A stretch of DNA of 64,000 bases from Pseudanabaena sp. PCC 7367. Lineage in GTDB: Bacteria > Cyanobacteriota > Cyanobacteriia > Pseudanabaenales > Pseudanabaenaceae. The translations under genes and the position numbers were made by a program. The stretch is taken from assembly GCF_000317065.1 (NCBI RefSeq), contig NC_019701.1:3730001-3794000 (forward strand), given 5' to 3'. Position 1 is the stretch's first letter; every line of letters starts with the position of its first letter. Of the stretch, positions 1 to 64,000 are shown in pieces. Below the pieces are notes generated by a model that saw nothing but the letters and a program-made list of their open reading frames with translations, was not told where the DNA came from and searched no databases.

Positions 1-62
1 GGCGGATTTAGCCGTGTCATGAATGCTTTAAAAATCATCACTTAAGCACAGGAGCATATAGA

Positions 63-1070
63 GTGAATAAGTTTTTTGATGTAGTCAAACCATTAAATTT
101 GGTGGCTACAACTCTGATCGCCTCATCATTAAGTATAAGTATGGGAAGCATTGGCGCAATTCAAGCCCAGGAAACCCAGGATTCGCTCTCCACTGAGCCA
201 GCACCTCAACCGCAAGTGACTCAACCTGAGCCAGATCCAGTAGTTCCACCTGACGATCGCCCCGTCATTCGGGTAGAAAGTTCGCGCGGGACTTGGCCAA
301 CTAATGAGGCTCCCTACGATCGCTACATGCGTTTGGGCTATGCGGCGGTTCAGCGCGAAGATCACGATACGGCGGTGCTCTATTTTCGGGCAGCATTATA
401 TGAGCGGGCACAAGACAAAGCCGCCACGATCGCCTATTGGAATTCAAAAGACATTATCAATAACGACAATTCATCGCCCCGCACGATCGAACAGGAGTCA
501 ACCTACGATCGCTACATGCGGATTGGATATGATGCCACCGAGGATGAGAACTATCAAACTGCACTGATTAATTTCAGAAAGGCACTGGATCAAAAACCCG
601 ATGATTACTATGCCACCCAGGCAATTCGTAATATTACTACCTATATTCAGCGCGGTGAGCAAAGAGCAGTTCCGGCTGCCGAAGAACCACTGGATTTTTA
701 TGCATTAGAACCACCCTACAATCGCTATATGCGTTTGGGTTATGCTGCTGCGCAACGGAGCGAGAATCGCCAAGCAACCAGATATTTTCGCCTGGCACTG
801 GCGGAACGGCCAAATGATCGCTATGCCACGATCGCCTATTGGAATTCCAAGAATGCAATTCTGGATACCGAAGAAATCACTAGCAGCGATCCGAATACCT
901 CTCGCTACGATCGCTACATGGAAGCTGGTTACGATGCCACGGCCAACGGTAGATATAACGTTGCTTTGGAAAATTTCCAGCAGGCATTGCAGCAAAAGCC
1001 CAATGATTTTTATGCGACCCAGGCAGTACGTAATGTCAGTACCTATATCCAGCTAGGTAGCAGCCGCTAA
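63..1070 (+). CDS. Secreted TPR-like protein with four YDRYM repeats
   Basis: 335 residues from a GTG start preceded by AGGAG. A hydrophobic signal peptide ends near residue 35 (GAIQA then QE), followed by a Pro/Gln-rich linker to about residue 80. The rest is four units of about 55 residues, each opening with Y(D/N)RYM and a GY motif and resembling paired tetratricopeptide helices. They alternate in type: units 1 and 3 end in ATIAYWNSK, units 2 and 4 end in YATQA-RN-(T/S)TYIQ, so an A-B pair was duplicated. A periplasmic or secreted protein-interaction scaffold is likely. I do not recognise a named family. It is followed by an unrelated ABC ATPase gene after 214 bp. Confidence 0.8.
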   Translation: MNKFFDVVKPLNLVATTLIASSLSISMGSIGAIQAQETQDSLSTEPAPQPQVTQPEPDPVVPPDDRPVIRVESSRGTWPTNEAPYDRYMRLGYAAVQREDHDTAVLYFRAALYERAQDKAATIAYWNSKDIINNDNSSPRTIEQESTYDRYMRIGYDATEDENYQTALINFRKALDQKPDDYYATQAIRNITTYIQRGEQRAVPAAEEPLDFYALEPPYNRYMRLGYAAAQRSENRQATRYFRLALAERPNDRYATIAYWNSKNAILDTEEITSSDPNTSRYDRYMEAGYDATANGRYNVALENFQQALQQKPNDFYATQAVRNVSTYIQLGSSR

Positions 1071-1284
1071 GAATAACTAATTCGATTGAAGTTTGATAGA
1101 TACTTGTGTTCCTCTCTCTCTCGCCCCAGCAATTGACTTTAAAAGCGAAATTTAAACCCACCTACGACTAAGCCTTAACAAAAATATGTCCATGCAATGC
1201 CTATCTTCCCGTTAATTCGTTAGGGGAGGCATTATGATTATGATCTAACAATTTTTTCTTAGTTCTGCTCTATTTGTAACGGCA

Positions 1285-2049
1285 GTGAATGAATTATCAG
1301 AATTTCTGAAAGTTAATGAAATTACGCGTCGCTTTGGTGGCCTGGTGGCGATCGATCGGGTTTCCTTTGCGGTGCAGCAGGGTGAGATTTTTGGCTTAAT
1401 TGGCCCCAATGGTGCTGGCAAGACCACCTTGTTTAATATTATTACTGGCCTGCTGGAGCCATCGAGCGGCAGCCTTAGCCACGATCGCCAGGATATTACC
1501 AAGCTGCGCCCCCACCAGATTGCTGCCAGTGGGATTGCGCGCACGTTCCAAAATATTCGTTTATTTTGTAATCTTTCAGCCCTGGAAAATGTGGCGATCG
1601 CCCGCCATGTGCATACCCAGGCTGGGGTATTTTCTGGTGTATTCGGTATAGCCAGGGGCGAAGAAGTAGACACCTACGATCGGGCGATGGAGTTGTTGGA
1701 GCTGGTCGGTTTAGCAGATAAGGCCGACCACCAGGCCAACAGTTTTGCCTATGGCGATCAGCGTCGTTTGGAAATTGCCCGTGCCCTAGCCCTAAAGCCT
1801 AAGTTATTGCTGCTGGATGAACCGGCGGCAGGTATGAACCCCAACGAAAAGGCCGAGCTAAGCGAATTTATTCGTCAGATCCGCGATCGCCTCAATTTAA
1901 CTATTTTGCTGATTGAGCATCATGTACCGCTGGTGATGGGTCTGTGCGATCGGATTGCGGTGCTAAATTTTGGTCAGTTAATTGCGCTGGATGCACCGGA
2001 GCAGGTTAAAAATAATCCGGCGGTGATTGAGGCATATCTAGGTGAATGA
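1285..2049 (+). CDS. natA: ABC transporter ATPase, branched-chain/neutral amino acid type (LivG/NatA)
   Basis: 254 residues, GTG start. Walker A GPNGAGKTT lies near residue 39, the LivG-type signature is YGDQRRLEIARAL, Walker B is LLLLDEPAAGMNP, and the switch His is in LIEHHV. The long insert after Walker A and the GMNP sequence after Walker B are typical of LivG proteins. In cyanobacteria the closest functional match is NatA of the N-I neutral amino acid permease; urea-uptake UrtD is a related alternative, relevant because urease genes follow. No permease or binding-protein gene is adjacent, so the substrate is inferred by family only. No GTA-N8-TAC NtcA box was seen upstream. Confidence 0.85.
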   Translation: MNELSEFLKVNEITRRFGGLVAIDRVSFAVQQGEIFGLIGPNGAGKTTLFNIITGLLEPSSGSLSHDRQDITKLRPHQIAASGIARTFQNIRLFCNLSALENVAIARHVHTQAGVFSGVFGIARGEEVDTYDRAMELLELVGLADKADHQANSFAYGDQRRLEIARALALKPKLLLLDEPAAGMNPNEKAELSEFIRQIRDRLNLTILLIEHHVPLVMGLCDRIAVLNFGQLIALDAPEQVKNNPAVIEAYLGE

Positions 2050-2170
2050 GCAGCGATCGAGATGATTTAAACGAAAAATCTAGAAATAATTACAAATGAC
2101 TCGTTTTCATCCTGATTCTTGCTGTTAGAGTGTTACAGACTTTTTTATATGATTTTTTAAAAGTATTAGT

Positions 2171-3037
2171 ATGTCTAGATCTAACTGGCATGGTCACTTG
2201 GAATTAGAATATGGCAACACCGACCTTGCTACCAAGTTAGTCCATACCCATACCCAGGCTCCGTTTAGGATGCAACGCCCCTTTTATCCTGAAGGCGATC
2301 GCATCTGCCACAGCATCATTGTGCACACAGCAGGCGGGGTGGTCGGTGGCGATCGGCTCACCAGTCAAATCAAGCTACAACCCAATACCCATGCTTTAAT
2401 CACCAATGCAGCGGCAGCTAAGATTTATCGCAGTAATGGCCAAATCGCTGTTCAGGAAACGAAAATTACAGTTGGTGCCGGTGCTTGCCTGGAATGGTTG
2501 CCCCAGGAAACGATCGTTTTTGCGGGGGCTGATTATACTCAAAAGCTACGGATCGATTTGGAGCCCAAGGCACTCTGGCTGGGCTGGGATCTAACTAGAT
2601 TTGGGCGTACCGCCAGGGGTGAGGTATTTTGCCCTGGCCAATGGCGATCGCATTGTGAAATCTGGCAAGCGGGCAAACCAATCTGGTGCGATCGACAACG
2701 CCTGGTGGGACAAATGGAATTATTGGAATCTAGCAATGGCCTGGCTCGCAAAGCAATTTTAGGATCGCTCGTCCTGGCGGGGCAACCAGCCAATCCAGAA
2801 ATAATTGCCCAGATTAAGCAAGCCTGGTTAGCGATCGTGAGTGCCGAACAAAATTTAATTAATTATGCCGATGCCAGCATTCATGATGCAGGGGTAACTA
2901 GCACAATTTTGGGATTGGTCTGTCGATATCGCGGTAATTCAAGTCACCTGGCGAAGCAATGGTTTAAGCAAATTTGGCAACTTTTGCGATCGGCATATCT
3001 GGAATTACCCGTTTGCCAACCGAGAGTATGGCAGTAG
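2171..3037 (+). CDS. ureD: Urease accessory protein UreD
   Basis: 288 residues, ATG start. It shows the UreD/UreH family pattern: an N-terminal stretch with PFYPEGD, the HTAGGVVGGD motif near residue 55, TNAAAAKIYRS, WLPQETIVFAGA and the RFGRTARGE region. UreD is a scaffold chaperone that binds the urease apoenzyme with UreF and UreG during nickel insertion and lysine carbamylation. It starts the urease cluster, 223 bp before ureA. The spacer after it carries two short tandem duplications (3068-3095 and 3194-3215). The ureE, ureF and ureG genes are not in this window. Confidence 0.92.
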   Translation: MSRSNWHGHLELEYGNTDLATKLVHTHTQAPFRMQRPFYPEGDRICHSIIVHTAGGVVGGDRLTSQIKLQPNTHALITNAAAAKIYRSNGQIAVQETKITVGAGACLEWLPQETIVFAGADYTQKLRIDLEPKALWLGWDLTRFGRTARGEVFCPGQWRSHCEIWQAGKPIWCDRQRLVGQMELLESSNGLARKAILGSLVLAGQPANPEIIAQIKQAWLAIVSAEQNLINYADASIHDAGVTSTILGLVCRYRGNSSHLAKQWFKQIWQLLRSAYLELPVCQPRVWQ

Positions 3038-3067
3038 CTTGGCTCTTATTTTTATTTAGATATTATT

Positions 3068-3095
3068 AAAACCATAAACATAAAACCATAAACAT
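3068..3095. repeat. 14-bp perfect tandem duplication
   Basis: AAAACCATAAACAT occurs twice back to back in the ureD-ureA spacer. A second one, ATCGAGATAT twice plus two bases, follows at 3194-3215. Both belong to the window-wide set of two-copy tandem duplications. Confidence 0.9.
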
Positions 3096-3260
3096 TAAGC
3101 CAAGCAAGCTAGATTTAATTCTGAAGTTTGCAGCACCCTAACTAATTGATAACAATTGCCAATTGTTGCTCAGAAAGACGATCGCACCTCCAGATCGAGA
3201 TATATCGAGATATATTGTAATATCAGCAGTGGTTGAGGAGTAGTGATTGAGGAATAAGGT

Positions 3261-3563
3261 ATGCAGCTATCGCCCCAGGAAAAAGACAAATTATTGATTT
3301 TTACTGCTGCCCTGCTGGCAGAACGCCGCAAGGATCGCGGCCTAAAGCTCAATTATCCAGAAGCCGTGGCCTATATTTCGGCAGGGATTTTGGAAGGGGC
3401 GCGGGATGGTCGCACGGTAGCAGATTTGATGACCTATGGCACAACATTGCTAAACCGGAATCAGGTAATGGAGGGGATCGCCGAAATGATCCATGAAGTG
3501 CAGGTCGAAGCCACCTTCCCCGATGGCACTAAGTTGGTTACGGTGCATGAACCAATTCGTTAA
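3261..3563 (+). CDS. ureA: Urease gamma subunit UreA
   Basis: 100 residues, ATG start with the A/G-rich stretch GAGGAATAAGGT upstream. It opens with [23 protein letters not shown], and contains [10 protein letters not shown] and the [13 protein letters not shown] motif, diagnostic of the urease gamma chain, at the family's usual length of 100. It pairs with UreB and UreC to form the nickel enzyme that hydrolyses urea to ammonia and carbamate. The stop is followed by 474 bp and then a porin gene rather than ureB, which is an unusual arrangement. Confidence 0.96.
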
Positions 3564-4037
3564 TAGAAGTTGTTAGAAATATCAGGCAGAGATAAGCAAT
3601 TGATTGCCGCTATTAGCTAAGTTCCTAGCAGATCATGGCTGGATTCAGAGGAAATAATCCCACCGCCTTTGAGATCAATCTAGTCAAAATAATTGTTGCC
3701 GAGAATACATTTACGCCAAATCACCCATGCTAGCTTAGCCTATGGATCAGTATGCCTGAAGATACAGGATCTCGATGGATACTTGATCAGGCAAGTTTAG
3801 CCAGGGCTTCAAGACAATTAGGCGATCGCTCTATAAATATTTTCTAAATTCCAACTGGTTGCATACAAGCTAGGTCATGTGCTGGCAAATGTAATAGTTG
3901 AGTTGAAAGTGTACATAGGAACCGATCGCCAGAATTAGGCTCAAGATTAATAAAAGATTAATCGAGCTAATAATATATTGTCTTTAACCAGGTCTTAACT
4001 TATCCTAAGCATAATAAATAAGTGTGGAGTGAGATTA
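3564..4037. other. Spacer between ureA and the porin gene
   Basis: No ORF with coding character was seen. It contains HIP1-like octamers. Near the porin start there is an AT-rich promoter-like stretch, TTAACT near 3995 and TAATAAAT near 4012, a plausible but weak -35/-10 pair for the porin gene. Confidence 0.5.
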
Positions 4038-5867
4038 ATGTTTAAATTGTGGTGTCGAGGACTCCTCAGCATCCCAGTAGGTGCGCTTGGGCTATTGCTA
4101 TGCCTGGGCAAAACCGCTAATGCTGAATCGATCGATCCGGTTTCCCAACTATCAACTGCCGATCAGTCTATTCAAGCTGATCAAGCTGCAAAAACTACTG
4201 AGCAATATGTAGCCCAGCTTAGTGAAGAATCAAGCCAAACCGTGGCTAACCTGGATTACCTGGATCAGGTGCAAAGATATTCCCAGGAAAAGTTCCATTC
4301 CAACAATCCAGCCCCCCAGCAGTTATCACAGGTAACTTCCGTTTCCCAGCTAAGTGATGTGCAACCTACCGATTGGGCATTTACGGCCTTGCAATCGCTA
4401 GTAGAGCGCTACGGCTGTATTGCTGGCTATCCCGATCGCACCTATCGTGGTCAGCGAGCCATGACCAGGTATGAGTTCGCCGCTGGCTTGAATGCTTGCT
4501 TGGACAAAATCAACGAAATTATTTCCTCTGGTTTGGCCGATAAGGTTAGCAAAGAAGACCTGGCTGCGTTGCAAAGACTTCAAGAAGAATTTGCCGCTGA
4601 GCTAGCTGCCCTACGTGGCCGTGTTGATGCGCTCGAAGCCAAGACCGCCCAACTCGAAGCCCAGCAATTTTCTACCACCACCAAGTTAAGTGGGTTGGCA
4701 TTCTTTAACCTGACTGGTGCCACCGGTAGCGATATCCGCCGAGAGATCGGTAGTCGTGATGCCTTTGGTAATCCCATCAGTGAGATCGTTGAGAACGACC
4801 CGAATCTTACCTTCAGTGGTTTGGTCTGGTTAGATCTCAAAACCTCGTTCACTGGTGATGATTTATTAACCACTCAGCTTGCGGCTGGTAATGGTACTTC
4901 CCCTGCTAATGTTTATGTGTCGGCAGGTAAGTTTAACTCCGATGGTACGCCATACTTTGACCAGACCTCTGGTTCGGCAGCGAATGAGTTTGTTTTGCGC
5001 GAATTGTCCTACAGCTTCCCTGTATTTGGTGGCAAGTCGCGGATTGTGGTCGGGCCCCGGGTTAATTTCTATAAGTATTTTGAAGCCAATCGCTTCACCC
5101 TCTTGTTTAATGGTGTTAGCAGCTTCAACGCGATCGATAGTACCTTCTTGAGCATCGTCAATCGTGGTGCTGGTGCAGTGTGGCTGCAACCTCTGGGTGA
5201 TAAGTTTGACTTCCACCTTGGTTATTTGGCCGAAAGCAACGAGTTCTTTACCTCCAACTCGGCTTCCAATCCCGATGAAGGGTTGTTTGGTGGTACCAAC
5301 ATTCTGGCCGCAGAATTGACCTTCAAGCCCTCTGAAAAGTTTAACCTCCGCTTTATCTATGCTCGCACCAACATTCAGGCTCGTGATGGCTTGGTCAGTG
5401 GTGAACCGATTCGCGGTTTGGCCGATGATGGCTTTGGTGGTGCAGTTAATAACTCCCAGTCCAACACCTATGCGGTCAATATGGATTGGTTGATTACTGA
5501 TCGCTTTGGTGTATTCGGTCGTTATGGCTTCACCGACACCAACATCAACCCCAGCGATGGCGCGGTGCCCAAGGGGAATCTAGAAGCTCAAGCATTCCAA
5601 GTTGGTTTCGCCTTACTTGATTTGTTCAAAGATGGTGCTAGAGGCACAGTCTCATTCTTGATGCCCTATGACATCACCAGTGGGCGCGAGAATCTAGTTT
5701 CTGGCGGTGGTGATGGTAGCACTTCCTATGAGTTGGAAGCTGCTTACTATCTGCCTTTGACCAAAAATATTGCCATTATTCCTAATGTTCAATACATCTG
5801 GAATTTCAACAACTTCTCTGGTAATGATGTGTTCGTAGGTAATCTGCGCACTCAGTTCAATTTCTAG
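4038..5867 (+). CDS. SLH-domain OprB-type outer-membrane porin
   Basis: 609 residues from the ATG at 4038, placed 8 nt after GGAG. An in-frame GTG at 4029 overlaps that ribosome binding site and is less likely. Order: signal peptide (about 1-30, ending near ANA), a Ser/Gln-rich linker, one SLH domain (about 100-165; DWAFTALQSLVERYGCIAGYPD and MTRYEFAAGL), a coiled coil (about 175-210) and a beta-barrel ending in an aromatic residue (TQFNF). This is the cyanobacterial peptidoglycan-anchored major porin class, often labelled iron-uptake porin. Its place inside the urease cluster is unusual; substrate selectivity cannot be read from the sequence. Confidence 0.9.
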   Translation: MFKLWCRGLLSIPVGALGLLLCLGKTANAESIDPVSQLSTADQSIQADQAAKTTEQYVAQLSEESSQTVANLDYLDQVQRYSQEKFHSNNPAPQQLSQVTSVSQLSDVQPTDWAFTALQSLVERYGCIAGYPDRTYRGQRAMTRYEFAAGLNACLDKINEIISSGLADKVSKEDLAALQRLQEEFAAELAALRGRVDALEAKTAQLEAQQFSTTTKLSGLAFFNLTGATGSDIRREIGSRDAFGNPISEIVENDPNLTFSGLVWLDLKTSFTGDDLLTTQLAAGNGTSPANVYVSAGKFNSDGTPYFDQTSGSAANEFVLRELSYSFPVFGGKSRIVVGPRVNFYKYFEANRFTLLFNGVSSFNAIDSTFLSIVNRGAGAVWLQPLGDKFDFHLGYLAESNEFFTSNSASNPDEGLFGGTNILAAELTFKPSEKFNLRFIYARTNIQARDGLVSGEPIRGLADDGFGGAVNNSQSNTYAVNMDWLITDRFGVFGRYGFTDTNINPSDGAVPKGNLEAQAFQVGFALLDLFKDGARGTVSFLMPYDITSGRENLVSGGGDGSTSYELEAAYYLPLTKNIAIIPNVQYIWNFNNFSGNDVFVGNLRTQFNF

Positions 5868-5933
5868 GGTTTTAGTTGAATCATCGAATCATTGGCAATC
5901 TGTTGTCAATCGGTTATCTGCTTTTTGAGTTAG

Positions 5934-5984
5934 AGCGATCGCTATACAAACTAATTTTGTGGTTTCGTGAATCTAGCGATCGCT
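5934..5984. repeat. Inverted pair of HIP1 octamers downstream of the porin
   Basis: AGCGATCGCTA (5934-5944) and TAGCGATCGCT (5974-5984) are exact reverse complements, 29 nt apart. They could fold into an 11-bp stem just after the porin stop. There is no T-tract after it, so terminator activity is uncertain. The remaining spacer to ureB (to 6295) shows no gene. Confidence 0.55.
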
Positions 5985-6295
5985 TCACTTAAATATGAAT
6001 TCAATAAATTACCTCACATAAATGACAGCTTGTCTGTCAATAGCTAAGACATTTGTAGGGCAGGGGATTGAGAGATCTCCTGCTTTTAATTTTGACCTAG
6101 GCATAGCTGTTTCCTAAATTCACTAGCGATCGCGCAGAACATGATCCAGAACTGGTATATATTGAGAGAATTAAATGATCGCAATTTCTCTGACAGACTT
6201 AAGCAGCTAGCCAAAGGAGAGTTGCTCGCTTCCAAGCATCAATTAAGTTAACTTAGTTGTAAACATTCTCGACAAAATCAAACTAGTTAAGCAAT

Positions 6296-6601
6296 ATGAT
6301 CCCAGGCGAACTAATTACGGCAGCAGGCGAGATTGAATTAAATGCTGGGCGCGAAACTACCACGCTGATGGTGGCAAATACTGGCGATCGACCAATTCAG
6401 GTTGGTTCCCATTTTCATTTTTTTGAAGCGAATCCAGCCCTTGAGTTTGAACGCGATCGCGCCAGGGGAATGCATTTAGATATTCCGGCGGGAACGGCAA
6501 TCCGGTTTGAGCCCGGCGATCAGAAAGAAATCACCCTGGTTCCCTATGTGGGCAGTCGTGAGGTATATGGCTTTAATGGCTTGATTAATGGGGCTTTGTA
6601 A
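6296..6601 (+). CDS. ureB: Urease beta subunit UreB
   Basis: 101 residues, ATG start, opening with [19 protein letters not shown], then [19 protein letters not shown] and RLDIPAG-like and GREVYGFN-like segments characteristic of the urease beta chain. It packs against UreA and UreC in the trimeric enzyme. It lies 45 bp upstream of ureC and is presumably co-transcribed with it. It is separated from ureA by 2.7 kb containing the porin gene. No strong ribosome binding site is visible before the ATG. Confidence 0.96.
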
Positions 6602-6646
6602 GCCTGGTTGGGTAAAAATCGAGAATAAAGAGGAGTTAGAAGCACA

Positions 6647-8365
6647 ATGAGCTATCGCATGAATCGCCGCGCCTATGGCGACACCTATGGCCCCACGGTG
6701 GGCGATCGCCTCCGGTTAGCCGATACCGAACTATTTATTGCCGTAGAGCGTGACTACACCACCTATGGCGATGAAGTTAAATTTGGTGGCGGTAAGGTGA
6801 TTCGTGATGGCATGGGACAATCCACGATCGATCGGGCTGGTGGGGCAGTTGACGTGGTGATTACCAACGCCCTAATTCTGGATTGGTGGGGCATAGTCAA
6901 AGCAGATGTGGGGATTAAGGATGGTCGGATTGTGGCGATCGGTAAGGCTGGGAATCCCCATATTCAAGACAACATCGATATTATTATTGGCCCTAGCACC
7001 GAAGCGATCGCTGGCGAAGGTAAGATTCTGACCGCCGGTGGGATCGATAGCCACATTCACTTCATTTGTCCGCAACAGATTGAAACTGCGATCGCCTCTG
7101 GGATCACTACCATGCTTGGAGGCGGCACGGGCCCGGCCACGGGTACAAATGCGACTACCTGCACGCCTGGTGCTTGGAATATTCACCGCATGTTGCAGGC
7201 AGCGGAAGCCTTTCCAATGAATCTAGGTTTCCTGGGCAAAGGGAACAGTAGTCAACCCTCTGGATTGGCGGAACAGGTGGAAGCAGGGGCAATGGGTCTC
7301 AAGCTCCATGAAGATTGGGGCACGACTCCTGCGGCGATCGATACCTGCCTGAGTGTGGCCGATCAATACGATGTGCAGGTGGCAATCCATACCGATACTT
7401 TGAACGAAGCGGGGTTTGTGGAACAGACGATCGCCGCCTTTAAAAATCGCGTCATTCATACCTACCATACCGAGGGAGCCGGTGGTGGTCATGCGCCAGA
7501 TATTATTAAGGTTTGTGGTGAAGCGAATGTGTTGCCTTCTTCTACCAATCCAACCCGACCCTATACCCTCAATACCCTGGATGAGCATTTAGACATGCTG
7601 ATGGTCTGCCACCATCTCGATCCTGCTATTCCCGAAGACGTTGCCTTTGCGGAGTCGCGGATTCGCAGAGAAACGATCGCCGCTGAGGATATTTTGCACG
7701 ATCTGGGGGCATTCAGCATGATTGCCTCTGATTCCCAGGCCATGGGTCGCGTCGGCGAAGTAATTATTCGCACCTGGCAAACTGCCCACAAAATGAAGGT
7801 GCAACGGGGGCAATTATCAGCAGATACGCAGGCCAATCATCAGGCCGATAATTTCCGCGCCAAGCGCTATATCGCCAAATACACGATTAACCCCGCGATC
7901 GCCCATGGCATTGCTAATCATGTGGGCTCGATCGAGGTTGGCAAGCTGGCTGACCTTTGTTTGTGGCATCCGGCCTTCTTTGGGATCAAGCCAGACCTGG
8001 TGCTAAAAGGCGGCATGATTGCCTGGGCACAAATGGGTGATGCCAATGCCAGTATTCCTACCCCGCAACCAGTTCATATGCAGCCGATGTTTGCTAGTTT
8101 TGGCGGCGCGATCGCGGCAACCAGCCTCACCTTTGTTTCTCAGGCGGCGCTTGAGAAGGATATTCCCAATCAAATTAAACTCAATAAAACCGCCGTGGCT
8201 GTGGCTAACAACCGTCAGATCGGCAAGCAAGATATGAAGCTGAATGATGCCTTACCAAAAATCGAAGTCGATCCAGAAACCTATGAAGTAAGGGCAGATG
8301 GCGAACTATTGATCTGCGAACCTGCTACCCTTTTGCCCATGGCACAGCGCTATTTCTTGTTCTAA
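6647..8365 (+). CDS. ureC: Urease alpha (catalytic) subunit UreC
   Basis: 572 residues, ATG start after GAGGAG. All catalytic landmarks are present: the nickel ligands HIH in [13 protein letters not shown], the carbamylated lysine in GLKLHEDWG, His in [10 protein letters not shown] and [13 protein letters not shown], the flap Cys-His in LMVCHHLD, and the Asp in [14 protein letters not shown]. Length matches the family. It hydrolyses urea in the cytoplasm with UreA and UreB. The stop lies only 18 bp from the stop of the convergent ribbon-helix-helix gene, and no clear terminator hairpin separates them. Confidence 0.98.
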
Positions 8366-8383
8366 CAATCTCCACTAAAAACA

Positions 8384-8986
8384 CTATGCATCTGCGATAT
8401 CAGTAGGCTCAGCAGAGCTAGAACTAGACAATAGTTCCGTATGCCCACGGCGCTCCGCCCAACTTTTGGCAGAATTATAATTAGCCATTGCCCGTTGTGA
8501 AATTGCAGTCAGGCTAATCCGGCCATCTTTAGGTTTATAAGTACCATCTTTCACCATCCCCTTAACCGCCTCGTAGGCCTCATCAAGGCGCTCATCCGCC
8601 GCACCAACAATCCCCTGGGTATGTCCTTCACGGTTTTCTGTACTAAGCGATCGGGTAATTGCATCCTGGGCGCGATACTGCCGCCCTTCCACTGTAATTT
8701 GTTCAACGCTTAGGCCACTAATTTCCGCCGCTTTATTCACCAACGCCGCCTCGGTCATTTCCACCTTATCTTCGGTGATTTCCAGGGCTTCCTTGACCTG
8801 ATCTAATTTCTTAGAACTGCGAAACCAATGTTGGTTATGTTGATCATCAAGTGGCACACATGCTCCAGCAAGATAAGCTTCGACTGCTTTTGTAATCAAG
8901 TCTGGTCGTGATTGCCCTTCGCCCAAAGCCGCATCGATCCTTTCGAGTAGCTCATAAGCAAGCCTGACAGTTCCAGTTTTGGACAT
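8384..8986 (-). CDS. Ribbon-helix-helix (CopG-like) putative DNA-binding protein
   Basis: 200 residues from the ATG at 8986; an in-frame TTG at 8995 would add three residues. Residues 4-40 (TGTVRLAYELLERIDAALGE, then SRPDLITKAVEAYL) look like a ribbon-helix-helix fold. The middle is helical and charged; the C-terminal part (RISLTAISQRAMANYNSAK) could be a second helix-turn-helix, followed by a Ser-rich tail. The palindrome TACAACTAAGTTGTA lies 34-48 bp upstream, so autoregulation is plausible. I do not recognise a named family; plasmid or partition-associated regulators are alternatives. It is convergent with ureC. Confidence 0.7.
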   Translation of the reverse strand: MSKTGTVRLAYELLERIDAALGEGQSRPDLITKAVEAYLAGACVPLDDQHNQHWFRSSKKLDQVKEALEITEDKVEMTEAALVNKAAEISGLSVEQITVEGRQYRAQDAITRSLSTENREGHTQGIVGAADERLDEAYEAVKGMVKDGTYKPKDGRISLTAISQRAMANYNSAKSWAERRGHTELLSSSSSAEPTDIADA

Positions 8987-9019
8987 CAGCCTCAACCCAA
9001 ATTATTAACTAGACGATAA

Positions 9020-9034
9020 TACAACTAAGTTGTA
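9020..9034. promoter_or_regulatory. Palindromic operator candidate upstream of the RHH gene
   Basis: TACAAC-TAA-GTTGTA is a perfect 6-bp inverted repeat with a 3-nt spacer. A TATTAT -10-like hexamer overlaps its downstream edge on the minus strand. It matches 14 of 16 positions (TACAACTA-n-n-TTGTAG) with the palindrome at 9580-9598. Confidence 0.6.
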
Positions 9035-9263
9035 GCCTTAACCCTATTAAAGTTATTTATATAAAGCAATACGATGTAATTATCCCGCATAAACGGGGAT
9101 CTGTACATTCTCAAATATTTTGGTCAATCCGTCTAGTGGCCAACAAAACAACAAAATAGCTGCCACAGCCAGATTCAGCCATAGCAGCATCATAAAAATT
9201 CGTAAGAAATGTAAACAATGATACAAGTTATCTGCAACTTTTAAGGACAGGTGACGATCGCCC

Positions 9264-9533
9264 CTAAATTGCCCCTATGCAAAGCCTAATTGCGCAAAGT
9301 CCCCAGTTGACTACCGATGGCCCAAGCTCAGAAGTAAACAGCAATAGCAGGCAAAAAAGGTTAGCAAACAAGTAGCAATAATTCTCCAGTTTTTTGAAAA
9401 GAGTGGAGTATGAATTGCTGGGTTGATAAAACGTATCGATCGCACTGGTTAAAAAATTATCGTTGCGATGTAGATAATTCGCAAATGCATAATTGTCAAA
9501 GCTATCTAAGGCCAAAACCAAACTTTTTTCCAT
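9264..9533 (-). CDS. Small hypothetical protein with strong SD and operator-bearing promoter
   Basis: 89 residues. Coding is supported mainly by signals: AAGGAGGTG ends 5 nt before the ATG, and about 42 nt further upstream lies a good -35/-10 pair. The first half is hydrophilic (FDNYAFANYLHRND); residues about 53-67 (YLFANLFCLLLLFTS) are hydrophobic, a possible membrane segment. No family was recognised. The C-terminal part may not be the true end, because codon use there is unremarkable. It lies 277 bp upstream of the ribbon-helix-helix gene on the same strand and shares its operator motif. Confidence 0.4.
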   Translation of the reverse strand: MEKSLVLALDSFDNYAFANYLHRNDNFLTSAIDTFYQPSNSYSTLFKKLENYCYLFANLFCLLLLFTSELGPSVVNWGLCAIRLCIGAI

Positions 9534-9574
9534 CTATTCACCTCCTTGAGCAAGCAGTCTTAATTTCTATCTAT

Positions 9575-9603
9575 AGAATACTACAACTAGTTTGTAGTTG
9601 CAA
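9575..9603 (-). promoter_or_regulatory. Promoter with palindromic operator in the -35/-10 spacer
   Basis: On the minus strand TTGCAA (9603-9598) and TATTCT (9580-9575) are separated by exactly 17 nt. That spacer holds the palindrome ACTACAA-CTAGT-TTGTAGT (9580-9598), a perfect 7-bp inverted repeat. A dimeric repressor bound here would block RNA polymerase. The motif is nearly the same as the one at 9020-9034. Confidence 0.6.
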
Positions 9604-9703
9604 GCATTTTGAACTATTAATTTACTGCTATTTCTGGGCATTTGTATTATGGAATACACAATGCATTGGTAATATGTTTGTATGTCAACTATTCATGACT
9701 TAG

Positions 9704-10398
9704 CGACAGATCAATAATGCTGCTCCAGCTTGGTTTAGATAGTTCTGATCATGATAAATAGCAATCCCATTAGCCCCTTGCTTACTCACATTTGCAGCCT
9801 AATATCTTAATATCTATGGGCTCGTAAAGTGTCGATGCAACTTTATTAAAGTGATTTAACCACTAATGCATCTTTGCATAATTTTTTATGGACAAATATC
9901 TGGAAAATTTTGTCTCTTGTCTGATATCTTACTGACGACGGCACCAACCCAATATGTAAGCGCGATCGCCAATATATCTAGATATCTAGCTGCTAAAATT
10001 GACCACCATTGATCGCAACAAGGCATCTGTCCAAATCGCAGCCAAAGGATAACAGAGCACACTGAGTTATTTAAAGCAGGATCTGGCTATGACCTAAATT
10101 AACCTTAAGCTTTAACTTGCAGCATGCGCATCATGTTAATAGTGGGATTGTAGTTAAGTTATATGTTGATCTACCCAGGATGGTGAAGCTATTAATCTGT
10201 CAAATTATTATTGATAGATAGTATTTTGATAAAGCTCTTAACATGCAAGTATTTCAAAATATGGCTGCTCATCATGATGAAATTGACATAGTGCCATGTA
10301 TCTCTATGTTTTGGTTTGAACACTGTTAGGTTTGTTGGGGTTTTAGCTTACAATTTCTATTCAATACCTGGCAAAGTGATTAGAAGGAGGAAGATGAA
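9704..10398. other. Long spacer without a recognisable gene
   Basis: 695 bp with no credible ORF and no RNA recognised. It ends in AAGGAGG (10384-10390), the ribosome binding site of the next gene. Confidence 0.5.
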
Positions 10399-11334
10399 AT
10401 GACGATCGCCAGCTTCTCAGATTTTGTTGACCCCGTAGCTAAGCTACTCAGCTATGGCGAATGCCAGGATATGAATTACCAGAAACTGGCGGACTATGGC
10501 AAAGAATTTGGCATCACCACAGAGCACATTCCAGAGCTAATTCAGTTGGCACTGACCCGAAATAATCCTCAATTCAAACCCCAAAAGCTGGAAGCATGGG
10601 GGGCGGTTCATGCCTGGCGGGTTCTGGCGCAATTAGAAGCCAAAGCAGCGATCGTGCCCTTATTAGACCTATTCGATCGCTCTACAACTGATGAATGGGT
10701 TGATGAGGAAATGCCTCAGGTTTATGCCGCGATTGTGCTTAAGCATGAAGATGAAGTCTTTACCGCTCTCAGTGGCTATCTAGCAGATACCAGCAATTCC
10801 GATCATGGTCGCGTCACGGCAATGGAATGCTTCCTGGCGATCGGCCAAAAACACTTAACCCTCAATGATAAGAGCATTGCTGCCCTAACTACCCAACTAG
10901 AAAAATACAAGCAAAATAGCATCGACCTGAACAGTTATCTGGTGGATGATCTAATTCAATTAGCTGCCGAAAGCGCGGCACCAGTAGTGAAAAAAGCCTA
11001 TGATGCTGGCCGAGTCGATCCGATCGTCGTGGGCGATTGGGAGGAATTAGAATATGCCTTTGGCCTCAAGGAACCGCCGCCAATGTCTGAAGAAGACAAG
11101 TTCCATATTCGCGGCATTCTTGATAGCTTAGAGAAGTTGACTGGCGCAGGAGGCAGCGATCGACCTCTTAGCGATGAAGAAATGATGCGGATGGCTGGGG
11201 AATATAATCCAGCGATGATGCCAGGGGGAATGAGCAAATCCCAAAAATCGGCCAAGCAAAAAACAAAAAATAAACTGGCGAAACAATCGCGCCAGAAGAA
11301 TCGAGCCAAGAAGAAGAAAAAAAAGAAAAAATGA
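10399..11334 (+). CDS. HEAT-like (DUF1186-type) protein with lysine tail
   Basis: 311 residues, ATG start 8 nt after AAGGAGG. Residues about 30-215 form paired helices like HEAT/PBS-lyase repeats (EAWGAVHAWRVLAQLEA, VYAAIVLKHEDEVFTALSGYL), resembling DUF1186. Residues 216-275 are acidic. The last 40 residues are strongly basic and finish with a run of lysines, suggesting nucleic-acid or ribosome contact. A two-codon ATG-AAA-TGA at 10394-10402 overlaps the start codon. Function is unknown; a scaffold or interaction role is inferred from the fold only. Confidence 0.75.
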   Translation: MTIASFSDFVDPVAKLLSYGECQDMNYQKLADYGKEFGITTEHIPELIQLALTRNNPQFKPQKLEAWGAVHAWRVLAQLEAKAAIVPLLDLFDRSTTDEWVDEEMPQVYAAIVLKHEDEVFTALSGYLADTSNSDHGRVTAMECFLAIGQKHLTLNDKSIAALTTQLEKYKQNSIDLNSYLVDDLIQLAAESAAPVVKKAYDAGRVDPIVVGDWEELEYAFGLKEPPPMSEEDKFHIRGILDSLEKLTGAGGSDRPLSDEEMMRMAGEYNPAMMPGGMSKSQKSAKQKTKNKLAKQSRQKNRAKKKKKKKK

Positions 11335-11449
11335 GCCTGGCTGGGTTTGGCTGAGTCCAGGTTAGGCTAAAATTAGTTGCCCAAAGTCAATACATATTGA
11401 GCAAAATAGATCTAGACAAGATTAATTAACATATAAATACAAAATAATT

Positions 11450-11704
11450 ATGGCTCCCCGGTTGTCAAAACCCCCCGACAAAAACGATCCCGACTACCAA
11501 AGATTAGAAAATAGAATTAACTTTGCGCTCCATGTAGGCATCTTTGCCGCGAGTAATTCCTGTATCTGGTTTGTGCGCACAATTACTTATGCTAACTGGG
11601 ACTGGACAATTTTATTAACCGAGTCCTGGCTAGCACTATTGCTGATTCATGGGATCTGGGCTTTTGCCACGGAGCGAAATCTTAAACAATCCACACCAGA
11701 ATAG
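11450..11704 (+). CDS. 2TM-domain small membrane protein
   Basis: 84 residues, ATG start. A short polar N-terminus with DPDYQRLENRINF precedes two predicted membrane helices (about 28-47 and 54-75) joined by a short loop with WDW, and ends with a polar ATERNLKQS segment. This layout matches the widespread 2TM domain family (usually 80-100 residues) of unknown function. It is 115 bp after the HEAT-like gene and 46 bp before a DUF3181 gene, all on the same strand. Confidence 0.7.
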   Translation: MAPRLSKPPDKNDPDYQRLENRINFALHVGIFAASNSCIWFVRTITYANWDWTILLTESWLALLLIHGIWAFATERNLKQSTPE

Positions 11705-11750
11705 ACCCAGCACCCAGCATCTAACCTAAGCACAAACATACATAAATGTT

Positions 11751-12062
11751 ATGACGATCGAAGCAGAAAATATTGAAAAGCTCGCCGCCACGATCGGTGA
11801 GGAAATATATATAGACGTAGCTAAGTGGCATCTCTATCTTGCCAATGCCCACTTGCATAAACCCCTGGCAGAGCGGCTTTATCCGATGGTGGAAGGTGGC
11901 AATGCCGATCGCGTCGAGGAGGGCGAAGTAATAGCGATCCTGCGCGATTTTAAGGTTGCTGTGGGTGGTGGCCGCAAAGAGCTACCCTTGATTGATCTGT
12001 TGCCCCCTAATGCGGCTGAGGATATTACCAAAATCTTAATTCGGGTCAGTCGGGATTTTTAA
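11751..12062 (+). CDS. DUF3181 family protein
   Basis: 103 residues, ATG start. It is a soluble helical protein with IGEEIYIDVAKWHLYL and LAERLYP near the middle and the AVGGG-KELPLIDLLP segment near the end, as in the cyanobacteria-specific DUF3181 family. Function is unknown. The stop codon TAA ends at 12062, directly before the GTG at 12063 of the MoaD-like gene, so the two are probably co-translated. Confidence 0.8.
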   Translation: MTIEAENIEKLAATIGEEIYIDVAKWHLYLANAHLHKPLAERLYPMVEGGNADRVEEGEVIAILRDFKVAVGGGRKELPLIDLLPPNAAEDITKILIRVSRDF

Positions 12063-12068
12063 GTGCAA

Positions 12069-12344
12069 ATGTCAAACCCTGATTTAACCGTCACTGAGAT
12101 TGCGGTTACGGTAAAGCTATTTGCCGCTTTTCAAGAAACCATTGCAGCGGAACAGATTGAGCTGAATTTACCAGCCCGATCGCCCGTGGTGGCAGTTTTC
12201 GATTACTTAGTGCAGGATTATCCTGAGTTAGAAAAGTGGCGATCGCATACCCGCTTTGCAATCAATCTAGATTTTGCCCCGCCAGACACAGAGTTACAAG
12301 ATGGCGATGAAGTGGCACTGATTCCACCAGTCAGTGGCGGATGA
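12069..12344 (+). CDS. moaD: MoaD/ThiS-family sulfur carrier (molybdopterin synthase small subunit)
   Basis: 91 residues from ATG 12069; an in-frame GTG at 12063 abutting the previous stop is an equally possible start. It is a beta-grasp protein with VKLFAAFQE near the N-terminus, FAINLDFA, the ELQDGDEVALIPPVSGG end and a C-terminal Gly-Gly that is activated to a thiocarboxylate. The PPVSGG ending favours MoaD over ThiS. It supplies sulfur to the pterin precursor with MoaE, which is not in the window. Confidence 0.85.
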   Translation: MSNPDLTVTEIAVTVKLFAAFQETIAAEQIELNLPARSPVVAVFDYLVQDYPELEKWRSHTRFAINLDFAPPDTELQDGDEVALIPPVSGG

Positions 12345-12386
12345 GTTTCCAGGATCTGCGATCAATTAAGAAGTTCAGACCGAGGA

Positions 12387-13229
12387 TTAATTGGTCCAGA
12401 TATCAAAGTTGCTAGCTCCCTGAAAATTAAAATATTGCAAGTCTAGATCTGCTAATTTGCTTGATTCGATCGCAATCGCTGCCGCAAACCCAGGATCGAT
12501 CGCTAAATCTGCAAGCTGCCAACGTTGGGCTATTTGGCGATCGCCCTGAATGCTCAAAATTTTGGCAGGCAAATCCGGCGCAATATTTAGCTCCACCTGC
12601 TTAAGCTGGACAATTCCCACCCCCACTGCTTTTAGATAAGCTTCTTTACGAGTCCAGGTTTTAAAAAATACCTCTTGTCGATCTACTGCGGGCAAAGATT
12701 GCATCACTGTATATTCCGACTCCGCAAAAAAACGCTTAGCCAGGCGATCGGCATGGGGCATGGGGCGCACTTTTTCCAGGTCAATGCCTAATTCATTGGC
12801 ATAGCTAAAGGCATATAAGGCCAGGTCATTGGAATGAGCCAGATTGAAATATAGTTCAAGATTTTGCGATCGCCTAGTGCTCGCCTCTAACCGTTGCTGA
12901 CTATTTTGGGAGTGATTTTCCTGGCCAAAATTTAAATAGGGCTTACCCCGATTGCCATATTTAAACTCTATTTGCTGTGGTGATTGGTTTAAATAATATC
13001 CCAACAGAATCCGCAGAATGCCCCGCCCCGCAATGAATCGATCGCAGCGCTGCGGAATTTTAAGTCGATCGGCTCTGGCTAGTTCATCGGCGCTAAGCAG
13101 GTTTTTGAATCCGGCGATCTTATCTATTGGTAAATTTAACTCAGCTCGCCAAACATGAATGGCGCGATCGTCCAACTGCTCAAAATCTGGACGATAAGTT
13201 TTAAAATTAAAATCCTGACTGCTAGCCAA
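12387..13229 (-). CDS. Sfp/HetI-type 4'-phosphopantetheinyl transferase
   Basis: 280 residues from a TTG start placed 9 nt after AGGAGG. It shows the Sfp-class motifs: AGRGILRILLGYYL, KPYLNF, FNLAHSNDLALYAF, the magnesium-binding GIDLEKVRP and FFKTWTRKEAYLKAVGVGI. It transfers phosphopantetheine from CoA to acyl or peptidyl carrier proteins. Cyanobacteria usually carry one broad-specificity Sfp/HetI enzyme that also serves fatty-acid ACP. A low-complexity, Gln/Ser-rich insertion near residues 105-125 is unusual. It stands alone, convergent with moaD. Confidence 0.92.
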   Translation of the reverse strand: MASSQDFNFKTYRPDFEQLDDRAIHVWRAELNLPIDKIAGFKNLLSADELARADRLKIPQRCDRFIAGRGILRILLGYYLNQSPQQIEFKYGNRGKPYLNFGQENHSQNSQQRLEASTRRSQNLELYFNLAHSNDLALYAFSYANELGIDLEKVRPMPHADRLAKRFFAESEYTVMQSLPAVDRQEVFFKTWTRKEAYLKAVGVGIVQLKQVELNIAPDLPAKILSIQGDRQIAQRWQLADLAIDPGFAAAIAIESSKLADLDLQYFNFQGASNFDIWTN

Positions 13230-13340
13230 ATTCCTGGCCTCCTAACGGCAATATTCAAAATACAATAGAAAAATAGCCCGATCGAATCGATCGACCAGGC
13301 CAAAATGTAATTGATGTAATTTACTTAGGTGCTGATTAGC

Positions 13341-15128
13341 TTAGCGCTTAACCAGTTTTTTGCTCATCTTGCGCAGGCGAATTGATTCTGGCGTAACCTC
13401 CACCATCTCATCAGCGGTGATATATTCCAACGCCCGTTCCAGGTTCATCTCCACCGGCGATTGCAACTGCACTAGTTCTTCACCAGAGGCGGCACGGTGG
13501 TTAGTGAGCTGTTTGGTTTTACACACATTCAGCTCTAGATCCTGGGGGCGATTGTTCTCACCCACGATCATCCCCTTATATACCTTAGTGCCAGGGGTGA
13601 TAAAGAAAGAACCGCGATCTTCTGCATTTTTGAGCGCATAGAAAGTTGCATCGCCTTCTTCAAAGGAAATCAGCACCCCATTACGTCTGGCCTCAATCTC
13701 ACCAGCCAAAGTGCGGTAATCAAGGAAGCTGTGGCTCATGATCCCTTCACCACGGGTCATCCGCAAAAACTCACCCCTGAAGCCAACCAGACCACGGGCA
13801 GGCACTACAAATTCTAATTGAGCGCGACCATTATTTACCTGCATATCCCGCATTTCGGCACGGCGTTGCCCCAATCGCTCAATACAACTACCCACCGCAT
13901 CTTCTGGTACATCCAATACCAAAAATTCAAATGGCTCATAGGGCTGGCCGTTAATTTCGCGGTAAATTACTTGAGGCTGGGATACCTGGAACTCATAACC
14001 CTCGCGGCGCATCGTTTCGATCAAAATACCCAGATGCAGTTCGCCGCGACCACTGACACTGAAGCGATCGGGGGAATCGGTTTCTTCTACCCGCAAGGCC
14101 ACATTGGTTTCTAATTCTCGATCGAGGCGATCGCGCAGTTGCCGAGAAGTAACAAACTTACCTTCTTTACCAGCAAAGGGTGAATCATTCACACAAAAAG
14201 TCATCTGCAAGGTTGGTTCATCCACCCGAATTAGCGGTAAGGCTTGCGGATCATCCGGGCTAGTGATCGTTTCACCAATGTTGGCATCCACAAATCCAGC
14301 CACGGCCACAATATTACCAGCCGAGGCAGTTTTTAGCTCTACCCGATTGAGTCCCTCAAAACCAAATAGTTTGGATACTCGTGCCTTAATGATCGAACCA
14401 TCTTCACGGATCAGCGCGGCCTGTTGGCTTAAATTAATTGTGCCATTGTGAATTTTACCGATCACGATCCGGCCTAAATATTCTGAATAATCCAGCGTGG
14501 TTACTTGAATTTGTAACGGCAATTCCGGATCACCAACCGGCGGCGGTACATTGCGCAAAACTGCCTCAAACAAGGGCTGCATATCCTCGTTTTCTTCTTC
14601 TAATTCATCCTTGGCAAATCCACTCAGGCCAGAGGCAAATAGATAGGGAAAATCGCATTGATCGTCGTCTGCGCCCAGCTCCACAAACAAATCAAACACC
14701 TTATCCACCGCATTGTGAGGATCAGCGGAAGGGCGATCGATTTTATTGACGATCACGATCGGGCGTAAACCTTTTTCAAGGGCTTTCTTGAGCACAAACC
14801 TGGTTTGCGGCATTGGCCCTTCGGTTGCATCCACGATCAGCAAGCAACCTTCAACCATGCCCAAAACACGCTCTACTTCACCGCCGAAGTCTGCGTGTCC
14901 AGGTGTATCAACAATATTAATCAGGTTATCTTTAAACCTGACCGCAGTATTTTTCGACAAGATCGTAATGCCGCGCTCACGCTCTAAATCATTAGAGTCC
15001 ATGACGCAGTCTTCGACCTGTTCACCTTCGCGGAATACACCGGATTGTTTGAGGAGGGCATCAACCAGGGTGGTTTTGCCGTGATCGACGTGGGCAATGA
15101 TAGCAACGTTGCGGATATGGGCAGACAT
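13341..15128 (-). CDS. typA: Translational GTPase TypA/BipA
   Basis: 595 residues, ATG start. G motifs: AHVDHGKTT (G1), RERGITI (G2), [16 protein letters not shown] (G3) and VNKIDRPSA (G4). They are followed by an EF-G-like domain II, domains III and V ([14 protein letters not shown]) and the TypA-specific C-terminal domain with [15 protein letters not shown]. It is a ribosome-associated GTPase needed for stress adaptation and assembly. Its length is typical. No hairpin terminator is obvious after the stop. Confidence 0.97.
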
Positions 15129-15563
15129 GGAATGTTACAGATCCTTAGAAGATTTATGGATTCTTTACTATTATGCTTGACTTTTTGTAATATTGCGACC
15201 TGCATAAGTATTTGCTATCGATCGGAATAAGTCAAGTGGTGGCAGTTGACCTGGTTTTCAGGAATATTTATGGTGGCTATGATCTTTGCCTGAAGGACGA
15301 TTACCAGATATTGGGTAAGTTATTTATTATGCCAGTGATTAAATTCCAATATGCCAATAAAAATAAAAAAGTCCCTCAGTGTTTTGAGAGACCCTTAGTA
15401 AAGTTTGATTTGAGTTCGATAAAACTATTAAGGCGATCGTCAGCAAAGGTTAATTAATTGTATTTACCTCAATGTACTGCAATGTACTGCCGCTTCGATC
15501 GAAATAAAGCCCAAACAAGCCAAGCCATACGCTCAGAAGTTAATCTTGAGCTTGAATTGAGGC
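15129..15563. other. Spacer upstream of typA
   Basis: No gene was recognised. It carries the terminator of the DUF1269 gene at 15361-15393 and a perfect 10-bp tandem duplication AATGTACTGC at 15471-15490. Confidence 0.6.
15361..15393 (-). terminator. Rho-independent terminator downstream of the DUF1269 gene
   Basis: On the minus strand GTCTCTCA pairs with TGAGGGAC (one wobble) across a 6-nt loop and is followed directly by a T-rich tract (15361-15371 on the plus strand is A-rich). It lies about 170 nt after the DUF1269 stop. Confidence 0.75.
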
Positions 15564-16061
15564 TTAGCTAGCAACTTCGACCTTTGATAGCACCTCTTGC
15601 AGCTTGGCTTCATCATCCTTGGTCAATGAAGTACGCAAAACCTTACCCTCATACTGGCTGAGATCTTCCAATACCTTATCCGGCGTGACCTTACGCACCA
15701 GCACAAACAAGGCCGATGAACCTGGCTCCAGGGTATTGGTTAATTCTTTAATAAAATTATCGTCTACGCCAATGTCAGCTAGGGCACCGGAGATCGCGCC
15801 CGCCGCCGCCCCAGCCACCAGGCCAGTTAGGGGTGCAAATAAAAACGTACCCAACAACAGCCCCCAGAAACTACCACTCAGGGCACCGGAAGCAGTCAGG
15901 TTATAAACCTGTTTGATTTTTACATTACCATCGGCTTTTTTGATCGCAACCGCTGCATCTTCAAGTGCGACAAGGTGCTCCTTTTGCAATCGCAGCAGCT
16001 CCATGCGTACTTCTTCAGCCTTGTGCTCGTCTTTAAATCCAACAACAATTAGTTCACTCAT
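15564..16061 (-). CDS. DUF1269 family membrane protein
   Basis: 165 residues, ATG start. The N-terminal ferredoxin-like segment (LIVVGFKDEHKAEEVRMEL) is followed by DAAVAIKKADGNVKIKQ, a Gly/Ala-rich glycine-zipper membrane hairpin (about 62-95) and the C-terminal IKELTNTLEPGSSALFVLV segment. This is the DUF1269 pattern. The function is unknown; stress-inducible, membrane-associated roles are suggested for glycine-zipper relatives. It is followed by a clear terminator. Confidence 0.85.
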   Translation of the reverse strand: MSELIVVGFKDEHKAEEVRMELLRLQKEHLVALEDAAVAIKKADGNVKIKQVYNLTASGALSGSFWGLLLGTFLFAPLTGLVAGAAAGAISGALADIGVDDNFIKELTNTLEPGSSALFVLVRKVTPDKVLEDLSQYEGKVLRTSLTKDDEAKLQEVLSKVEVAS

Positions 16062-16178
16062 GGGTTAACCTAAAATCTTCTACAATCGCGTTACAGCGAC
16101 ATATATAGGAATCTAAGCACCTGAATGTGAACTATTAGTGAAGGGGACTAAGATGCAAAGCTTTAAACAAAAAGAAGC

Positions 16179-16694
16179 CTAAAATCGCCGACCATCGATC
16201 TGCATTGAGGCAGCATCAGACACGCCAGGAATCTCAGGATATTCGCCTCGCACTGTGTAGTAAAGGCTATAGAAAAAGCAAAACACCATCCCCATAAAAA
16301 TTGTATTGGTGATCACTTGCTCGATGAGTAGACCGCCAGGCAGCGTATTGAGGCCAAATCCCAAAAGAGTGAGCGCTAGCGTGGCAATAAATAAACCAAT
16401 TTGCAGCAAAAGTGCCTGCATCGTGTTCAGGCGAATAAAACGACTGAGGCGATCGCTTCTGATCACTAGAAAAAACAACGCCATGAAAATAATAAATTCA
16501 CCGCCAATGCCAGGTAAGATTGAAAACCGCAGCAAAAACTTATCAATCAAAATAAACGGCAGCAATGGATAGACCAAAAATTTGAACTGCGGGAAAATAT
16601 GCACACCAAACTCCATTGCCCCAGAAACGGGCAATAGATAGGGCAGGCTGCCAAAGAAGCGATCGATATAGTCTTGGTTATTTTGCCAATTCAT
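16179..16694 (-). CDS. Tic20 family (Ycf60-like) membrane protein
   Basis: 171 residues, ATG start. Four predicted membrane helices follow DRFFGSLPYLLPVSGAMEFG; the typical FIRLNTMQALLLQI and FFYSLYYTVRGEYPEIPGVSDAA segments identify the Tic20 family. In plastids Tic20 is a core of the inner-envelope import channel; in cyanobacteria its role is unresolved. It is a single-gene unit between DUF1269 and a membrane metalloprotease-like gene. Confidence 0.88.
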   Translation of the reverse strand: MNWQNNQDYIDRFFGSLPYLLPVSGAMEFGVHIFPQFKFLVYPLLPFILIDKFLLRFSILPGIGGEFIIFMALFFLVIRSDRLSRFIRLNTMQALLLQIGLFIATLALTLLGFGLNTLPGGLLIEQVITNTIFMGMVFCFFYSLYYTVRGEYPEIPGVSDAASMQIDGRRF

Positions 16695-17097
16695 AAAATT
16701 ATAGGTAGATGAATAAAATTGATCAGATATTAAGCAATTAGAGCATAACTAGACATTAGCGCCTTCATACATGTAATCGTACCAAAAACCCCTGAACTTC
16801 TTGCTTATATAGGTCAGGTACGCGCAGGCTGATCCTGTCTCGAAAAAATGGACGCGTGCGGCTTTATATTCTTGATCTAGTTCGTGAAACTTCATGATTT
16901 ATCTTGATCTTGACTGCGGTTTACTGCTGATTAACTAATTCTGCCCTAGAGTTTAACTTAGATGCCGACATGTTCATTGGGTTGGCCATAATCACTAACC
17001 AAATCATGGCTTAGCATCATTTAGGGCGATCGCATCTGCCATGATTAGCAGCCGTAGCCAATCGATGGTTAATCACGCGTTGCAAATTTCATTAATC
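16695..17097. other. Spacer, nothing recognised
   Basis: About 400 bp with no ORF of coding character and no RNA gene recognised. Confidence 0.45.
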
Positions 17098-17718
17098 TTA
17101 CTTTTGCTTTGGCTTTGGGGCTGAATGACGGCAGAAATAGAAACCCGCCCCGATCGCCACCAGGTACAATAGCCAGGCAATCCCATATACAAAATTGCCA
17201 ATGGTTTGATCATGGGTTAGCAAGCCGGTTCTGCCCAACAAATAAAACCAATCGTGGGTAACAGCCTCACCGCCCAGCAATGGGATTAATTGCGATCGGG
17301 CATCTTTGAGGTAGCGGGAAACATCAAACAGATTGATCGATAACCAAAACAGGCAAACCGCCGCCGCATAACGTTGTTTTTGGCACCAGAAAGACACAAT
17401 AAAGGCGATCGGCACGATCAGTTGCATTAGCGTCCCACCCATAAAACCAATGAACTCTCCTAAAATGCCAAAAATCAGGTGGCCAGCCTCATGGATCAGT
17501 AAATTAAAATTGTGAATGAATAAAAATTGATCATAGTTGCGAGCCCCCCTAAAACCATAGATCGCCAAGAATAATATAAAGATAGTCCGGAGTGGATCGA
17601 AGCCTAGTTTCAGCCTGCCGGATATACCGAGCCGTCGCAAAAATTGCGGTATTTCGATCCCCGCTTCACTTTCTTTACTTTGTAGCTGTTGGTTATGCCT
17701 GGGATACCTGCGCGGCAT
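17098..17718 (-). CDS. Integral membrane protein with HEAGH motif
   Basis: 206 residues from the ATG at 17718; an upstream in-frame GTG at 17769 would add 17 residues. A basic N-terminus leads into several membrane helices. The second contains LLIHEAGHLIFGILGEF, an HExxH zinc motif inside a membrane helix as in M50 site-2 proteases and their inactive relatives; a later NLFDVSRYLKD could supply a third ligand. No PDZ domain is present. Protease activity is inferred from the motif only. The gene is monocistronic. Confidence 0.7.
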   Translation of the reverse strand: MPRRYPRHNQQLQSKESEAGIEIPQFLRRLGISGRLKLGFDPLRTIFILFLAIYGFRGARNYDQFLFIHNFNLLIHEAGHLIFGILGEFIGFMGGTLMQLIVPIAFIVSFWCQKQRYAAAVCLFWLSINLFDVSRYLKDARSQLIPLLGGEAVTHDWFYLLGRTGLLTHDQTIGNFVYGIAWLLYLVAIGAGFYFCRHSAPKPKQK

Positions 17719-17851
17719 ATTTTCTGTTGAAGTAACTATGCTAAGAATATGCGTGTGGTGATAAACCACTTATCCATAGCATAACTATAGTAAATGTGAC
17801 TTGGGTAACCAAAGTGCCTTTAAGTATGTAATAATGATCCAGCAGGAAAGC

Positions 17852-17923
17852 GCCCTCATGGCTCAGGGGTAGAGCATCTCCTTGGTAAGGAGAAGGTCAC
17901 GGGTTCAAATCCCGTTGAGGGCT
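17852..17923 (+). tRNA. tRNA-Thr (GGT)
   Basis: A full cloverleaf of 72 nt. The acceptor GCCCTCA pairs with TGAGGGC, the D stem is GCTC/GAGC, the anticodon stem is TCTCC/GGAGA around loop TTGGTAA (anticodon GGT, reads ACC and ACT), and the T stem is ACGGG/CCCGT around TTCAAAT. The discriminator base is T. The 3' CCA is not encoded. Confidence 0.97.
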
Positions 17924-18033
17924 TTAGGTTTGAAATTATGGCAAATAAGCGAAGCGGGGTAGTGGTTAGTCCTTACTCATTTTATGCTTGACGTTTGCTC
18001 ATTCAAGATCCCAACATTGAAGCGTATTAATAC

Positions 18034-18345
18034 TTAGCTAGATACTTTCGGTTTATCTACCACTGATTCTTGTTTTTGCTCAAGTGCTGAGAGTTTTACT
18101 CGATATCTTGCTTCCCGCCGCATCCAAAATTCTGGGGTGCTGCCTAAAACCTGTGACAACTTGTGGGCCACATCCTGCCCATAGGGTGCTTCCCCAGCAA
18201 TCAATTGATCCACAAACTCAACAGGATATTCTAGCTGAGCGGCTAAATCCTTATTTGTCCATTTTAATTCTTCCAAGATATCAGCGATCGTATCGCCAGG
18301 TGAGGTGAACCAATCCGGTGTAAACGGTTGCTGTATTCTAGTCAT
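18034..18345 (-). CDS. higA: HigA-type antitoxin (XRE helix-turn-helix)
   Basis: 103 residues from the ATG at 18345, which overlaps the toxin stop by 8 nt. It shows the VapI/HigA pattern: FTSPGDTIADILEELKWTNKDLAAQLEYP with a helix-turn-helix about residues 20-70 (LAAQLEYPVEFVDQLIAGE) and GSTPEFWMRREARYRV. It should neutralise the adjacent HigB toxin and repress the operon. Toxin-first order is typical of higBA. A longer reading from 18366 is possible but less likely. Confidence 0.85.
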   Translation of the reverse strand: MTRIQQPFTPDWFTSPGDTIADILEELKWTNKDLAAQLEYPVEFVDQLIAGEAPYGQDVAHKLSQVLGSTPEFWMRREARYRVKLSALEQKQESVVDKPKVSS

Positions 18346-18667
18346 GGTAATCACCAATAAAAACAATACGAACTTGAGTTATTTGCGACCAGTCAATACT
18401 TCCATCTGTTCTGACTGGTGTGGGATTTTGGTCTGATTCAAACAAAAGGCGTTTTCCGCCATGAAGGTCTAGGGCAAATTGTCCTGTACGATCGCCTTTA
18501 AGAGGATGTGGGTGACCAGCCCTAAGCTCTTGAACTGAATCAGCGTCAAGAATATCATCAAGTCGTCGCTTCAACTTCATAGCACAATCCCTGCCTAGCG
18601 CCCTTATGGCAGAATGCTCTTGCTCACATAGCTTTTGCAGCTTCTTGGTTTTAAAAGTCACCCTCAT
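18338..18667 (-). CDS. higB: HigB-type (RelE fold) toxin
   Basis: 110 residues from ATG 18667; an upstream in-frame start at 18709 would add 14 residues. Features of the plasmid-maintenance killer family: VTFKTKKLQKLCEQ, ALGRDCAMKLKRRLDDIL, LKGDRTGQFALDLHGGKRLLFE and a C-terminal ITQVRIVFIGDYHD ending in the typical Asp-Tyr-His. HigB cleaves mRNA on the ribosome. It is transcribed first, before the overlapping antitoxin. The pair lies 110 bp from a tRNA gene. Confidence 0.87.
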   Translation of the reverse strand: MRVTFKTKKLQKLCEQEHSAIRALGRDCAMKLKRRLDDILDADSVQELRAGHPHPLKGDRTGQFALDLHGGKRLLFESDQNPTPVRTDGSIDWSQITQVRIVFIGDYHD

Positions 18668-18896
18668 TCTAACCCACGCGATCAATTTGCTGTGCTTATC
18701 ATAATCCAAATATTTTATTTAAAAGATTTAAATGTGATTAATTAATGGCTCGCCGCCAACGATCGCCCCAACTCTAATTTTTTCTGTCTTTTAGTAGTTA
18801 TGCCGATCGCTCATTCTGATTAAACTTAACTTGGGTTGTAGAGAGAATAAGATCTATGCCCAATCAGAAACATAGCAACTTTAAGAATTCAAACCT

Positions 18897-19694
18897 ATGC
18901 ATTTGACTTGGCTAGATAACAACGGTTGGTTAATTGAACTGGGAGGGCAAAGAATCTTGCTCGATCCCTGGTTAGTTGAGCCACTGGTATTTGGGGGGAT
19001 GGATTGGCTATTCAAGCAAGAGCGACGATCGCCTATGCCAATTCCTGAAAATATTGATTTGCTGCTGTTATCCCAAGGTTTGGAAGACCATGCCCACCCG
19101 CCCACATTGAAGCAGCTCGATCGTCAAATTCCCGTTGTTGCCTCGCCCAATGCGGCTAAGGTAGTTACTGAGCTAGGTTTTGGCAATGTGACTGTGTTGA
19201 ATCATGGCGAGAGCTTTAATCTGACTGAATCAGTCACAATTAAGGCGATCGAAGGTGATCCGATTGGTCCATTTGTGCTAGAAAATGCCTATATCTTGCG
19301 GGAGGGAACGGCAAGCGATAATCAAGATGGAGAAGATCGCATTAGCAGTATCTACTACGATCCCCACGGCTATCACTATGAATCGCTCAAGGCAGAAAAA
19401 CCGATCGATGTTGTGATTACGCCCTTAATGGGGATCTCAATTCCCTTGCTTGGCCCGGTGGTCAAGGGTGCAGACAGCGCGATCGACGCGGTAGACCTAT
19501 TGCGTCCCAAATTAATCATCCCCACCGCATCGGGGAGTGATGCCAAAATGACAGGTGTTTTGACCAGGGTTTTAAAAGCTGATGGTGGCGCAGAAAAACT
19601 CAAAAATTTAGCCGCTGCCCGCAATCTGACGGTTCAGGTGATCGAACCAAAACCTGGCGATCGCTTTTCCCCGGCTCTTGCCGTGCCAGTCTAG
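18897..19694 (+). CDS. Metallo-beta-lactamase-fold protein with atypical metal motif
   Basis: 265 residues, ATG start. The fold opens with LTWLDNNGWLIELGGQRILLDPWL, as in UlaG-like MBL proteins. At the canonical HxHxDH position it reads SQGLEDHAHPPT, so the first two histidines are replaced while Asp-His is kept. Later segments (IYYDPHGYH, VITPLMG, LIIPTASG) follow the fold. Related proteins occur in cyanobacteria and plants; whether they are hydrolases is unclear. The gene is monocistronic and is followed by a long spacer with a hairpin at 20042. Confidence 0.8.
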   Translation: MHLTWLDNNGWLIELGGQRILLDPWLVEPLVFGGMDWLFKQERRSPMPIPENIDLLLLSQGLEDHAHPPTLKQLDRQIPVVASPNAAKVVTELGFGNVTVLNHGESFNLTESVTIKAIEGDPIGPFVLENAYILREGTASDNQDGEDRISSIYYDPHGYHYESLKAEKPIDVVITPLMGISIPLLGPVVKGADSAIDAVDLLRPKLIIPTASGSDAKMTGVLTRVLKADGGAEKLKNLAAARNLTVQVIEPKPGDRFSPALAVPV

Positions 19695-20420
19695 ATTAAT
19701 AATGGGGCAAATTCACTCATTTAAATTGCGCTAATACTAAGAATATTTACTTAGTTAATGATTTTTAATTATTGTTAACGATGCCACACAAAACCTAGCA
19801 AAGTAAGCAATATTAATAATCCAAAGCTTAGTTTAGGCTGCTGATCGATCGCCCTAAGTTTCACAATAAAAGAGCAGTGATAGAGCGTTACCATTTCTGT
19901 AACCACAGTATTTACAGGCCGATCCAGCCCTAGAATAAATGTCATCATCTCGGATGAAACTAGCTCAATATAGCCAGATGGGTGAAGCGGGAGATGTGTC
20001 GATCGCTTAACCTAGTTGGTAATTATTTTCAGGACTTCTCCACCCCGCCCGTGACGCGGGGTATTTTTTAAGTAAAATTTACTACTTTTGGCAAACTTTT
20101 AATGTTATTAAATAATCACAATAATAAGGTCGAGTAGAATTAACATATAACTCAATTGTGCTGCCTGGTCTGCTGTTTGGGCTCCAATGTCTAGAGTAGA
20201 AAATTTCAATCAAATCGCCAGCAATTACAATGTGTATTCTGTTGAGCATATACACCAAACAAGGCACAAACTTGCAGTGAAGATATGCAGCGCAGTTGGT
20301 AAATCAGTTGAATAAGTCAGTTGATAAGACAAATGACAAATAGGGAATAGTTGCAAGTAATAATCGATCGACCTTGTAACTGTTTGTGCAATGCCGGATT
20401 TAAGAGGAGAAATTATAGCC
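19695..20420. other. Long spacer containing an orphan hairpin
   Basis: No credible ORF. It contains a strong terminator-like hairpin at 20042-20068 and three imperfect 12-13 bp repeats of CAGTTG-type units near 20292-20330. It could hold the 3' UTR of the MBL gene or an unannotated small RNA. Confidence 0.5.
20042..20068 (+). terminator. GC-rich hairpin with T-tract
   Basis: ACCCCGC (20042-20048) and GCGGGGT (20056-20062) form a perfect 7-bp stem with a 7-nt loop, followed by ATTTTTT. No coding stop lies within 300 bp upstream on this strand. It could end an unannotated transcript, or be the end hairpin of a lost IS200/IS605-type element. Confidence 0.65.
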
Positions 20421-20657
20421 ATGCATGTTTTCTTTATTCCCATGCTCAGTTTTCTGATGGTTGTGACGGCTTTTTTAATGTTTGCTTTTGCGTTTAGCTA
20501 TTTGGTCTGGTCACCCAAAACCAAAAACCCCAATGTGATTGCGGCTGAGGTAATGCAGTTCAGCGAGCAATTTACCAATTTTATTGTGATGTCCGGTATT
20601 GCTTTGGGGGTGGGGATTTGCTTTTTGGCGATCGCTAATTTCTGGCTCAATTTCTAG
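20421..20657 (+). CDS. Small two-helix membrane protein
   Basis: 78 residues from the ATG at 20421, with GAGGAG upstream; an in-frame ATG at 20391 lies before that ribosome binding site. Two predicted membrane helices (about 4-26 and 52-76) flank a polar segment VWSPKTKNPNVIAAEVMQF. No family was recognised. Its short length and hydrophobicity suggest an accessory subunit of a membrane complex, but nothing in the context says which. Confidence 0.6.
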   Translation: MHVFFIPMLSFLMVVTAFLMFAFAFSYLVWSPKTKNPNVIAAEVMQFSEQFTNFIVMSGIALGVGICFLAIANFWLNF

Positions 20658-21026
20658 GTTTTTAGGGCGATCGCCAGCTAAATTAACTAGTTCAATCTCA
20701 AGATATCAGCGCTTAACTACTAGCTTCAATAGAACTCAATAGCCCTTAATAGCCAGGTATGACTGTTACTTAACCGAGTCACTTAACCGAATCAGTTTAT
20801 GCCTGGCTTAGTTTATTAGTATCCCTGTATGCACCAGATACTTAATTCATATGGGAGCCAGAATAATTTAAAAGAGTCGCTTGCTAAACCAGAATTCAAC
20901 AGATTCTTGCAACTTTTAGCTTGTCGTTATTAGCGATCGCCGAAAAACTCTATTGCAACCTTAGCGATTTGTTTGATCAAACTATTGCTGCAAATACTAT
21001 TACCAGTATTTTCATTACTCACCAGG
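20658..21026. other. Spacer with near-perfect 13-bp tandem duplication
   Basis: No gene was seen. ACTTAACCGAGTC and ACTTAACCGAATC are adjacent at 20768-20793 (12 of 13 identical). Confidence 0.6.
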
Positions 21027-21512
21027 TTAACTAACAACACGTAAGACCAAGATAAAACTAATCACCGCGATCGCCATCCCCAGATGAATATTCCGGATCT
21101 TGGCCAAAATTGGCTGCACCTCGTAGGTTACCAGCAGGCGATCTTTAGCGAGATCGGTCTCTGGCTTTTGCCATTCCTGCCCGTCATACCAACCGGTCTC
21201 TTCATATAAAACCTTGTCGCTCTGTAAGCGGTTTTTGACATAGATCCAGGCTAGCCAGATCCGCAGCAAGGGCAGACTTAGGCCGATCGTAGCGCCAATA
21301 CTCCCCAAACAGACAAATTCAACTAGATGGCGTGAGGGCGAAAAACTAGATGCTGCCACTGGCCCCGCCACCACCCAGCAACCAAGCCAAACCCCTAATA
21401 GAATTCGGTAAAGCGGCCACCCGGATCTGGTTGCCCAGCAATAGAGAAAGGCATCTTTGATCGCCAAATATTCATTCAGCGGCTGTTGTTCTTCCGGAAC
21501 GGGACAGGTCAT
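21027..21512 (-). CDS. CGLD27/Ycf36 family (DUF1230) membrane protein
   Basis: 161 residues, ATG start overlapping the purB stop by 4 nt (ATGA). It shows the DUF1230 hallmarks: P-EQQPLNEY near the N-terminus, two membrane helices in the middle, the motif YEETGWYDGQEWQKP, DRLLVTYEVQPILAKI and a final membrane helix. The plant/algal orthologue CGLD27 affects iron nutrition and chloroplast function; the cyanobacterial role is not defined. The overlap means it is co-translated with purB. Confidence 0.88.
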   Translation of the reverse strand: MTCPVPEEQQPLNEYLAIKDAFLYCWATRSGWPLYRILLGVWLGCWVVAGPVAASSFSPSRHLVEFVCLGSIGATIGLSLPLLRIWLAWIYVKNRLQSDKVLYEETGWYDGQEWQKPETDLAKDRLLVTYEVQPILAKIRNIHLGMAIAVISFILVLRVVS

Positions 21513-22804
21513 ATGCCCAAGCGTTGATAGATTTGGTCAAGATGTTGCATGTGGGCTTTGGGATCAAAGCATTCAGCCAGGATCTCTGGTGGCAATAACT
21601 CAGTTACCTTGGGATCAGCACTGATTAACTCTCGGAAGTTGCCCTCTGGATTATTCCAGGCCACATGGGCATGTTTTTGCACGATCGCATAGCTGTCTTC
21701 CCGTGACAGCCCTTGTTTGACCAGGGCAAGTAAGACTTTCTGGCTGAACACCACGCCACCATAGCAATTGAGGTTGCGCGCCATGTTGTGTTCATGCACC
21801 AACAGGTTTTTAACCAGGCTAGAAAATTCCGACAGCATGAAGTAAGTGAGAATACAGGAATCGGGCAAAATTACCCGCTCGGCGGCGCTGTGGGAAATGT
21901 CGCGCTCATGCCAAAGGGCAATATTTTCTAAGGCGGTGGTGGCATTCCCTCGCAACACTCGCGCCATTCCAGTTAATCGCTCCGATCGGATCGGGTTCCG
22001 CTTGTGGGGCATCGCCGAGGAGCCCTTTTGTCCCTTGGCAAAAAATTCTTCTACTTCCAGTACGTCAGTGCGTTGCAGGTTGCGAATTTCTACTGCAAAT
22101 CGCTCGATCGAACCACCCAAGAGAGCCAGCGTTTGCACAAAATCCCCATGACGATCGCGCGAGATCACCTGGGTCGAGGCACAATCGGGCTTGAGGCCAA
22201 GGCGTTGACAGGCGATCGCTTCGATCCTGGGGTCCACATTGGCATAGGTGCCCACCGCACCGGAGATTTTCCCAACCGCAATCCGTTTGGCCAGGGTATT
22301 CAGCCGATCGCGGTGACGCAGCATTTCCGATAGCCATCCGGCGAGCTTGAACCCAAAGGTAATTGGTTCGGCATGGATGCCATGAGTTCGCCCCGCCATG
22401 ATCGTATAGCGATGCTGTTGTGCCTGGTAGCGGATCGCCTGGGTGCAAATTTCTAATTGTTCAAGGATCAGGTTCAGGCTGGCGATCATTTGCAAGGCCA
22501 GCGCCGTATCCAACACATCCGAACTGGTTAAGCCCAGATGAATATAGCGCCCCGCATCACCAACATGTTCATTTACATTAGTCAAAAAGGCAATGATATC
22601 GTGGCGGACTTCTGCTTCGATCGCATCGATCCGCTTGGGATCAAATTTTGCCTTCGCCCTAATCTCTGCTACGGCCTCAGCAGGAATATAACCTAGCTCA
22701 GCCTGTGCCTCACACACAGCGATTTCTACTTCTAGCCAGGTTTGATATTTATAGTGGTCGTTCCACAGCCGACCAATTTCGGGTAATGTATATCGCTCTA
22801 TCAA
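21509..22804 (-). CDS. purB: Adenylosuccinate lyase PurB
   Basis: 431 residues, ATG start. It has the fumarase/aspartase superfamily signature GSSAMPHKRNP with the mobile catalytic Ser, TSSDVLDTALALQ, and the catalytic His in GRTHGIHAEPITFG. It catalyses two steps of purine synthesis: SAICAR to AICAR, and adenylosuccinate to AMP. The length matches the bacterial short type. It is first gene of a two-gene unit with the CGLD27-type gene. Confidence 0.97.
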   Translation of the reverse strand: MIERYTLPEIGRLWNDHYKYQTWLEVEIAVCEAQAELGYIPAEAVAEIRAKAKFDPKRIDAIEAEVRHDIIAFLTNVNEHVGDAGRYIHLGLTSSDVLDTALALQMIASLNLILEQLEICTQAIRYQAQQHRYTIMAGRTHGIHAEPITFGFKLAGWLSEMLRHRDRLNTLAKRIAVGKISGAVGTYANVDPRIEAIACQRLGLKPDCASTQVISRDRHGDFVQTLALLGGSIERFAVEIRNLQRTDVLEVEEFFAKGQKGSSAMPHKRNPIRSERLTGMARVLRGNATTALENIALWHERDISHSAAERVILPDSCILTYFMLSEFSSLVKNLLVHEHNMARNLNCYGGVVFSQKVLLALVKQGLSREDSYAIVQKHAHVAWNNPEGNFRELISADPKVTELLPPEILAECFDPKAHMQHLDQIYQRLGI

Positions 22805-23218
22805 TGTTTGCGCCTAATTAAATTTTCTGTTTTCTATTTATACGAATTTTATCTAGATCTTAAAATCTGGATCTTTAGATTTAATTATCTATATGCTTGT
22901 CGAATCGATCGACAGCCTCATCAGCCTCATCTCCTCAGGTTAAATGGCAATTATTCACTGATTAACTAATCGCCTGAAATGCCAAACCGCGATCGACAAA
23001 TCAACTAAGGCCAGCTTGAATAACTAATTTATGTACTCTTAGTACCAAAATTTTAGTACCAAAATTAAATTTACATTAAGTGATCTTACCAAATTTACCA
23101 TCCCTGCCAAATTAAACCAGACTTGGCATTACTTGGCATTACCTTTGTAAGACCAGCAAAGTATAACCATGCATTGCTATAGCTTACAGCCAGGTACAAT
23201 GACTGACTCCAACTTGCC
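22805..23218. other. Spacer with three tandem duplications
   Basis: No gene was seen. It holds perfect two-copy repeats: CAGCCTCAT at 22913-22930, TTAGTACCAAAATT at 23039-23066 and ACTTGGCATT at 23121-23140. Three independent events in about 400 bp make it the densest cluster in the window. Confidence 0.8.
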
Positions 23219-24961
23219 CTAGTTACAAAAGCTCAGTCTTGCAAAAAGTGAATCCAGCAAGCGATATCCATCACCATAACCAAAGCTGGGCAAGTGACCG
23301 TATGGGGCTTGGCGGGAGAAAATAAAATCCTCATACTTGCGCCATTGCGGTTCGGCCAGGGAAGGAATAAACCAGGGGCGCTGGATCTGCCAGCCTACTT
23401 TGGGGGCAAACTTAAGATAGGTATCGGCAAATTGCCAATAGTTTTCAGCATTGTAGGCAATCAGTCCACCCAATGACTGCCAGATCTCCAGTTGGACAGT
23501 AAACCCAAACCGATCGCTACTATAGCCAGTCCAGAGCCGATCGAGATGCAATAAATCAACACAGGGGAAATTATGAATATCGCCTTTACTAATTTGATTG
23601 AGCTGAGCGCGATCGAGCAGTTGCAGGATGATCGCATTGGTGAGGCTGTCCGCTTCCTGCCATGCTCCGGCTTCTAGCAATTGTTGAAGTTGACCATAGG
23701 CGGGTACAAGCTGATGATTAAGTGATTGGCCTGGTTGATTGACGACATAATTACTTAGATTATTTGGGGTTGGTAGATTTTGTGCCTGGGATGAGTTTTG
23801 TGGTTGAGCTAACGATCGCATTGGCCTGACTGACTTAATTGGCGCTCTACTGGAAGGATATTTGGCGATCGCTGAGTTGGTATTGTTGGTATTAGGCTTT
23901 TGATTACTTTGCTTATTTTGAGCATTTTGCCTTTTCTGGCGCTTGAATGCAGTGGGGGTGGCTGGGGTGATTTTGCCACGGGCACTGGCGGAAGGTTGCT
24001 TTGCGGCAACATTACTAATTTGATTATTAGCTGGGCGGGGAGAATTAGCTGAGCCATTTTTAGGATTAGAGTTAGCTTGCAGATCAACCAGAGCCGCGAT
24101 CGCGGTTTTATATCGATCGGCCACTGCCCGACAGATCAATTGATCTAATACTTTGCCCAGGGTAGCTTCTTGCTGCTCAGACAATGGCTGTGGTAAAAAC
24201 TGCCGCCAGATCCAAGCATCACGCCGATCGCAAAATAGCTCGCCGGTCGTGACATTGGTCAGCAATTGAATGCAGGTTACACCTAAGCTATAAAGATCGC
24301 TGGCAAATATCGGTTTACCGCGCAATTGTTCCGGTGCGGTATAGTCCAAACTACCGATCACTGTGGCGGTGGTGGTGGCAGCAGCGGCAACCTTCGCAGC
24401 ACCGAAGTCCACTAATACCGGCAGGTGATCCCGATCGCGCCGAATGATATTTTCTGGTTTGATGTCCCGATGAATCACACCCCGGTCATGAATAAATTGC
24501 AACACGGTTAGTAAGTCATTAAGCAATTGAGCGATCGCCATCGGGCTAAATGCTCCGTTTGCTTGCAACTCCGCCGCCAGGGTTTGTCCTTCAATTAGCT
24601 CTTGCACCAGATAGAGTTGATCCTGCTCAGCAAAACTGGCAAATAGTTCGGGGATCTGGGGATGCCGACCCAATTCATATAATTGCTTGGCCTCACGATT
24701 GAATAGTTCGGTGGCCTTGCGCAACATTTGGCTGGAAATATTGCTGCTCTGGATTTGCGGCAAAAACTGCTTGATTACGCAGGGCTGATTAAACTTATCC
24801 AGATTGATCGCCCTGAAGGTTCGTCCCATGCCACCTTGACCGATCGGGGCGATCGCCTGATACATACCCCGCAGTACCAATGGCATACCACAATTTTCGC
24901 AAAACTTTAGTGAGTCGGGATTTTGGGGTTGCTTGCAATCGGGATTAAGGCAATATGCCAT
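23219..24961 (-). CDS. Ser/Thr protein kinase with N-terminal zinc ribbon and C-terminal GUN4 domain
   Basis: 580 residues. A zinc ribbon (C4, C9, C21, C24) precedes the kinase domain (about 34-285): glycine loop IGQGGMGRTF, Lys in VIKQFLP, catalytic VIHRDIKPENI and VDFGAAKV. A Gln/Asn/Pro-rich linker (about 300-415) leads to a GUN4 domain (about 430-580) with FPCVDLLHLDRLWTGYSSDRFGF, FAPKVGWQ and GHLPSFGYGDG-like segments. GUN4 binds porphyrins and activates magnesium chelatase, so tetrapyrrole sensing is inferred. The ATG follows the ycf35 stop with no gap, so translation is probably coupled. Confidence 0.92.
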   Translation of the reverse strand: MAYCLNPDCKQPQNPDSLKFCENCGMPLVLRGMYQAIAPIGQGGMGRTFRAINLDKFNQPCVIKQFLPQIQSSNISSQMLRKATELFNREAKQLYELGRHPQIPELFASFAEQDQLYLVQELIEGQTLAAELQANGAFSPMAIAQLLNDLLTVLQFIHDRGVIHRDIKPENIIRRDRDHLPVLVDFGAAKVAAAATTTATVIGSLDYTAPEQLRGKPIFASDLYSLGVTCIQLLTNVTTGELFCDRRDAWIWRQFLPQPLSEQQEATLGKVLDQLICRAVADRYKTAIAALVDLQANSNPKNGSANSPRPANNQISNVAAKQPSASARGKITPATPTAFKRQKRQNAQNKQSNQKPNTNNTNSAIAKYPSSRAPIKSVRPMRSLAQPQNSSQAQNLPTPNNLSNYVVNQPGQSLNHQLVPAYGQLQQLLEAGAWQEADSLTNAIILQLLDRAQLNQISKGDIHNFPCVDLLHLDRLWTGYSSDRFGFTVQLEIWQSLGGLIAYNAENYWQFADTYLKFAPKVGWQIQRPWFIPSLAEPQWRKYEDFIFSRQAPYGHLPSFGYGDGYRLLDSLFARLSFCN

Positions 24962-25336
24962 CTAGACCCAACGACCCACCACAACCCTGACCGAGCCATC
25001 TTTGAGGGTTTCTTCTTGTTCGACCGTAAAACCTTGATTTTGCACCGAAGCCATCAAAGACTTATGGGCATAGCGGCGGGAAACCTCATTCACAAAGGCT
25101 TTTTCATCGATCCGCGCTCCCCAAAAATCTGCAATCAGTTCGTAGTTTTCGCCCCGCTTGCGGAAACCAAGATCATAACCATTTGCCTGCCGTACCACGT
25201 AATCAGCCTTGACCTTGTTGCCAGCATAGCCACGCACCATCGTGTCGCGCTCTACCTGGTAATCAAGTTCCTGTAATACCTGCTCCAGGATCTCGCCATT
25301 GTTAATTTGAACCTGAATCGTGGTGAAATGGGACAT
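24962..25336 (-). CDS. ycf35: Ycf35 family (DUF1257) protein
   Basis: 124 residues from the ATG at 25336, which follows AAGGAG by 8-9 nt; a longer upstream reading to 25408 lacks this support. It opens with MSHFTTIQVQI, contains VRGYAGNKVKADYVVRQANGYDLGF and IADFWGARIDEKAF, and ends with VRVVVGRWV, as in DUF1257/Ycf35 of cyanobacteria and red-algal plastids. Function is unknown. The stop TAG is immediately followed by the kinase ATG (TAGATG). Confidence 0.9.
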   Translation of the reverse strand: MSHFTTIQVQINNGEILEQVLQELDYQVERDTMVRGYAGNKVKADYVVRQANGYDLGFRKRGENYELIADFWGARIDEKAFVNEVSRRYAHKSLMASVQNQGFTVEQEETLKDGSVRVVVGRWV

Positions 25337-25581
25337 TTGCTGCTCTCCTTGGGCAAAAGGATCAACTGCGAAGCTAAAAATAATAATTGGAGGCGGATCT
25401 ACTAGCAAGCTAGCGATCGCAATATTGGTTAACTATGGGGTTAATTATGGCGATCGTCTTTTAGCTATGAATACAAGCTGATTGGAATCGATCGCACCCC
25501 CACATACCTAATATTAGCAACAATGCTAAGTATTTTGGTGGGTTTTGGTTGGTTATGACTATAGAGCATTTAAGCCAAAAA

Positions 25582-26250
25582 TCAAGATCTTAAAGTATAA
25601 AAAGTCAGGCTGGTGCTGCCATAGTTGCGCCGATCGCTAACTTGCAAATCCCCCACCCGATCGGGTAATTGCTGCTTGCGAGCATGTTCAGCGGCGACGA
25701 TCGCATTTTGATTTAATAAATCTGGCAAAAGCTGTAGCACTGGTAAATATAAATCGCTCTGATAGGGTGGATCAAAATAAACCAGATCGAAACCTTGCTG
25801 GTTTGAATTTTTTTGGTGAAGGATTAAATCTTTAGCATTAGCGCGATCGCCTTGGCTCCGATCGATCACTGCTTCTGGGCGATTAACCGCAACTTGCTTA
25901 ATTAATTTGGGCAACACCTTCAACAGATCACCGCGATGGAGCTGCCAGATCTCTGAACTCTTTTTAGGTTCTTGCTGATTATTCGTAATACTTGCCGCGA
26001 CTTGCCGCCAGTTTTGTTTAATTAAATTGCAAGCCGCCGCCGATCGCTCGATCCCAACTACAAACTCAGCACCGCGTAGGATCGCCTCCGCCCCCATTGC
26101 CCCCGATCCAGCACACAGATCCAACCACCAACAACCAGGTACTTTATTTTGCCAAATATTAAATACCGCCTCCCGCACCCGGCTGGCCGTAGGGCGAGTG
26201 GCTTCACCAGCCAGGGTTTTTAGTTTGCGATCGCCAACTCTCAGGGACAT
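25582..26250 (-). CDS. rsmD: 16S rRNA (guanine-N2) methyltransferase RsmD
   Basis: 222 residues, ATG start. Rossmann methyltransferase with TRPTASRVREAVFNIWQ, the SAM loop WLDLCAGSGAMGAEAI and the catalytic motif DLVYFDPPY. It methylates a guanine (G966 in E. coli numbering) in 16S rRNA. A Gln/Asn-rich insertion around residues 125-145 lengthens it slightly. It sits 16 bp after the GST gene on the same strand, so the two likely form an operon. Confidence 0.93.
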   Translation of the reverse strand: MSLRVGDRKLKTLAGEATRPTASRVREAVFNIWQNKVPGCWWLDLCAGSGAMGAEAILRGAEFVVGIERSAAACNLIKQNWRQVAASITNNQQEPKKSSEIWQLHRGDLLKVLPKLIKQVAVNRPEAVIDRSQGDRANAKDLILHQKNSNQQGFDLVYFDPPYQSDLYLPVLQLLPDLLNQNAIVAAEHARKQQLPDRVGDLQVSDRRNYGSTSLTFYTLRS

Positions 26251-26266
26251 CTATATCTGCGATTAC

Positions 26267-26878
26267 TTAATTAGCAGCACTAATATCAATATAGCCAGGT
26301 TGAGTTTTAATCCGTTCTAGCCATCTATTAATCGCCGGATAGGGAGATAAATCAAAGTCACCCTGGGGAGCAAGATTAATATAAGCAAACATAGCCATAT
26401 CCGCGATCGTATATTGGTTGCCCACCAGAAATGGATTTTGCGGCAAGCTCAACTGTTTCTCGATCACCTCCAGGGCAGCATAGGCTTTTTGACGCTTGAA
26501 TTTAATTACTTCGGCATAGCGATCGGCCTGCTTGAACATTTTGATCCAGACTCGCACTGGGCCAATGTTGGGGGCAATGCTAAATTGTTCAAAAAATAAC
26601 CAGCGCAGGATTTGGGCTCGCTTCAGGCGATCGTCACTATAAAAATCACTACCCTCGGCCAGGTAACACAGCATGGCACTGGATTCGAGTAAAACTTCAC
26701 CGGAGTCTAATCCCAGAACTGGCACTTTACCAGCGGGATTGATACTCAAAAATTCGGGTGGGAAGGTTTCCGGCTTAAACGGGTTAAGCTCGATCGCCTT
26801 ATATTCAAGGCCAAGCTGAGCCAAAAGCAATCGCACTTTGTAGCAGTTGCCGGAGGGCTGGAAGGTGTATAGTTTCAT
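26267..26878 (-). CDS. Glutathione S-transferase family protein
   Basis: 203 residues, ATG start. The thioredoxin-like N-terminal domain opens with MKLYTFQPSGNCYKVRLLLAQLG and carries the cis-Pro GKVPVL and the glutathione-binding LLESSAMLCYLAE. The helical C-terminal domain has FLVGNQYTIADMAMFAYI with the conserved N-capping Asp. The Ser in PSGNCYK is a likely catalytic residue. The detoxification substrate is unknown. It is upstream of rsmD and probably co-transcribed. Confidence 0.9.
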   Translation of the reverse strand: MKLYTFQPSGNCYKVRLLLAQLGLEYKAIELNPFKPETFPPEFLSINPAGKVPVLGLDSGEVLLESSAMLCYLAEGSDFYSDDRLKRAQILRWLFFEQFSIAPNIGPVRVWIKMFKQADRYAEVIKFKRQKAYAALEVIEKQLSLPQNPFLVGNQYTIADMAMFAYINLAPQGDFDLSPYPAINRWLERIKTQPGYIDISAAN

Positions 26879-27079
26879 GGCTGTTTGAGTTTGAGACTAC
26901 AGGGCAGAGGGCGATCGGCACAAACTAAATCCTGATCTGCGTGGAATCAATCAGAAGTTAATGACATGAATTGGCGATCGTTATTACTTTACACCCTGCC
27001 CTAACCTGGAATTACAATACAATAAAGGCAAATATCAGGAGGAAAGGGCGATCGATAAGGGTAAATCGAGGATGCGATC

Positions 27080-27895
27080 GTGAGCAGATACATCTACGAA
27101 TTCTGGATTTGGACTGATACAATTTCAACAGCAAAAATATCAGAAATACTCGGCACACAATCAAGTGAACCATATGACCCTGAAGAGGACGATAAAGATA
27201 CTCTTTGGACTTATCAGGTTACCCAAACTGAATCAGATCTACCCTTTGATTTTGTAAATGAGTTTTTTAAAATTCTGGCGGGAAAGTTTGAAATCCTTAA
27301 TCGTTATGGAATCAAAAATTCTAACATTTGGTTTTGGCTAAACCATGAATATGACCAGGAGTGTAATTTAGAAATATCACCAGAAGATATGGAGCGAATG
27401 GCCGATCACGATATTCCACTATGTATTACATGCTGGAAAAATGATGGTGGCTACATCGATTTAGAAGCAGAGACAACATCTAAATATATCTACAAGCTGC
27501 AAATCAGAGCTGAGCAAGTAACGCCTTCGGAAATCTCATTAATTCTAGGTCAAAAAGCCAGTCGATCGATCGCTAATACCTGGGTTTATGAGGTCACGGA
27601 AATGGAATCAGATCCTGCTTTTTACTTTGTGGATGAGTTTTTTAAAATTCTAGAAGGCAGATTTGAAAGCCTATATCAACTGGGTATTAAAAATTCGGAT
27701 ATTACCTTCTGGTATCTTTACGAATATGACCAGCAATGCAACATGGAGTTTAATCCCAAAAAAATGAAGCGGATGGGGGAGAATGGCATCAAGCTGTGTA
27801 TTACCTGCTGGGAAAGAGGTGATCCTCCTCCAGGTGATGAAGAGGATGTCCCCGATGATGATTCAGAATCATCTGATTATGGCCAAGCCGCTTAG
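27080..27895 (+). CDS. Tandem DUF4279 protein
   Basis: 271 residues from a GTG start; GGAGGAAAGG lies about 35 nt upstream and AGGATGC is nearer. Two DUF4279-like copies: about 1-125 (YIYEFWIWTD, ISEILG, LPFDFVNEFFKIL, ITCWKND) and about 136-250 (YIYKLQIRAE, ISLILG, FYFVDEFFKILEGRFESL, ITCWERG), roughly 45-50% alike, followed by an acidic tail. DUF4279 proteins are often found in mobile or immunity contexts; the function is unknown. The gene is AT-richer than neighbours and poor in GCGATCGC, which suggests transfer. Confidence 0.75.
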   Translation: MSRYIYEFWIWTDTISTAKISEILGTQSSEPYDPEEDDKDTLWTYQVTQTESDLPFDFVNEFFKILAGKFEILNRYGIKNSNIWFWLNHEYDQECNLEISPEDMERMADHDIPLCITCWKNDGGYIDLEAETTSKYIYKLQIRAEQVTPSEISLILGQKASRSIANTWVYEVTEMESDPAFYFVDEFFKILEGRFESLYQLGIKNSDITFWYLYEYDQQCNMEFNPKKMKRMGENGIKLCITCWERGDPPPGDEEDVPDDDSESSDYGQAA

Positions 27896-27921
27896 TAATC
27901 TGAGAGTAAGGGGGATATTCA

Positions 27922-28197
27922 ATGATTAAAACCATTCTAAAGCTACCCTTTCCATCTACAACTTTTGAATGTGAGCCAACGCTTAAATATCTCATCGGCC
28001 GCGATCATGAGCTTGTATTTGTGTTGCTAGACGAGGAGGATAATAAATACGAATACTCGATTAATTTTGAAGGGATAGAAGCCTATAAGTGCACGTACTT
28101 ATCATCAATCAGTGCCGAGATGGTCGAAGCCTATGACAAGTTGATCGATTGTGGTAGGAGCGATTGGTTGATTGAGATCGAGAAACAATGCCGGTAG
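27922..28197 (+). CDS. Hypothetical protein, 3' end supplied by an IS
   Basis: 91 residues, ATG start after AAGGGGG. It is a small acidic protein with FPSTTFECEPTLKYLIG and NFEGIEAYKCTYLSSI; a run of beta-strands then a helix is likely. No family was recognised. The last codon and TAG stop (28195-28197) lie inside the left inverted repeat of the IS1-family element that begins at 28193, so the native C-terminus was probably cut off. It follows the DUF4279 gene by 26 bp and likely shares its promoter. Confidence 0.6.
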   Translation: MIKTILKLPFPSTTFECEPTLKYLIGRDHELVFVLLDEEDNKYEYSINFEGIEAYKCTYLSSISAEMVEAYDKLIDCGRSDWLIEIEKQCR

Positions 28198-28246
28198 TCA
28201 TGCAGAAGTAAGGATAATGGGATAGAAGATACAAAAATTCTCTCTC

Positions 28247-28558
28247 ATGGATACATCTAAGCTAACTTGTCCAAGATGCAATTCACTCAAAATTGTCAAA
28301 AATGGCAAAATTCACAACGGTAAACAAAACTTCAAATGTAAACAATGCAATAGACAATTTGTAGCCAATTCTAAGAAGAAATATATCGCTAATGAGACTA
28401 AAGCTCAAATCGACAAACTTCTGCTAGAGAGGGTTTCACTCGCAGGTATTGCCAGAGTTGTAGGTGTATCACCAAGATGGCTACAGCAATATGTTAATCA
28501 CAAATATGCTCAAGTGCCCCAACAAGTGCAGGTACAGGCTAAAAAAAAGGGCACTTAA
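28247..28558 (+). CDS. insA: IS1-family InsA-like protein
   Basis: 103 residues. A zinc finger (CPRCNSLKIVKNGK and FKCKQCNRQF) is followed by a helix-turn-helix (SLAGIARVVGVSPRWLQQYV). In IS1 the InsA product binds the terminal repeats and represses; a -1 frameshift joins it to InsB. The frame ends at AAAAAAAAGGGC, eight A residues at 28541-28548. Slippage there continues into the InsB frame through 28567. Confidence 0.9.
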   Translation: MDTSKLTCPRCNSLKIVKNGKIHNGKQNFKCKQCNRQFVANSKKKYIANETKAQIDKLLLERVSLAGIARVVGVSPRWLQQYVNHKYAQVPQQVQVQAKKKGT

Positions 28559-28566
28559 CCATTCAA

Positions 28567-28968
28567 ATGGATGAGCTGTGGTCTTTTGTAGGCAAGAAAC
28601 GAGTCAAGGTTTGGGTTTGGTTAGCTATAGATGTTGATACTAAGGAGATCGTAGGAGTGCATATCGGGTCTAGAGATGAGGTTGGTGCTCAAGGATTATG
28701 GCAGTCTTTACCACCCGTTTATCGACAATGTGCTGTTTGTTACACTGATTTCTGGCGTGCCTATGCTCAGGTAGTTCCGAGTATGCGTCATCAACCAGTG
28801 GACAAAGGTTCAGGCTTGACAAACAAAATTGAGCGATTTAATTGCACTCTTAGGCAAAGAGCTTCAAGACTGGTTCGCAAATCTCTTTCTTTCTCGAAAA
28901 AGTTAGCTAACCATGTTGGCGCTATCTGGTTATTTGTGCATCATTACAACTCATCCTTACTTGTATAG
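28567..28968 (+). CDS. insB: IS1-family InsB transposase domain
   Basis: 133 residues from the first ATG, in the -1 frame relative to InsA. It has DDE-type features: MDELWSFV near the start, WLAIDVDTKEIVG, CYTDFWRAYAQV and NKIERFNCTLRQRASRLVRK. The frame is open upstream to the poly-A slip site, so the active protein should be an InsAB' fusion of roughly 240 residues. No internal stop is present; it looks intact. Confidence 0.9.
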   Translation: MDELWSFVGKKRVKVWVWLAIDVDTKEIVGVHIGSRDEVGAQGLWQSLPPVYRQCAVCYTDFWRAYAQVVPSMRHQPVDKGSGLTNKIERFNCTLRQRASRLVRKSLSFSKKLANHVGAIWLFVHHYNSSLLV

Positions 28969-28978
28969 CACTACCTAA

Positions 28979-29578
28979 CTATAAAACCCCTTTAGAGCTG
29001 GGAATGGTGCTGGCACGGCGCAGATCGATTTCGATCGCCATCCGCAAAGCTCGCGCAAACGCCTTAAAGGTAGCTTCAATAATATGATGGGAGTTGATGC
29101 CCGCTTGCTGGCGAATGTGCAAGGTAATCAGGGAGTGATTAACAAAGCCCTGGAAAAATTCGCGCACCAGTTGGGTATCGTAGTTACCAACCCTCTGGGT
29201 GGGAATTTCCAGACCATAGGCCAGGTGCGGCCGACCCGAAAAATCCATCACTACTTCCACCAGGGCTTCATCAAGGGGGGCAATAAAATGACCAAACCGG
29301 GTAATCCCTTTCCGATCGCCCAGCGCCCGATCGATCGCCTGACCGATCGTAATACCCACGTCTTCGTTGGTGTGATGATCATCGATGAAAAGATCGCCCT
29401 TGGCTTTGATGTCTAGATCAAGCAAGCCGTGGGAGCAAATTTGATAGAGCATGTGATCCAAAAACGGAATGCCTGTGTCTACCTGCCCTTTACCGCGCCC
29501 ATCTAGATCAAGCCTGACCAGGATGTCGGTTTCTTTGGTTTGGCGATGTACTTCGGCGATCCGGTTTTCTGGCGACAT
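28979..29578 (-). CDS. hisB: Imidazoleglycerol-phosphate dehydratase HisB
   Basis: 199 residues, ATG start. Contains the manganese-binding histidine motifs HTNEDVGI (in [11 protein letters not shown]) and [16 protein letters not shown], plus [16 protein letters not shown]. It catalyses the sixth step of histidine synthesis. It is the monofunctional form of normal length. The coding sequence is intact although the IS1 element ends only 3 bp past the stop, which may have displaced its terminator. Confidence 0.97.
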
Positions 29579-29695
29579 TTTTAACTTGGGTTAATTAGCT
29601 ATTCAATTGTATCTCTTCGTAAAAGATCAATAGTGACGATCGCCCCGTTCCTAAAAAGCTAAGCGATCGCCCTTTGATTAATATGCAGCTAAAGC

Positions 29696-30013
29696 CTAGA
29701 TCTTAATTCCCGCCTTAGCCATCTTTTTCTTAAACTGTGCCCAGGTAATATTTCGCTCAATATATTCAGGCACCTTTGGATTATAGGGAGCCTTAGCCCG
29801 ATCGACCTCCAGAATTTTGGCATCATCAGGAATCACCGGCATGTCAGGATCAAACGCAGTTGGATGCATCAATGAACTGGAAAACCCCTTAAAGATCGCC
29901 ACCTCATCAAAATGGCCATCGGCTTCCAAACGCACAAATAAAACTTCCTGGGGATACTTGATTGAGTATTCCTCCAGCCGCTGACAGATTCCACGTACCA
30001 TGCTTATTTCCAT
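29696..30013 (-). CDS. Conserved cyanobacterial/plastid protein (DUF7734-like)
   Basis: 105 residues; ATG at 30013 or the second ATG at 30001. It is soluble with YPQEVLFVRLE, EVAIFKGFSSSLMHPTAFDPDMPVIPDDA and AQFKKKMAKAG, the layout of a small domain shared by cyanobacteria and chloroplasts (DUF7734 as I recall; not verified). The function is unknown. It stands between hisB and an AI-2E family permease on the same strand with 80-120 bp gaps. Confidence 0.7.
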   Translation of the reverse strand: MEISMVRGICQRLEEYSIKYPQEVLFVRLEADGHFDEVAIFKGFSSSLMHPTAFDPDMPVIPDDAKILEVDRAKAPYNPKVPEYIERNITWAQFKKKMAKAGIKI

Positions 30014-30099
30014 AGGAGCGTAAGATAATCCTAACTAAATGAACTACAAATCAACAAAGCTAACTGAGTTAATAAAATCAAACTGATTAGACTGCATGT

Positions 30100-31179
30100 T
30101 CAACTATTTAAGGCCACTTCCGATTGATCAATGCCTGGCATTAATTTGGGCGCATCCCTAATTGCGATCGCGGTATTTTTAATTGCACTGGCGATCGGCA
30201 CCGCCAAAACCAAGCCCAGCAAGCCAGCGATCTTGGCACCAATCAGCAAAGACAACAACAACCAGGCCGGATTGAGGCCAATGATTTCGCCCAACAATCG
30301 CGGAGCCACAATGTTGTCATTAATTTGCCCAACTACCAGCGCCACTACCAGCACCTGTAGACCCAAGCCGAAGTCCTGGAGCATCACTAATGCAGTAACG
30401 ATGATGTTGCCAAACACGCCACCATAGGGCACAAAACTGACTAAGCCTGCCCCAATCCCGAACAAAAGTCCATAGGGCACCTGCATAATTGTAAAAATTA
30501 TTGACAAAACTACACTCAACAAAATTGCCAGAATGCCCTGGCCAGCAAAGTAATTTTGCAAGCTCTGGGCGATCGACTCTTCGATCAAGTGATTGTGCCT
30601 GGTGGGCAACCAATCAAAGATGCCATCCCAAAAGTTCTTGCCGCCTAAAATCAAGAAGATCGCCAGTACCAGCGTGATCAAGATATTAAAAATGCTACCC
30701 AGGGTACTAATCACAAAGCTAATGCTCTGCCGTGCCAGCGATTGCAATTCGTTGGTAATCTTTTGTACCGGTTCGGCCACCAAATTACCCACATCCACTG
30801 GCAACCCCTGGGCAAAAGGGGAATTAATAAATTGTTCAAGTTGCTGGCTACCGGAATCAATCCAGCTAGGCAGATTGGTAATTAGTTCTTTGAGCTGATT
30901 GAGCAGCAAAGGCACCAGGAAAAAGCCCAGCACTGCCAGCAAAATCAAGGCAGCGGCAAAAACCACCGTGATCGCCAGGGAGCGTTTGAGGTTAATTCCT
31001 TCCAGCAAGCGGATCGGATAGTTGAGCAAAAAAGCAACTAATCCCGCCGTGACCAGAATGCTAATAATTGGCTGGAGGTAGGCACATAAAAGTGACAATA
31101 GCCAAACATTCAGAAAAACTAGAGGAAATATGATCGCCAGCTTGATTGATGGTGGCTGTTTTTCCATGAAATCAATCAT
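30100..31179 (-). CDS. AI-2E family (PerM/UPF0118) membrane transporter
   Basis: 359 residues, ATG start. About eight predicted membrane helices with a central soluble segment (about 95-160, LPSWIDSGSQQLEQF) and the family pattern PYGLLFGIGAGLVSFVPYGGVFG followed by QINDNIVAPRLLGEIIGLNPAWLLLSLLIG. Members include TqsA (autoinducer-2 export) and sodium/proton antiporters; the substrate here is unknown. It is monocistronic. Confidence 0.9.
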   Translation of the reverse strand: MIDFMEKQPPSIKLAIIFPLVFLNVWLLSLLCAYLQPIISILVTAGLVAFLLNYPIRLLEGINLKRSLAITVVFAAALILLAVLGFFLVPLLLNQLKELITNLPSWIDSGSQQLEQFINSPFAQGLPVDVGNLVAEPVQKITNELQSLARQSISFVISTLGSIFNILITLVLAIFLILGGKNFWDGIFDWLPTRHNHLIEESIAQSLQNYFAGQGILAILLSVVLSIIFTIMQVPYGLLFGIGAGLVSFVPYGGVFGNIIVTALVMLQDFGLGLQVLVVALVVGQINDNIVAPRLLGEIIGLNPAWLLLSLLIGAKIAGLLGLVLAVPIASAIKNTAIAIRDAPKLMPGIDQSEVALNS

Positions 31180-31464
31180 AGAATTGCTTTACTTGAAGTT
31201 ACTTGAAATCAATAAGGTGGCAGGGATGCAAAGTAGTTATATCAAATTAGCGATCGCTTAATTCTTGATTAGCTATAAAAAACGAGGTTGGGCATAGCAG
31301 CAAATATTTAAGCTTAGCCTTAGATTAACTTTAGATTGACTTTTAAATTAAAAAAATACTTTTAAATCAAAAAAACAGTTTCAAAAAATTGCTAACAAAA
31401 GGCTGGCAACGTAGCCAAAAGAATTATTGACTACTCTGAGCCTATTGCCTACTCATTCATTCAA

Positions 31465-32283
31465 CTACTCATTCGATGACAAACCATTTGGTTGCTCTTT
31501 GGCGGGGAATGGGAACATAAAAGCGATCGCTGCGCCACCCACAAAACCAGCCAGGTTCCGCACGATCGGCATCAAATCACTAGTGCGGCTGACTATTGGG
31601 CCAATGCCAAAGGCAACTAATAACATGCCCCACAGCGGAGTCAAGATCAAAGCCCAGCGCCAGGCAAAAATTTCACCCTCTTGGCGGGGATGACCAGCAA
31701 AACCAAACACCAAACCACCCAAAATCGAAGTGGCCAGCGTTAGCAACCACTGCTCTTGGGGTAATCCAGGCACCACCAAGCAACCATCTTGCTCTAAGCA
31801 GGTCATAATCGTAGTTACAGCCGACATGATTGATTGATCTTGCCCCCGATCGCGCACGAAAAACTGATTGCCATAGCGCGATTGCAATTCAATCCAGAAG
31901 CCACGGGGCAGCAAATCATAGACCTGATCGCCTACGCTGAAGTTGAGCAGGTTATTACCACGAGAGTCGGCCACCAGCATCACGCTGCGATCGTTTAGAC
32001 CCCAGAATTTTTTAACCGCTCGACCAGGGGTGCGATCGACCTGGGTCAGCACCTTGACTTTCCAGCCCGTTTCTTGCTCAAAGGTGTCCAGCTTCTGGTT
32101 CAGCGCTACTTCCTGGCTATCGGAGAGGAATCGACCCAGGTCAATAATGCTGGTAGCTTCCTGGGGCAATAGTTCCGGTGCATTAATGGCATGGGCAGGG
32201 GTTGGATTTGCGATTACCGTAAAGATGATCAACAAACTGGCGATCGCCATAGAAATGAGCTTAGGCATTGGAGTTTTATTCAT
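31465..32283 (-). CDS. TPM-domain protein, Psb32-like
   Basis: 272 residues, ATG start. A signal peptide (residues about 1-32, ending AHA) is followed by the TPM domain (about 42-160; VIDLGRFLSD-like IIDLGRFLSDSQEVALNQKL, FEQETGWKVKVLTQ, DSRGNNLLNFSVGDQVYDLL), then two or three membrane helices (about 182-265). This layout matches Psb32, a thylakoid protein that protects and speeds repair of photosystem II. It should be lumen-facing and anchored by its C-terminal helices. Confidence 0.85.
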   Translation of the reverse strand: MNKTPMPKLISMAIASLLIIFTVIANPTPAHAINAPELLPQEATSIIDLGRFLSDSQEVALNQKLDTFEQETGWKVKVLTQVDRTPGRAVKKFWGLNDRSVMLVADSRGNNLLNFSVGDQVYDLLPRGFWIELQSRYGNQFFVRDRGQDQSIMSAVTTIMTCLEQDGCLVVPGLPQEQWLLTLATSILGGLVFGFAGHPRQEGEIFAWRWALILTPLWGMLLVAFGIGPIVSRTSDLMPIVRNLAGFVGGAAIAFMFPFPAKEQPNGLSSNE

Positions 32284-32729
32284 AGGTAAATCTCGATCAA
32301 GCTCTAGTTAAATTAAAATAATATCGTTAAAGATATGTTGGTAGTGCTGAACAAGTAAGGATTTAGGCGATAGTTGAATATCTATAATCCAAACAAGCTA
32401 AGCTCCGAATTTCAAATCGATTGCTAATTATCCTTACTACTGCATGACTACCGATATGTTTATCTAATAAAAGGATTTTTGATGTAAGTTAATTTTTCTT
32501 TACATTATAGCGGGGATCTTCCTCTTTCTGTCCCCAGTAGCTAGAATGTAGACCTTTGCTTAATTTATGCATAACTACAGAACCTTTAGCATTATCTATA
32601 TCTCAGAATTTAGGTATTGTAGGTATTCAAATATTAGGTATTCAAATATTTAGATATTTAGATGCGCAGATAGGCTAGGTTTGATCGATCGCAGCCTCAA
32701 TTTCAATTTATGGTTGCAAGTAAAGCCCC
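32284..32729. other. Spacer with 15-bp perfect tandem duplication
   Basis: No gene was seen. AGGTATTCAAATATT occurs twice back to back at 32621-32650 and is followed by a degenerate 7-bp repeat. Confidence 0.75.
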
Positions 32730-33581
32730 ATGCCCCCACTAATTCAATGGTATCCAGGACACATCGCCAAGGCGGAAAAGGCGCTCAAGGAGCAGCTTAA
32801 GCGGGTTGATGTGGTGATCGAAGTGAGGGATGCGCGTATTCCCTTAGCCAGTTGCCATCCCAAAATGAACGAATGGATTGAAGGGCGATCGCATTTATTG
32901 GTCTTAAATCGGGTCGATGCAATCCCAGCTAACATTAAGATTGCTTGGCAGGATTGGTTTGTTAGCCAAAAGCAAACCCCTTTCTTTACTAATGCCCAGG
33001 CAGGTAAAGGGGTAAAAGGACTGCTCAAGGCTGCTGCAACGGCTGGCTCCCATGTGAACGATCGCCGCAAAAAGCGAGGAATGTTGCCGCGCCCCGTGCG
33101 AGCGGTGGTAATTGGCTTTCCCAATGTGGGTAAATCGGCGCTGATTAATCGATTGCTCAAAAAACGAGCCGTAGCAAGTGCTAATCGCCCTGGCGTTACC
33201 CGCCAACTGCGCTGGATTCGTATTTCTGACCAGATTGAATTACTCGATACGCCGGGAATTCTGCCACCATTGCTAGATGATCAAGATGCTGCCTTGAAAT
33301 TAGCGATCTGCGATGACATTGGCACTGCCTCCTATGAATATCAACTGGTGGCGGCGGCGGCGGTGGAAATATTGGTAACTCAAAATGCGCCCCTAGAGGA
33401 TCGCTATGGGCTGGCCTATGCAAATGATGAGCAAAGTTCAGGCATGGGCTATCTGAAAGCAGTCGCCCAAACCGATCGCTATCAGGGTGACCTTGAGCGG
33501 GTGGCGCGCCAAGTTTTGCACGATTTTCGCAAGGGACGATTGGGGGAGATTGCGATCGAAACTCCGCCTAACCAGAAATAA
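32730..33581 (+). CDS. ylqF: Ribosome biogenesis GTPase YlqF/RbgA
   Basis: 283 residues, ATG start. It is a circularly permuted GTPase: QWYPGHIAKAEK at the start, then VIEVRDARIPLAS, G4 LNRVDAI (about 57-65), G1 IGFPNVGKSALINRL (about 128-141), G2/G3 GVTRQLRWI and LLDTPGIL. It assists late assembly of the 50S subunit. The length is typical. A Nudix gene follows on the same strand after 95 bp. Confidence 0.95.
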   Translation: MPPLIQWYPGHIAKAEKALKEQLKRVDVVIEVRDARIPLASCHPKMNEWIEGRSHLLVLNRVDAIPANIKIAWQDWFVSQKQTPFFTNAQAGKGVKGLLKAAATAGSHVNDRRKKRGMLPRPVRAVVIGFPNVGKSALINRLLKKRAVASANRPGVTRQLRWIRISDQIELLDTPGILPPLLDDQDAALKLAICDDIGTASYEYQLVAAAAVEILVTQNAPLEDRYGLAYANDEQSSGMGYLKAVAQTDRYQGDLERVARQVLHDFRKGRLGEIAIETPPNQK

Positions 33582-33676
33582 TAATATCTAGCGATAGACC
33601 GATAGAATTGAGGCTATTGAATGGTCATTTCCTAAACATCCTGTCGTTTCTACCGCTGCCAAATAATCTTGATACT

Positions 33677-34234
33677 ATGGCCAAAGCTGAGGAAAAAGCA
33701 ACAAAAGATCACTTAGCCGATCGCCAGCAAATTGAGGCATCGCCAACCTTACGCAAAGTAGTAGGCGCGATCGCCATCCTTTACGATCAGAATGATCAAG
33801 ATGATCAGAATAAATATTTGATGCAACTGCGGGATGATATACCCCAGATTATCTACCCTGGGCAATGGGCTTTTTTTGGTGGCCATGTGGAACCAGGCGA
33901 ACCCCCAGAAATTGCGGTCAGGCGCGAGTTGGCAGAAGAGATCAGCTATGTGCCGCCAGAGCTGGAATTATTTCGCACTTATAAATTCACCTTCAGCGAT
34001 CGCCATACGACCCGCCATGTTTTTCATGGTGCTTTGAGGGGTGATTACTTAACTCAATTGCACTTGAATGAGGGCTGGGGGATGGATTTTCTGACTCCGG
34101 CAGATATCCGGCGGGGCGATCGCTATGCTGATTGTGCGGGGATGGCCAGGCCGATCGCAGCTTCCCATCGCCAGATTATGCTGGATTTTTTAGATTTTGT
34201 TGATACCAATCAAATTGATCCTACTGAGCCTTAA
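33677..34234 (+). CDS. Nudix hydrolase
   Basis: 185 residues from the ATG at 33677; a longer reading from 33608 overlaps no ribosome binding site. The Nudix box GGHVEPGEPPEIAVRRELAEEIS is complete (written with G, E, REL and EE residues in place) near residues 75-97. Upstream VVGAIAILYDQ starts the fold; a stretch rich in Asp/Gln repeats (NDQDDQ) is inserted. It hydrolyses a nucleoside diphosphate linked to some moiety; the substrate is unknown. Confidence 0.85.
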   Translation: MAKAEEKATKDHLADRQQIEASPTLRKVVGAIAILYDQNDQDDQNKYLMQLRDDIPQIIYPGQWAFFGGHVEPGEPPEIAVRRELAEEISYVPPELELFRTYKFTFSDRHTTRHVFHGALRGDYLTQLHLNEGWGMDFLTPADIRRGDRYADCAGMARPIAASHRQIMLDFLDFVDTNQIDPTEP

Positions 34235-34703
34235 TTGAGTTTGGCTTAGCCACTTATTTTCACCCAACCGGATCAACCATTCAGATGAGGTTGGAGCCTG
34301 AATCTGATTCTATGCTTTTAGCGTCTTCACACTAATTTGATCAGCATTGAGTGGTTAGATTGAGAGAGTAGAGCGGTTGAGGATTGCCAATTCAAGTCTA
34401 ATTTTGTGATGAGCGCAGTGGCTTTCCCCATAGCTATTTGAGCATTTGTGTAATCAGACTATTAATTATTAAGCTATTAATTATTAAGAATGCGATCGCA
34501 ATGGAACACAATCGCCCTAAATCAGTCCTAACCAAACAATGATGAGAATAATACTTAGAATAAATTGCTTAAAAACCGCAAATTCTCTCACTAAATCTAG
34601 ATCCTCTGGCCTGGTAAAGCTCGATTGCCACCTAAATTGCAATTAGTTAGCGAGCAAATCTAGAAAGTTAAAGTTCGGTTCAATCGAATTCGGGAGCAAG
34701 ATT
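34235..34703. other. Spacer with 15-bp perfect tandem duplication
   Basis: No gene was seen. CTATTAATTATTAAG occurs twice back to back at 34459-34488. Confidence 0.75.
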
Positions 34704-35003
34704 ATGCCCACTATCGCCCTAGTTGATCAATTTGCTAATATCCCTTCTAAACAGCCGATCGTAACTGAATTGGCCTTAGGAGCAGCCAAACTAAAAATTG
34801 TTTATCAGCCTCAGCGCAAGAGCGATCGTGTTTTGAATACCCTGCAAGATACGTTGGCCATAACTGAGCAATATCTAGAGCCAACTGAATCTGATACCAG
34901 GCCAGAATTTATCGATCGCACCAATCGCTATTTTGCCATCCAGGGCGATCGGCTCATGCCAATCAACCCCCATCACCACAATAACAATTCGCTTAGCGCA
35001 TAA
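34704..35003 (+). CDS. Hypothetical protein
   Basis: 99 residues, ATG start after GGGAGCAAG. It is soluble with LGAAKLKIVYQPQRKSDRVLNTLQDTL in the middle and a His/Asn-rich C-terminus (INPHHHNNN). No domain was recognised. It lies 43 bp upstream of a pyridoxamine-oxidase-like gene on the same strand, so the two may be co-transcribed. Confidence 0.55.
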   Translation: MPTIALVDQFANIPSKQPIVTELALGAAKLKIVYQPQRKSDRVLNTLQDTLAITEQYLEPTESDTRPEFIDRTNRYFAIQGDRLMPINPHHHNNNSLSA

Positions 35004-35046
35004 TATATTCAGCGCTTTCCAAGTAGGTTAATTAAGCGGCAACCAA

Positions 35047-35592
35047 ATGGCTAAATTCTACGATCGGCTCACGACCGAGCTGCATAAATTCATTGCTAAG
35101 CAACAGATGTTTTTTGTGGCCACGGCTCCTAATGAAGGCAGAATTAATTTATCACCAAAGGGGATGGATACTTGTCTGTGCCTTGATGATCAAACCCTGG
35201 CCTATTTAGACCTGACCGGCAGTGGCAATGAAACGGCTGCACATATCCTGGAAAATGGCCGGATCACAATTATGTTTTGTAGTTTTGCCACAAAACCTTT
35301 GATTTTGCGTTTGTATGGTCAGGGCGAAGTAATCAAACCACGCGATCGCAAATGGCCAGAACTAATTGATCAATTCCCAGCATTGCCAGGTGTCAGGCAA
35401 ATTATTTGTTTACACATAGAATCTTTGCAAACTTCCTGTGGTTTTGCTGTACCGGTGTATGAGTTTCAGGAACATCGCCAAAAGCTGGTGGAATGGGCAG
35501 AAAAGAAGGGCGATCGCGGCATCGAAAATTACTGGCGCAAAAACAACCTGCAAAGTATTGACGGACTGCCAAGTAACTTGCTTGAAGATTAA
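35047..35592 (+). CDS. Pyridoxamine 5'-phosphate oxidase-like flavin protein
   Basis: 181 residues, ATG start. The split-barrel PNPOx-like fold is indicated by FIAKQQMFFVATA, GRINLSPKGMDT, LAYLDLTGSGNETAAHILENGRITIMFCSF and LRLYGQGEVI. The C-terminal half (CGFAVPVYEFQEHRQKLVEWAEKKG) is characteristic of a subgroup found in many bacteria. FMN or F420 binding is likely; the substrate is unknown. It is not the vitamin B6 enzyme PdxH, whose active-site motifs are absent. Confidence 0.85.
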   Translation: MAKFYDRLTTELHKFIAKQQMFFVATAPNEGRINLSPKGMDTCLCLDDQTLAYLDLTGSGNETAAHILENGRITIMFCSFATKPLILRLYGQGEVIKPRDRKWPELIDQFPALPGVRQIICLHIESLQTSCGFAVPVYEFQEHRQKLVEWAEKKGDRGIENYWRKNNLQSIDGLPSNLLED

Positions 35593-35662
35593 TTAAATTA
35601 GCGATCGCTCAACAGATTAAATAGTCAAATGCTTAAATACTTTGTGTTAATGCTTAAGCTAA

Positions 35663-36175
35663 TCAAGGTGTGAAAGGGCTAAAAAACCGTCTGGTCGGTC
35701 GAAACGGGGTTGCCCCCAGGTAGGTGGGCGTAATCTCCCATTTGCCATCTTTTTGGATGTAGGTGGCTAAGAAAGTTTGATCATCATCCTGCAACAAAAT
35801 GCCATAGTCATCATCACCAGTAATTAGACCTAGCTCTTGCAAGAGTTCATAGCGTTGGATGTAATCTGCGGCGAACCAAACCGCTGGATCGACCGTAATT
35901 TTTACTACCCGTTCGTCTGGGTCAATGATCCAACCAGCGATCAAACCCTCGCCATATTCTTCAATATGCCAATACAGGCTGGGGACTTCCAGTTGCAGTG
36001 GGATCGTAATTTCGGTGGGAATCTCTTGCGGATCGACCTGTGCTTGAACGCTGGCAATCGGACTGCCTAGGCCAGCCAAAGCCGCGATCGTTAGGGTAAT
36101 CAAACCTGCGATCGAGCCTCGTAGGCATAAGCCCGATCGATTAAAAGTGCAATTAACTCGATTTGCTCGATTCAT
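35663..36175 (-). CDS. Secreted hypothetical protein
   Basis: 170 residues from the ATG at 36175; a longer reading reaches 36208. The signal peptide (LITLTIAALAGLGSPIASVQAQ) ends near residue 45. The mature part has LEVPSLYWHIEEYGEGLIAGWIIDP, DPAVWFAADYIQRYELLQELG and a C-terminal RPTRRFFSPF. It looks like a cyanobacterial periplasmic family; I do not know a name. No neighbouring gene suggests its role. Confidence 0.65.
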   Translation of the reverse strand: MNRANRVNCTFNRSGLCLRGSIAGLITLTIAALAGLGSPIASVQAQVDPQEIPTEITIPLQLEVPSLYWHIEEYGEGLIAGWIIDPDERVVKITVDPAVWFAADYIQRYELLQELGLITGDDDYGILLQDDDQTFLATYIQKDGKWEITPTYLGATPFRPTRRFFSPFTP

Positions 36176-36297
36176 GATTGGCAAAGTATTAAGAGACTCG
36201 GATCGCAATCCATTCCCGCTAAGTCTATTTTACCCAACTCAGTGACCAAACCAGTACAAATCAGTTACGCCCTGGTTACACTTGCAAGATGACTTAA

Positions 36298-37425
36298 TCA
36301 CCCCCACAATCGCTTGCCTTCCTTGGTATAGAGGCGATCGTGGGTATCAAACAACAGCTTGGGAATGTCTAGTTTCTCTGGGCAACGGGGCAAACAATCG
36401 CCACATTCAGTGCATTTATTCGCCTTGGTGCCAGGAAACCAATGGCCAGCATTTTCAAACATCTTATAGCGATACTTGCCAAATTCCTCCATCCCAAAAG
36501 CTACTGCCATATTCCGCAACCGCAGCACTTCTGGGATATTAATCACCTCTGGACAGGGCAAACATTCAAAGCATTGGGCACAGCGATCGCTCCCCAGACT
36601 GAGATAATTCTGGTTCATCCGCTGCAAGATTTCTAGCTCCTGGGCATCCATTGGTTGATCATTGTCCCAGGCCAGAGCATGACTGGTAAATTGATCGGGA
36701 TTGGCCGCGCCCAGGCTGAGGGTATGTACGCGTGGGTCGGCAAGCAAAAAGCGATCGTTAAATTCGATCGGTGTATAGGGGGCGCAAAGCTGCTTTAGCT
36801 TCTCCGGTGGTGTATAGAGCATCCCACCCTTATCAGATGGGGAAATAATAAATACACCCATGTCTTTTTGATCGGCAAGCTGCACAGCGGGTTCGTTGTG
36901 TTGATTGAAATAGTAATAATGCAGGTTGATCGATTCAAATAGGTCAGTTTCGATCGCCGCCAGGATTACTGCCAATGGGCCGTGGGTCGAAAAACCAACA
37001 TGGCGAATAATTCCCTGATCTATTGCTTCGCGCACTGCCTGCATACATCCATCTGGCTTTTGCACCATTTCGATGTGTTCCCAGGTATTGATGCCATGAA
37101 TATCAAAATTGTCGATGTAGCTAATGTTCAAGCGCTGGAGCGATCGCTGAATCAGATCGCGCATGGTCTGGGCATCCCAGGTGGGGGTAATCTTGGTGGT
37201 AATCAAGAGCCGATCGCGCAATTTGTGTAAACCCGCCTTGAAGGCCGCGCCGATATATTCTTCGCTTTTGCCGTAGCCCTTGGCTGTTTCCAAATGATTG
37301 ATGCCATAGTCGATCGCCGCCTTAATTGTGGCGATCGCATTCTCCTCGGATTCCAGAAATCGCATTGCCCCAAAGGAAAAGACCGACATCAACATTTCTG
37401 TCTTGCCAAACCGACGATAGCGCAT
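36298..37425 (-). CDS. Aldo/keto reductase with C-terminal Fe-S cluster motifs
   Basis: 375 residues, ATG start. The barrel begins MRYRRFGKTEMLMSVFSFG; the active-site region reads HLETAKGYGKSEEYIG, with Glu where most reductases have Asp, and Lys in TTKITPT. The C-terminal third carries CAQCFECLPCP and CTECGDCLPRCPEKLDIP, the second a good 4Fe-4S site. This ferredoxin-like subfamily is widespread in cyanobacteria; the substrate is unknown. The Fe-S cluster suggests electron transfer to or from ferredoxin. Confidence 0.9.
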   Translation of the reverse strand: MRYRRFGKTEMLMSVFSFGAMRFLESEENAIATIKAAIDYGINHLETAKGYGKSEEYIGAAFKAGLHKLRDRLLITTKITPTWDAQTMRDLIQRSLQRLNISYIDNFDIHGINTWEHIEMVQKPDGCMQAVREAIDQGIIRHVGFSTHGPLAVILAAIETDLFESINLHYYYFNQHNEPAVQLADQKDMGVFIISPSDKGGMLYTPPEKLKQLCAPYTPIEFNDRFLLADPRVHTLSLGAANPDQFTSHALAWDNDQPMDAQELEILQRMNQNYLSLGSDRCAQCFECLPCPEVINIPEVLRLRNMAVAFGMEEFGKYRYKMFENAGHWFPGTKANKCTECGDCLPRCPEKLDIPKLLFDTHDRLYTKEGKRLWG

Positions 37426-37906
37426 AAACCTCTTCGCTCTTAAGCTTTGGATGTTTTGACTCAGAATAGTGCAAATTTTGCTTCTTAACTAATATAGCCA
37501 ACCTCGACGGATCGAAATAACCGCATAGGAATTATCAGGACTAAATCACTATCGCTATGCTTAGCCAAGTAATCTCTAGCTCATATAGATCCTAGTGCAT
37601 CTTCAAGGGACTTCTTGTGTATTGGTATCTTGTGGCTCTTAGCATTCGGGTTACTCCTTGCCCAACATCTCGATTGAAACATCACTAGGAATATTCGATT
37701 GTAAGAACGAAACTAGGGCGATCGTCATTTGCAAAAATCCTGCTTTGCTTCTGCCTTGCTGAGTACCTGGAGAGCAGCTAGGTGCAAGATTCTCAAGATT
37801 CAAAAGCTACCGATCGGGTGAGGGGAACTAACTCCATTAGAAGGATGCGATCGCCATAGCTAATCTGTCATAAAGAAGATATAAAACAGCACCGGTAGGG
37901 GAAATT
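37426..37906. other. Spacer holding a degenerate repeat copy
   Basis: No intact gene. On the minus strand a 33-codon open stretch at 37581-37682 (FQSRCWARSNPNAKS and KKSLEDAL) resembles the remnant at 58595-58902. Confidence 0.5.
37581..37682 (-). pseudogene. Fragment related to the remnant at 58595-58902
   Basis: A 33-codon open stretch reading FQSRCWARSNPNA and KKSLEDAL. The nucleotide sequence TTACT-CTTGCCCAA-ATCTCGATTGAA (one variable base at each hyphen) is shared with 58866-58892. It is probably a piece of an unidentified gene or small mobile sequence. Confidence 0.4.
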
Positions 37907-38416
37907 ATGGTCGCAATCGTAACGAAGCCAGAAATCGAGTTTACCTCAAAAGCCCAAAGCGTTGCCTATAAAAAAGTTTTTGATTATTTGAGCGGCTCTA
38001 AATTGTTCCAAAACTCGGTGCGAGCTGACCATGTTCAACCAAAGTTTGATCTGCTCCACGATGGCACAATGGTTGAAGTAGAGGTTTTGCCGTGGGAAAA
38101 GAATCCCTGGGATCATAATAACTTGGCCGTAGTCAGAGCCCAGAGCTACATCACGATCGGTAGTGCGATGCAAGCTGAGCTGATGCAATTTTTGCTATCG
38201 GAGAACAGCAAGATGCGGTTTGGTGCTTTCCATCTCGATGATGCTAATCAGGTGGTTTTTGCGGAGAGTATTTTGGGTGGCGAGAATATGGACATGATGG
38301 AACTACAAACTTGTATTCTGTCGGTCGTGACGATCGCCCGCAATTATGATGATCTGTTGGTTGGTAAGTTTGGTGGCCAAAGCGCGATCGCTGACAAGGT
38401 GACACAATCGGCTTAA
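37907..38416 (+). CDS. YbjN-like conserved protein
   Basis: 169 residues, ATG start. It is soluble with a YbjN or type III chaperone-like layout: AYKKVFDYLSGSKLF, VEVEVLPW, FLLSENSKMRFGAFHLDDANQVVFAESILGGENMDMMELQ and a C-terminal IARNYDDLLVGKFGG. Such proteins act as stress-linked or chaperone-like modules; the function here is unknown. It is monocistronic, with GTAGGGG just upstream as a possible ribosome binding site. Confidence 0.65.
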   Translation: MVAIVTKPEIEFTSKAQSVAYKKVFDYLSGSKLFQNSVRADHVQPKFDLLHDGTMVEVEVLPWEKNPWDHNNLAVVRAQSYITIGSAMQAELMQFLLSENSKMRFGAFHLDDANQVVFAESILGGENMDMMELQTCILSVVTIARNYDDLLVGKFGGQSAIADKVTQSA

Positions 38417-38572
38417 CTGCAATAACTATCGGCACTGAGCATGAAAGCCGGAGAATATTCAATTTAATATCACAAACAAGACGATCGAGCTAGATTAAAC
38501 TAATTCGATCGCCTATTTTTTTATTAAGCTAATTTAGTATTAAGCTAATTTAAGCTAGGCGACTACTGCGAA

Positions 38573-39193
38573 CTAGCTAGCCACACTTAGCACCTTACTT
38601 TCCGACTGCAGGAAGCCACGCGATACATTCACCGACTCCAGCACTTGAGCATCGGGTTCGGCCACACAGACCAGGAAAATGTTCTTAAAATCAACGATCG
38701 CGGCTTGCTCTCCTCGCTGCGTAATCTTGGCCACCAATTCCAGAGTTTCCGAGGCATCGGTGGTCATTTTGAACATGCTGAAGTTCTGGCCATCAGTGAC
38801 TAAACCAGGCAGTGGTAAATCAATATCAGGAACGCGGATGTCCCTGGCTTGGTATTGTTCCCGCGAGGTCAGCATCTGACATGCACCAGCAACCTTAACC
38901 TGTTTGCTTCTCTTTCGTGCCTTTGCTAGTTTAGCCTTTGGCTCATAAATCCAGATACCATAACCTTTGCTGAGATTAGTAACCACCAAGCGATCGCCAC
39001 GGCTAATTAGTTTAGCTGCCATGCTCAAAGCTTTTGCGCTACTGGAAATGGTTTGAAAGAAGCTATAAAAATTTTGATCAAACTCGATCGCTGCCAATGG
39101 CTGATCTAAATCCGGTGTATTGATATGACAGGATTGATATTGGCTACGCTTAGCAAGAACGGCAAAAGTGGCTGGCATGGTGACTGGTTTCAT
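38573..39193 (-). CDS. Hypothetical protein with internal domain duplication
   Basis: 206 residues, ATG start. Two homologous halves of about 70 residues: 19-90 (YQSCHINTPDLDQPL, then AKALSMAAKLISRGDRLVVTN) and 111-180 (YQARDIRVPDIDLPL, then SETLELVAKITQRGEQAAIVD), linked by a basic KARKRSKQVK segment. The repeats suggest a two-lobed fold. I do not recognise a family. A perfect 21-bp tandem duplication lies just upstream of the start (39225-39266). Confidence 0.65.
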   Translation of the reverse strand: MKPVTMPATFAVLAKRSQYQSCHINTPDLDQPLAAIEFDQNFYSFFQTISSSAKALSMAAKLISRGDRLVVTNLSKGYGIWIYEPKAKLAKARKRSKQVKVAGACQMLTSREQYQARDIRVPDIDLPLPGLVTDGQNFSMFKMTTDASETLELVAKITQRGEQAAIVDFKNIFLVCVAEPDAQVLESVNVSRGFLQSESKVLSVAS

Positions 39194-39953
39194 TTTTCGC
39201 TGATTGGTTAAGTCGGGCTCTGGTACTGAATTTTTCTAAAGCTAAACTGAATTTTTCTAAAGCTAATCGGAAGATAGATTGTTAAATCTGGAAATGTTAC
39301 AAGAGATCTAGTTATTGGCGATCGCTGCGGGCATTAGCGCTAATACCAATAAAATATCTTGAATATCTTGATTAACAGGCCAGTTAAGCACTACAGAACT
39401 ATTTTGATTGTTAATCCTTGATAAGGAAAACTAATGCTACTAAAATCCCCATTCATTTAATTGTAAATGGGGCTGAGCTAAGCCACATCAGTCGTCTTAC
39501 CGATCCTTTGATTTTTCTTAATATTTCTCTAGATACATAATCAGAGGCGGATCGATCTGCCTGAAGCTCTGCATCACATTAGTATCACAGCGGATTAATG
39601 CTGATCTGAATTACTAGATCGTAGAGCGTGATTTAGGTATAAGCGATCGCAATAGATCTAACTTATGCATTCAAAACGTAGTAAAGATAACTTCTTAACC
39701 TAGACCTTGGCAGCTTAAATTAGTTGGAAGGGTTAGCTGGCATCAATTAATTAAGATTAATAATATGTCACGCTAACAGTGTTTTAGAAGGCATAGTTTT
39801 AGAAGACATAGTATTTACCAATCAGATTGAGTATCTATAGATAGATAGAAACTATGGGCGATCGTGTTAATCAGGTTGGCAATAGGTTAATTAGTGATGA
39901 TTGGGATTGCAATGCACTAAGCCAAGAACTGGTCAGGAGATGGAGAAACATTA
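39194..39953. other. 760-bp spacer with two tandem duplications
   Basis: No gene of coding character was seen; a 40-codon ORF at 39854-39976 overlapping the next start is doubtful. It contains the 21-bp duplication at 39225-39266 and a 15-bp duplication GTTTTAGAAG-G/A-CATA at 39781-39810. Confidence 0.6.
39225..39266. repeat. 21-bp perfect tandem duplication
   Basis: ACTGAATTTTTCTAAAGCTA plus one A, repeated exactly twice, 32 bp upstream of the 38573-39193 minus-strand gene. It is the longest duplication unit in the window and falls in the probable promoter region. Confidence 0.9.
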
Positions 39954-40676
39954 ATGAACCCTGCAATGATGATTGATAGTTTTACAGCTTTGTCCACCAA
40001 CCTAGCAATAATGGATATCAGGCAGTTTTTGCTGATCTTTCATCCCATGCTAACGGTGGCAATCGTATTCCCGCTGATTGGGATTACGGTGATGATGGCC
40101 TGGCAAACTCGCCAACGCCGTATCCAGGTAGATGCAAACGGCAAAAGCAAGATCCCGGCGATCGCTGGCTCTGAGCATGTCAAGATTGGTCGGTTTCTGG
40201 CTTGCGGGGTGGTGGGTACATCCCTGTTGGCCTTAGCCTATGCGATTAGTGCTAAGTGGCAAAAAGCAGAGTTCCGCGCCGAGAATAATATTACTAACTT
40301 CAATGTGATATTTCTGGTGGCGATTTTCATTGCCACGATCGCTTGCCTTGTATTTTTGCTTCAGGCCAGGGCTAAGCTATGGCGGGGAGTGTTTGCCACC
40401 CTGACTAGTATGGGTCTGATTCTAATTGGTTCCCAACCTGGGGTATGGCGTTGGAGTGCCAAATGGTACATATCCCATTACTACTATGGGATCGCGGCAG
40501 CTATCTTCATGATTATTTCGGTGACCGTGATCCCGGAAATTTATCAAGATCGACAATCCAAAAGCTGGCGGATTATTCATACCTTGCTTAACTGCTTTGC
40601 CCTATTGCTGTTCTTTGGTCAGGCAATGACCGGAGCCAGGGATTTATTTGATCTCGGTGCCGTGGGCTTGCCATAG
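39954..40676 (+). CDS. DUF4079 family membrane protein
   Basis: 240 residues; ATG at 39954 after GGAGATGG, though the first about 19 residues are poorly conserved in type and a start at Met20 is possible. Five or so membrane helices: FLLIFHPMLTVAIVFPLIG, FLACGVVGTSLLALAYA, VIFLVAIFIATIACLVFLLQ, and the HYYYGIAAAIFMIISVTVIPEIY segment. This is the DUF4079 pattern found in cyanobacteria and plants, with histidine residues that could ligate heme. The role is unknown. Confidence 0.85.
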   Translation: MNPAMMIDSFTALSTNLAIMDIRQFLLIFHPMLTVAIVFPLIGITVMMAWQTRQRRIQVDANGKSKIPAIAGSEHVKIGRFLACGVVGTSLLALAYAISAKWQKAEFRAENNITNFNVIFLVAIFIATIACLVFLLQARAKLWRGVFATLTSMGLILIGSQPGVWRWSAKWYISHYYYGIAAAIFMIISVTVIPEIYQDRQSKSWRIIHTLLNCFALLLFFGQAMTGARDLFDLGAVGLP

Positions 40677-41061
40677 CGATCGCCAGCAATAACAAGGTAG
40701 GAGTAGATCTTTTGAGAGCAGGTAGTCTAGGTACTTCGCAATACCTCGCCCAGTCTGGCGGTCAGCACTGTTAGACTTGCCCCGATCGCTTAATTACAGG
40801 TAATTCCTTGCCAAGCCAGTTAAAATATGGCAATTGGGGCGTTAACTAAGATAGCGATCGTATCTTTGGCAATTTGGGCAATTTAGTTGCTAATGGATAT
40901 CCTAGCGATGGAATAGATATTTAGCCATAGGATCGAGCCTGCCTCAAATTTGACTTTGCTAAAAAGCCTTGATTCCATAACAGAATAATCGACTAGCCGA
41001 AATTCAACCATGCTATCCGTGTTATATGGCAGCACAGCTAACTGATTAATACCTTGGGGTT
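40677..41061. other. Spacer, nothing recognised
   Basis: About 385 bp; no ORF with a ribosome binding site. A 19-codon hydrophobic ORF at 40827 is not supported. Confidence 0.4.
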
Positions 41062-41901
41062 ATGTTTGCAAATAATTTAAAACAACTTTTTACCAATCCA
41101 GCAAAATTCTTGGGGCAACGATCGCTACGATCGCCTAGACGGGCTGGCCTGATCGCTATGGCCTTACTAATTGGGGCACTCACGCTTTCTAGTTGTGGCA
41201 ACTCCCCTGAGTCGATCGCTTCTGCCCCCCCTGCTACTGATGCCGAGCTAGAGCAACAAGTCTTAGAAATTATTCGCCAGAATCCTGATGTAATCCTGGA
41301 AGCGGTACAAATTGCCGATCGGCAGAGACGCGAGCAACAAGAGGTGGCACAGCGGGAAAAACTTGAACAAATTAAAAATGACCCCGAAGCCGCGATCGGC
41401 AAGGCTCCGGTAATCGGCGCAGAGAATGCCGAAGTTATTATTATTGAGTTTTCAGATTTTCAATGTCCATTCTGTAGCCGCACCCAGCCAACCCTGAAGG
41501 CATTGCTCGCAAAATATCCCGACGATGTTAGCCTTGCCTATAAGCATTTGCCCCTGGCCAGAATCCATGATCAGGCAATCCCCGCCGCCAAAGCATCCTG
41601 GGCAGCCCAACAACAGGGTAAGTTCTGGGAATATCACGATGCCCTGTTTGAAAATCAGGCAAATTTAAGCGAAGAGTATTATCTGGCGCTGGCAACCGAG
41701 TTAGAGCTAGATCTCGATCAGTTTAATAGCGATCGTAATAGTGAGGCAGCAGAAACTGCGATCAACACAGATTTGGCAATGGCTGAGGAATTAGGTGCAA
41801 CTGGCACGCCATTTTTTGTGGTGAACGGTGTGCCTGTGTTTGGTGCATTGGATCTGGCTGATTTCGAGCAATTGATCGCCGAAGTTAGAGCCGATAACTA
41901 A
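41062..41901 (+). CDS. DsbA-family thiol:disulfide lipoprotein
   Basis: 279 residues, ATG start. An N-terminal membrane segment with a lipobox-like LTLSSC (Cys about 49) is followed by a helical linker rich in Gln/Arg/Glu (about 65-110) and a DsbA/thioredoxin domain with CPFC active site (IIIEFSDFQCPFCSRTQP) and the cis-Pro region GATGTPFFVVNGVPVFG. It is predicted to be tethered to the periplasmic face, catalysing disulfide formation or isomerisation. The long linker resembles that of BdbD and DsbA-like proteins. Confidence 0.88.
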   Translation: MFANNLKQLFTNPAKFLGQRSLRSPRRAGLIAMALLIGALTLSSCGNSPESIASAPPATDAELEQQVLEIIRQNPDVILEAVQIADRQRREQQEVAQREKLEQIKNDPEAAIGKAPVIGAENAEVIIIEFSDFQCPFCSRTQPTLKALLAKYPDDVSLAYKHLPLARIHDQAIPAAKASWAAQQQGKFWEYHDALFENQANLSEEYYLALATELELDLDQFNSDRNSEAAETAINTDLAMAEELGATGTPFFVVNGVPVFGALDLADFEQLIAEVRADN

Positions 41902-41919
41902 TCGATCGCTACCTATCAA

Positions 41920-42354
41920 CTAAGCGGCAACTGGCTTCTGCCAAGACATCATCAACATTCTCCGCCCCAAGTCCACGTCCTTGGGGGAGCATTGCCAGTC
42001 AGGATGGGCAGTCATCAATAAGCTTTCCAGGGTTTCCTGGTCGAACAAATGCCACACCAGAGTGCCATTTACTTCTGCTGCCAGGGCATAGCAGTTTTGA
42101 CCCACACAATGAATTGCATATTCACTGGCGATCCGCTTGTAGGTCATACTCTGGCCGACTTGTAAATCTCTAAATTCAAGCACGACATTGCGCAAATCCG
42201 CGATCGACTCAGCCAGGAAACCAGGCAGCGGCAAAACTTGCGAACTGTCCCCATTGACTGCGATCCAGTAATTTCTGGATGGATCGATCCCTTCTAACCA
42301 GAGCGATTCATCATCCAAACGATAACGGGGGGCAAGCACACAGGAGTTAGTCAT
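41920..42354 (-). CDS. Hypothetical cyanobacterial protein
   Basis: 144 residues, ATG start. It has LAPRYRLDDESLWLEGIDPSRNYWIAVNGD, LIADLRNVVLEFRDL-like helix and NALVWHLFD-like strand regions (CYALAAEVNGTLVWHLFDQETLESLLMTAHPDW). It is soluble, about the size of a single domain. No family was recognised. It is convergent with the DsbA-like gene, 18 bp between stops. Confidence 0.6.
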   Translation of the reverse strand: MTNSCVLAPRYRLDDESLWLEGIDPSRNYWIAVNGDSSQVLPLPGFLAESIADLRNVVLEFRDLQVGQSMTYKRIASEYAIHCVGQNCYALAAEVNGTLVWHLFDQETLESLLMTAHPDWQCSPKDVDLGRRMLMMSWQKPVAA

Positions 42355-42997
42355 AATTGCTTATTATTAATCAGTATTAATTAGTAAATAAACAGCGGTT
42401 AAAAGCGCGGCTTAAAAGAAAATAAATTTAATTCTTTTTGCATCTACCAGAAGGAGCAGATTGCCCTCATCTTTTGGGCAGGTTTAATAAACTATCGGAT
42501 ATATCGCTACATAAGTCAACTAAAGTTAACAATCCTTATGTTTTGTTAATAATATTGATAAGATTTACTTAGCTATATTGCCAGCTAGAGCAACTAAGCC
42601 AATCTATTTCTCTATTTCGAGGCTTTGCCCAGAATCCATGCAGGCTAATGCTTCTTGTTTCTATGCCACGATCCAATTTTTGAACTTGGCCAGGGGGTGT
42701 TTGACTAGTTTGATGCTCTCCAGCGATCGATCGCTAAGCAATGATAATCCTGGTGATTATCCGTAGAACTTGCCTATAATAAGGATTAGGTGATTTCTTG
42801 CCAGCCAGGTGCAGATGAACTAGCAATAACCTGGTTAATTACTGGTTAATTAGTCAAGCCTGCCTATTTAACTGAAGTCTTATATATCTGTTATATCTGT
42901 CTTTAGATAGGGCGATCGGCTGCCATTGCCCAATAGCTAGTAAATAGTCACAAGATCACCACATTGCAACTGCTTTAACTGCTTTAGACCTGAGCAA
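42355..42997. other. 643-bp spacer with tandem duplications
   Basis: No gene was recognised. It holds perfect two-copy repeats CTGGTTAATTA (42831-42852), TATATCTGT (42883-42900) and AACTGCTTT (42968-42985), the last only 12 bp before the next start codon. Confidence 0.75.
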
Positions 42998-43480
42998 ATG
43001 GCACGTAGATCCAGATCGTCAACCAGATCAACCAGACAAAAAGGGCTTACCCAAAAAATGCGCGATAAACTCAAAGAAGCCCAGGAATTGGCGGAGAAAA
43101 AGTATCGCCAGGCATTACGCGGCACCCAGAAGGGTTTGGAGAAAGTCGGTAAAATTGCCGCTGATAAGTTGGATCAGGCCGATGATTGGGCTTTAAAAAA
43201 AACCAATGAAGCGCTTGAAAAACAAGCCCACAGGGGCGATCGGGAAAAAGCAGATTCCACCTCTGCCAGGACTAAATATAAAGATGGGCGATCGCCAGAG
43301 CCGAGTCGGGAAAGCAGCAGACGCACTAATAAATCTAAGCCATCTAAACATTCTAACCATGGCAAACACAAAGATTTAGATGTGGAAGAACGCTTAGAAA
43401 AAACGGTGGAGCAGTTGGGCAAAGGGGCATCTAAGTTGGGGAAGCGATTCAAAGGAGCCTGGGAAAAGCTAACCGAATAG
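42998..43480 (+). CDS. Lysine-rich hydrophilic protein
   Basis: 160 residues, ATG start. It is very basic and helical, with no membrane segment: SRSSTRSTRQKGLTQKMRDK, EKKYRQALRGTQKGLEKVG, a Ser/Lys/Arg-rich middle, and ERLEKTVEQLGKGASKLGKRFKGAWEKL at the end. The heptad-like pattern suggests a coiled coil, perhaps nucleic-acid binding. No family was recognised. The stop codon lies inside an 8-bp tandem repeat (CCGAATAG twice, 43473-43488). Confidence 0.55.
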   Translation: MARRSRSSTRSTRQKGLTQKMRDKLKEAQELAEKKYRQALRGTQKGLEKVGKIAADKLDQADDWALKKTNEALEKQAHRGDREKADSTSARTKYKDGRSPEPSRESSRRTNKSKPSKHSNHGKHKDLDVEERLEKTVEQLGKGASKLGKRFKGAWEKLTE

Positions 43481-43752
43481 CCGAATAGCCTAAATAGCCG
43501 AGGTGATCGCTAGGACTATTAGGACTATATTGATCGATTTTTTGCGTAGCTGCCCCGCGTCTTATCATTTGCCTTTCATTCACCTTTGCGGCTCGCATTG
43601 ATCAAGACAATTATGTAAAGATGTAAACGTCTACCGTATAAAAATGCCAGCCAGTCAGCTAACTAGTATAATTTTGCTGTTTGCTCCGTTTGCCTAGTTC
43701 GTTTGGTATCAATTCCGCTAGACTTGAGATTAGAAACCACTTAGAAATATCT

Positions 43753-44991
43753 ATGCAGACAGCACCGATAGAACCCATAGATAGACAGCAATCTGCACCC
43801 GCTGCCGCGCCCCTCGAAAATTTGGGCACGATTCAACGCCGTAAAACTAGACCCGTGAAGGTGGGGAACGTCACGATCGGCGGCGGCTATCCGGTAGTCG
43901 TGCAATCGATGATCAACGAGGACACCCTCGATATTGATGGAGCTGTGGCCGGGATCAGAAGGCTCCATGAGATCGGCTGTGAAATTATGCGGGTGACAGT
44001 GCCTAGTATGGCTCATGCCCGCGCCCTGGCCGAAATTCGCACCAAGTTGCAGCGCACCTATGTGAATGTACCGTTGGTTGCCGATGTGCATCACAATGGC
44101 ATGAAGATCGCCCTGGAAGTGGCTAAGCACGTTGATAAGGTGCGGATTAATCCTGGTTTGTATGTATTTGAAAAGCCCAAGGACGATCGCACTGAATATA
44201 CCCAGGCCGAGTTTGACGAAATTGGCGACAAGATTCGGGAGACCCTCAAGCCGCTGGTGCTTTCGCTGAAGGAACAGGGCAAAGCAATGCGGATCGGGGT
44301 GAATCATGGCTCCCTGGCGGAAAGGATGCTGTTTACCTATGGCGATACGCCCCAGGGGATGGTGGAATCGGCGCTAGAATTTATCCGCATTTGCGAGGAA
44401 CTGGATTTTCGCAATCTGGTAATCTCGCTCAAGGCTTCGCGGGTGCCGGTGATGATCGCGGCCTATCAGCTTATGGCACGGCGGATGGATCAATTGGGGA
44501 TGGATTATCCCTTGCATCTGGGCGTAACTGAGGCTGGTGATGGTGAATATGGCCGGATTAAATCCACGGCTGGGATCGCTACGCTGCTGGCTCAGGGCAT
44601 TGGCGATACGATCCGCGTTTCCCTCACCGAAGCACCAGAAAAGGAAATCCCGGTATGCTATGGCATTTTGCAAGCGCTGGGATTGCGCAAAACAATGGTG
44701 GAATATGTGGCCTGCCCGTCTTGTGGCCGTACTTTATTTAACCTGGAAGAAGTGCTGCATAAGGTGCGATCGGCGACGGCTCATTTAACTGGCCTGGATA
44801 TTGCGGTGATGGGTTGTATTGTGAACGGCCCTGGCGAAATGGCGGATGCGGATTATGGCTATGTGGGCAAGACCCCTGGGGTGATTTCACTCTATCGCGG
44901 CAAGGAAGAGATCAAGCGCGTCCCCGAAGAAGATGGCGTGGCGGAGTTGATTGCTTTGATCAAAGATGACGATCGCTGGGTCGAGCCTTAA
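43753..44991 (+). CDS. ispG: 4-hydroxy-3-methylbut-2-enyl diphosphate synthase IspG (GcpE)
   Basis: 412 residues from ATG 43753; a TTG at 43681 would add 24 residues and is less likely given the family's usual 400-410. Motifs: [53 protein letters not shown], and the 4Fe-4S ligands in CPSCGRT and GCIVNGPGE. It makes HMBPP in the plastidic/bacterial MEP isoprenoid pathway using ferredoxin electrons. It stands alone, convergent with a hypothetical gene 9 bp away. Confidence 0.97.
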
Positions 44992-45000
44992 AGCTTTAGC

Positions 45001-45477
45001 CTATTGGCTTGATATTAGTTCGATCGCCTCAGGATTGAGCCCCAATTGCAAGTAATCGAAATAATTAATCCCAGCGAGCTTAACTGTGATCACCTCCAGC
45101 GTATGCGGATCTTGAAAATGATCGAGCTTGGTTTCTGGATGAGGATAATAGATTAAGCCTGGGCGTGGCAAACCATTAAAAATAACCAGACAGATCGAAA
45201 AAGAAAAATCCTCTGCTGCATGTTCCGGTGACCATTTCACCTGGCGAAAGGTAAATTCTGGTTGCAGGATTTTAAATTCTTTTGGCGCGATCGACACATT
45301 CAACGTGCCCTGATAATAGCCACTCAAATCCATCCCCAGGGTCTTGAAGAAAGGAGTTTGCATGGCGATCGTTCCCGCTGGGTAAGGGCTATTTGCCGCC
45401 AAGCCAGAGGCAACCTGATGCCCAGGTTTGACCAAGCCATCCACAAATTGCCAGTCTCTTGTGTCTCTCGTCAGCAT
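45001..45477 (-). CDS. Conserved hypothetical protein
   Basis: 158 residues from ATG 45477; a longer reading to 45525 is possible. Segments such as MQTPFFKTLGMDLSGYYQGTLNVSI, FTFRQVKWSPEHAAEDFSFS and GLIYYPHPETKLDHFQDPH look strongly conserved in type and point to a small beta-rich enzyme-like domain. I do not recognise a named function. The stop is 9 bp from the ispG stop (convergent). Confidence 0.65.
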   Translation of the reverse strand: MLTRDTRDWQFVDGLVKPGHQVASGLAANSPYPAGTIAMQTPFFKTLGMDLSGYYQGTLNVSIAPKEFKILQPEFTFRQVKWSPEHAAEDFSFSICLVIFNGLPRPGLIYYPHPETKLDHFQDPHTLEVITVKLAGINYFDYLQLGLNPEAIELISSQ

Positions 45478-46025
45478 TCGTAGTGATCTAAAACATCTCG
45501 ATCGCCTTTGCAAAGCACTGTGCAACCCATTAGTCTTTTCTATACTAGCTACAAGTTAAGCAATGGTGAAATAGTTTTATGTTGGCAGATGGAGCTAACC
45601 ATCGTCGGCAAAATTTGCACGATCAAACTTTAGGCAATTGAGGAAACTCCAGCGAAATAGCAAATGACAGAACTTCAATCCCATGTATAGATTGAGGTAT
45701 TAGACTTTTTGCCTAAGGGCTATGGCAAAGCGATCGCTGAATTCCCTGTGAACTTCTTGGTGGCTTGATTAAACTTTTGTAATCATCCGGCTCACTGATG
45801 TTCCTGCTTGAGGGGGATTGGGCACGATCGATGTAACTAGCCAGCCCAACTAATTAATCAAATCTTGTGAATCGGTCAACATCCACAAAGATCCCTTAAT
45901 CTATAAGTTTAAACGCTTAAATACTTAAATACTTAAACGCTTAAATACTAAGCTCCGCATTGATGCTCGATGCTAACCCTATGCTTAACTGCATTTATCC
46001 CTAAATCAATACTTAGGTCAGGCAG
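45478..46025. other. Spacer upstream of the kinase gene
   Basis: About 550 bp without a gene. It contains an array of five 8-bp units at 45910-45949, about 80 bp before the kinase start. Confidence 0.6.
45910..45949. repeat. Five tandem 8-bp units in the kinase promoter region
   Basis: TAAACGCT, TAAATACT, TAAATACT, TAAACGCT, TAAATACT are head to tail without gaps. Only positions 5-6 vary (CG or TA). It could be slippage-derived or a regulator array; a Pho box would need 11-bp spacing. Confidence 0.85.
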
Positions 46026-47756
46026 ATGGAATTCAATCTTTTAAACAACCGTTACAAAGTGCTCAGGGTGCTGGGCGAAGGTGGGTTTGGGCAAACTTTT
46101 CTGGCAGAAGACACCCAAATGCCGTCCCGTCGTCAATGTGTGATCAAGCAGCTCAAACCAGTTACCACCAATCCCCAGGTAGAGCAGATTGTGCAAGAAC
46201 GCTTCCAGCGCGAGGCAGCAATTTTAGAAACCCTGGGCCGTGGTCATCCCCAAATCCCAGAGCTATTTGCTTATTTCAAAGAGAATAATCAATATTATTT
46301 GGTGCAAGAATGGGTTGACGGTAAAACCCTGTCTGAAAAAATGATGACGGAAGGTCTATTTAGCGAAGCCACCGCCGCCAAAATGTTGCAGGAAATCCTG
46401 CCTGTGCTCAACTTCATGCATGGCCAGGGCATAGTCCACCGCGACATCAAGCCAGAAAACATTATTATCCGGCGCATTGATGACAAACCAGTTTTGATTG
46501 ATTTTGGCGCGGTGCGGGAAACCATGGGCACAATGGTTAATTCGCAAGGTCAAACCACCAGCTCGATCGTGATTGGCACACCTGGCTTTATGTCATCGGA
46601 GCAGGCCGCCGGCAGACCTGTCTTTTCCAGCGATCTCTATAGCTTGGGCTTAACCCTGGTATATTTAACTACCGGTAAAATGCCCCAGGATTTACCCACC
46701 GATCCCAACACGGCGGAAATTGTCTGGCGCAACTATGCCCCTGGATTGAGCCCGCGTTTTGGGCAAATTCTAGATAAATCAATTCAATATCATCCCCGCG
46801 ATCGCTATCATTCGGCAGCGGAGATGCTGGGTGATTTGCAAGCGGGAATTAGTGAATCGACTGTGGTTTCTGGTGGCATTGCCCCCACGATCGCCCCTGC
46901 TTCGCCCTATTCCGGTGGTGTACCGCCCACAATCCAGCAACCACCAAGCCCCTACCCACAGCAACCACCAAGCCCCTACCCACAGCAACCACAGAGTCCC
47001 TATCCCCAACAGCCACCTACCCCGGTGCCCTATCAACAGCCATCCAGTCCCTATCCGCAGCAACCACAGAGCCCTTACCCACAACAACCGCCCAGTCCTT
47101 ATCCTCAGGCGCAAGGAACACCGCCGCCCTATGTACCACCGACAGATCAACAAACCTATCAGGCTTCAACACCGCCTAGCTCCGGTGGATTTCCCAAGTT
47201 ATTGATGTTTATTGGTGCGGCACTGGTTGTGGCGATCGGTGGGGGGATGTGGTTGGCTCGCTCCGGTGATGACAATTCAATTTCTACGGTCACGCCAGCA
47301 TCACCTAGCCCTACGTTTACGCCAATTCAAAGTTCCCCCGATCCAGTTAATTCGCCCAACCCTGCTTCCAACCCTAGCCCTGATCCTGCCGGTGCAGGGC
47401 CTTCGACCGATACAACTACTGCAACTACCCCCAATGTTTCTACCGCCGACAACTACGGCGCGATCGCCCGATCGCCAACCTCCGGTTATAAGGGTTTCTC
47501 CTGGAACTATAGCAGCCGTGATGGCGCAGAAGAACGCGCCCTGAATGAATGTAGTAGCACTTCTGGCTCTACCGATTGTGAAGTCCTGGTCTGGTTTCGC
47601 AATGCCTGCGGCGCGATCGCAGAGTCGGATGATGGCGGTGCTGGAACTGGTTGGGGTGTTAATGAGGAGCTGGCCCAGCAGTATGCGATCGAATCCTGTG
47701 AAGGGATTGGGTCTGGTTGTGAAGTCACGCGCACAATTTGTAGTGGTACTGAGTAG
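46026..47756 (+). CDS. Membrane Ser/Thr protein kinase with DUF4189 domain
   Basis: 576 residues, ATG start. Kinase domain about 9-270: GEGGFGQTF, VIKQLKP, IVHRDIKPENI, LIDFGAV and the APE-like SSEQAAG. A Pro/Gln/Tyr-rich linker (about 295-385) is built from SPYPQQPP units. A membrane helix (about 391-412) is followed by a Ser/Pro/Thr-rich stalk and a C-terminal DUF4189 domain (about 475-574; YGAIARSPTSGYKGFSWNYSS, cysteines in CGAIAES, CEVTRTIC). The layout is a cytoplasmic kinase with a periplasmic sensor. The ligand is unknown. Confidence 0.92.
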   Translation: MEFNLLNNRYKVLRVLGEGGFGQTFLAEDTQMPSRRQCVIKQLKPVTTNPQVEQIVQERFQREAAILETLGRGHPQIPELFAYFKENNQYYLVQEWVDGKTLSEKMMTEGLFSEATAAKMLQEILPVLNFMHGQGIVHRDIKPENIIIRRIDDKPVLIDFGAVRETMGTMVNSQGQTTSSIVIGTPGFMSSEQAAGRPVFSSDLYSLGLTLVYLTTGKMPQDLPTDPNTAEIVWRNYAPGLSPRFGQILDKSIQYHPRDRYHSAAEMLGDLQAGISESTVVSGGIAPTIAPASPYSGGVPPTIQQPPSPYPQQPPSPYPQQPQSPYPQQPPTPVPYQQPSSPYPQQPQSPYPQQPPSPYPQAQGTPPPYVPPTDQQTYQASTPPSSGGFPKLLMFIGAALVVAIGGGMWLARSGDDNSISTVTPASPSPTFTPIQSSPDPVNSPNPASNPSPDPAGAGPSTDTTTATTPNVSTADNYGAIARSPTSGYKGFSWNYSSRDGAEERALNECSSTSGSTDCEVLVWFRNACGAIAESDDGGAGTGWGVNEELAQQYAIESCEGIGSGCEVTRTICSGTE

Positions 47757-47835
47757 ATTTATTTAAATCAAACAATTTGAATTTGGTCAGTAATACCTTG
47801 AATACCCTTTAGCATTATCAGAAACTAAAAACTAA

Positions 47836-47871
47836 AAAGCTAGCCCTGATTTAACTCAATTGGCTAGCTTT
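47836..47871. terminator. Bidirectional hairpin terminator between kinase and clpC
   Basis: AAAGCTAGCC (47836-47845) and GGCTAGCTTT (47862-47871) form a perfect 10-bp stem with a 16-nt loop. An A-rich run precedes and a T-rich run follows, so it can stop transcripts of both convergent genes. Confidence 0.8.
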
Positions 47872-47959
47872 AAATTTAATTTGGGTTATTTATTTAATTA
47901 ATTGCGATGATCGCTACTAATTATTACTAATTACCTACTACCTAACCTAAGTATTAGTT

Positions 47960-50455
47960 CTAGTTAGAAGATGGCATTAGCTGACGATTTTCATCACTAC
48001 CAGCGATCGCATCCTGGCGCTCTACTTCACGGCAGACGATTTTATTATCATCATCCACATCCATCTCCACCGCAGCCCCTGCACGCACCTTGCCAGTGAG
48101 GATTTCTTCAGCCAGGGAGTCCTCTAACAAGCGCATGATCGCTCGACGTAATGGACGTGCACCATAGCTGGGGTTATAGCCCTCTTCCACCAGGCGATCC
48201 ATGAACTTAGTAGTTACACTCAGTTCAATATCTTTCTCGCGCAATCTGACAAATACTTCCTTGAGCAACAGATTGGCAATTTCCTTGACCTCGTCCTTGG
48301 TGAGCTGACGGAAGACAATAATCTCATCTAGACGATTGAGGAATTCTGGGCGGAAGTACTGTTTCAACTCTTCATTGACCAGCGATCGAATCCTTTGATA
48401 TTTGGATTCTTCTTCATCTTCGGCAATATCGAAGCCCAGGGTGATTGCGCCCTTCTCGATTACCTTAGAGCCAATGTTAGAAGTCATGATCAGCAAGGTA
48501 TTCTTGAAGTCAACCGTGCGTCCCTTGGAGTCAGTCAAACGACCATCTTCCAGGATTTGCAACAGCAAGTTGAATACATCGGGGTGAGCTTTTTCAATTT
48601 CATCGAACAATACCACCGTGTAGGGGCGACGACGCACCGCTTCAGTGAGTTGACCGCCTTCGTTGTAGCCCACATAGCCAGGAGGCGAGCCAATCAGCTT
48701 GGATACCGTGTGCCGCTCCATAAACTCAGACATGTCCAGACGGATCATGGCATCTTCGGAGCCAAAGAAGTAGGTGGCAAGCGCCTTGGTTAGCTCAGTT
48801 TTACCAACCCCAGTGGGGCCAGAGAAGATAAAGCTAGCGATCGGTCGATCGGGACTCTTGAGGCCAACCCTGGCGCGGCGAATTGCCCTGGAAATAGCCT
48901 TAACTGCTTCTTCCTGGCCAATAATGCGCTGATGCAGGGTATCTTCCATTTGCATCAACTTGGCGGACTCAGACTCGGTTAGCTTGCTCACTGGCACACC
49001 AGTCCAGGAACTGACAATATAGGCAATGTCCTCTTCGTCCACGACTGGAGAAACTTCTTCGCCTGTTTCTTCTGATTTTTTGGCCTGGGTGATCGAGCGG
49101 ATTTCTTGCTTGATTTCCATCTCCCGATCGCGTAGTTCCCCGGCCTTGTCAAATTCCTGGGCTCTGGCCGCTTCTTCTTTTTCCTTGACGACCTGGCGCA
49201 ACTCTTTGTCTAGTTCTTTGGCCGCCGGAGGCAATTGGGAATTAATTAACCGTACCCGTGAGCCAGCTTCGTCGATCAAGTCGATCGCCTTGTCGGGCAA
49301 GTAACGATCGGAAATATAGCGATCGGATAGTTTGGCTGCTGCTTCAAGCGCATCATCGGAAATTTTTAGTTTGTGGTGCTGTTCATAGCGCTCACGCAAA
49401 CCATAGAGAATTTCGATCGTTTCGGCCACACTGGGTTCACCGACATACACAGGCTGGAAGCGACGTTCTAGAGCCGCATCCCGCTCGATGTGTTTGCGGT
49501 ATTCATCCAGGGTGGTTGCCCCAATACATTGCAGTTCACCTCTGGCCAAAGCAGGCTTGAGGATATTAGCAGCATCGATCGCCCCTTCGGCAGCACCAGC
49601 ACCGATCAGGGTATGGACTTCATCAATTACCAGAATCACATTTGAAGCCGATCGAATCTCGTCCATGATCTTCTTCAGCCGCTCTTCAAATTCACCGCGA
49701 TACTTGGTACCGGCTACCAGCAAGCCAATATCAAGGGTGACTACGCGCTTTTCTTGCAAAATATCTGGTACGTCGGTGTCGTTAATCCGCTGTGCCAAAC
49801 CTTCGGCGATCGCGGTTTTACCAACCCCAGGCTCACCGATCAGCACCGGGTTATTCTTGGTACGACGGCCAAGGATTTGAATTACCCGCTCAATTTCCTT
49901 CTGGCGACCAACTACGGGATCCAGCTTACCTTCCGATGCCATCTGGGTTAGGTTCGAGCCAAACTCATCCAGGGTTGGGGTTTTGGTACGTCCCTGACTG
50001 CCACCAGAGGGCACTTCAGCAGTCTCGCCTAACATGCGGATGACTTGGGTACGCACCTTGGATAGATCAACGCCAAGGTTTTCTAATACTCTGGCTGCAA
50101 CCCCTTCGCCTTCACGAATCAGCCCTAAGAGCAAATGCTCAGTGCCAATATAGTTGTGGCCAAGTTGCCTGGCTTCTTCTAAGGAAAGTTCTAAAACGCG
50201 CTTTGCTCTTGGCGTAAAGGGAATTTCAACCGCCACAAACCCAGAGCCGCGACCAATAATTTTTTCTACTTCGATGCGAGCATCTTTAAGGTTTACTCCC
50301 ATGGATTTCAGCACTTTGGCAGCAACGCCAGTACCTTCTCCAATCAACCCTAAGAGAATCTGTTCTGTGCCAACAAAGTTGTGCCCCAGACGACGAGCCT
50401 CCTCTTGGGCCAGCATAATGACTTTGATAGCCTTTTCTGTAAAGCGTTCAAACAT
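47960..50455 (-). CDS. clpC: AAA+ chaperone ClpC (Clp protease ATPase)
   Basis: 831 residues from ATG 50455 ([20 protein letters not shown]); upstream codons to 50539 are not conserved. Order: double Clp N-domain, first ATPase with GEPGVGKTA and [14 protein letters not shown] motif in the middle domain ([20 protein letters not shown]), second ATPase with GPTGVGKTE and [12 protein letters not shown]. It unfolds substrates for ClpP/ClpR; in cyanobacteria and chloroplasts it is essential for protein quality control and phycobilisome breakdown. It is monocistronic with a shared terminator. Confidence 0.97.
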
Positions 50456-50805
50456 GGCGTTCTTCCCACTAGTTGGTGCGTTCCGGTTAGTGATAATACT
50501 AGCATAGGCTATATGTGGGTTGATTGGTACGGGTTTCACCCATAAAATCCCTATAACCTAGTGCGGTTATGACCTATACCTGAGGGCGGATAACTGACAT
50601 AAGATTGATTTAAATCCAAATAAATTTGTTTTGAGGGAATAAAACGATCGATCGCTATGCCCCATTATCTATCTCTGGTCGATCGTTGTTGCCACTGTTA
50701 CCAAATATGAAAAAATGTCGTGGCTAAATCATTTAAATTATTAAATTATCTAATCCAAGTTGCCGATCGCCTTTGAATTTTTAATTGTTAATTCCTAGGC
50801 GCTGG
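50456..50805. other. Spacer upstream of clpC
   Basis: 350 bp without an ORF of coding character. No CIRCE element was seen. Confidence 0.45.
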
Positions 50806-51393
50806 TTACAAAGCATCAACGATCGCTACGGATCGATCAACTTTACTCCCTTCCGGTTCGGCACCTAATTCAAACAGCTTCGCCGTAACCCGTTGCCAGA
50901 TCTGTTCTTGCCACTCTGCCAGCAACATCCCAAATTCTGGCTCCTGCAAACCCTTTCGCCACATGATCAAAGCATCTTCACCCGTGATTTGATAATAACC
51001 GTGCCTGCGCCCCACCTCCAGAAAATCAAAATTTTCATAAAGCTTAATTGCATACTGGTTTGATTCTCTTACCTCAAGTACAGTCCACTCCGCCGCATCA
51101 TCCCGCGCCACCTTGAGCAAACCCCACACCAGCAAATGCCCAAACCCAAGGCTCTGCCAATCTGGCTGCACTGCCAGGATTGTAATGTGGGATTCCTCTA
51201 GTACGCGCCATAAACAGCCATAGCCAAGCACCTGCTTAGCCTCATTAATCAGCGCGATCAAGGTGCTTTTGGGGTTTTCGATCTCCTGCTCATAGGCTTG
51301 CAAACTCCACAGCCCACCCAGGCAGGTATCATCGATCGTTTTGATCTGCGTTAACAGCTCTTTACTGACCTGGCATAGTTTTAGCTGATGCAT
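50806..51393 (-). CDS. rimI: RimI-like N-acetyltransferase (GNAT)
   Basis: 195 residues, ATG start. GNAT fold with YGCLWRVLEESHITILAVQPDWQSLGFGHLLVWGLL (acetyl-CoA binding QSLGFG loop), EWTVLEVRESNQYAIKLYENFDFLEVGRR and YYQITGEDALIMWRKGL, as in ribosomal-protein alanine acetyltransferases. The loop is QSLGFG rather than QRRGIG. A C-terminal extension of about 40 residues is unusual. The start abuts the TAA stop of a 22-codon membrane micro-ORF. Confidence 0.88.
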   Translation of the reverse strand: MHQLKLCQVSKELLTQIKTIDDTCLGGLWSLQAYEQEIENPKSTLIALINEAKQVLGYGCLWRVLEESHITILAVQPDWQSLGFGHLLVWGLLKVARDDAAEWTVLEVRESNQYAIKLYENFDFLEVGRRHGYYQITGEDALIMWRKGLQEPEFGMLLAEWQEQIWQRVTAKLFELGAEPEGSKVDRSVAIVDAL

Positions 51394-51462
51394 TTATTTA
51401 GTGATCATGAATAGCGCTAAAACAATCACCAGCACGCCCACAATAATTAGCAATAGCATCAT
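51394..51462 (-). CDS. Candidate 22-residue single-helix membrane micropeptide
   Basis: An ORF of 22 codons starting with two consecutive ATGs (51462 and 51459). After MM the product is a continuous run of Leu/Ile/Val/Ala (LLLIIVGVLVIVLALF) ending MITK, a perfect single transmembrane helix. AAAGAGGG lies 9-11 nt upstream. Its TAA abuts the rimI ATG (TAAATG), so translation may be coupled. It is shorter than known photosystem or cytochrome b6f small subunits and matches none that I recall. Confidence 0.4.
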   Translation of the reverse strand: MMLLLIIVGVLVIVLALFMITK

Positions 51463-51720
51463 GGCGATCGCCCTCTTTAAATTTCAATTAATCAACCTCA
51501 TCTATTATAAAAACGCAGTCCTGCAAGTAGTTAGCTTTGGCTATGGGGGTAAGGTTTGCTCAAGCACCAAATGGCAACGTTTGCCCATAAGATCAAGTTT
51601 TACTCAACTTGAACTCGACAATTTATACTTAATAGATACTTATAGCCGCTAACTTTCTGCTACTGGCGATCTCGTGAGACTCTATGACTTGGTTAGCGAT
51701 CGGTTTTGATTAAATCAGCG

Positions 51721-51744
51721 TTACTCAGTTACTCAATTACTCAG
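51721..51744. repeat. Three tandem 8-bp units
   Basis: TTACTCAG, TTACTCAA, TTACTCAG head to tail, just downstream of the glycosyltransferase tail repeats. Confidence 0.75.
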
Positions 51745-51794
51745 TTTATCTATCGGTAAGATTATGGGCTAGTTTCTGAGCTATGTGCCCGAAT

Positions 51795-51866
51795 AAGTTT
51801 TCTAGTAAATTTCCCAGTAAATTTCCCAGCGAGTTTTCAAGTGAGTTTTTAAGTGAGTTTTTAAGT
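51795..51866. repeat. Six-unit 12-bp minisatellite at the glycosyltransferase 3' end
   Basis: Six 12-bp units of type GAGTTTTTAAGT / AAATTTCCCAGT. The last two are identical. The glycosyltransferase stop codon (51861-51863) lies in the unit nearest to the gene. In the -1/+1 alternative frame the array would encode tetrapeptides like KNSL, ENSL and GNLL. Confidence 0.85.
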
Positions 51867-52538
51867 ACGTTGCTTACAAAACAAAGCCTTTTGTAATTCC
51901 GCATTCCATCGCTCCGCATAATCACAATCGCTATATTCCTTGAAATATGGCCCACCCAGCGTGTAATGCACCAACGAAACATCAGGATCATAATCATAGA
52001 CCCCCACCAGATGATTCCAGCGTTTGGGCAGATCGCCAATCAGCGCCTCAGACTCTAACCATTTAAACTGATGCAAATTCAAGCCAGTCGCCCCATTAAC
52101 ATAATTTGGGCTCAGCGATCGGCATTTGGCATTATTAAACAACATCACACTCGACCAGTTTTTCTTGACATATTTCGTCTGGGCTTGGCCAAGGAACTTG
52201 GTACTTTCCTGGGGAGTATAATCATGCTTGACCACCATCACCGCATAGCGATCGTCACACAGAGCCCACAGATTGGCAACATCATCCAGCATTAGCATGT
52301 CGCAATCCATAAAAATCGACCAACCCTGATAACCAGACAAATAGGGCGTAAGAAAACGAGAAAAGGAAAAATCAGTGGATTGCAACGGATGGCGATCGCG
52401 GGTCATAATCCCACCTAGCTGAGATAACATCAGGGGCACGATCTGCACCGGTTGTGAAGCGCGACAATGAATGCTGTGTGCCAGGACATGAAAGGCGATC
52501 GCTTCCCTGGGGTCATAGCCAATATAAACATTAATCAT
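51861..52538 (-). CDS. Glycosyltransferase-like protein (DxD motif)
   Basis: 225 residues from ATG 52538; a TTG at 52559 is less likely. It has VYIGYDPREAIAFHVLAHSIHCRAS at the start, the nucleotide-sugar DxD motif in SIFMDCDMLMLDDV, SVMLFNNAKCRSLSPNYVN and a C-terminal LPKRWNHLVGVYDYDPDVSLVHYTLGGPY. This pattern matches small GT-A glycosyltransferases of the GT8-like type. The acceptor is unknown. It is divergent from the large TPR-glycosyltransferase gene, which suggests a shared role in surface glycan synthesis (inference). Confidence 0.8.
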   Translation of the reverse strand: MINVYIGYDPREAIAFHVLAHSIHCRASQPVQIVPLMLSQLGGIMTRDRHPLQSTDFSFSRFLTPYLSGYQGWSIFMDCDMLMLDDVANLWALCDDRYAVMVVKHDYTPQESTKFLGQAQTKYVKKNWSSVMLFNNAKCRSLSPNYVNGATGLNLHQFKWLESEALIGDLPKRWNHLVGVYDYDPDVSLVHYTLGGPYFKEYSDCDYAERWNAELQKALFCKQRT

Positions 52539-52780
52539 TAATTGCGAATTAACCCCCAAGAGATGATTAGATATCTTGCCTTAATTACTAAGCAGATTAA
52601 TTACTGAGCAGAAAACGAATGTATCATGCTCCTAAATTTAGCTGATTGGGTAGTGTAGGTGATAGCGATCGTAAACCAGGCTAGCTCAAATGATTGATCC
52701 AGCATAATTGCCAAATTCTAAATTGGATCTGCTCAAACTGCCTCTAAAACTTGCAATATATTGAAAGATTGAAATTAACA

Positions 52781-55700
52781 ATGGATATCCAAGGCACTCC
52801 TCCATCCGAACCCCAACTCTTGACCTTGCAAGATCTGAACCTGAGAATGCAGCTATCTGAATTGCCGGTAGTGGCTCAAGATCATATGCAGCAACAGCGC
52901 TGGCCAGAGGCGATCCTGTGTTATCACAAATTGCTGGAGGTTTTGGCACAGTTTGAGGCATTTGGGCAGGCTCAGGCTATTAGTGAGAATAGCAATTCAG
53001 CCGATGTCGATCGCCCTGACAAGAATGAAGTTCCGCCCCAAGAAATCCTTAGCAATGCCTGTTGTGGTTTGGGAGTGGCACTTAGCAAGCTGGGGCAATT
53101 AGACGAAGCGATCGCCAGTTATGAACAAGCCCTGGCCGCCAATCCAGAGGATCTCAGTGCGCTATATCTGCTGGGGGTGGCCTATAGTCGGCAAAATCAA
53201 TGGGATAGTGCGATCGCCAGCTATCAGAAGGTGCTTAATCTCCAATCGGCACATATTCCGGCCAGAATGAATTTGGGAGTAGCTTTCCTGCGTTCTAGCA
53301 ACCTGAAACAAGCCGTGCGTGAGTTTGAGCAATTAGTTACGATCGCGCCCAATTCCAGTGATGCCCATTGTAATCTTGGCATTGCCCACCATCGTTTGGG
53401 TGAGCTAGAAACTGCGGCAGCAAGCCTGGAAACCGCGATCGCCCTGGAGCCTAGCCACATGCAAGCGCTCTATAATCGGGGCAAAGTGGCGGAAGACCAG
53501 GATCAGCCAGAAGCAGCGATCGGCTATTATCGCCAGGCATTAAGCATTGAGCCTGATGATATTGATACTTGTTGCAGTTTGGCATTTGTGCTCGATCGCC
53601 AGAATCAATCAACCGAGGCGATCGCCCTCTATCAACATGCAATTAGCCTCAATCCCCATGAAGCAGATGCCCTCTCCAATTTGGGTGCTTCGCTGGTGCA
53701 TCAAAGAAATCCCCAGCAGGCGATCGATTACTTTGAACGCGCCCTAAGTGTCCAGAAGAATCATCTGGCGGCCAATTTGAACCTGGCTCATGCCTGTTTC
53801 ATGCTGGGTAATTTTGCCAGGGGGTTTGAATATTACAAGTGGCGCTGGTTTATGATCAATCAGCCCAAGCGAGACTTGCCAGCCCCATTGTGGGATGGTT
53901 CACCGTTGGCGGGTAAAACGGTTTTAGTTTCGGGGGAACAGGGGGTTGGTGATGAGGTTTTGTTCGGGAGCATGATCCCGGATGTGATTGCGGCTAGCGA
54001 TCGCTGCTGGATTGAGTGCCAACCGCGATTAGTGCCTTTGTTTGCGCGATCTTTTCCAGAAGCAACGATAATCCCGAAAGAGGGACAAGAAGCATTAACC
54101 ATTGAAAAGCCGGAAAATATTGATTTTGTTTTACCGATGGGCAGCATGGGGCAATGGCTCCGCCCTACGATCGAGAGTTTTACCGATCGCAATGGTGCTT
54201 TTATGCAGCCGGATGCCGCGAAAGTGCAAGCCTGCCGCGATCGCTATTTAAAGCTTGCATCTAGCCAAGAGCCTGAGAATCTTAAGGAGGTGAGTCAGGA
54301 ATCTTCCTCTGATCAACCTGTCAATGTTCAAGTCAGCGATCAAACGAAACCAAACCGTAACCTAATTGTTGGCATCTCCTGGCACAGCACCAATCGCAAA
54401 AAATATCCTGCTCCCCTGGCAGATTGGCTACCAATTTTGAATTTACCGGGGATTACGTTCGTGGATTTGCAATATGGTGATTGGGCGGATGAACTGGCCC
54501 AGATGCAAGATCGCTATGACGTAGACATCTATCATGACCCCAATATTGACCAGATCGCCAGCATTGATGATTTTGCGGCGCAGGTGGCGGCGGTAGATTT
54601 AGTAATTTCGATCAGTAATACGGCGGTGCATATGGCCGGAGCGCTGGGTAAACCGTTGTGGTTGCTGCTGCCCTATGTGCCCGAACCCTGGTATTGGCTA
54701 CTGGAGGGTACAACTACCCCCTGGTACGCTAGTGCTAGCCTGTTCCGGCAAAGACAATGGGGTGATTGGGATGGCGTATTCGATCGGGTTGCCAATGCCC
54801 TGAGCGAGTTAGTGGCTTTGTATCAGGGGCATCCAGGTCATTTAGGTAAAGATCTTGAAGATAGCGCTGAGCTTGATTTAGAGCAAAACTTAGAGCAAAT
54901 TAAAGCGATCGCGGAGCAGGCTGAGCTGGCCACCAATCAAGAGGCAACCAAACCAGGCCAGAAAGGAAATCCAGCCAATCTGGCGCAACGATATTTACAA
55001 CGGGCACAAACCAGTTTGCAGCGGGGCAGGTTTACGGAGGCGATCGATAATTGCCAAAAACTAATTGCCCTGGAGCTGGAGCAAACGGAGTTTCAAGCTG
55101 AAATGGCCAAAGCCTATACAATCTGGGGCAGAGCCTTGCAGCAAATGGGCAAGCCGATCGACGCTACTAAGCCCTACGAACAGGCGATCGCGCTCCAGCC
55201 AGATCTAGTTTTTGCCCATTGGTTCCTGGGACAAAGCTATGACCAGCAAGGGCTACCAGAATTGGCTCTGTCGCAATACATTGAAGCCCTGACGATCGAG
55301 CCGGAAACGTTCACCGCCGAGTCGCATTTTTTGTTGGGCAACAGTTTGGTGGAGCGGCATCGCTATGATCAGGCGTTGGAATTTTACCAACGGGCGATCG
55401 AGCTAAAACCGGGTTATCTGGATGCCCATCGCAATCGGATTAAGGCCCTGGCTTTGCAGGGTAACTTAGCGGCGGCGGTGCAAGCCCAGACTGATCTGGT
55501 GGCGGCTGATCCAGATTTGCTCAGTGCCAAGGAATGCAATGAGTTGGGTATGCATTGTATTCAGGCGGAAAAACTAGCCGAGGCGATCCACTGTTTTGAA
55601 AATGCGATCCAGATTGATCCTGAAAATGCCGATGCCCATTTTAATTTGGGTAACACATTTGCACAACGCAACCAGGTGAGGGATGCGATCATTTGCTACC

Positions 55701-56050
55701 AGGAGGCGATCGCCATTGATCCCAATTTTGCTCAGATTTATTTCAATCTGGGGGTATTACTGTTGCCCAGTGAAAAGCAATTGGCCGATGCGATCGATTT
55801 TTTGCGGGCGGCGATCGACCTGAAGCCAGAATGGGCAGAGGCACATCAAAAATTGGGCGAAGGGTTATATGACCTCAGTCAACAAACCAACTCGCCAAAA
55901 TACTTAGCAGAGGCGATCGCTAGCTTCAAAACTGCAACCAGACTCAAACCCAGCCTCACAGTGGCTCACCAGGCATTAGAACTGGCAACTTCTACCCAAC
56001 AGGCATTGCCAAGAATGGCGCCACGAATAGATCCTGATGATCCTGATTAG
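52781..56050 (+). CDS. TPR protein with central glycosyltransferase domain
   Basis: 1089 residues from ATG 52781; a TTG at 52751 would add 10. Residues about 20-350 hold some eight tetratricopeptide repeats (LDEAIASYEQALAANPEDLSAL type). A glycosyltransferase-like domain follows (about 375-690) with VSGEQGVGDEVLFGSM, IDFVLPMGSM, GISWHSTNRKKYPA and VDLVISISNTAVHMAGALGKPLWLLLP. A second TPR block (about 735-1080) closes the protein. Such fusions resemble O-linked GlcNAc-transferase-like or GT9-like enzymes. The substrate is unknown. Confidence 0.88.
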   Translation: MDIQGTPPSEPQLLTLQDLNLRMQLSELPVVAQDHMQQQRWPEAILCYHKLLEVLAQFEAFGQAQAISENSNSADVDRPDKNEVPPQEILSNACCGLGVALSKLGQLDEAIASYEQALAANPEDLSALYLLGVAYSRQNQWDSAIASYQKVLNLQSAHIPARMNLGVAFLRSSNLKQAVREFEQLVTIAPNSSDAHCNLGIAHHRLGELETAAASLETAIALEPSHMQALYNRGKVAEDQDQPEAAIGYYRQALSIEPDDIDTCCSLAFVLDRQNQSTEAIALYQHAISLNPHEADALSNLGASLVHQRNPQQAIDYFERALSVQKNHLAANLNLAHACFMLGNFARGFEYYKWRWFMINQPKRDLPAPLWDGSPLAGKTVLVSGEQGVGDEVLFGSMIPDVIAASDRCWIECQPRLVPLFARSFPEATIIPKEGQEALTIEKPENIDFVLPMGSMGQWLRPTIESFTDRNGAFMQPDAAKVQACRDRYLKLASSQEPENLKEVSQESSSDQPVNVQVSDQTKPNRNLIVGISWHSTNRKKYPAPLADWLPILNLPGITFVDLQYGDWADELAQMQDRYDVDIYHDPNIDQIASIDDFAAQVAAVDLVISISNTAVHMAGALGKPLWLLLPYVPEPWYWLLEGTTTPWYASASLFRQRQWGDWDGVFDRVANALSELVALYQGHPGHLGKDLEDSAELDLEQNLEQIKAIAEQAELATNQEATKPGQKGNPANLAQRYLQRAQTSLQRGRFTEAIDNCQKLIALELEQTEFQAEMAKAYTIWGRALQQMGKPIDATKPYEQAIALQPDLVFAHWFLGQSYDQQGLPELALSQYIEALTIEPETFTAESHFLLGNSLVERHRYDQALEFYQRAIELKPGYLDAHRNRIKALALQGNLAAAVQAQTDLVAADPDLLSAKECNELGMHCIQAEKLAEAIHCFENAIQIDPENADAHFNLGNTFAQRNQVRDAIICYQEAIAIDPNFAQIYFNLGVLLLPSEKQLADAIDFLRAAIDLKPEWAEAHQKLGEGLYDLSQQTNSPKYLAEAIASFKTATRLKPSLTVAHQALELATSTQQALPRMAPRIDPDDPD

Positions 56051-56117
56051 CTAGCTGGTAGTTAGCAGATGTTGAATTTAGCTTGACAACTGCAAAATTA
56101 TTTAGCTGATTAGACAG

Positions 56118-56546
56118 CTATTGGCAAACGGTGGTGGTGCTTTGCGATGTAACTACATTGCTACCGTCAGCACTTTCTGAACGGTAAACCTTGCTTTCAG
56201 TGCGGCAGTCTTGATCGCCTAGTTGATATTCATCAACATAATCATCGGCATATTCATCATAATCTTCATAGTCTTCGTAATCTTCGTATTCATAGTCATC
56301 CGTATTGATGCCTGAATCGTTAGAATCACTCCTGAATCGATCGCGGCGACGACGTAGGCGATCGGCTTGGCTTGGCTCTGGCGCACTCTCAATATAGATT
56401 TCGCCATCATCATCAATAATTGTGGTAGTGCCATCCACACTAATATTCACATCATCAGCCTTGGCGATCGCATTAGGCAGGATTATGATTGTACATAGGG
56501 CAATTAAAGCCATACCCGCCCAGCGGAAATGGTGTTGCTTTGGCAT
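56118..56546 (-). CDS. Secreted acidic low-complexity protein
   Basis: 142 residues from ATG 56546, 7 nt after GAGGT; a longer reading to 56597 has no such signal. A signal peptide (about 1-33, IALCTIIILPNAIAKA) is followed by VNISVDGTTTIIDDDGEIYIES, a basic patch RLRRRRDR, then repeated Glu-Asp-Tyr (EYEDYEDYEDYDEYADDY) and a C-terminal part with two cysteines (DCRTESK, TTTVCQ). It is exported, possibly calcium- or metal-binding. No family was recognised. The gene next to it is a second secreted protein. Confidence 0.6.
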   Translation of the reverse strand: MPKQHHFRWAGMALIALCTIIILPNAIAKADDVNISVDGTTTIIDDDGEIYIESAPEPSQADRLRRRRDRFRSDSNDSGINTDDYEYEDYEDYEDYDEYADDYVDEYQLGDQDCRTESKVYRSESADGSNVVTSQSTTTVCQ

Positions 56547-56692
56547 TTTGAATACCTCACTTAAGTCAAATTTAGAGGTTGATTGATTCTCGATCATGGA
56601 GGAAGCTACCCTAGAAGCCTTACGCTCTAAGGCAGCATCTCTGAGCTAAGCCCACAAAGTCACTATCTGACTAAGCTGGACTAAGCTGGGGC

Positions 56693-57097
56693 TTATTTTT
56701 TCTTGTCATGGCCATACTTACGGCCGCGACCAGGATTGCGGCGATCGCTACGGTTCTGGACATTGGTCTGGGTAGCATTTTGTTCAACATAGTTGTCGTT
56801 ACCATAGATATCAACTCCCTGGTTGACTTCCTGGTAATTGTCCTGGTTCGGGGCATTTTTATCATACTTGTCCCGCTTGCCAGGTTTACCAGGCTTGTTG
56901 CCACGGCGGTTGGTGCGATCGTTCTGAACATTGATTTGCTCGGTCTCCTGGAAAACCGTGTTCCCATTCCCGTCAATGGTAGTGGTCTGATTAATAATCT
57001 GGGTATTAATCTTGTCCGCACGAGCAGGCAAGGCAGTTGCGCCAACAGTACCAAAAGTTAGCAATGAAACCAAGGCAACTAAATAGGTTCTTTTCAC
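56693..57097 (-). CDS. Secreted protein with curlin-like repeats
   Basis: 134 residues, ATG start. Signal peptide about 1-27 (ALPARA end). Two imperfect units follow: INQTTTIDGNGNTVFQETEQINVQN and VNQGVDIYGNDNYVEQNATQTNVQN (given by key residues NQ, GN-N-V, Q and NVQN), joined by a GNKPGKPGKRDKYDKN linker; the C-terminus is Arg/Lys-rich. The spaced Gln/Asn/Gly pattern resembles curlin repeats of functional amyloid, though the count is low. Secretion is likely; amyloid behaviour is an inference. It lies 147 bp upstream of the acidic protein. Confidence 0.6.
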   Translation of the reverse strand: MKRTYLVALVSLLTFGTVGATALPARADKINTQIINQTTTIDGNGNTVFQETEQINVQNDRTNRRGNKPGKPGKRDKYDKNAPNQDNYQEVNQGVDIYGNDNYVEQNATQTNVQNRSDRRNPGRGRKYGHDKKK

Positions 57098-57691
57098 GAT
57101 ATTTACTCCATCTATAGTCTTCAGTACAAATTGATAAATTGTGCTGAGCAGTATTTATTCACACATGTGGCAAAATTTCAGTGAGCGATCCTAAATTAAA
57201 AGCTCGCCGCTTTGTTGCCGTGATTCAGTTGTAATAAATCTGAGTAGAATGCTTGAATGCGTCCCCAGTTCAGTAAACTCAACCAAGATGCTGCGATCGT
57301 TTGAGTAGATCGCGTTTTGCTTGGCAAATTCCTTTACCTATCAATTTATTCAAGCTATTTCATAGCTGTTGATTATTTGTATGCAGCACACATACAATTA
57401 CCTGATGTTTGCCTGAGTTAGATTTGATTATTTGGCATTCAACAGAGAATATGTTTGAGAATGAATGCGAAATAATTATCAGGCAAAAATACTTACGACA
57501 TATCCTCTATGGGTGCATTGACGGTACGGTTTTTACGAATGTTCCCGATCGGCTCAAAAAATTTTTTATTGGCTCATCAATTGCCAGGTAAGAATTTCAG
57601 CGATTTTAGGGCTGATCAGGCAAAAAGTTTCTTGAAAAAGTTTTTGAAAATACGATTTAGCAATTAATTTCTTCGCTGGCGATCGCTGCCA
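57098..57691. other. Spacer, nothing certain
   Basis: 594 bp. A weak 60-codon TTG-started ORF at 57409-57591 (FENECEIIIRQKYLRHILYG) lacks a ribosome binding site and is not called. Confidence 0.4.
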
Positions 57692-58486
57692 CTAATCTAA
57701 GCTGGCCACATCCCTTTGTCGCTTGGCCTCATAGAGAATTAGCGCCGCCGAAACCGCTAAATTGAGTGATTCCACCCCATTTTCAAGTGGGATACTCACC
57801 GCCAAATCGGCAACCTGGGCTAACTCCGCCGACAGGCCATTGCCCTCGTTGCCTAGCAAAATCAAACAGGGTTGGCTAAAATCCGCTTGCCAATAGGTCA
57901 GCTCAGCATCAGCATTGGTGGCAATCACCTTAATGCCCTGTTTTTTGTAGGTTTCTATAGTCTGGACTAGATCACCTTGCGATCGCAAATTAGCCCGAAA
58001 CCATTGTCCCGCCGAGGCTCTGATTACCTTGGGGCTGGTTAAATCAACACTATCCTGACTGACCCAGATTTCATCAATGCCAGCGGCTACGGCAGTGCGG
58101 ATAATTGCGCCCAGGTTACCGGGGTCTTGAATGGTTTCTAGCACCAAGCCGATCGAGTTGATTCCTGAATCTCTGGCTGAATCAGGCAGGGGCAAGGTGG
58201 CAATCACACCGTCGGGGTTCATGGTGGTGGCGATCGCTTTGATCACAGCCTCGCTAACCGGTTCAAGCTGCTCTGCTCGCTCTAAGACCTCACCATAGAG
58301 AACTGGGTTTTTTTGTTGCCAAACCTCGGTATAGCAAACAGTAGCACAGGGGAAATTAGTGGCGATCGCCTCGCTGAGGGCATGGGTGCCTTCGATCAAA
58401 AACAAACCCTGCTCGCGTCGGGCTTTGGTACTTTTCCCCAGTTGCCGCAGGGCTTTTACCAAAGGATTGCGAGTGCTGGTAATCAT
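57692..58486 (-). CDS. TrmH/SpoU-family RNA 2'-O-methyltransferase
   Basis: 264 residues, ATG start. The N-terminal substrate-binding domain opens with STRNPLVKALRQLGKSTKARREQGLFLIEG. The SPOUT knot domain has the three motifs: VLETIQDPGNLGAIIRTAVAAG, LILLGNEGNGLS and VSIPLENGVESLNLAVSAALILYE. It methylates a ribose in rRNA or tRNA, with SAM. The exact target site cannot be told from the sequence. The gene is adjacent to tRNA-Leu, 19 bp away. Confidence 0.92.
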   Translation of the reverse strand: MITSTRNPLVKALRQLGKSTKARREQGLFLIEGTHALSEAIATNFPCATVCYTEVWQQKNPVLYGEVLERAEQLEPVSEAVIKAIATTMNPDGVIATLPLPDSARDSGINSIGLVLETIQDPGNLGAIIRTAVAAGIDEIWVSQDSVDLTSPKVIRASAGQWFRANLRSQGDLVQTIETYKKQGIKVIATNADAELTYWQADFSQPCLILLGNEGNGLSAELAQVADLAVSIPLENGVESLNLAVSAALILYEAKRQRDVASLD

Positions 58487-58504
58487 TTAGTTTGCTTGGG
58501 TTAA

Positions 58505-58586
58505 TGCGGAACCCGGGACTTGAACCCGGAAGGTTTTATCCACATGATTCTGAGTCATGCGCGTCTACCAATTCCGCCAGTTCCGC
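58505..58586 (-). tRNA. tRNA-Leu (CAG)
   Basis: 82 nt with the long variable arm of a class II tRNA. The acceptor GCGGAAC pairs with GTTCCGC, anticodon stem CATGA/TCATG encloses CTCAGAA (anticodon CAG, reads CTG), and the T stem CCGGG/CCCGG encloses TTCAAGT. The discriminator is A. The CCA tail is not encoded. Confidence 0.97.
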
Positions 58587-58594
58587 TTATTTAT

Positions 58595-58902
58595 CTATTT
58601 TATTTGTTCGCTCTGCTGCCTAGCCTGAATCAGTAATCGATCGCGGTTAATTAAACTTATCCGCATACCAATTAACTTCAAGCATCGCAGTTTTATATTC
58701 TTTCCTAGCTGGGGGTATATGTCAAGATGCATAGTCGCTTTTTGCTCAGGGATTTTTGCTAATGCATCTTCAAGAGCCTGCTTTTGGATCAATACTCTAG
58801 TGCATCAATACCCAATACCTAGAAGATCTAGAAGATATAGCTCCACATAGATCAAGCAGTCGGATTACTACTTGCCCAATATCTCGATTGAACTAGCACT
58901 AG
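58595..58902 (-). pseudogene. Degenerate remnant related to 37581-37682
   Basis: The minus strand shows QSRYWASSNPTA then a stop, an interrupted stretch, and IQKQALEDALAKIPEQKAT in an open 65-codon tail (58595-58792). QSR-W, SNP and K-LEDAL are shared with the fragment at 37581-37682, and 58866-58892 matches the nucleotides TTACT-CTTGCCCAA-ATCTCGATTGAA. A 9-bp tandem duplication CTAGAAGAT at 58819-58836 falls in the interrupted part. The parent gene is not identified. Confidence 0.4.
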
Positions 58903-59057
58903 TAGTTTGTCAGATTTGGATTGATGAGCAGGCAAGCATTTCAAAATACATTTACTCACTATAACTACTTAGGGCGGTTCTGGAGTCATTGGCGATCGAG
59001 AAGTTGCAGCACAGCCGCTTACCCTGAAAAATAGCGCGATCGCTTCAACCCGAATAT

Positions 59058-59639
59058 TTATTGATGAATAATTGTTTTAGCTGCTTTAGCTTTTTGTTTC
59101 TGGCGATAGGCACTGATGCCGAAGATACTACCTAGGGCAATTAAACCCAATCCAGACTCAAACTCAAAGGGAACCGCTGTCACCGTAGGATTTAGTGAAT
59201 CATCGATGCGACGAAATCCAAAAATCGGCGGAGAGCTAAGTTCAATAATGCCTGCCGAAATGTTAACTGTCCCACCGGCATCAGTTAAGCCACTCCCCCC
59301 AAAAGTCAGTTGCAAAAAGAAGCCACTAACAGGACTGGTGGTAAGAATATTCTCATCGCCTGACTGAAAGCCTGTATAGGTGATTGAGGCGCCAGGATAG
59401 CTATTGCCATTCTGAAATGGAGCGACAGAGCCTGCAGTGGAGGTGATATTGATGTTTGAGTAGGTACCGTCTGGGCCTGCAGATGCAACGTAGTCAAACG
59501 TTCCTGAAATGGTACCGCCGCCATCCACAGCATCATAGGCAGCGTTATTTATTGTCCAGGTCAATGCCTCAGCAGCAGATGGATTGAAGCCGCCGATCGC
59601 CAGGGTGATCACAGCAGTAGCGGTACTAAATCTAAGCAT
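59058..59639 (-). CDS. PEP-CTERM-like exported protein
   Basis: 193 residues from ATG 59639, 10 nt after GGAG; a longer reading reaches 59687. Signal peptide about 1-26 (ending AEA). The mature part is Gly/Ser/Thr-rich beta-type (AYDAVDGGGTISGTFDYVAS, NSYPGASITYTGFQ). The C-terminus reads AVPFEFESGLGLIALGSIFGISAYRQKQKAKA, the cyanobacterial PEP-CTERM variant: sorting motif PFEF, a membrane helix, then a basic tail. It is predicted to be processed by an exosortase and placed at the cell surface. Confidence 0.82.
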   Translation of the reverse strand: MLRFSTATAVITLAIGGFNPSAAEALTWTINNAAYDAVDGGGTISGTFDYVASAGPDGTYSNINITSTAGSVAPFQNGNSYPGASITYTGFQSGDENILTTSPVSGFFLQLTFGGSGLTDAGGTVNISAGIIELSSPPIFGFRRIDDSLNPTVTAVPFEFESGLGLIALGSIFGISAYRQKQKAKAAKTIIHQ

Positions 59640-60034
59640 TTTATTGTTACTCCACAAAAAAATCCGCCAGATAGAATCTTCTATCAAATTCCCAGCTTAC
59701 TGGAACGAAGCTAGAGCCGTAAATTGGGCATATCGCCTATATCTTTTTGAGTATGCGGCGGATGGGGCTGAGGCAAAATCAGGTAAAGACTTTTTAACTT
59801 ATGTTGAACTTATGTTGCGATCGCGTTGTTAATTAAATGTAAAACGTAGCGATCGCCTGAATTGATCGTAAAGAAATCAAAGCATAGTGTGGGTTTTGGG
59901 CTAGGCTGCGATCGAATCGCTTTGCTTTTAGTAGTTGACTGAGTAGTTGGATTAAGAAACCCGATCGGTAAAGGTATATTTTCTCAACTACTGGGTATAA
60001 TGAATCTACACTATCTACATAGGATTACCGATAT

Positions 60035-60673
60035 ATGACTTTACGTTTAGGTGATACCGTTCCTGATTTTACGCAGGACTCTACCGAAGGCCCAATTCAT
60101 CTATATGAATGGATGGGCGATAGCTGGGTTGTATTATTCTCCCACCCCGCTGATTTCACGCCAGTTTGCACCACTGAACTAGGTACAGTGGCAAAGCTAA
60201 AAGATGAATTTGCTAAGCGCAATGTTAAACCGATCGCCCTGAGTGTTGATGATGTTGAATCACACAAAGGCTGGGCTGGTGATATTGAAGAAACCCAAGG
60301 CGCAGCGGTAAATTACCCAATTCTGGCCGATGGCGATCGTAAGGTTTCTGATCTTTATGACATGATCCATCCCAACGCCAGTAATACCCTTACGGTTAGA
60401 ACTGTTTTTGTGATTGACCCCAACAAGAAACTACGTCTGAACCTGACCTATCCGGCTAGTGCGGGACGTAACTTTGATGAAATCCTGCGCGTAATTGACT
60501 CCTTGCAGCTTACCGATTACCACAAGGTAGCTACGCCGGCCAACTGGAAAGATGGCGATGATTGTGTAGTTGTGCCTTCGATTAAGGAAGAAGCCGAACT
60601 AAAAGCGAATTTCCCCAAAGGCTACACAGTTATCAAGCCATACTTGCGGATGACTCCTCAGCCCAATAAATAG
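60035..60673 (+). CDS. 1-Cys peroxiredoxin (Prx6 class)
   Basis: 212 residues, ATG start. Peroxidatic Cys in HPADFTPVCTTELG (about 47), preceded by the conserved PADFTP; LSVDDVESHKGW and the C-terminal NFPKGYTVIKPYLRMT region identify the Prx6 type of normal length. No resolving Cys is visible at the usual 2-Cys position. It reduces hydrogen peroxide and organic peroxides, with electrons from thioredoxin or glutathione. It is monocistronic, after a 230-bp upstream spacer. Confidence 0.95.
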   Translation: MTLRLGDTVPDFTQDSTEGPIHLYEWMGDSWVVLFSHPADFTPVCTTELGTVAKLKDEFAKRNVKPIALSVDDVESHKGWAGDIEETQGAAVNYPILADGDRKVSDLYDMIHPNASNTLTVRTVFVIDPNKKLRLNLTYPASAGRNFDEILRVIDSLQLTDYHKVATPANWKDGDDCVVVPSIKEEAELKANFPKGYTVIKPYLRMTPQPNK

Positions 60674-61228
60674 GGGTTCGAGTTGGCAGGACTTGCCTAG
60701 CTGCAAATTCTAGCTGCAAATTAAATTAATTAAGGGCAATTGCTCTAGATTGTGCCTAAATTGCAACTCAAATAGTAACAAATAGTAAATTAATAACTAT
60801 AACCAGTCGGGAGGTAGGGCTTACTTACCTCTCGATTTGGTGATTGGGTAGATGGCAGTTTTTGATTAGCTGGATTGTAAAGATTTTTTGAGAGCTTTTG
60901 GCCTGGCCTAACAAGGATTAGAACGCATTGATGAGATTGGCTGAAACTTTTGCTAGCTCAGGATCTAGACGCACATACCAATTTACGCAGTCACAATGAT
61001 TGCGGTTGGCACTTAACTATGCAAGCCAACACCAGCAAGCTTTGGATTTAGCACGATCGCATTTCCCCCTCACTGCCTGCCTAATTACAAGCCCTGCCCC
61101 ATCACATCAGAATGAATCGGAATAGGAGGGACAGCAAAACTAACTAAAATGCGATCGCGCCAGAAATAACTACAAGAACAATTTATTTAATTATTTAATT
61201 TGGTGGTTGGGTGAAACAATAAGAAGCT
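60674..61228. other. Spacer with tandem duplications and a weak hairpin
   Basis: No gene was seen. A two-copy repeat TAGCTGCAAATT with 13-bp period lies at 60698-60722, and CAAATAGTAA twice at 60769-60788. A weak stem GAGGTA/TACCTC near 60811-60832 lacks a T-tract. Confidence 0.6.
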
Positions 61229-61552
61229 TTACCAGTCCTCTTCTTCGGTGCCGTTTTTCTCCCACACTTCTAGGTCTAAATCTTCTAAATAAACCATCGC
61301 ACTGCGGATTTGGGGCATGGTTCCCTTTAGTTCCAAACTAAACCAGCCATCATCGCGGGCATCTTCACCCAGCAACGCTGCCGTAATATTTACAATCAAG
61401 CCATGCTCAGATACCAACTTGGAAATAATTGGTTCTTGGTGTTGGCTGTGGGGGACTCTAATTGTAATGTTGGTGTGGGTGACTCGATCGTCACCAGCGA
61501 TCGCCGCATTGCCAGAACTGGAGAAAGGATAATCAGAAGTTTGCATAATCAT
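61229..61552 (-). CDS. NIL-domain protein
   Basis: 107 residues; ATG at 61552 (a second ATG two codons later). The NIL/ACT-like beta-alpha-beta domain spans about 24-95: VTHTNITIRVPHSQHQEPIISKLVSEHGLIVNITAALLG, DGWFSLELKG and a C-terminal LEDLDLEVWEKN. NIL domains occur as regulatory amino-acid-sensing parts of methionine ABC transporters; stand-alone cyanobacterial versions have unknown roles. It is monocistronic. An IS5-family element ends about 220 bp away. Confidence 0.82.
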   Translation of the reverse strand: MIMQTSDYPFSSSGNAAIAGDDRVTHTNITIRVPHSQHQEPIISKLVSEHGLIVNITAALLGEDARDDGWFSLELKGTMPQIRSAMVYLEDLDLEVWEKNGTEEEDW

Positions 61553-61825
61553 CTTACGCCTCTAATATCATATTGATGTAATTTTAAGAAAAGATATTTC
61601 TATTGTGTGCACCTTCCACCTTAACCAAAGGCGATCGTTATAGGAGTGATCCAGATAACCATTAATTGTGATTTTGAGGGAAGTTTTGTTAAGCAGCCGT
61701 TAGGTTTTTCTGCTTTCCATAACATTTGCATTTCTCAATCCAACTAGGGCAGCCGTTAGTAATTATTAGTGGCTTTGTTGCATGAATCGAAGAAAGGGAC
61801 AATACTCCTGCCAAGATTCTCCAAT

Positions 61826-62659
61826 TTAGTCTTCAACCAGGTAAGAATCAGGCTTGCATAGCATCATTATACGATTAAGAGCCACGCACTGTAAAAACAG
61901 CTCCACCGCTTGATTATCAAAATTTCGTGAGCGTAACTTACCGCCAAAAATAGTCTTCAATCTAAACATAGTAGTCTCTGCCAGTGAGCGCCGATGATAG
62001 CCAGTCTCTCGTTTCCACTTGGCACGACCAACCTTACGGATGCGCCGTAAATTTTGGTCACGCGGATGCGGTGGTGCTTTACAATTGCCATGTTGCCAAA
62101 TTTTGGCATTTTTGCGTGGTGGAATTACTGACTGGGCTTGTCTAGCAGCAATTTCATCATAACAGTCACGATGGTCATACGCACCATCCCCAGATACTTG
62201 CTTAATTTCATCCTCAATCTGATTAAGCAGTTCAGGTAGAATTTGGCCATCATGATATTGGTTGCTGGTAACCACTGCCGCAAGAATCTCACCGCTTGAC
62301 TCATCTACGCCCAGATGAATTTTACGCCAGGTGCGACGCTTACCTATGCCATGCTGACGCGTTTTCCACTCTCCCTCTCCGTAAACTTTCACGCCGGTGC
62401 TATCAACCACCACATGTCTCGCTGCCTGAGTCTTTTGATGGGGTAACTCGATCGCTAATTTGCCCATCCGTCTTGAAACTGTGCTGTGGTCTGGCACCGG
62501 TAAGTCTATGTTCATCAGGGTAAATAATGATTCGACCAAACCGGTGACTTGTCTGCCTGCCAATCCATATATGCTCTTGAGCATCGCAATCGTCGCAATC
62601 GCTTGGTCACTGTATCTGTTTGATGGCCTCTGTTGCCGGATCGCTCTGGCTCTAGCCAC
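61826..62659 (-). CDS. IS5-family DDE transposase, main part (frame-disrupted)
   Basis: 277 residues from a GTG within the upstream ORF. DDE features: HVVVDSTGVKVYGEGEW, KIHLGVDESSGEILAAVV, VSGDGAYDHRDCYD and a C-terminal GYHRRSLAETTMFRLKTIFG with the glutamate. The N-terminal region RYSDQAIATIAMLKSIYGLAGRQ continues what the second ORF begins. The start of the protein lies in the other frame, so either a programmed shift or an inactivating indel exists around 62640-62660. Confidence 0.85.
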   Translation of the reverse strand: MARARAIRQQRPSNRYSDQAIATIAMLKSIYGLAGRQVTGLVESLFTLMNIDLPVPDHSTVSRRMGKLAIELPHQKTQAARHVVVDSTGVKVYGEGEWKTRQHGIGKRRTWRKIHLGVDESSGEILAAVVTSNQYHDGQILPELLNQIEDEIKQVSGDGAYDHRDCYDEIAARQAQSVIPPRKNAKIWQHGNCKAPPHPRDQNLRRIRKVGRAKWKRETGYHRRSLAETTMFRLKTIFGGKLRSRNFDNQAVELFLQCVALNRIMMLCKPDSYLVED

Positions 62660-62766
62660 ATCTCTATTGCCTCCTTGCTAATCCAGAAAATTAGACTTCC
62701 TCTCTGTTTGAGGCTTTTGTTATACTCTTGCCAGTTGCGGACGCGGTATTGTGGGGGTTTTTTCAT
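62515..62766 (-). CDS. IS5-family transposase, N-terminal part
   Basis: 83 codons. The first about 35 residues (YRVRNWQEYNKSLKQRGSL, FWISKEAIEMW) are the typical start of IS903-type transposases. After EAIEMW the frame no longer makes sense and the family sequence resumes in the other frame at ARAIRQQRPSNRYSD. The product of the remaining codons is probably not functional. Confidence 0.75.
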   Translation of the reverse strand: MKKPPQYRVRNWQEYNKSLKQRGSLIFWISKEAIEMWLEPERSGNRGHQTDTVTKRLRRLRCSRAYMDWQADKSPVWSNHYLP

Positions 62767-62820
62767 GGTAGTTAAAACGTACCATAACCTACCGCTCCGT
62801 TTCTTTTATGCAACAACGCC

Positions 62821-63360
62821 AACTAGCATTAATATTTTTCTTGATTTCCTAATTGCTTGATTGCTTGGGACTTACTTGGTCGCATAGGTCGCATAGATTG
62901 ATCGTTAAAAGTCTGTTTCAGGATTGGAACTCTTGCAGGAGTTTGATCTTGCAGCAAGGCAAGCCTGATTTTAGCCCTCCTCGATCGCAATTTTGCGAAA
63001 GAGAACCAAGGCGCTTTCTACTTAACTTTTTGCTTTTTACTTTGCAAATTTTCCACCGATTGGTCATGCCAGGATATGCCAGGTTATAAATAACGGTGGG
63101 TAATCTCAAACCATATACTAATTAACTTACCTATTAACTTACCTACAAAGTTAGTTGCCCAATTCATGCTGGTTTGGTTAGGCTAGATTGAATTAAATGA
63201 TTTAGTTTTAAAATAGTTTGAATTTAGCGATCGCCCTAGTTTGCATGACCAGGTCGATCATGTTTTAAATAGATGCTGTTTTGAATAAGTGCCTCAAATC
63301 AGCCTTTAAAGAAATATAAATCCAGCAAGATAAGTAATTAAATATTTTAAGTATTAAAAG
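62821..63360. other. Spacer upstream of the processing protease
   Basis: No gene was recognised. It holds perfect tandem repeats GTCGCATAG (62879-62896) and ATTAACTTACCT (63121-63144), and a 10-bp-period repeat near 63066-63083. Confidence 0.65.
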
Positions 63361-64000
63361 ATGGTTAAACCCCATAGAATCTGGTCATTGATTGTAGTTC
63401 TTTTGCTAACCATAGCAACCCAATTTTTGCACGTGGATAGTGCCAGTGCTTCGATCACAGACTGGTTAGAAGAGCAACGCTTCATCACCAGCGTGTGGAA
63501 GATAGTCAATCGCTCCTATGTGGACGATACATTTAACCATCAGGATTGGTATAAGGTGCGCAAGCAATATGCTGGGCGCAAGTTTAATAGTCGGGATGAG
63601 ACCTACGATGCGATCCAGGAAATGCTAGAAAGTCTGGGCGATCCGTTTACCCGATTGCTGCGACCCAAGCAATATAAAAGCATTATGACCAGTACCTCTG
63701 GCGCTCTGACTGGTGTGGGTTTACAAATTGCGGTCGATCCAGAAACCAGGGATTTGGTAGTGGTTGCACCGATCGAAGGTTCACCAGCCGATCGCGCGGG
63801 CTTGCTTTCCCACGATCGGATTATGAAGGTGAATGATTTACCCCTCGATGGTTTGTCGCTGGATGAATGTGCCAACCTGTTGCGTGGTGAAATTGGCACC
63901 GAGGTGAAGCTGTCGGTGGCGCGATCGGTGCTCCCCAGTACCGAGGCTACATTGGCCGTTGATGCCCCCGAAATCCCAGAATCGGCCTTTGAGCTGAAGT
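63361..64000 (+). CDS. ctpA: Carboxyl-terminal processing protease CtpA/B (5' part, runs off the window)
   Basis: 213 codons are visible from the ATG; the rest lies beyond the window. An N-terminal signal (LIVVLLLTIATQFLHVDSASA) precedes WLEEQRFITSVWKIVNRSYVDDTFNHQDWYKVR, EMLESLGDPFTRLL, and the PDZ domain starting LTGVGLQIAVDP (SPADRAGLLSHDRIMKVNDLPL). This is the S41 C-terminal processing protease family. In cyanobacteria CtpA trims the photosystem II D1 precursor; CtpB/CtpC are paralogues, so the exact member is not settled. The catalytic Ser-Lys part is not visible. Confidence 0.9.
   Translation, partial: MVKPHRIWSLIVVLLLTIATQFLHVDSASASITDWLEEQRFITSVWKIVNRSYVDDTFNHQDWYKVRKQYAGRKFNSRDETYDAIQEMLESLGDPFTRLLRPKQYKSIMTSTSGALTGVGLQIAVDPETRDLVVVAPIEGSPADRAGLLSHDRIMKVNDLPLDGLSLDECANLLRGEIGTEVKLSVARSVLPSTEATLAVDAPEIPESAFELK

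Follow-up and report, generated by a model that had tools for sequence, protein, structure and literature searches.

The question raised by this locus is whether two small neighbouring genes of Pseudanabaena sp. PCC 7367 encode parts of an extracellular fibre, and how closely such a fibre would resemble curli. The window, meaning the whole analysed stretch of 64,000 nucleotides (RefSeq assembly GCF_000317065.1, contig NC_019701.1, positions 3,730,001 to 3,794,000 of the forward strand), carries both genes on its minus strand. A sequence-only reading had described them as an adjacent pair of secreted proteins, one acidic with a Glu-Asp-Tyr run and two cysteines (here A), the other with two Gln/Asn/Gly units and a basic tail (here B). 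The coordinates bear this out, with the signal peptides of both products recognised by eye, and the following features were assigned:

56118..56546, minus strand: gene A, encoding a secreted acidic protein of 142 aa with a C-terminal Cys pair and the end TTTVCQ; ATG start at 56546, GAGG at 56555-56558
56124..56207, minus strand: C-terminal segment of A, Cys114 to Cys141, the two conserved cysteines of the A family
56226..56300, minus strand: acidic Glu/Asp/Tyr run of A, residues 83-107
56693..57097, minus strand: gene B; GTG start at 57097, stop ending at 56693, GGAG at 57106-57109
56768..56833, minus strand: repeat unit 2 of B, residues 89-110, QEVNQGVDIYGNDNYVEQNATQ; predicted strands 86-98 and 103-116
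56936..57001, minus strand: repeat unit 1 of B, residues 33-54, QIINQTTTIDGNGNTVFQETEQ; predicted strands 30-42 and 47-60
57017..57097, minus strand: signal peptide of B, residues 1-27, end LPARA; cleavage site placed by eye

Gene A likely starts at ATG 56546, which has GAGG 8 bases upstream, rather than at the upstream ATG 56597. In the A family alignment (18 rows) C141 is invariant and C114 is conserved in at least 90%, and the C-terminal segment ends mostly in VCQ or VCR; one further cysteine of window A (numbering of the 142-aa form) lies within the signal peptide. The middle of A is variable among relatives, and the Glu/Asp/Tyr run is the window's own version of it. Gene B has GGAG 8 bases 5' of its GTG start and encodes a protein of 134 aa, composed of a signal peptide, two curlin-like 22-residue units, a basic linker and a basic tail.

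The two genes are separated by 146 bases. A stretch of about 600 bases lies 5' of B before a SpoU-type rRNA methyltransferase gene (57692-58486), while a TPR gene convergent with A has its end at 56050 on the 3' side, which leaves the pair on its own. A scan for regulatory sites was uninformative (5 promoter-like sites vs 4.2 expected, 2 terminator-like sites vs 1.6 expected). Upstream of the methyltransferase gene, a tRNA-Leu (cag) gene was found at 58505-58586 (minus strand), and the gene at 59058-59687 (minus strand) codes for a secreted protein whose PFE-CTERM sorting signal scores 42.1 bits on NF050011 (cut-off 24).

Both units of B, the first beginning at residue 33 and the second at residue 89, match the pattern Q-x3-Q-x5-G-x2-N-x3-Q-x3-Q exactly. 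Of 200,000 shuffled mature B sequences, 21 had one unit or more and 0 had two, the pattern itself being derived from the B family alignment, of which window B is one row. In the alignment of 49 B proteins, G43 never varies, and conservation is at least 90% for Q33, Q37, N46, Q50, Q54, Q89, Q93, G99, N102 and Q106. Positions 7, 9 and 16 of the unit, which were not used for picking, are mostly A, I or V in 92 units selected for their G-x-x-N and for three or more of the four Q, a selection that makes G and N constant and Q frequent by construction. If the unit folds as a beta-arch, its inward residues would be Q, small, Q, aliphatic, aliphatic, turn, N, aliphatic, Q, small, Q. The linker between the two window units is 34 residues long, and many relatives of B likewise have two units only.

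By profile search, relatives of B were detected in 53 of 388 cyanobacterial genomes at E<=0.01 and in 40 at E<=1e-6 (strong B genomes), and by pairwise search in 36 at E<=0.01, each count including the window's own genome. The latter matches the B HMM at E=5.5e-33, window B being row 1 of the alignment behind it. Window A as query reached only 6 of 388 genomes because its middle is variable; its pairwise matches in G232 (E=4.5e-6) and G088 (E=0.0014) are independent of any alignment. In both of these same-family genomes, and in distant cyanobacteria, B stands next to A on the same strand, so the conserved adjacency proposed earlier as a check was found. Within the window's own family, B occurs in G000, G088 and G232 and in none of at least 20 other genomes, i.e. 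its distribution is patchy.

The earlier description of B as curlin-like stands for the layout (22-residue units, G-x-x-N turns, Q/N content, predicted strand-turn-strand) and falls for the curlin profile and the minimal motif. The Curlin_rpt family PF07012 did not match window B at E<=5, was not among the best 25 of 26 families for 36 B proteins at E<=1, and was found in none of four longer B relatives and L103, which argues against strict curlin membership. In a genome search PF07012 gave no match at B loci and 0 of 9 genomes above the cut-off, with 3 of 14 controls responding, E. coli among them, and one of these three above the cut-off. The curli minimal repeat is X6QXGX2NX10 in the available parts of one survey (PMC3521004), and QX10Q is named as a curli repeat feature in those of another (PMC12822426); neither occurs in window B. 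The minimal repeat is present in 10 of 55 B proteins, six of them longer and with 3-4 copies each (E. coli CsgA and CsgB, as controls, have 4 and 5).

The curli channel protein CsgG (PF03783) was not found in the window's own genome at E<=0.001, with E. coli among the positive controls. It was found in 118 of 388 genomes, and in 6 of the 40 strong B genomes vs about 12 expected by chance. Profile comparison gave 0.9% for B as CsgA, 11% and 0.6% for the longer B relatives as CsgA and CsgB, and 1.3% for D, a further secreted family introduced below, as CsgC, and these identities were rejected. B appears curlin-like in design and is not shown to be a curlin.

An AlphaFold2 model of window B (49 sequences) places strands at residues 30-42, 47-60, 86-98 and 103-116, i.e. 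in two strand-turn-strand units. Block mean pLDDT was 59-77 over the units, with a mean of 58.5 overall and a pTM of 0.40, and with this modest confidence the units are predicted to have the curli layout. Foldseek found no match to the window B model in PDB chains. A longer relative in the same gene position, L109:6306-6803, carries the curli minimal motif three times and was modelled with three strand-turn-strand layers (pLDDT 81-83 around the turns, best of five models). By E-value, its first Foldseek match among 350,542 PDB chains was the E. coli CsgA fibril 8enq, a weak one (E=0.033, probability 0.08, TM 0.10), and Pseudomonas FapC (9nqd) was fifth, also weak. Profile comparison of the longer-relative family with B gave 96.9% with the signal peptide and 73% and 51% (two directions) without it, both units staying in register. 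The five models had mean pLDDT of 62.3, 48.4, 44.0, 39.0 and 38.3, the other four backing the best one poorly. The weaker match without signal peptide and the four poor models lower the confidence in a fibre, and in the wider amyloid claim made below, and raise that in a solenoid, a rival also weighed below.

Two further claims of the sequence-only reading concerned the relation of A to B. The opening phrases VDGTTTIID and TTTIDGNGN are both present, and common ancestry had been suggested from them. The similarity of A and B (E=0.016 by search, 92% by profile) spans the signal peptide and the first residues, and the profile match fell to 0.8% once the signal peptides were cut off; it thus comes mainly from the signal peptide, and the suggested kinship is unsupported beyond it. 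A common ancestry of A, B and C, the third secreted protein of the cluster described below, was rejected in the same way: A-B reached 92% and B-C 93% over the signal peptide, and A-C 75% over 29 mature columns near a cysteine, and each was below 1% after removal and realignment, the removal being a crude cut. Opposite charge, from which association of the two products had been proposed, holds in the window (A -22, B +6) and not as a family trait, since only 4 of 18 A proteins are net negative (window -22, G232 -6, L023 -6, L031 -2). It is a trait of a few lineages.

In other cyanobacteria the pair is part of a larger cluster. The usual order is one or more B genes, then A, then C, often with two further secreted families, D and E, next; the full cluster has 1-3 copies of B, and a second B gene adjoining the first is common. 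C is a secreted protein with two cysteines whose mature part begins QCVVADV-like. The D family (22 of 34 loci) is by eye likely a beta-sandwich, and E (8 of 34) has one B-like unit and, by eye, a likely C-terminal coiled coil. In 34 loci selected for B, 31 of 32 multi-gene clusters lie on a single strand, and A was found beside B by profiles in 22. Where A, B and C are all present (n=20), A stands immediately before C in 20 of 20 and B immediately before A in 19 of 20, the exception being a plasmid cut at the record start. These order counts serve as a description of the cluster rather than as independent evidence, because the loci were chosen for B hits and the A, C, D and E profiles come partly from the same loci; some locus edges are contig ends. 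Left out of the alignments were near-duplicates, L007 (antisense) and L016 (an odd protein), both first sorted to B, and the antisense row L031:2322-2549, first sorted to C.

C was detected in 43 of 388 genomes at E<=0.01. At E<=1e-6, a threshold that drops 13 of the 53 B genomes and 1 of the 43 C genomes, B is present in 40, C in 42 and both in 36 of 388 (hypergeometric P about 6e-40, genome kinship ignored). D was detected in 14 of 20 B genomes checked, 7 of which had given the D profile no row; the match in G250 lies far from the cluster of that genome. Named carriers with C (28 loci, 8 of them examined for neighbours) include species of Nodosilinea, Leptolyngbya, Nostoc, Fortiea, Petrachloros and others. 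On plasmid pP880101 of Rippkaea orientalis PCC 8801 every cluster gene is annotated 'hypothetical protein'. The copy on this plasmid (49853-50884 and 142-2736) spans the record start: three tandem B genes, all under a single protein accession, are on one side, and A, C and D plus a long B-like gene on the other. Purifying selection acts on the cluster genes in g87, a related genus to which named Nodosilinea belong: the median dN/dS is 0.09 and 0.12 for the B genes of two types (from 8 loci per type), 0.21 for A (7 loci) and 0.11 for C (5 loci). Window B compared with G232 gave no finite dS and hence no dN/dS value.

The window holds a B with two units and, directly after it on the same strand, an A with the Cys pair (window A being row 1 of the alignment used for this assignment), and no C follows A. 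Profile searches at E<=10 found neither C nor D in the window's own genome, the D profile being one that finds 7 genomes without a row in it. G232 likewise has B-A without an adjoining C, and in addition a second locus, where B occurs together with a C-like protein and D. The window pair is either a minimal or a reduced form of the cluster.

None of A, B, C or D has a convincing name in Pfam or NCBIfam (one D protein scanned in NCBIfam), nor does E among two proteins scanned in Pfam and one in NCBIfam; the matches obtained were weak, mostly of single members and mutually dissimilar. DUF3060 (PF11259) was considered for B and rejected, its match to the second unit (15.4 bits, E=0.015) lying below the gathering cut-off of 23.1 bits. 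It matched 4 of 36 B proteins weakly, window B among them (best E=0.0095). Searching the PDB by sequence with the B profile gave nothing below E=0.27. Among D proteins (A4 family, e.g. L097:10836-11264), Glyco_hydro_2_N was matched by 2 of 22 (best E=0.0032), and a CBM-like family and Glucodextran_B by one each, a faint sugar-binding theme by which D may tie the cluster product to polysaccharide.

Literature searches on amyloids, curli, curlin and secreted proteins of cyanobacteria gave no paper about these families among the matches listed, as far as the available portions of text go. A 2025 survey of curli and Fap operons draws its examples, in its accessible parts, from Pseudomonadota, Desulfobacterota, Nitrospirota, Bacillota and Bacteroidota, and 'cyano' is absent from its text (PMC12822426). 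A 2012 curli survey has 'cyanobacteria' once, as a metagenome sample name (PMC3521004), and the accessible parts of the two surveys name no cyanobacterial host.

Our preferred reading, to which we give slightly less than an even chance, is that B and A are, in this genome, the central part of an extracellular fibre or matrix system that works independently of CsgG. B would be exported by the Sec route via its signal peptide and would cross the outer membrane by a route other than CsgG. Each 22-residue unit would form a beta-arch, consisting of a strand, the G-x-x-N turn and a second strand, with alternate Q, small or aliphatic, N and Q residues pointing inward. Stacking of units within and between B molecules would then give a curli-like fibre or a matrix layer outside the cell. 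The basic linker and tail would remain outside the core, where they could bind the acidic sheath or acidic partners. A, with its C-terminal Cys pair, may serve as an accessory, i.e. as nucleator, cap or anchor of the fibre. In the full form of the system, B (1-3 copies)-A-C, often then D and E, the window would keep B and A. Of all this, the secretion signals (read from sequence), the repeat pattern, the conservation, the gene order and the selection in g87 are observed, and the beta-arch is a model prediction.

A rival, which we regard as unlikely, is that B is a soluble or cell-wall-bound beta-solenoid (polysaccharide, ion or ice binding) that does not polymerise and whose Q/N ladder only stabilises a small fold. 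VIA-align placed globular SufB/SufD beta-helices (Z 5.6 to 4.7) above CsgA (Z 4.1, rmsd 7.3 over 70 residues) for the model of L109:6306-6803, and several ice-binding beta-helices appear in the Foldseek list of that relative at E 0.58 or worse. From the design, two separate 22-residue units joined by a 34-residue linker nevertheless seem too short for a stable lone solenoid, and the many relatives with two units only, along with the common second adjoining B gene, would fit it poorly.

A further possibility is that the window pair is what remains of a full B-A-C-D cluster in decay and no longer has a function. That C and D were not detected in this genome, while 36 of the 40 strong B genomes have C, would agree with decay, as would the restriction of same-family B to three genomes, at least 20 others having none. 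Against decay, both genes have intact reading frames, signal peptides and ribosome sites, B has kept its two exact units and A its Cys pair; moreover, G232 shows the same arrangement of B-A beside its second locus. We consider a remnant improbable. Least probable of all, and in our judgement very unlikely, is a role of A and B as small secreted proteins in signalling, defence or antimicrobial action, with the repeats being incidental. Their small size, signal peptides, variable linkers and tails and tandem copies are what such proteins could show, but it is the repeat units that are conserved and the linkers that vary, no immunity-like gene is among the neighbours recurring in at least 4 loci, and no convincing Pfam or NCBIfam match points to such a role.

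The proposed fibre system can be set beside three known ones. The imperfect repeats of CsgA are about 22 residues long. Curli CsgA and CsgB and the B proteins are alike as small Sec-exported proteins with units of about 22 residues, an x-G-x-x-N turn between two strands (predicted ones in B) and alternating Q/N and aliphatic residues, and also in gene order, with two subunit-type genes in a row and then a small accessory (csgB, csgA, csgC). Window B differs from curli in having no Q two places before G and no QX10Q, its Q residues standing at unit positions 1, 5, 18 and 22, and in having two units only with a long basic linker, no PF07012 match and no CsgG found in its own genome; for the accessories A, C, D and E no convincing match to a named family was obtained. 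Pseudomonas FapC and FapB resemble B in that their imperfect repeats are rich in Asn/Gln and are separated by linkers of at least about 30 residues, whereas the units of FapC are longer, three per protein, and of Greek-key form, according to the available parts of PMC12392863. EbfG1-4 of Synechococcus elongatus, compared by description from the available parts of PMC9981879, are like the cluster proteins small, secreted and encoded together in one operon, and three were amyloid-like in a reporter assay; their amyloid hot spot is a short A-hydrophobic-N-I-small motif and not a 22-residue unit. DUF3060 (PF11259) bears a resemblance to the second unit of B at a score below its cut-off.

Because the families are unnamed in Pfam and NCBIfam, the literature is silent among the matches listed and the EbfG amyloids, as far as the available text goes, are of another form, we take the cluster, if it is read as a fibre or matrix system, as a new variation on a known kind. 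The wider claim, that B-A-C(-D-E) would be a cyanobacterial functional-amyloid system with its own Q ladder (positions 1, 5, 18 and 22 around G-x-x-N), its own accessories and no CsgG, a third bacterial beta-arch fibre layout beside curli and Fap and a component of the matrix that makes up sheaths or mats in filamentous cyanobacteria, we hold to be doubtful. The protein fibres of cyanobacterial sheaths and mats are, to our knowledge, poorly known, and a conserved cluster of five secreted families without names that has curli-like units and occurs in culture-collection strains (Nodosilinea nodulosa PCC 7104, Rippkaea orientalis PCC 8801) offers a direct candidate. The comparison also suggests that curli-like systems may be better recognised by repeat layout than by a CsgG gene or PF07012.

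Some observations were made at the edges of the clusters. At the cluster end, L091:12010-13116 and L110:1660-2736 each encode a protein (368 and 358 aa, respectively) that carries several B-like units and has a VPEPS tail resembling a PEP-CTERM signal (PF07589 17.7 bits for L091, below the cut-off of 20.7; no NCBIfam match for L110); if these tails are real, they would mean a curli-like protein anchored by exosortase. In 4 of 34 loci, which come from several families, a caspase-type gene lies at a distance of about 0.15 to 5.4 kb from the cluster (L110:2889-5276, L101:13439-15553, L105:15754-18339, L109:13322-15766), the one in L110 being annotated as caspase domain-containing (NF047832, 120 bits, below the cut-off of 140). 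All three longer-B loci have a gene, protein-kinase-like by eye, divergent from the first B (L105:10876-12285, L109:4025-5257, L111:10934-12235). On contig G352:C376 of Filamentous cyanobacterium CCP3 (L145, L146), the B and C genes occur twice in mirror orientation with equal scores, which may reflect an inverted duplication or an assembly artefact.
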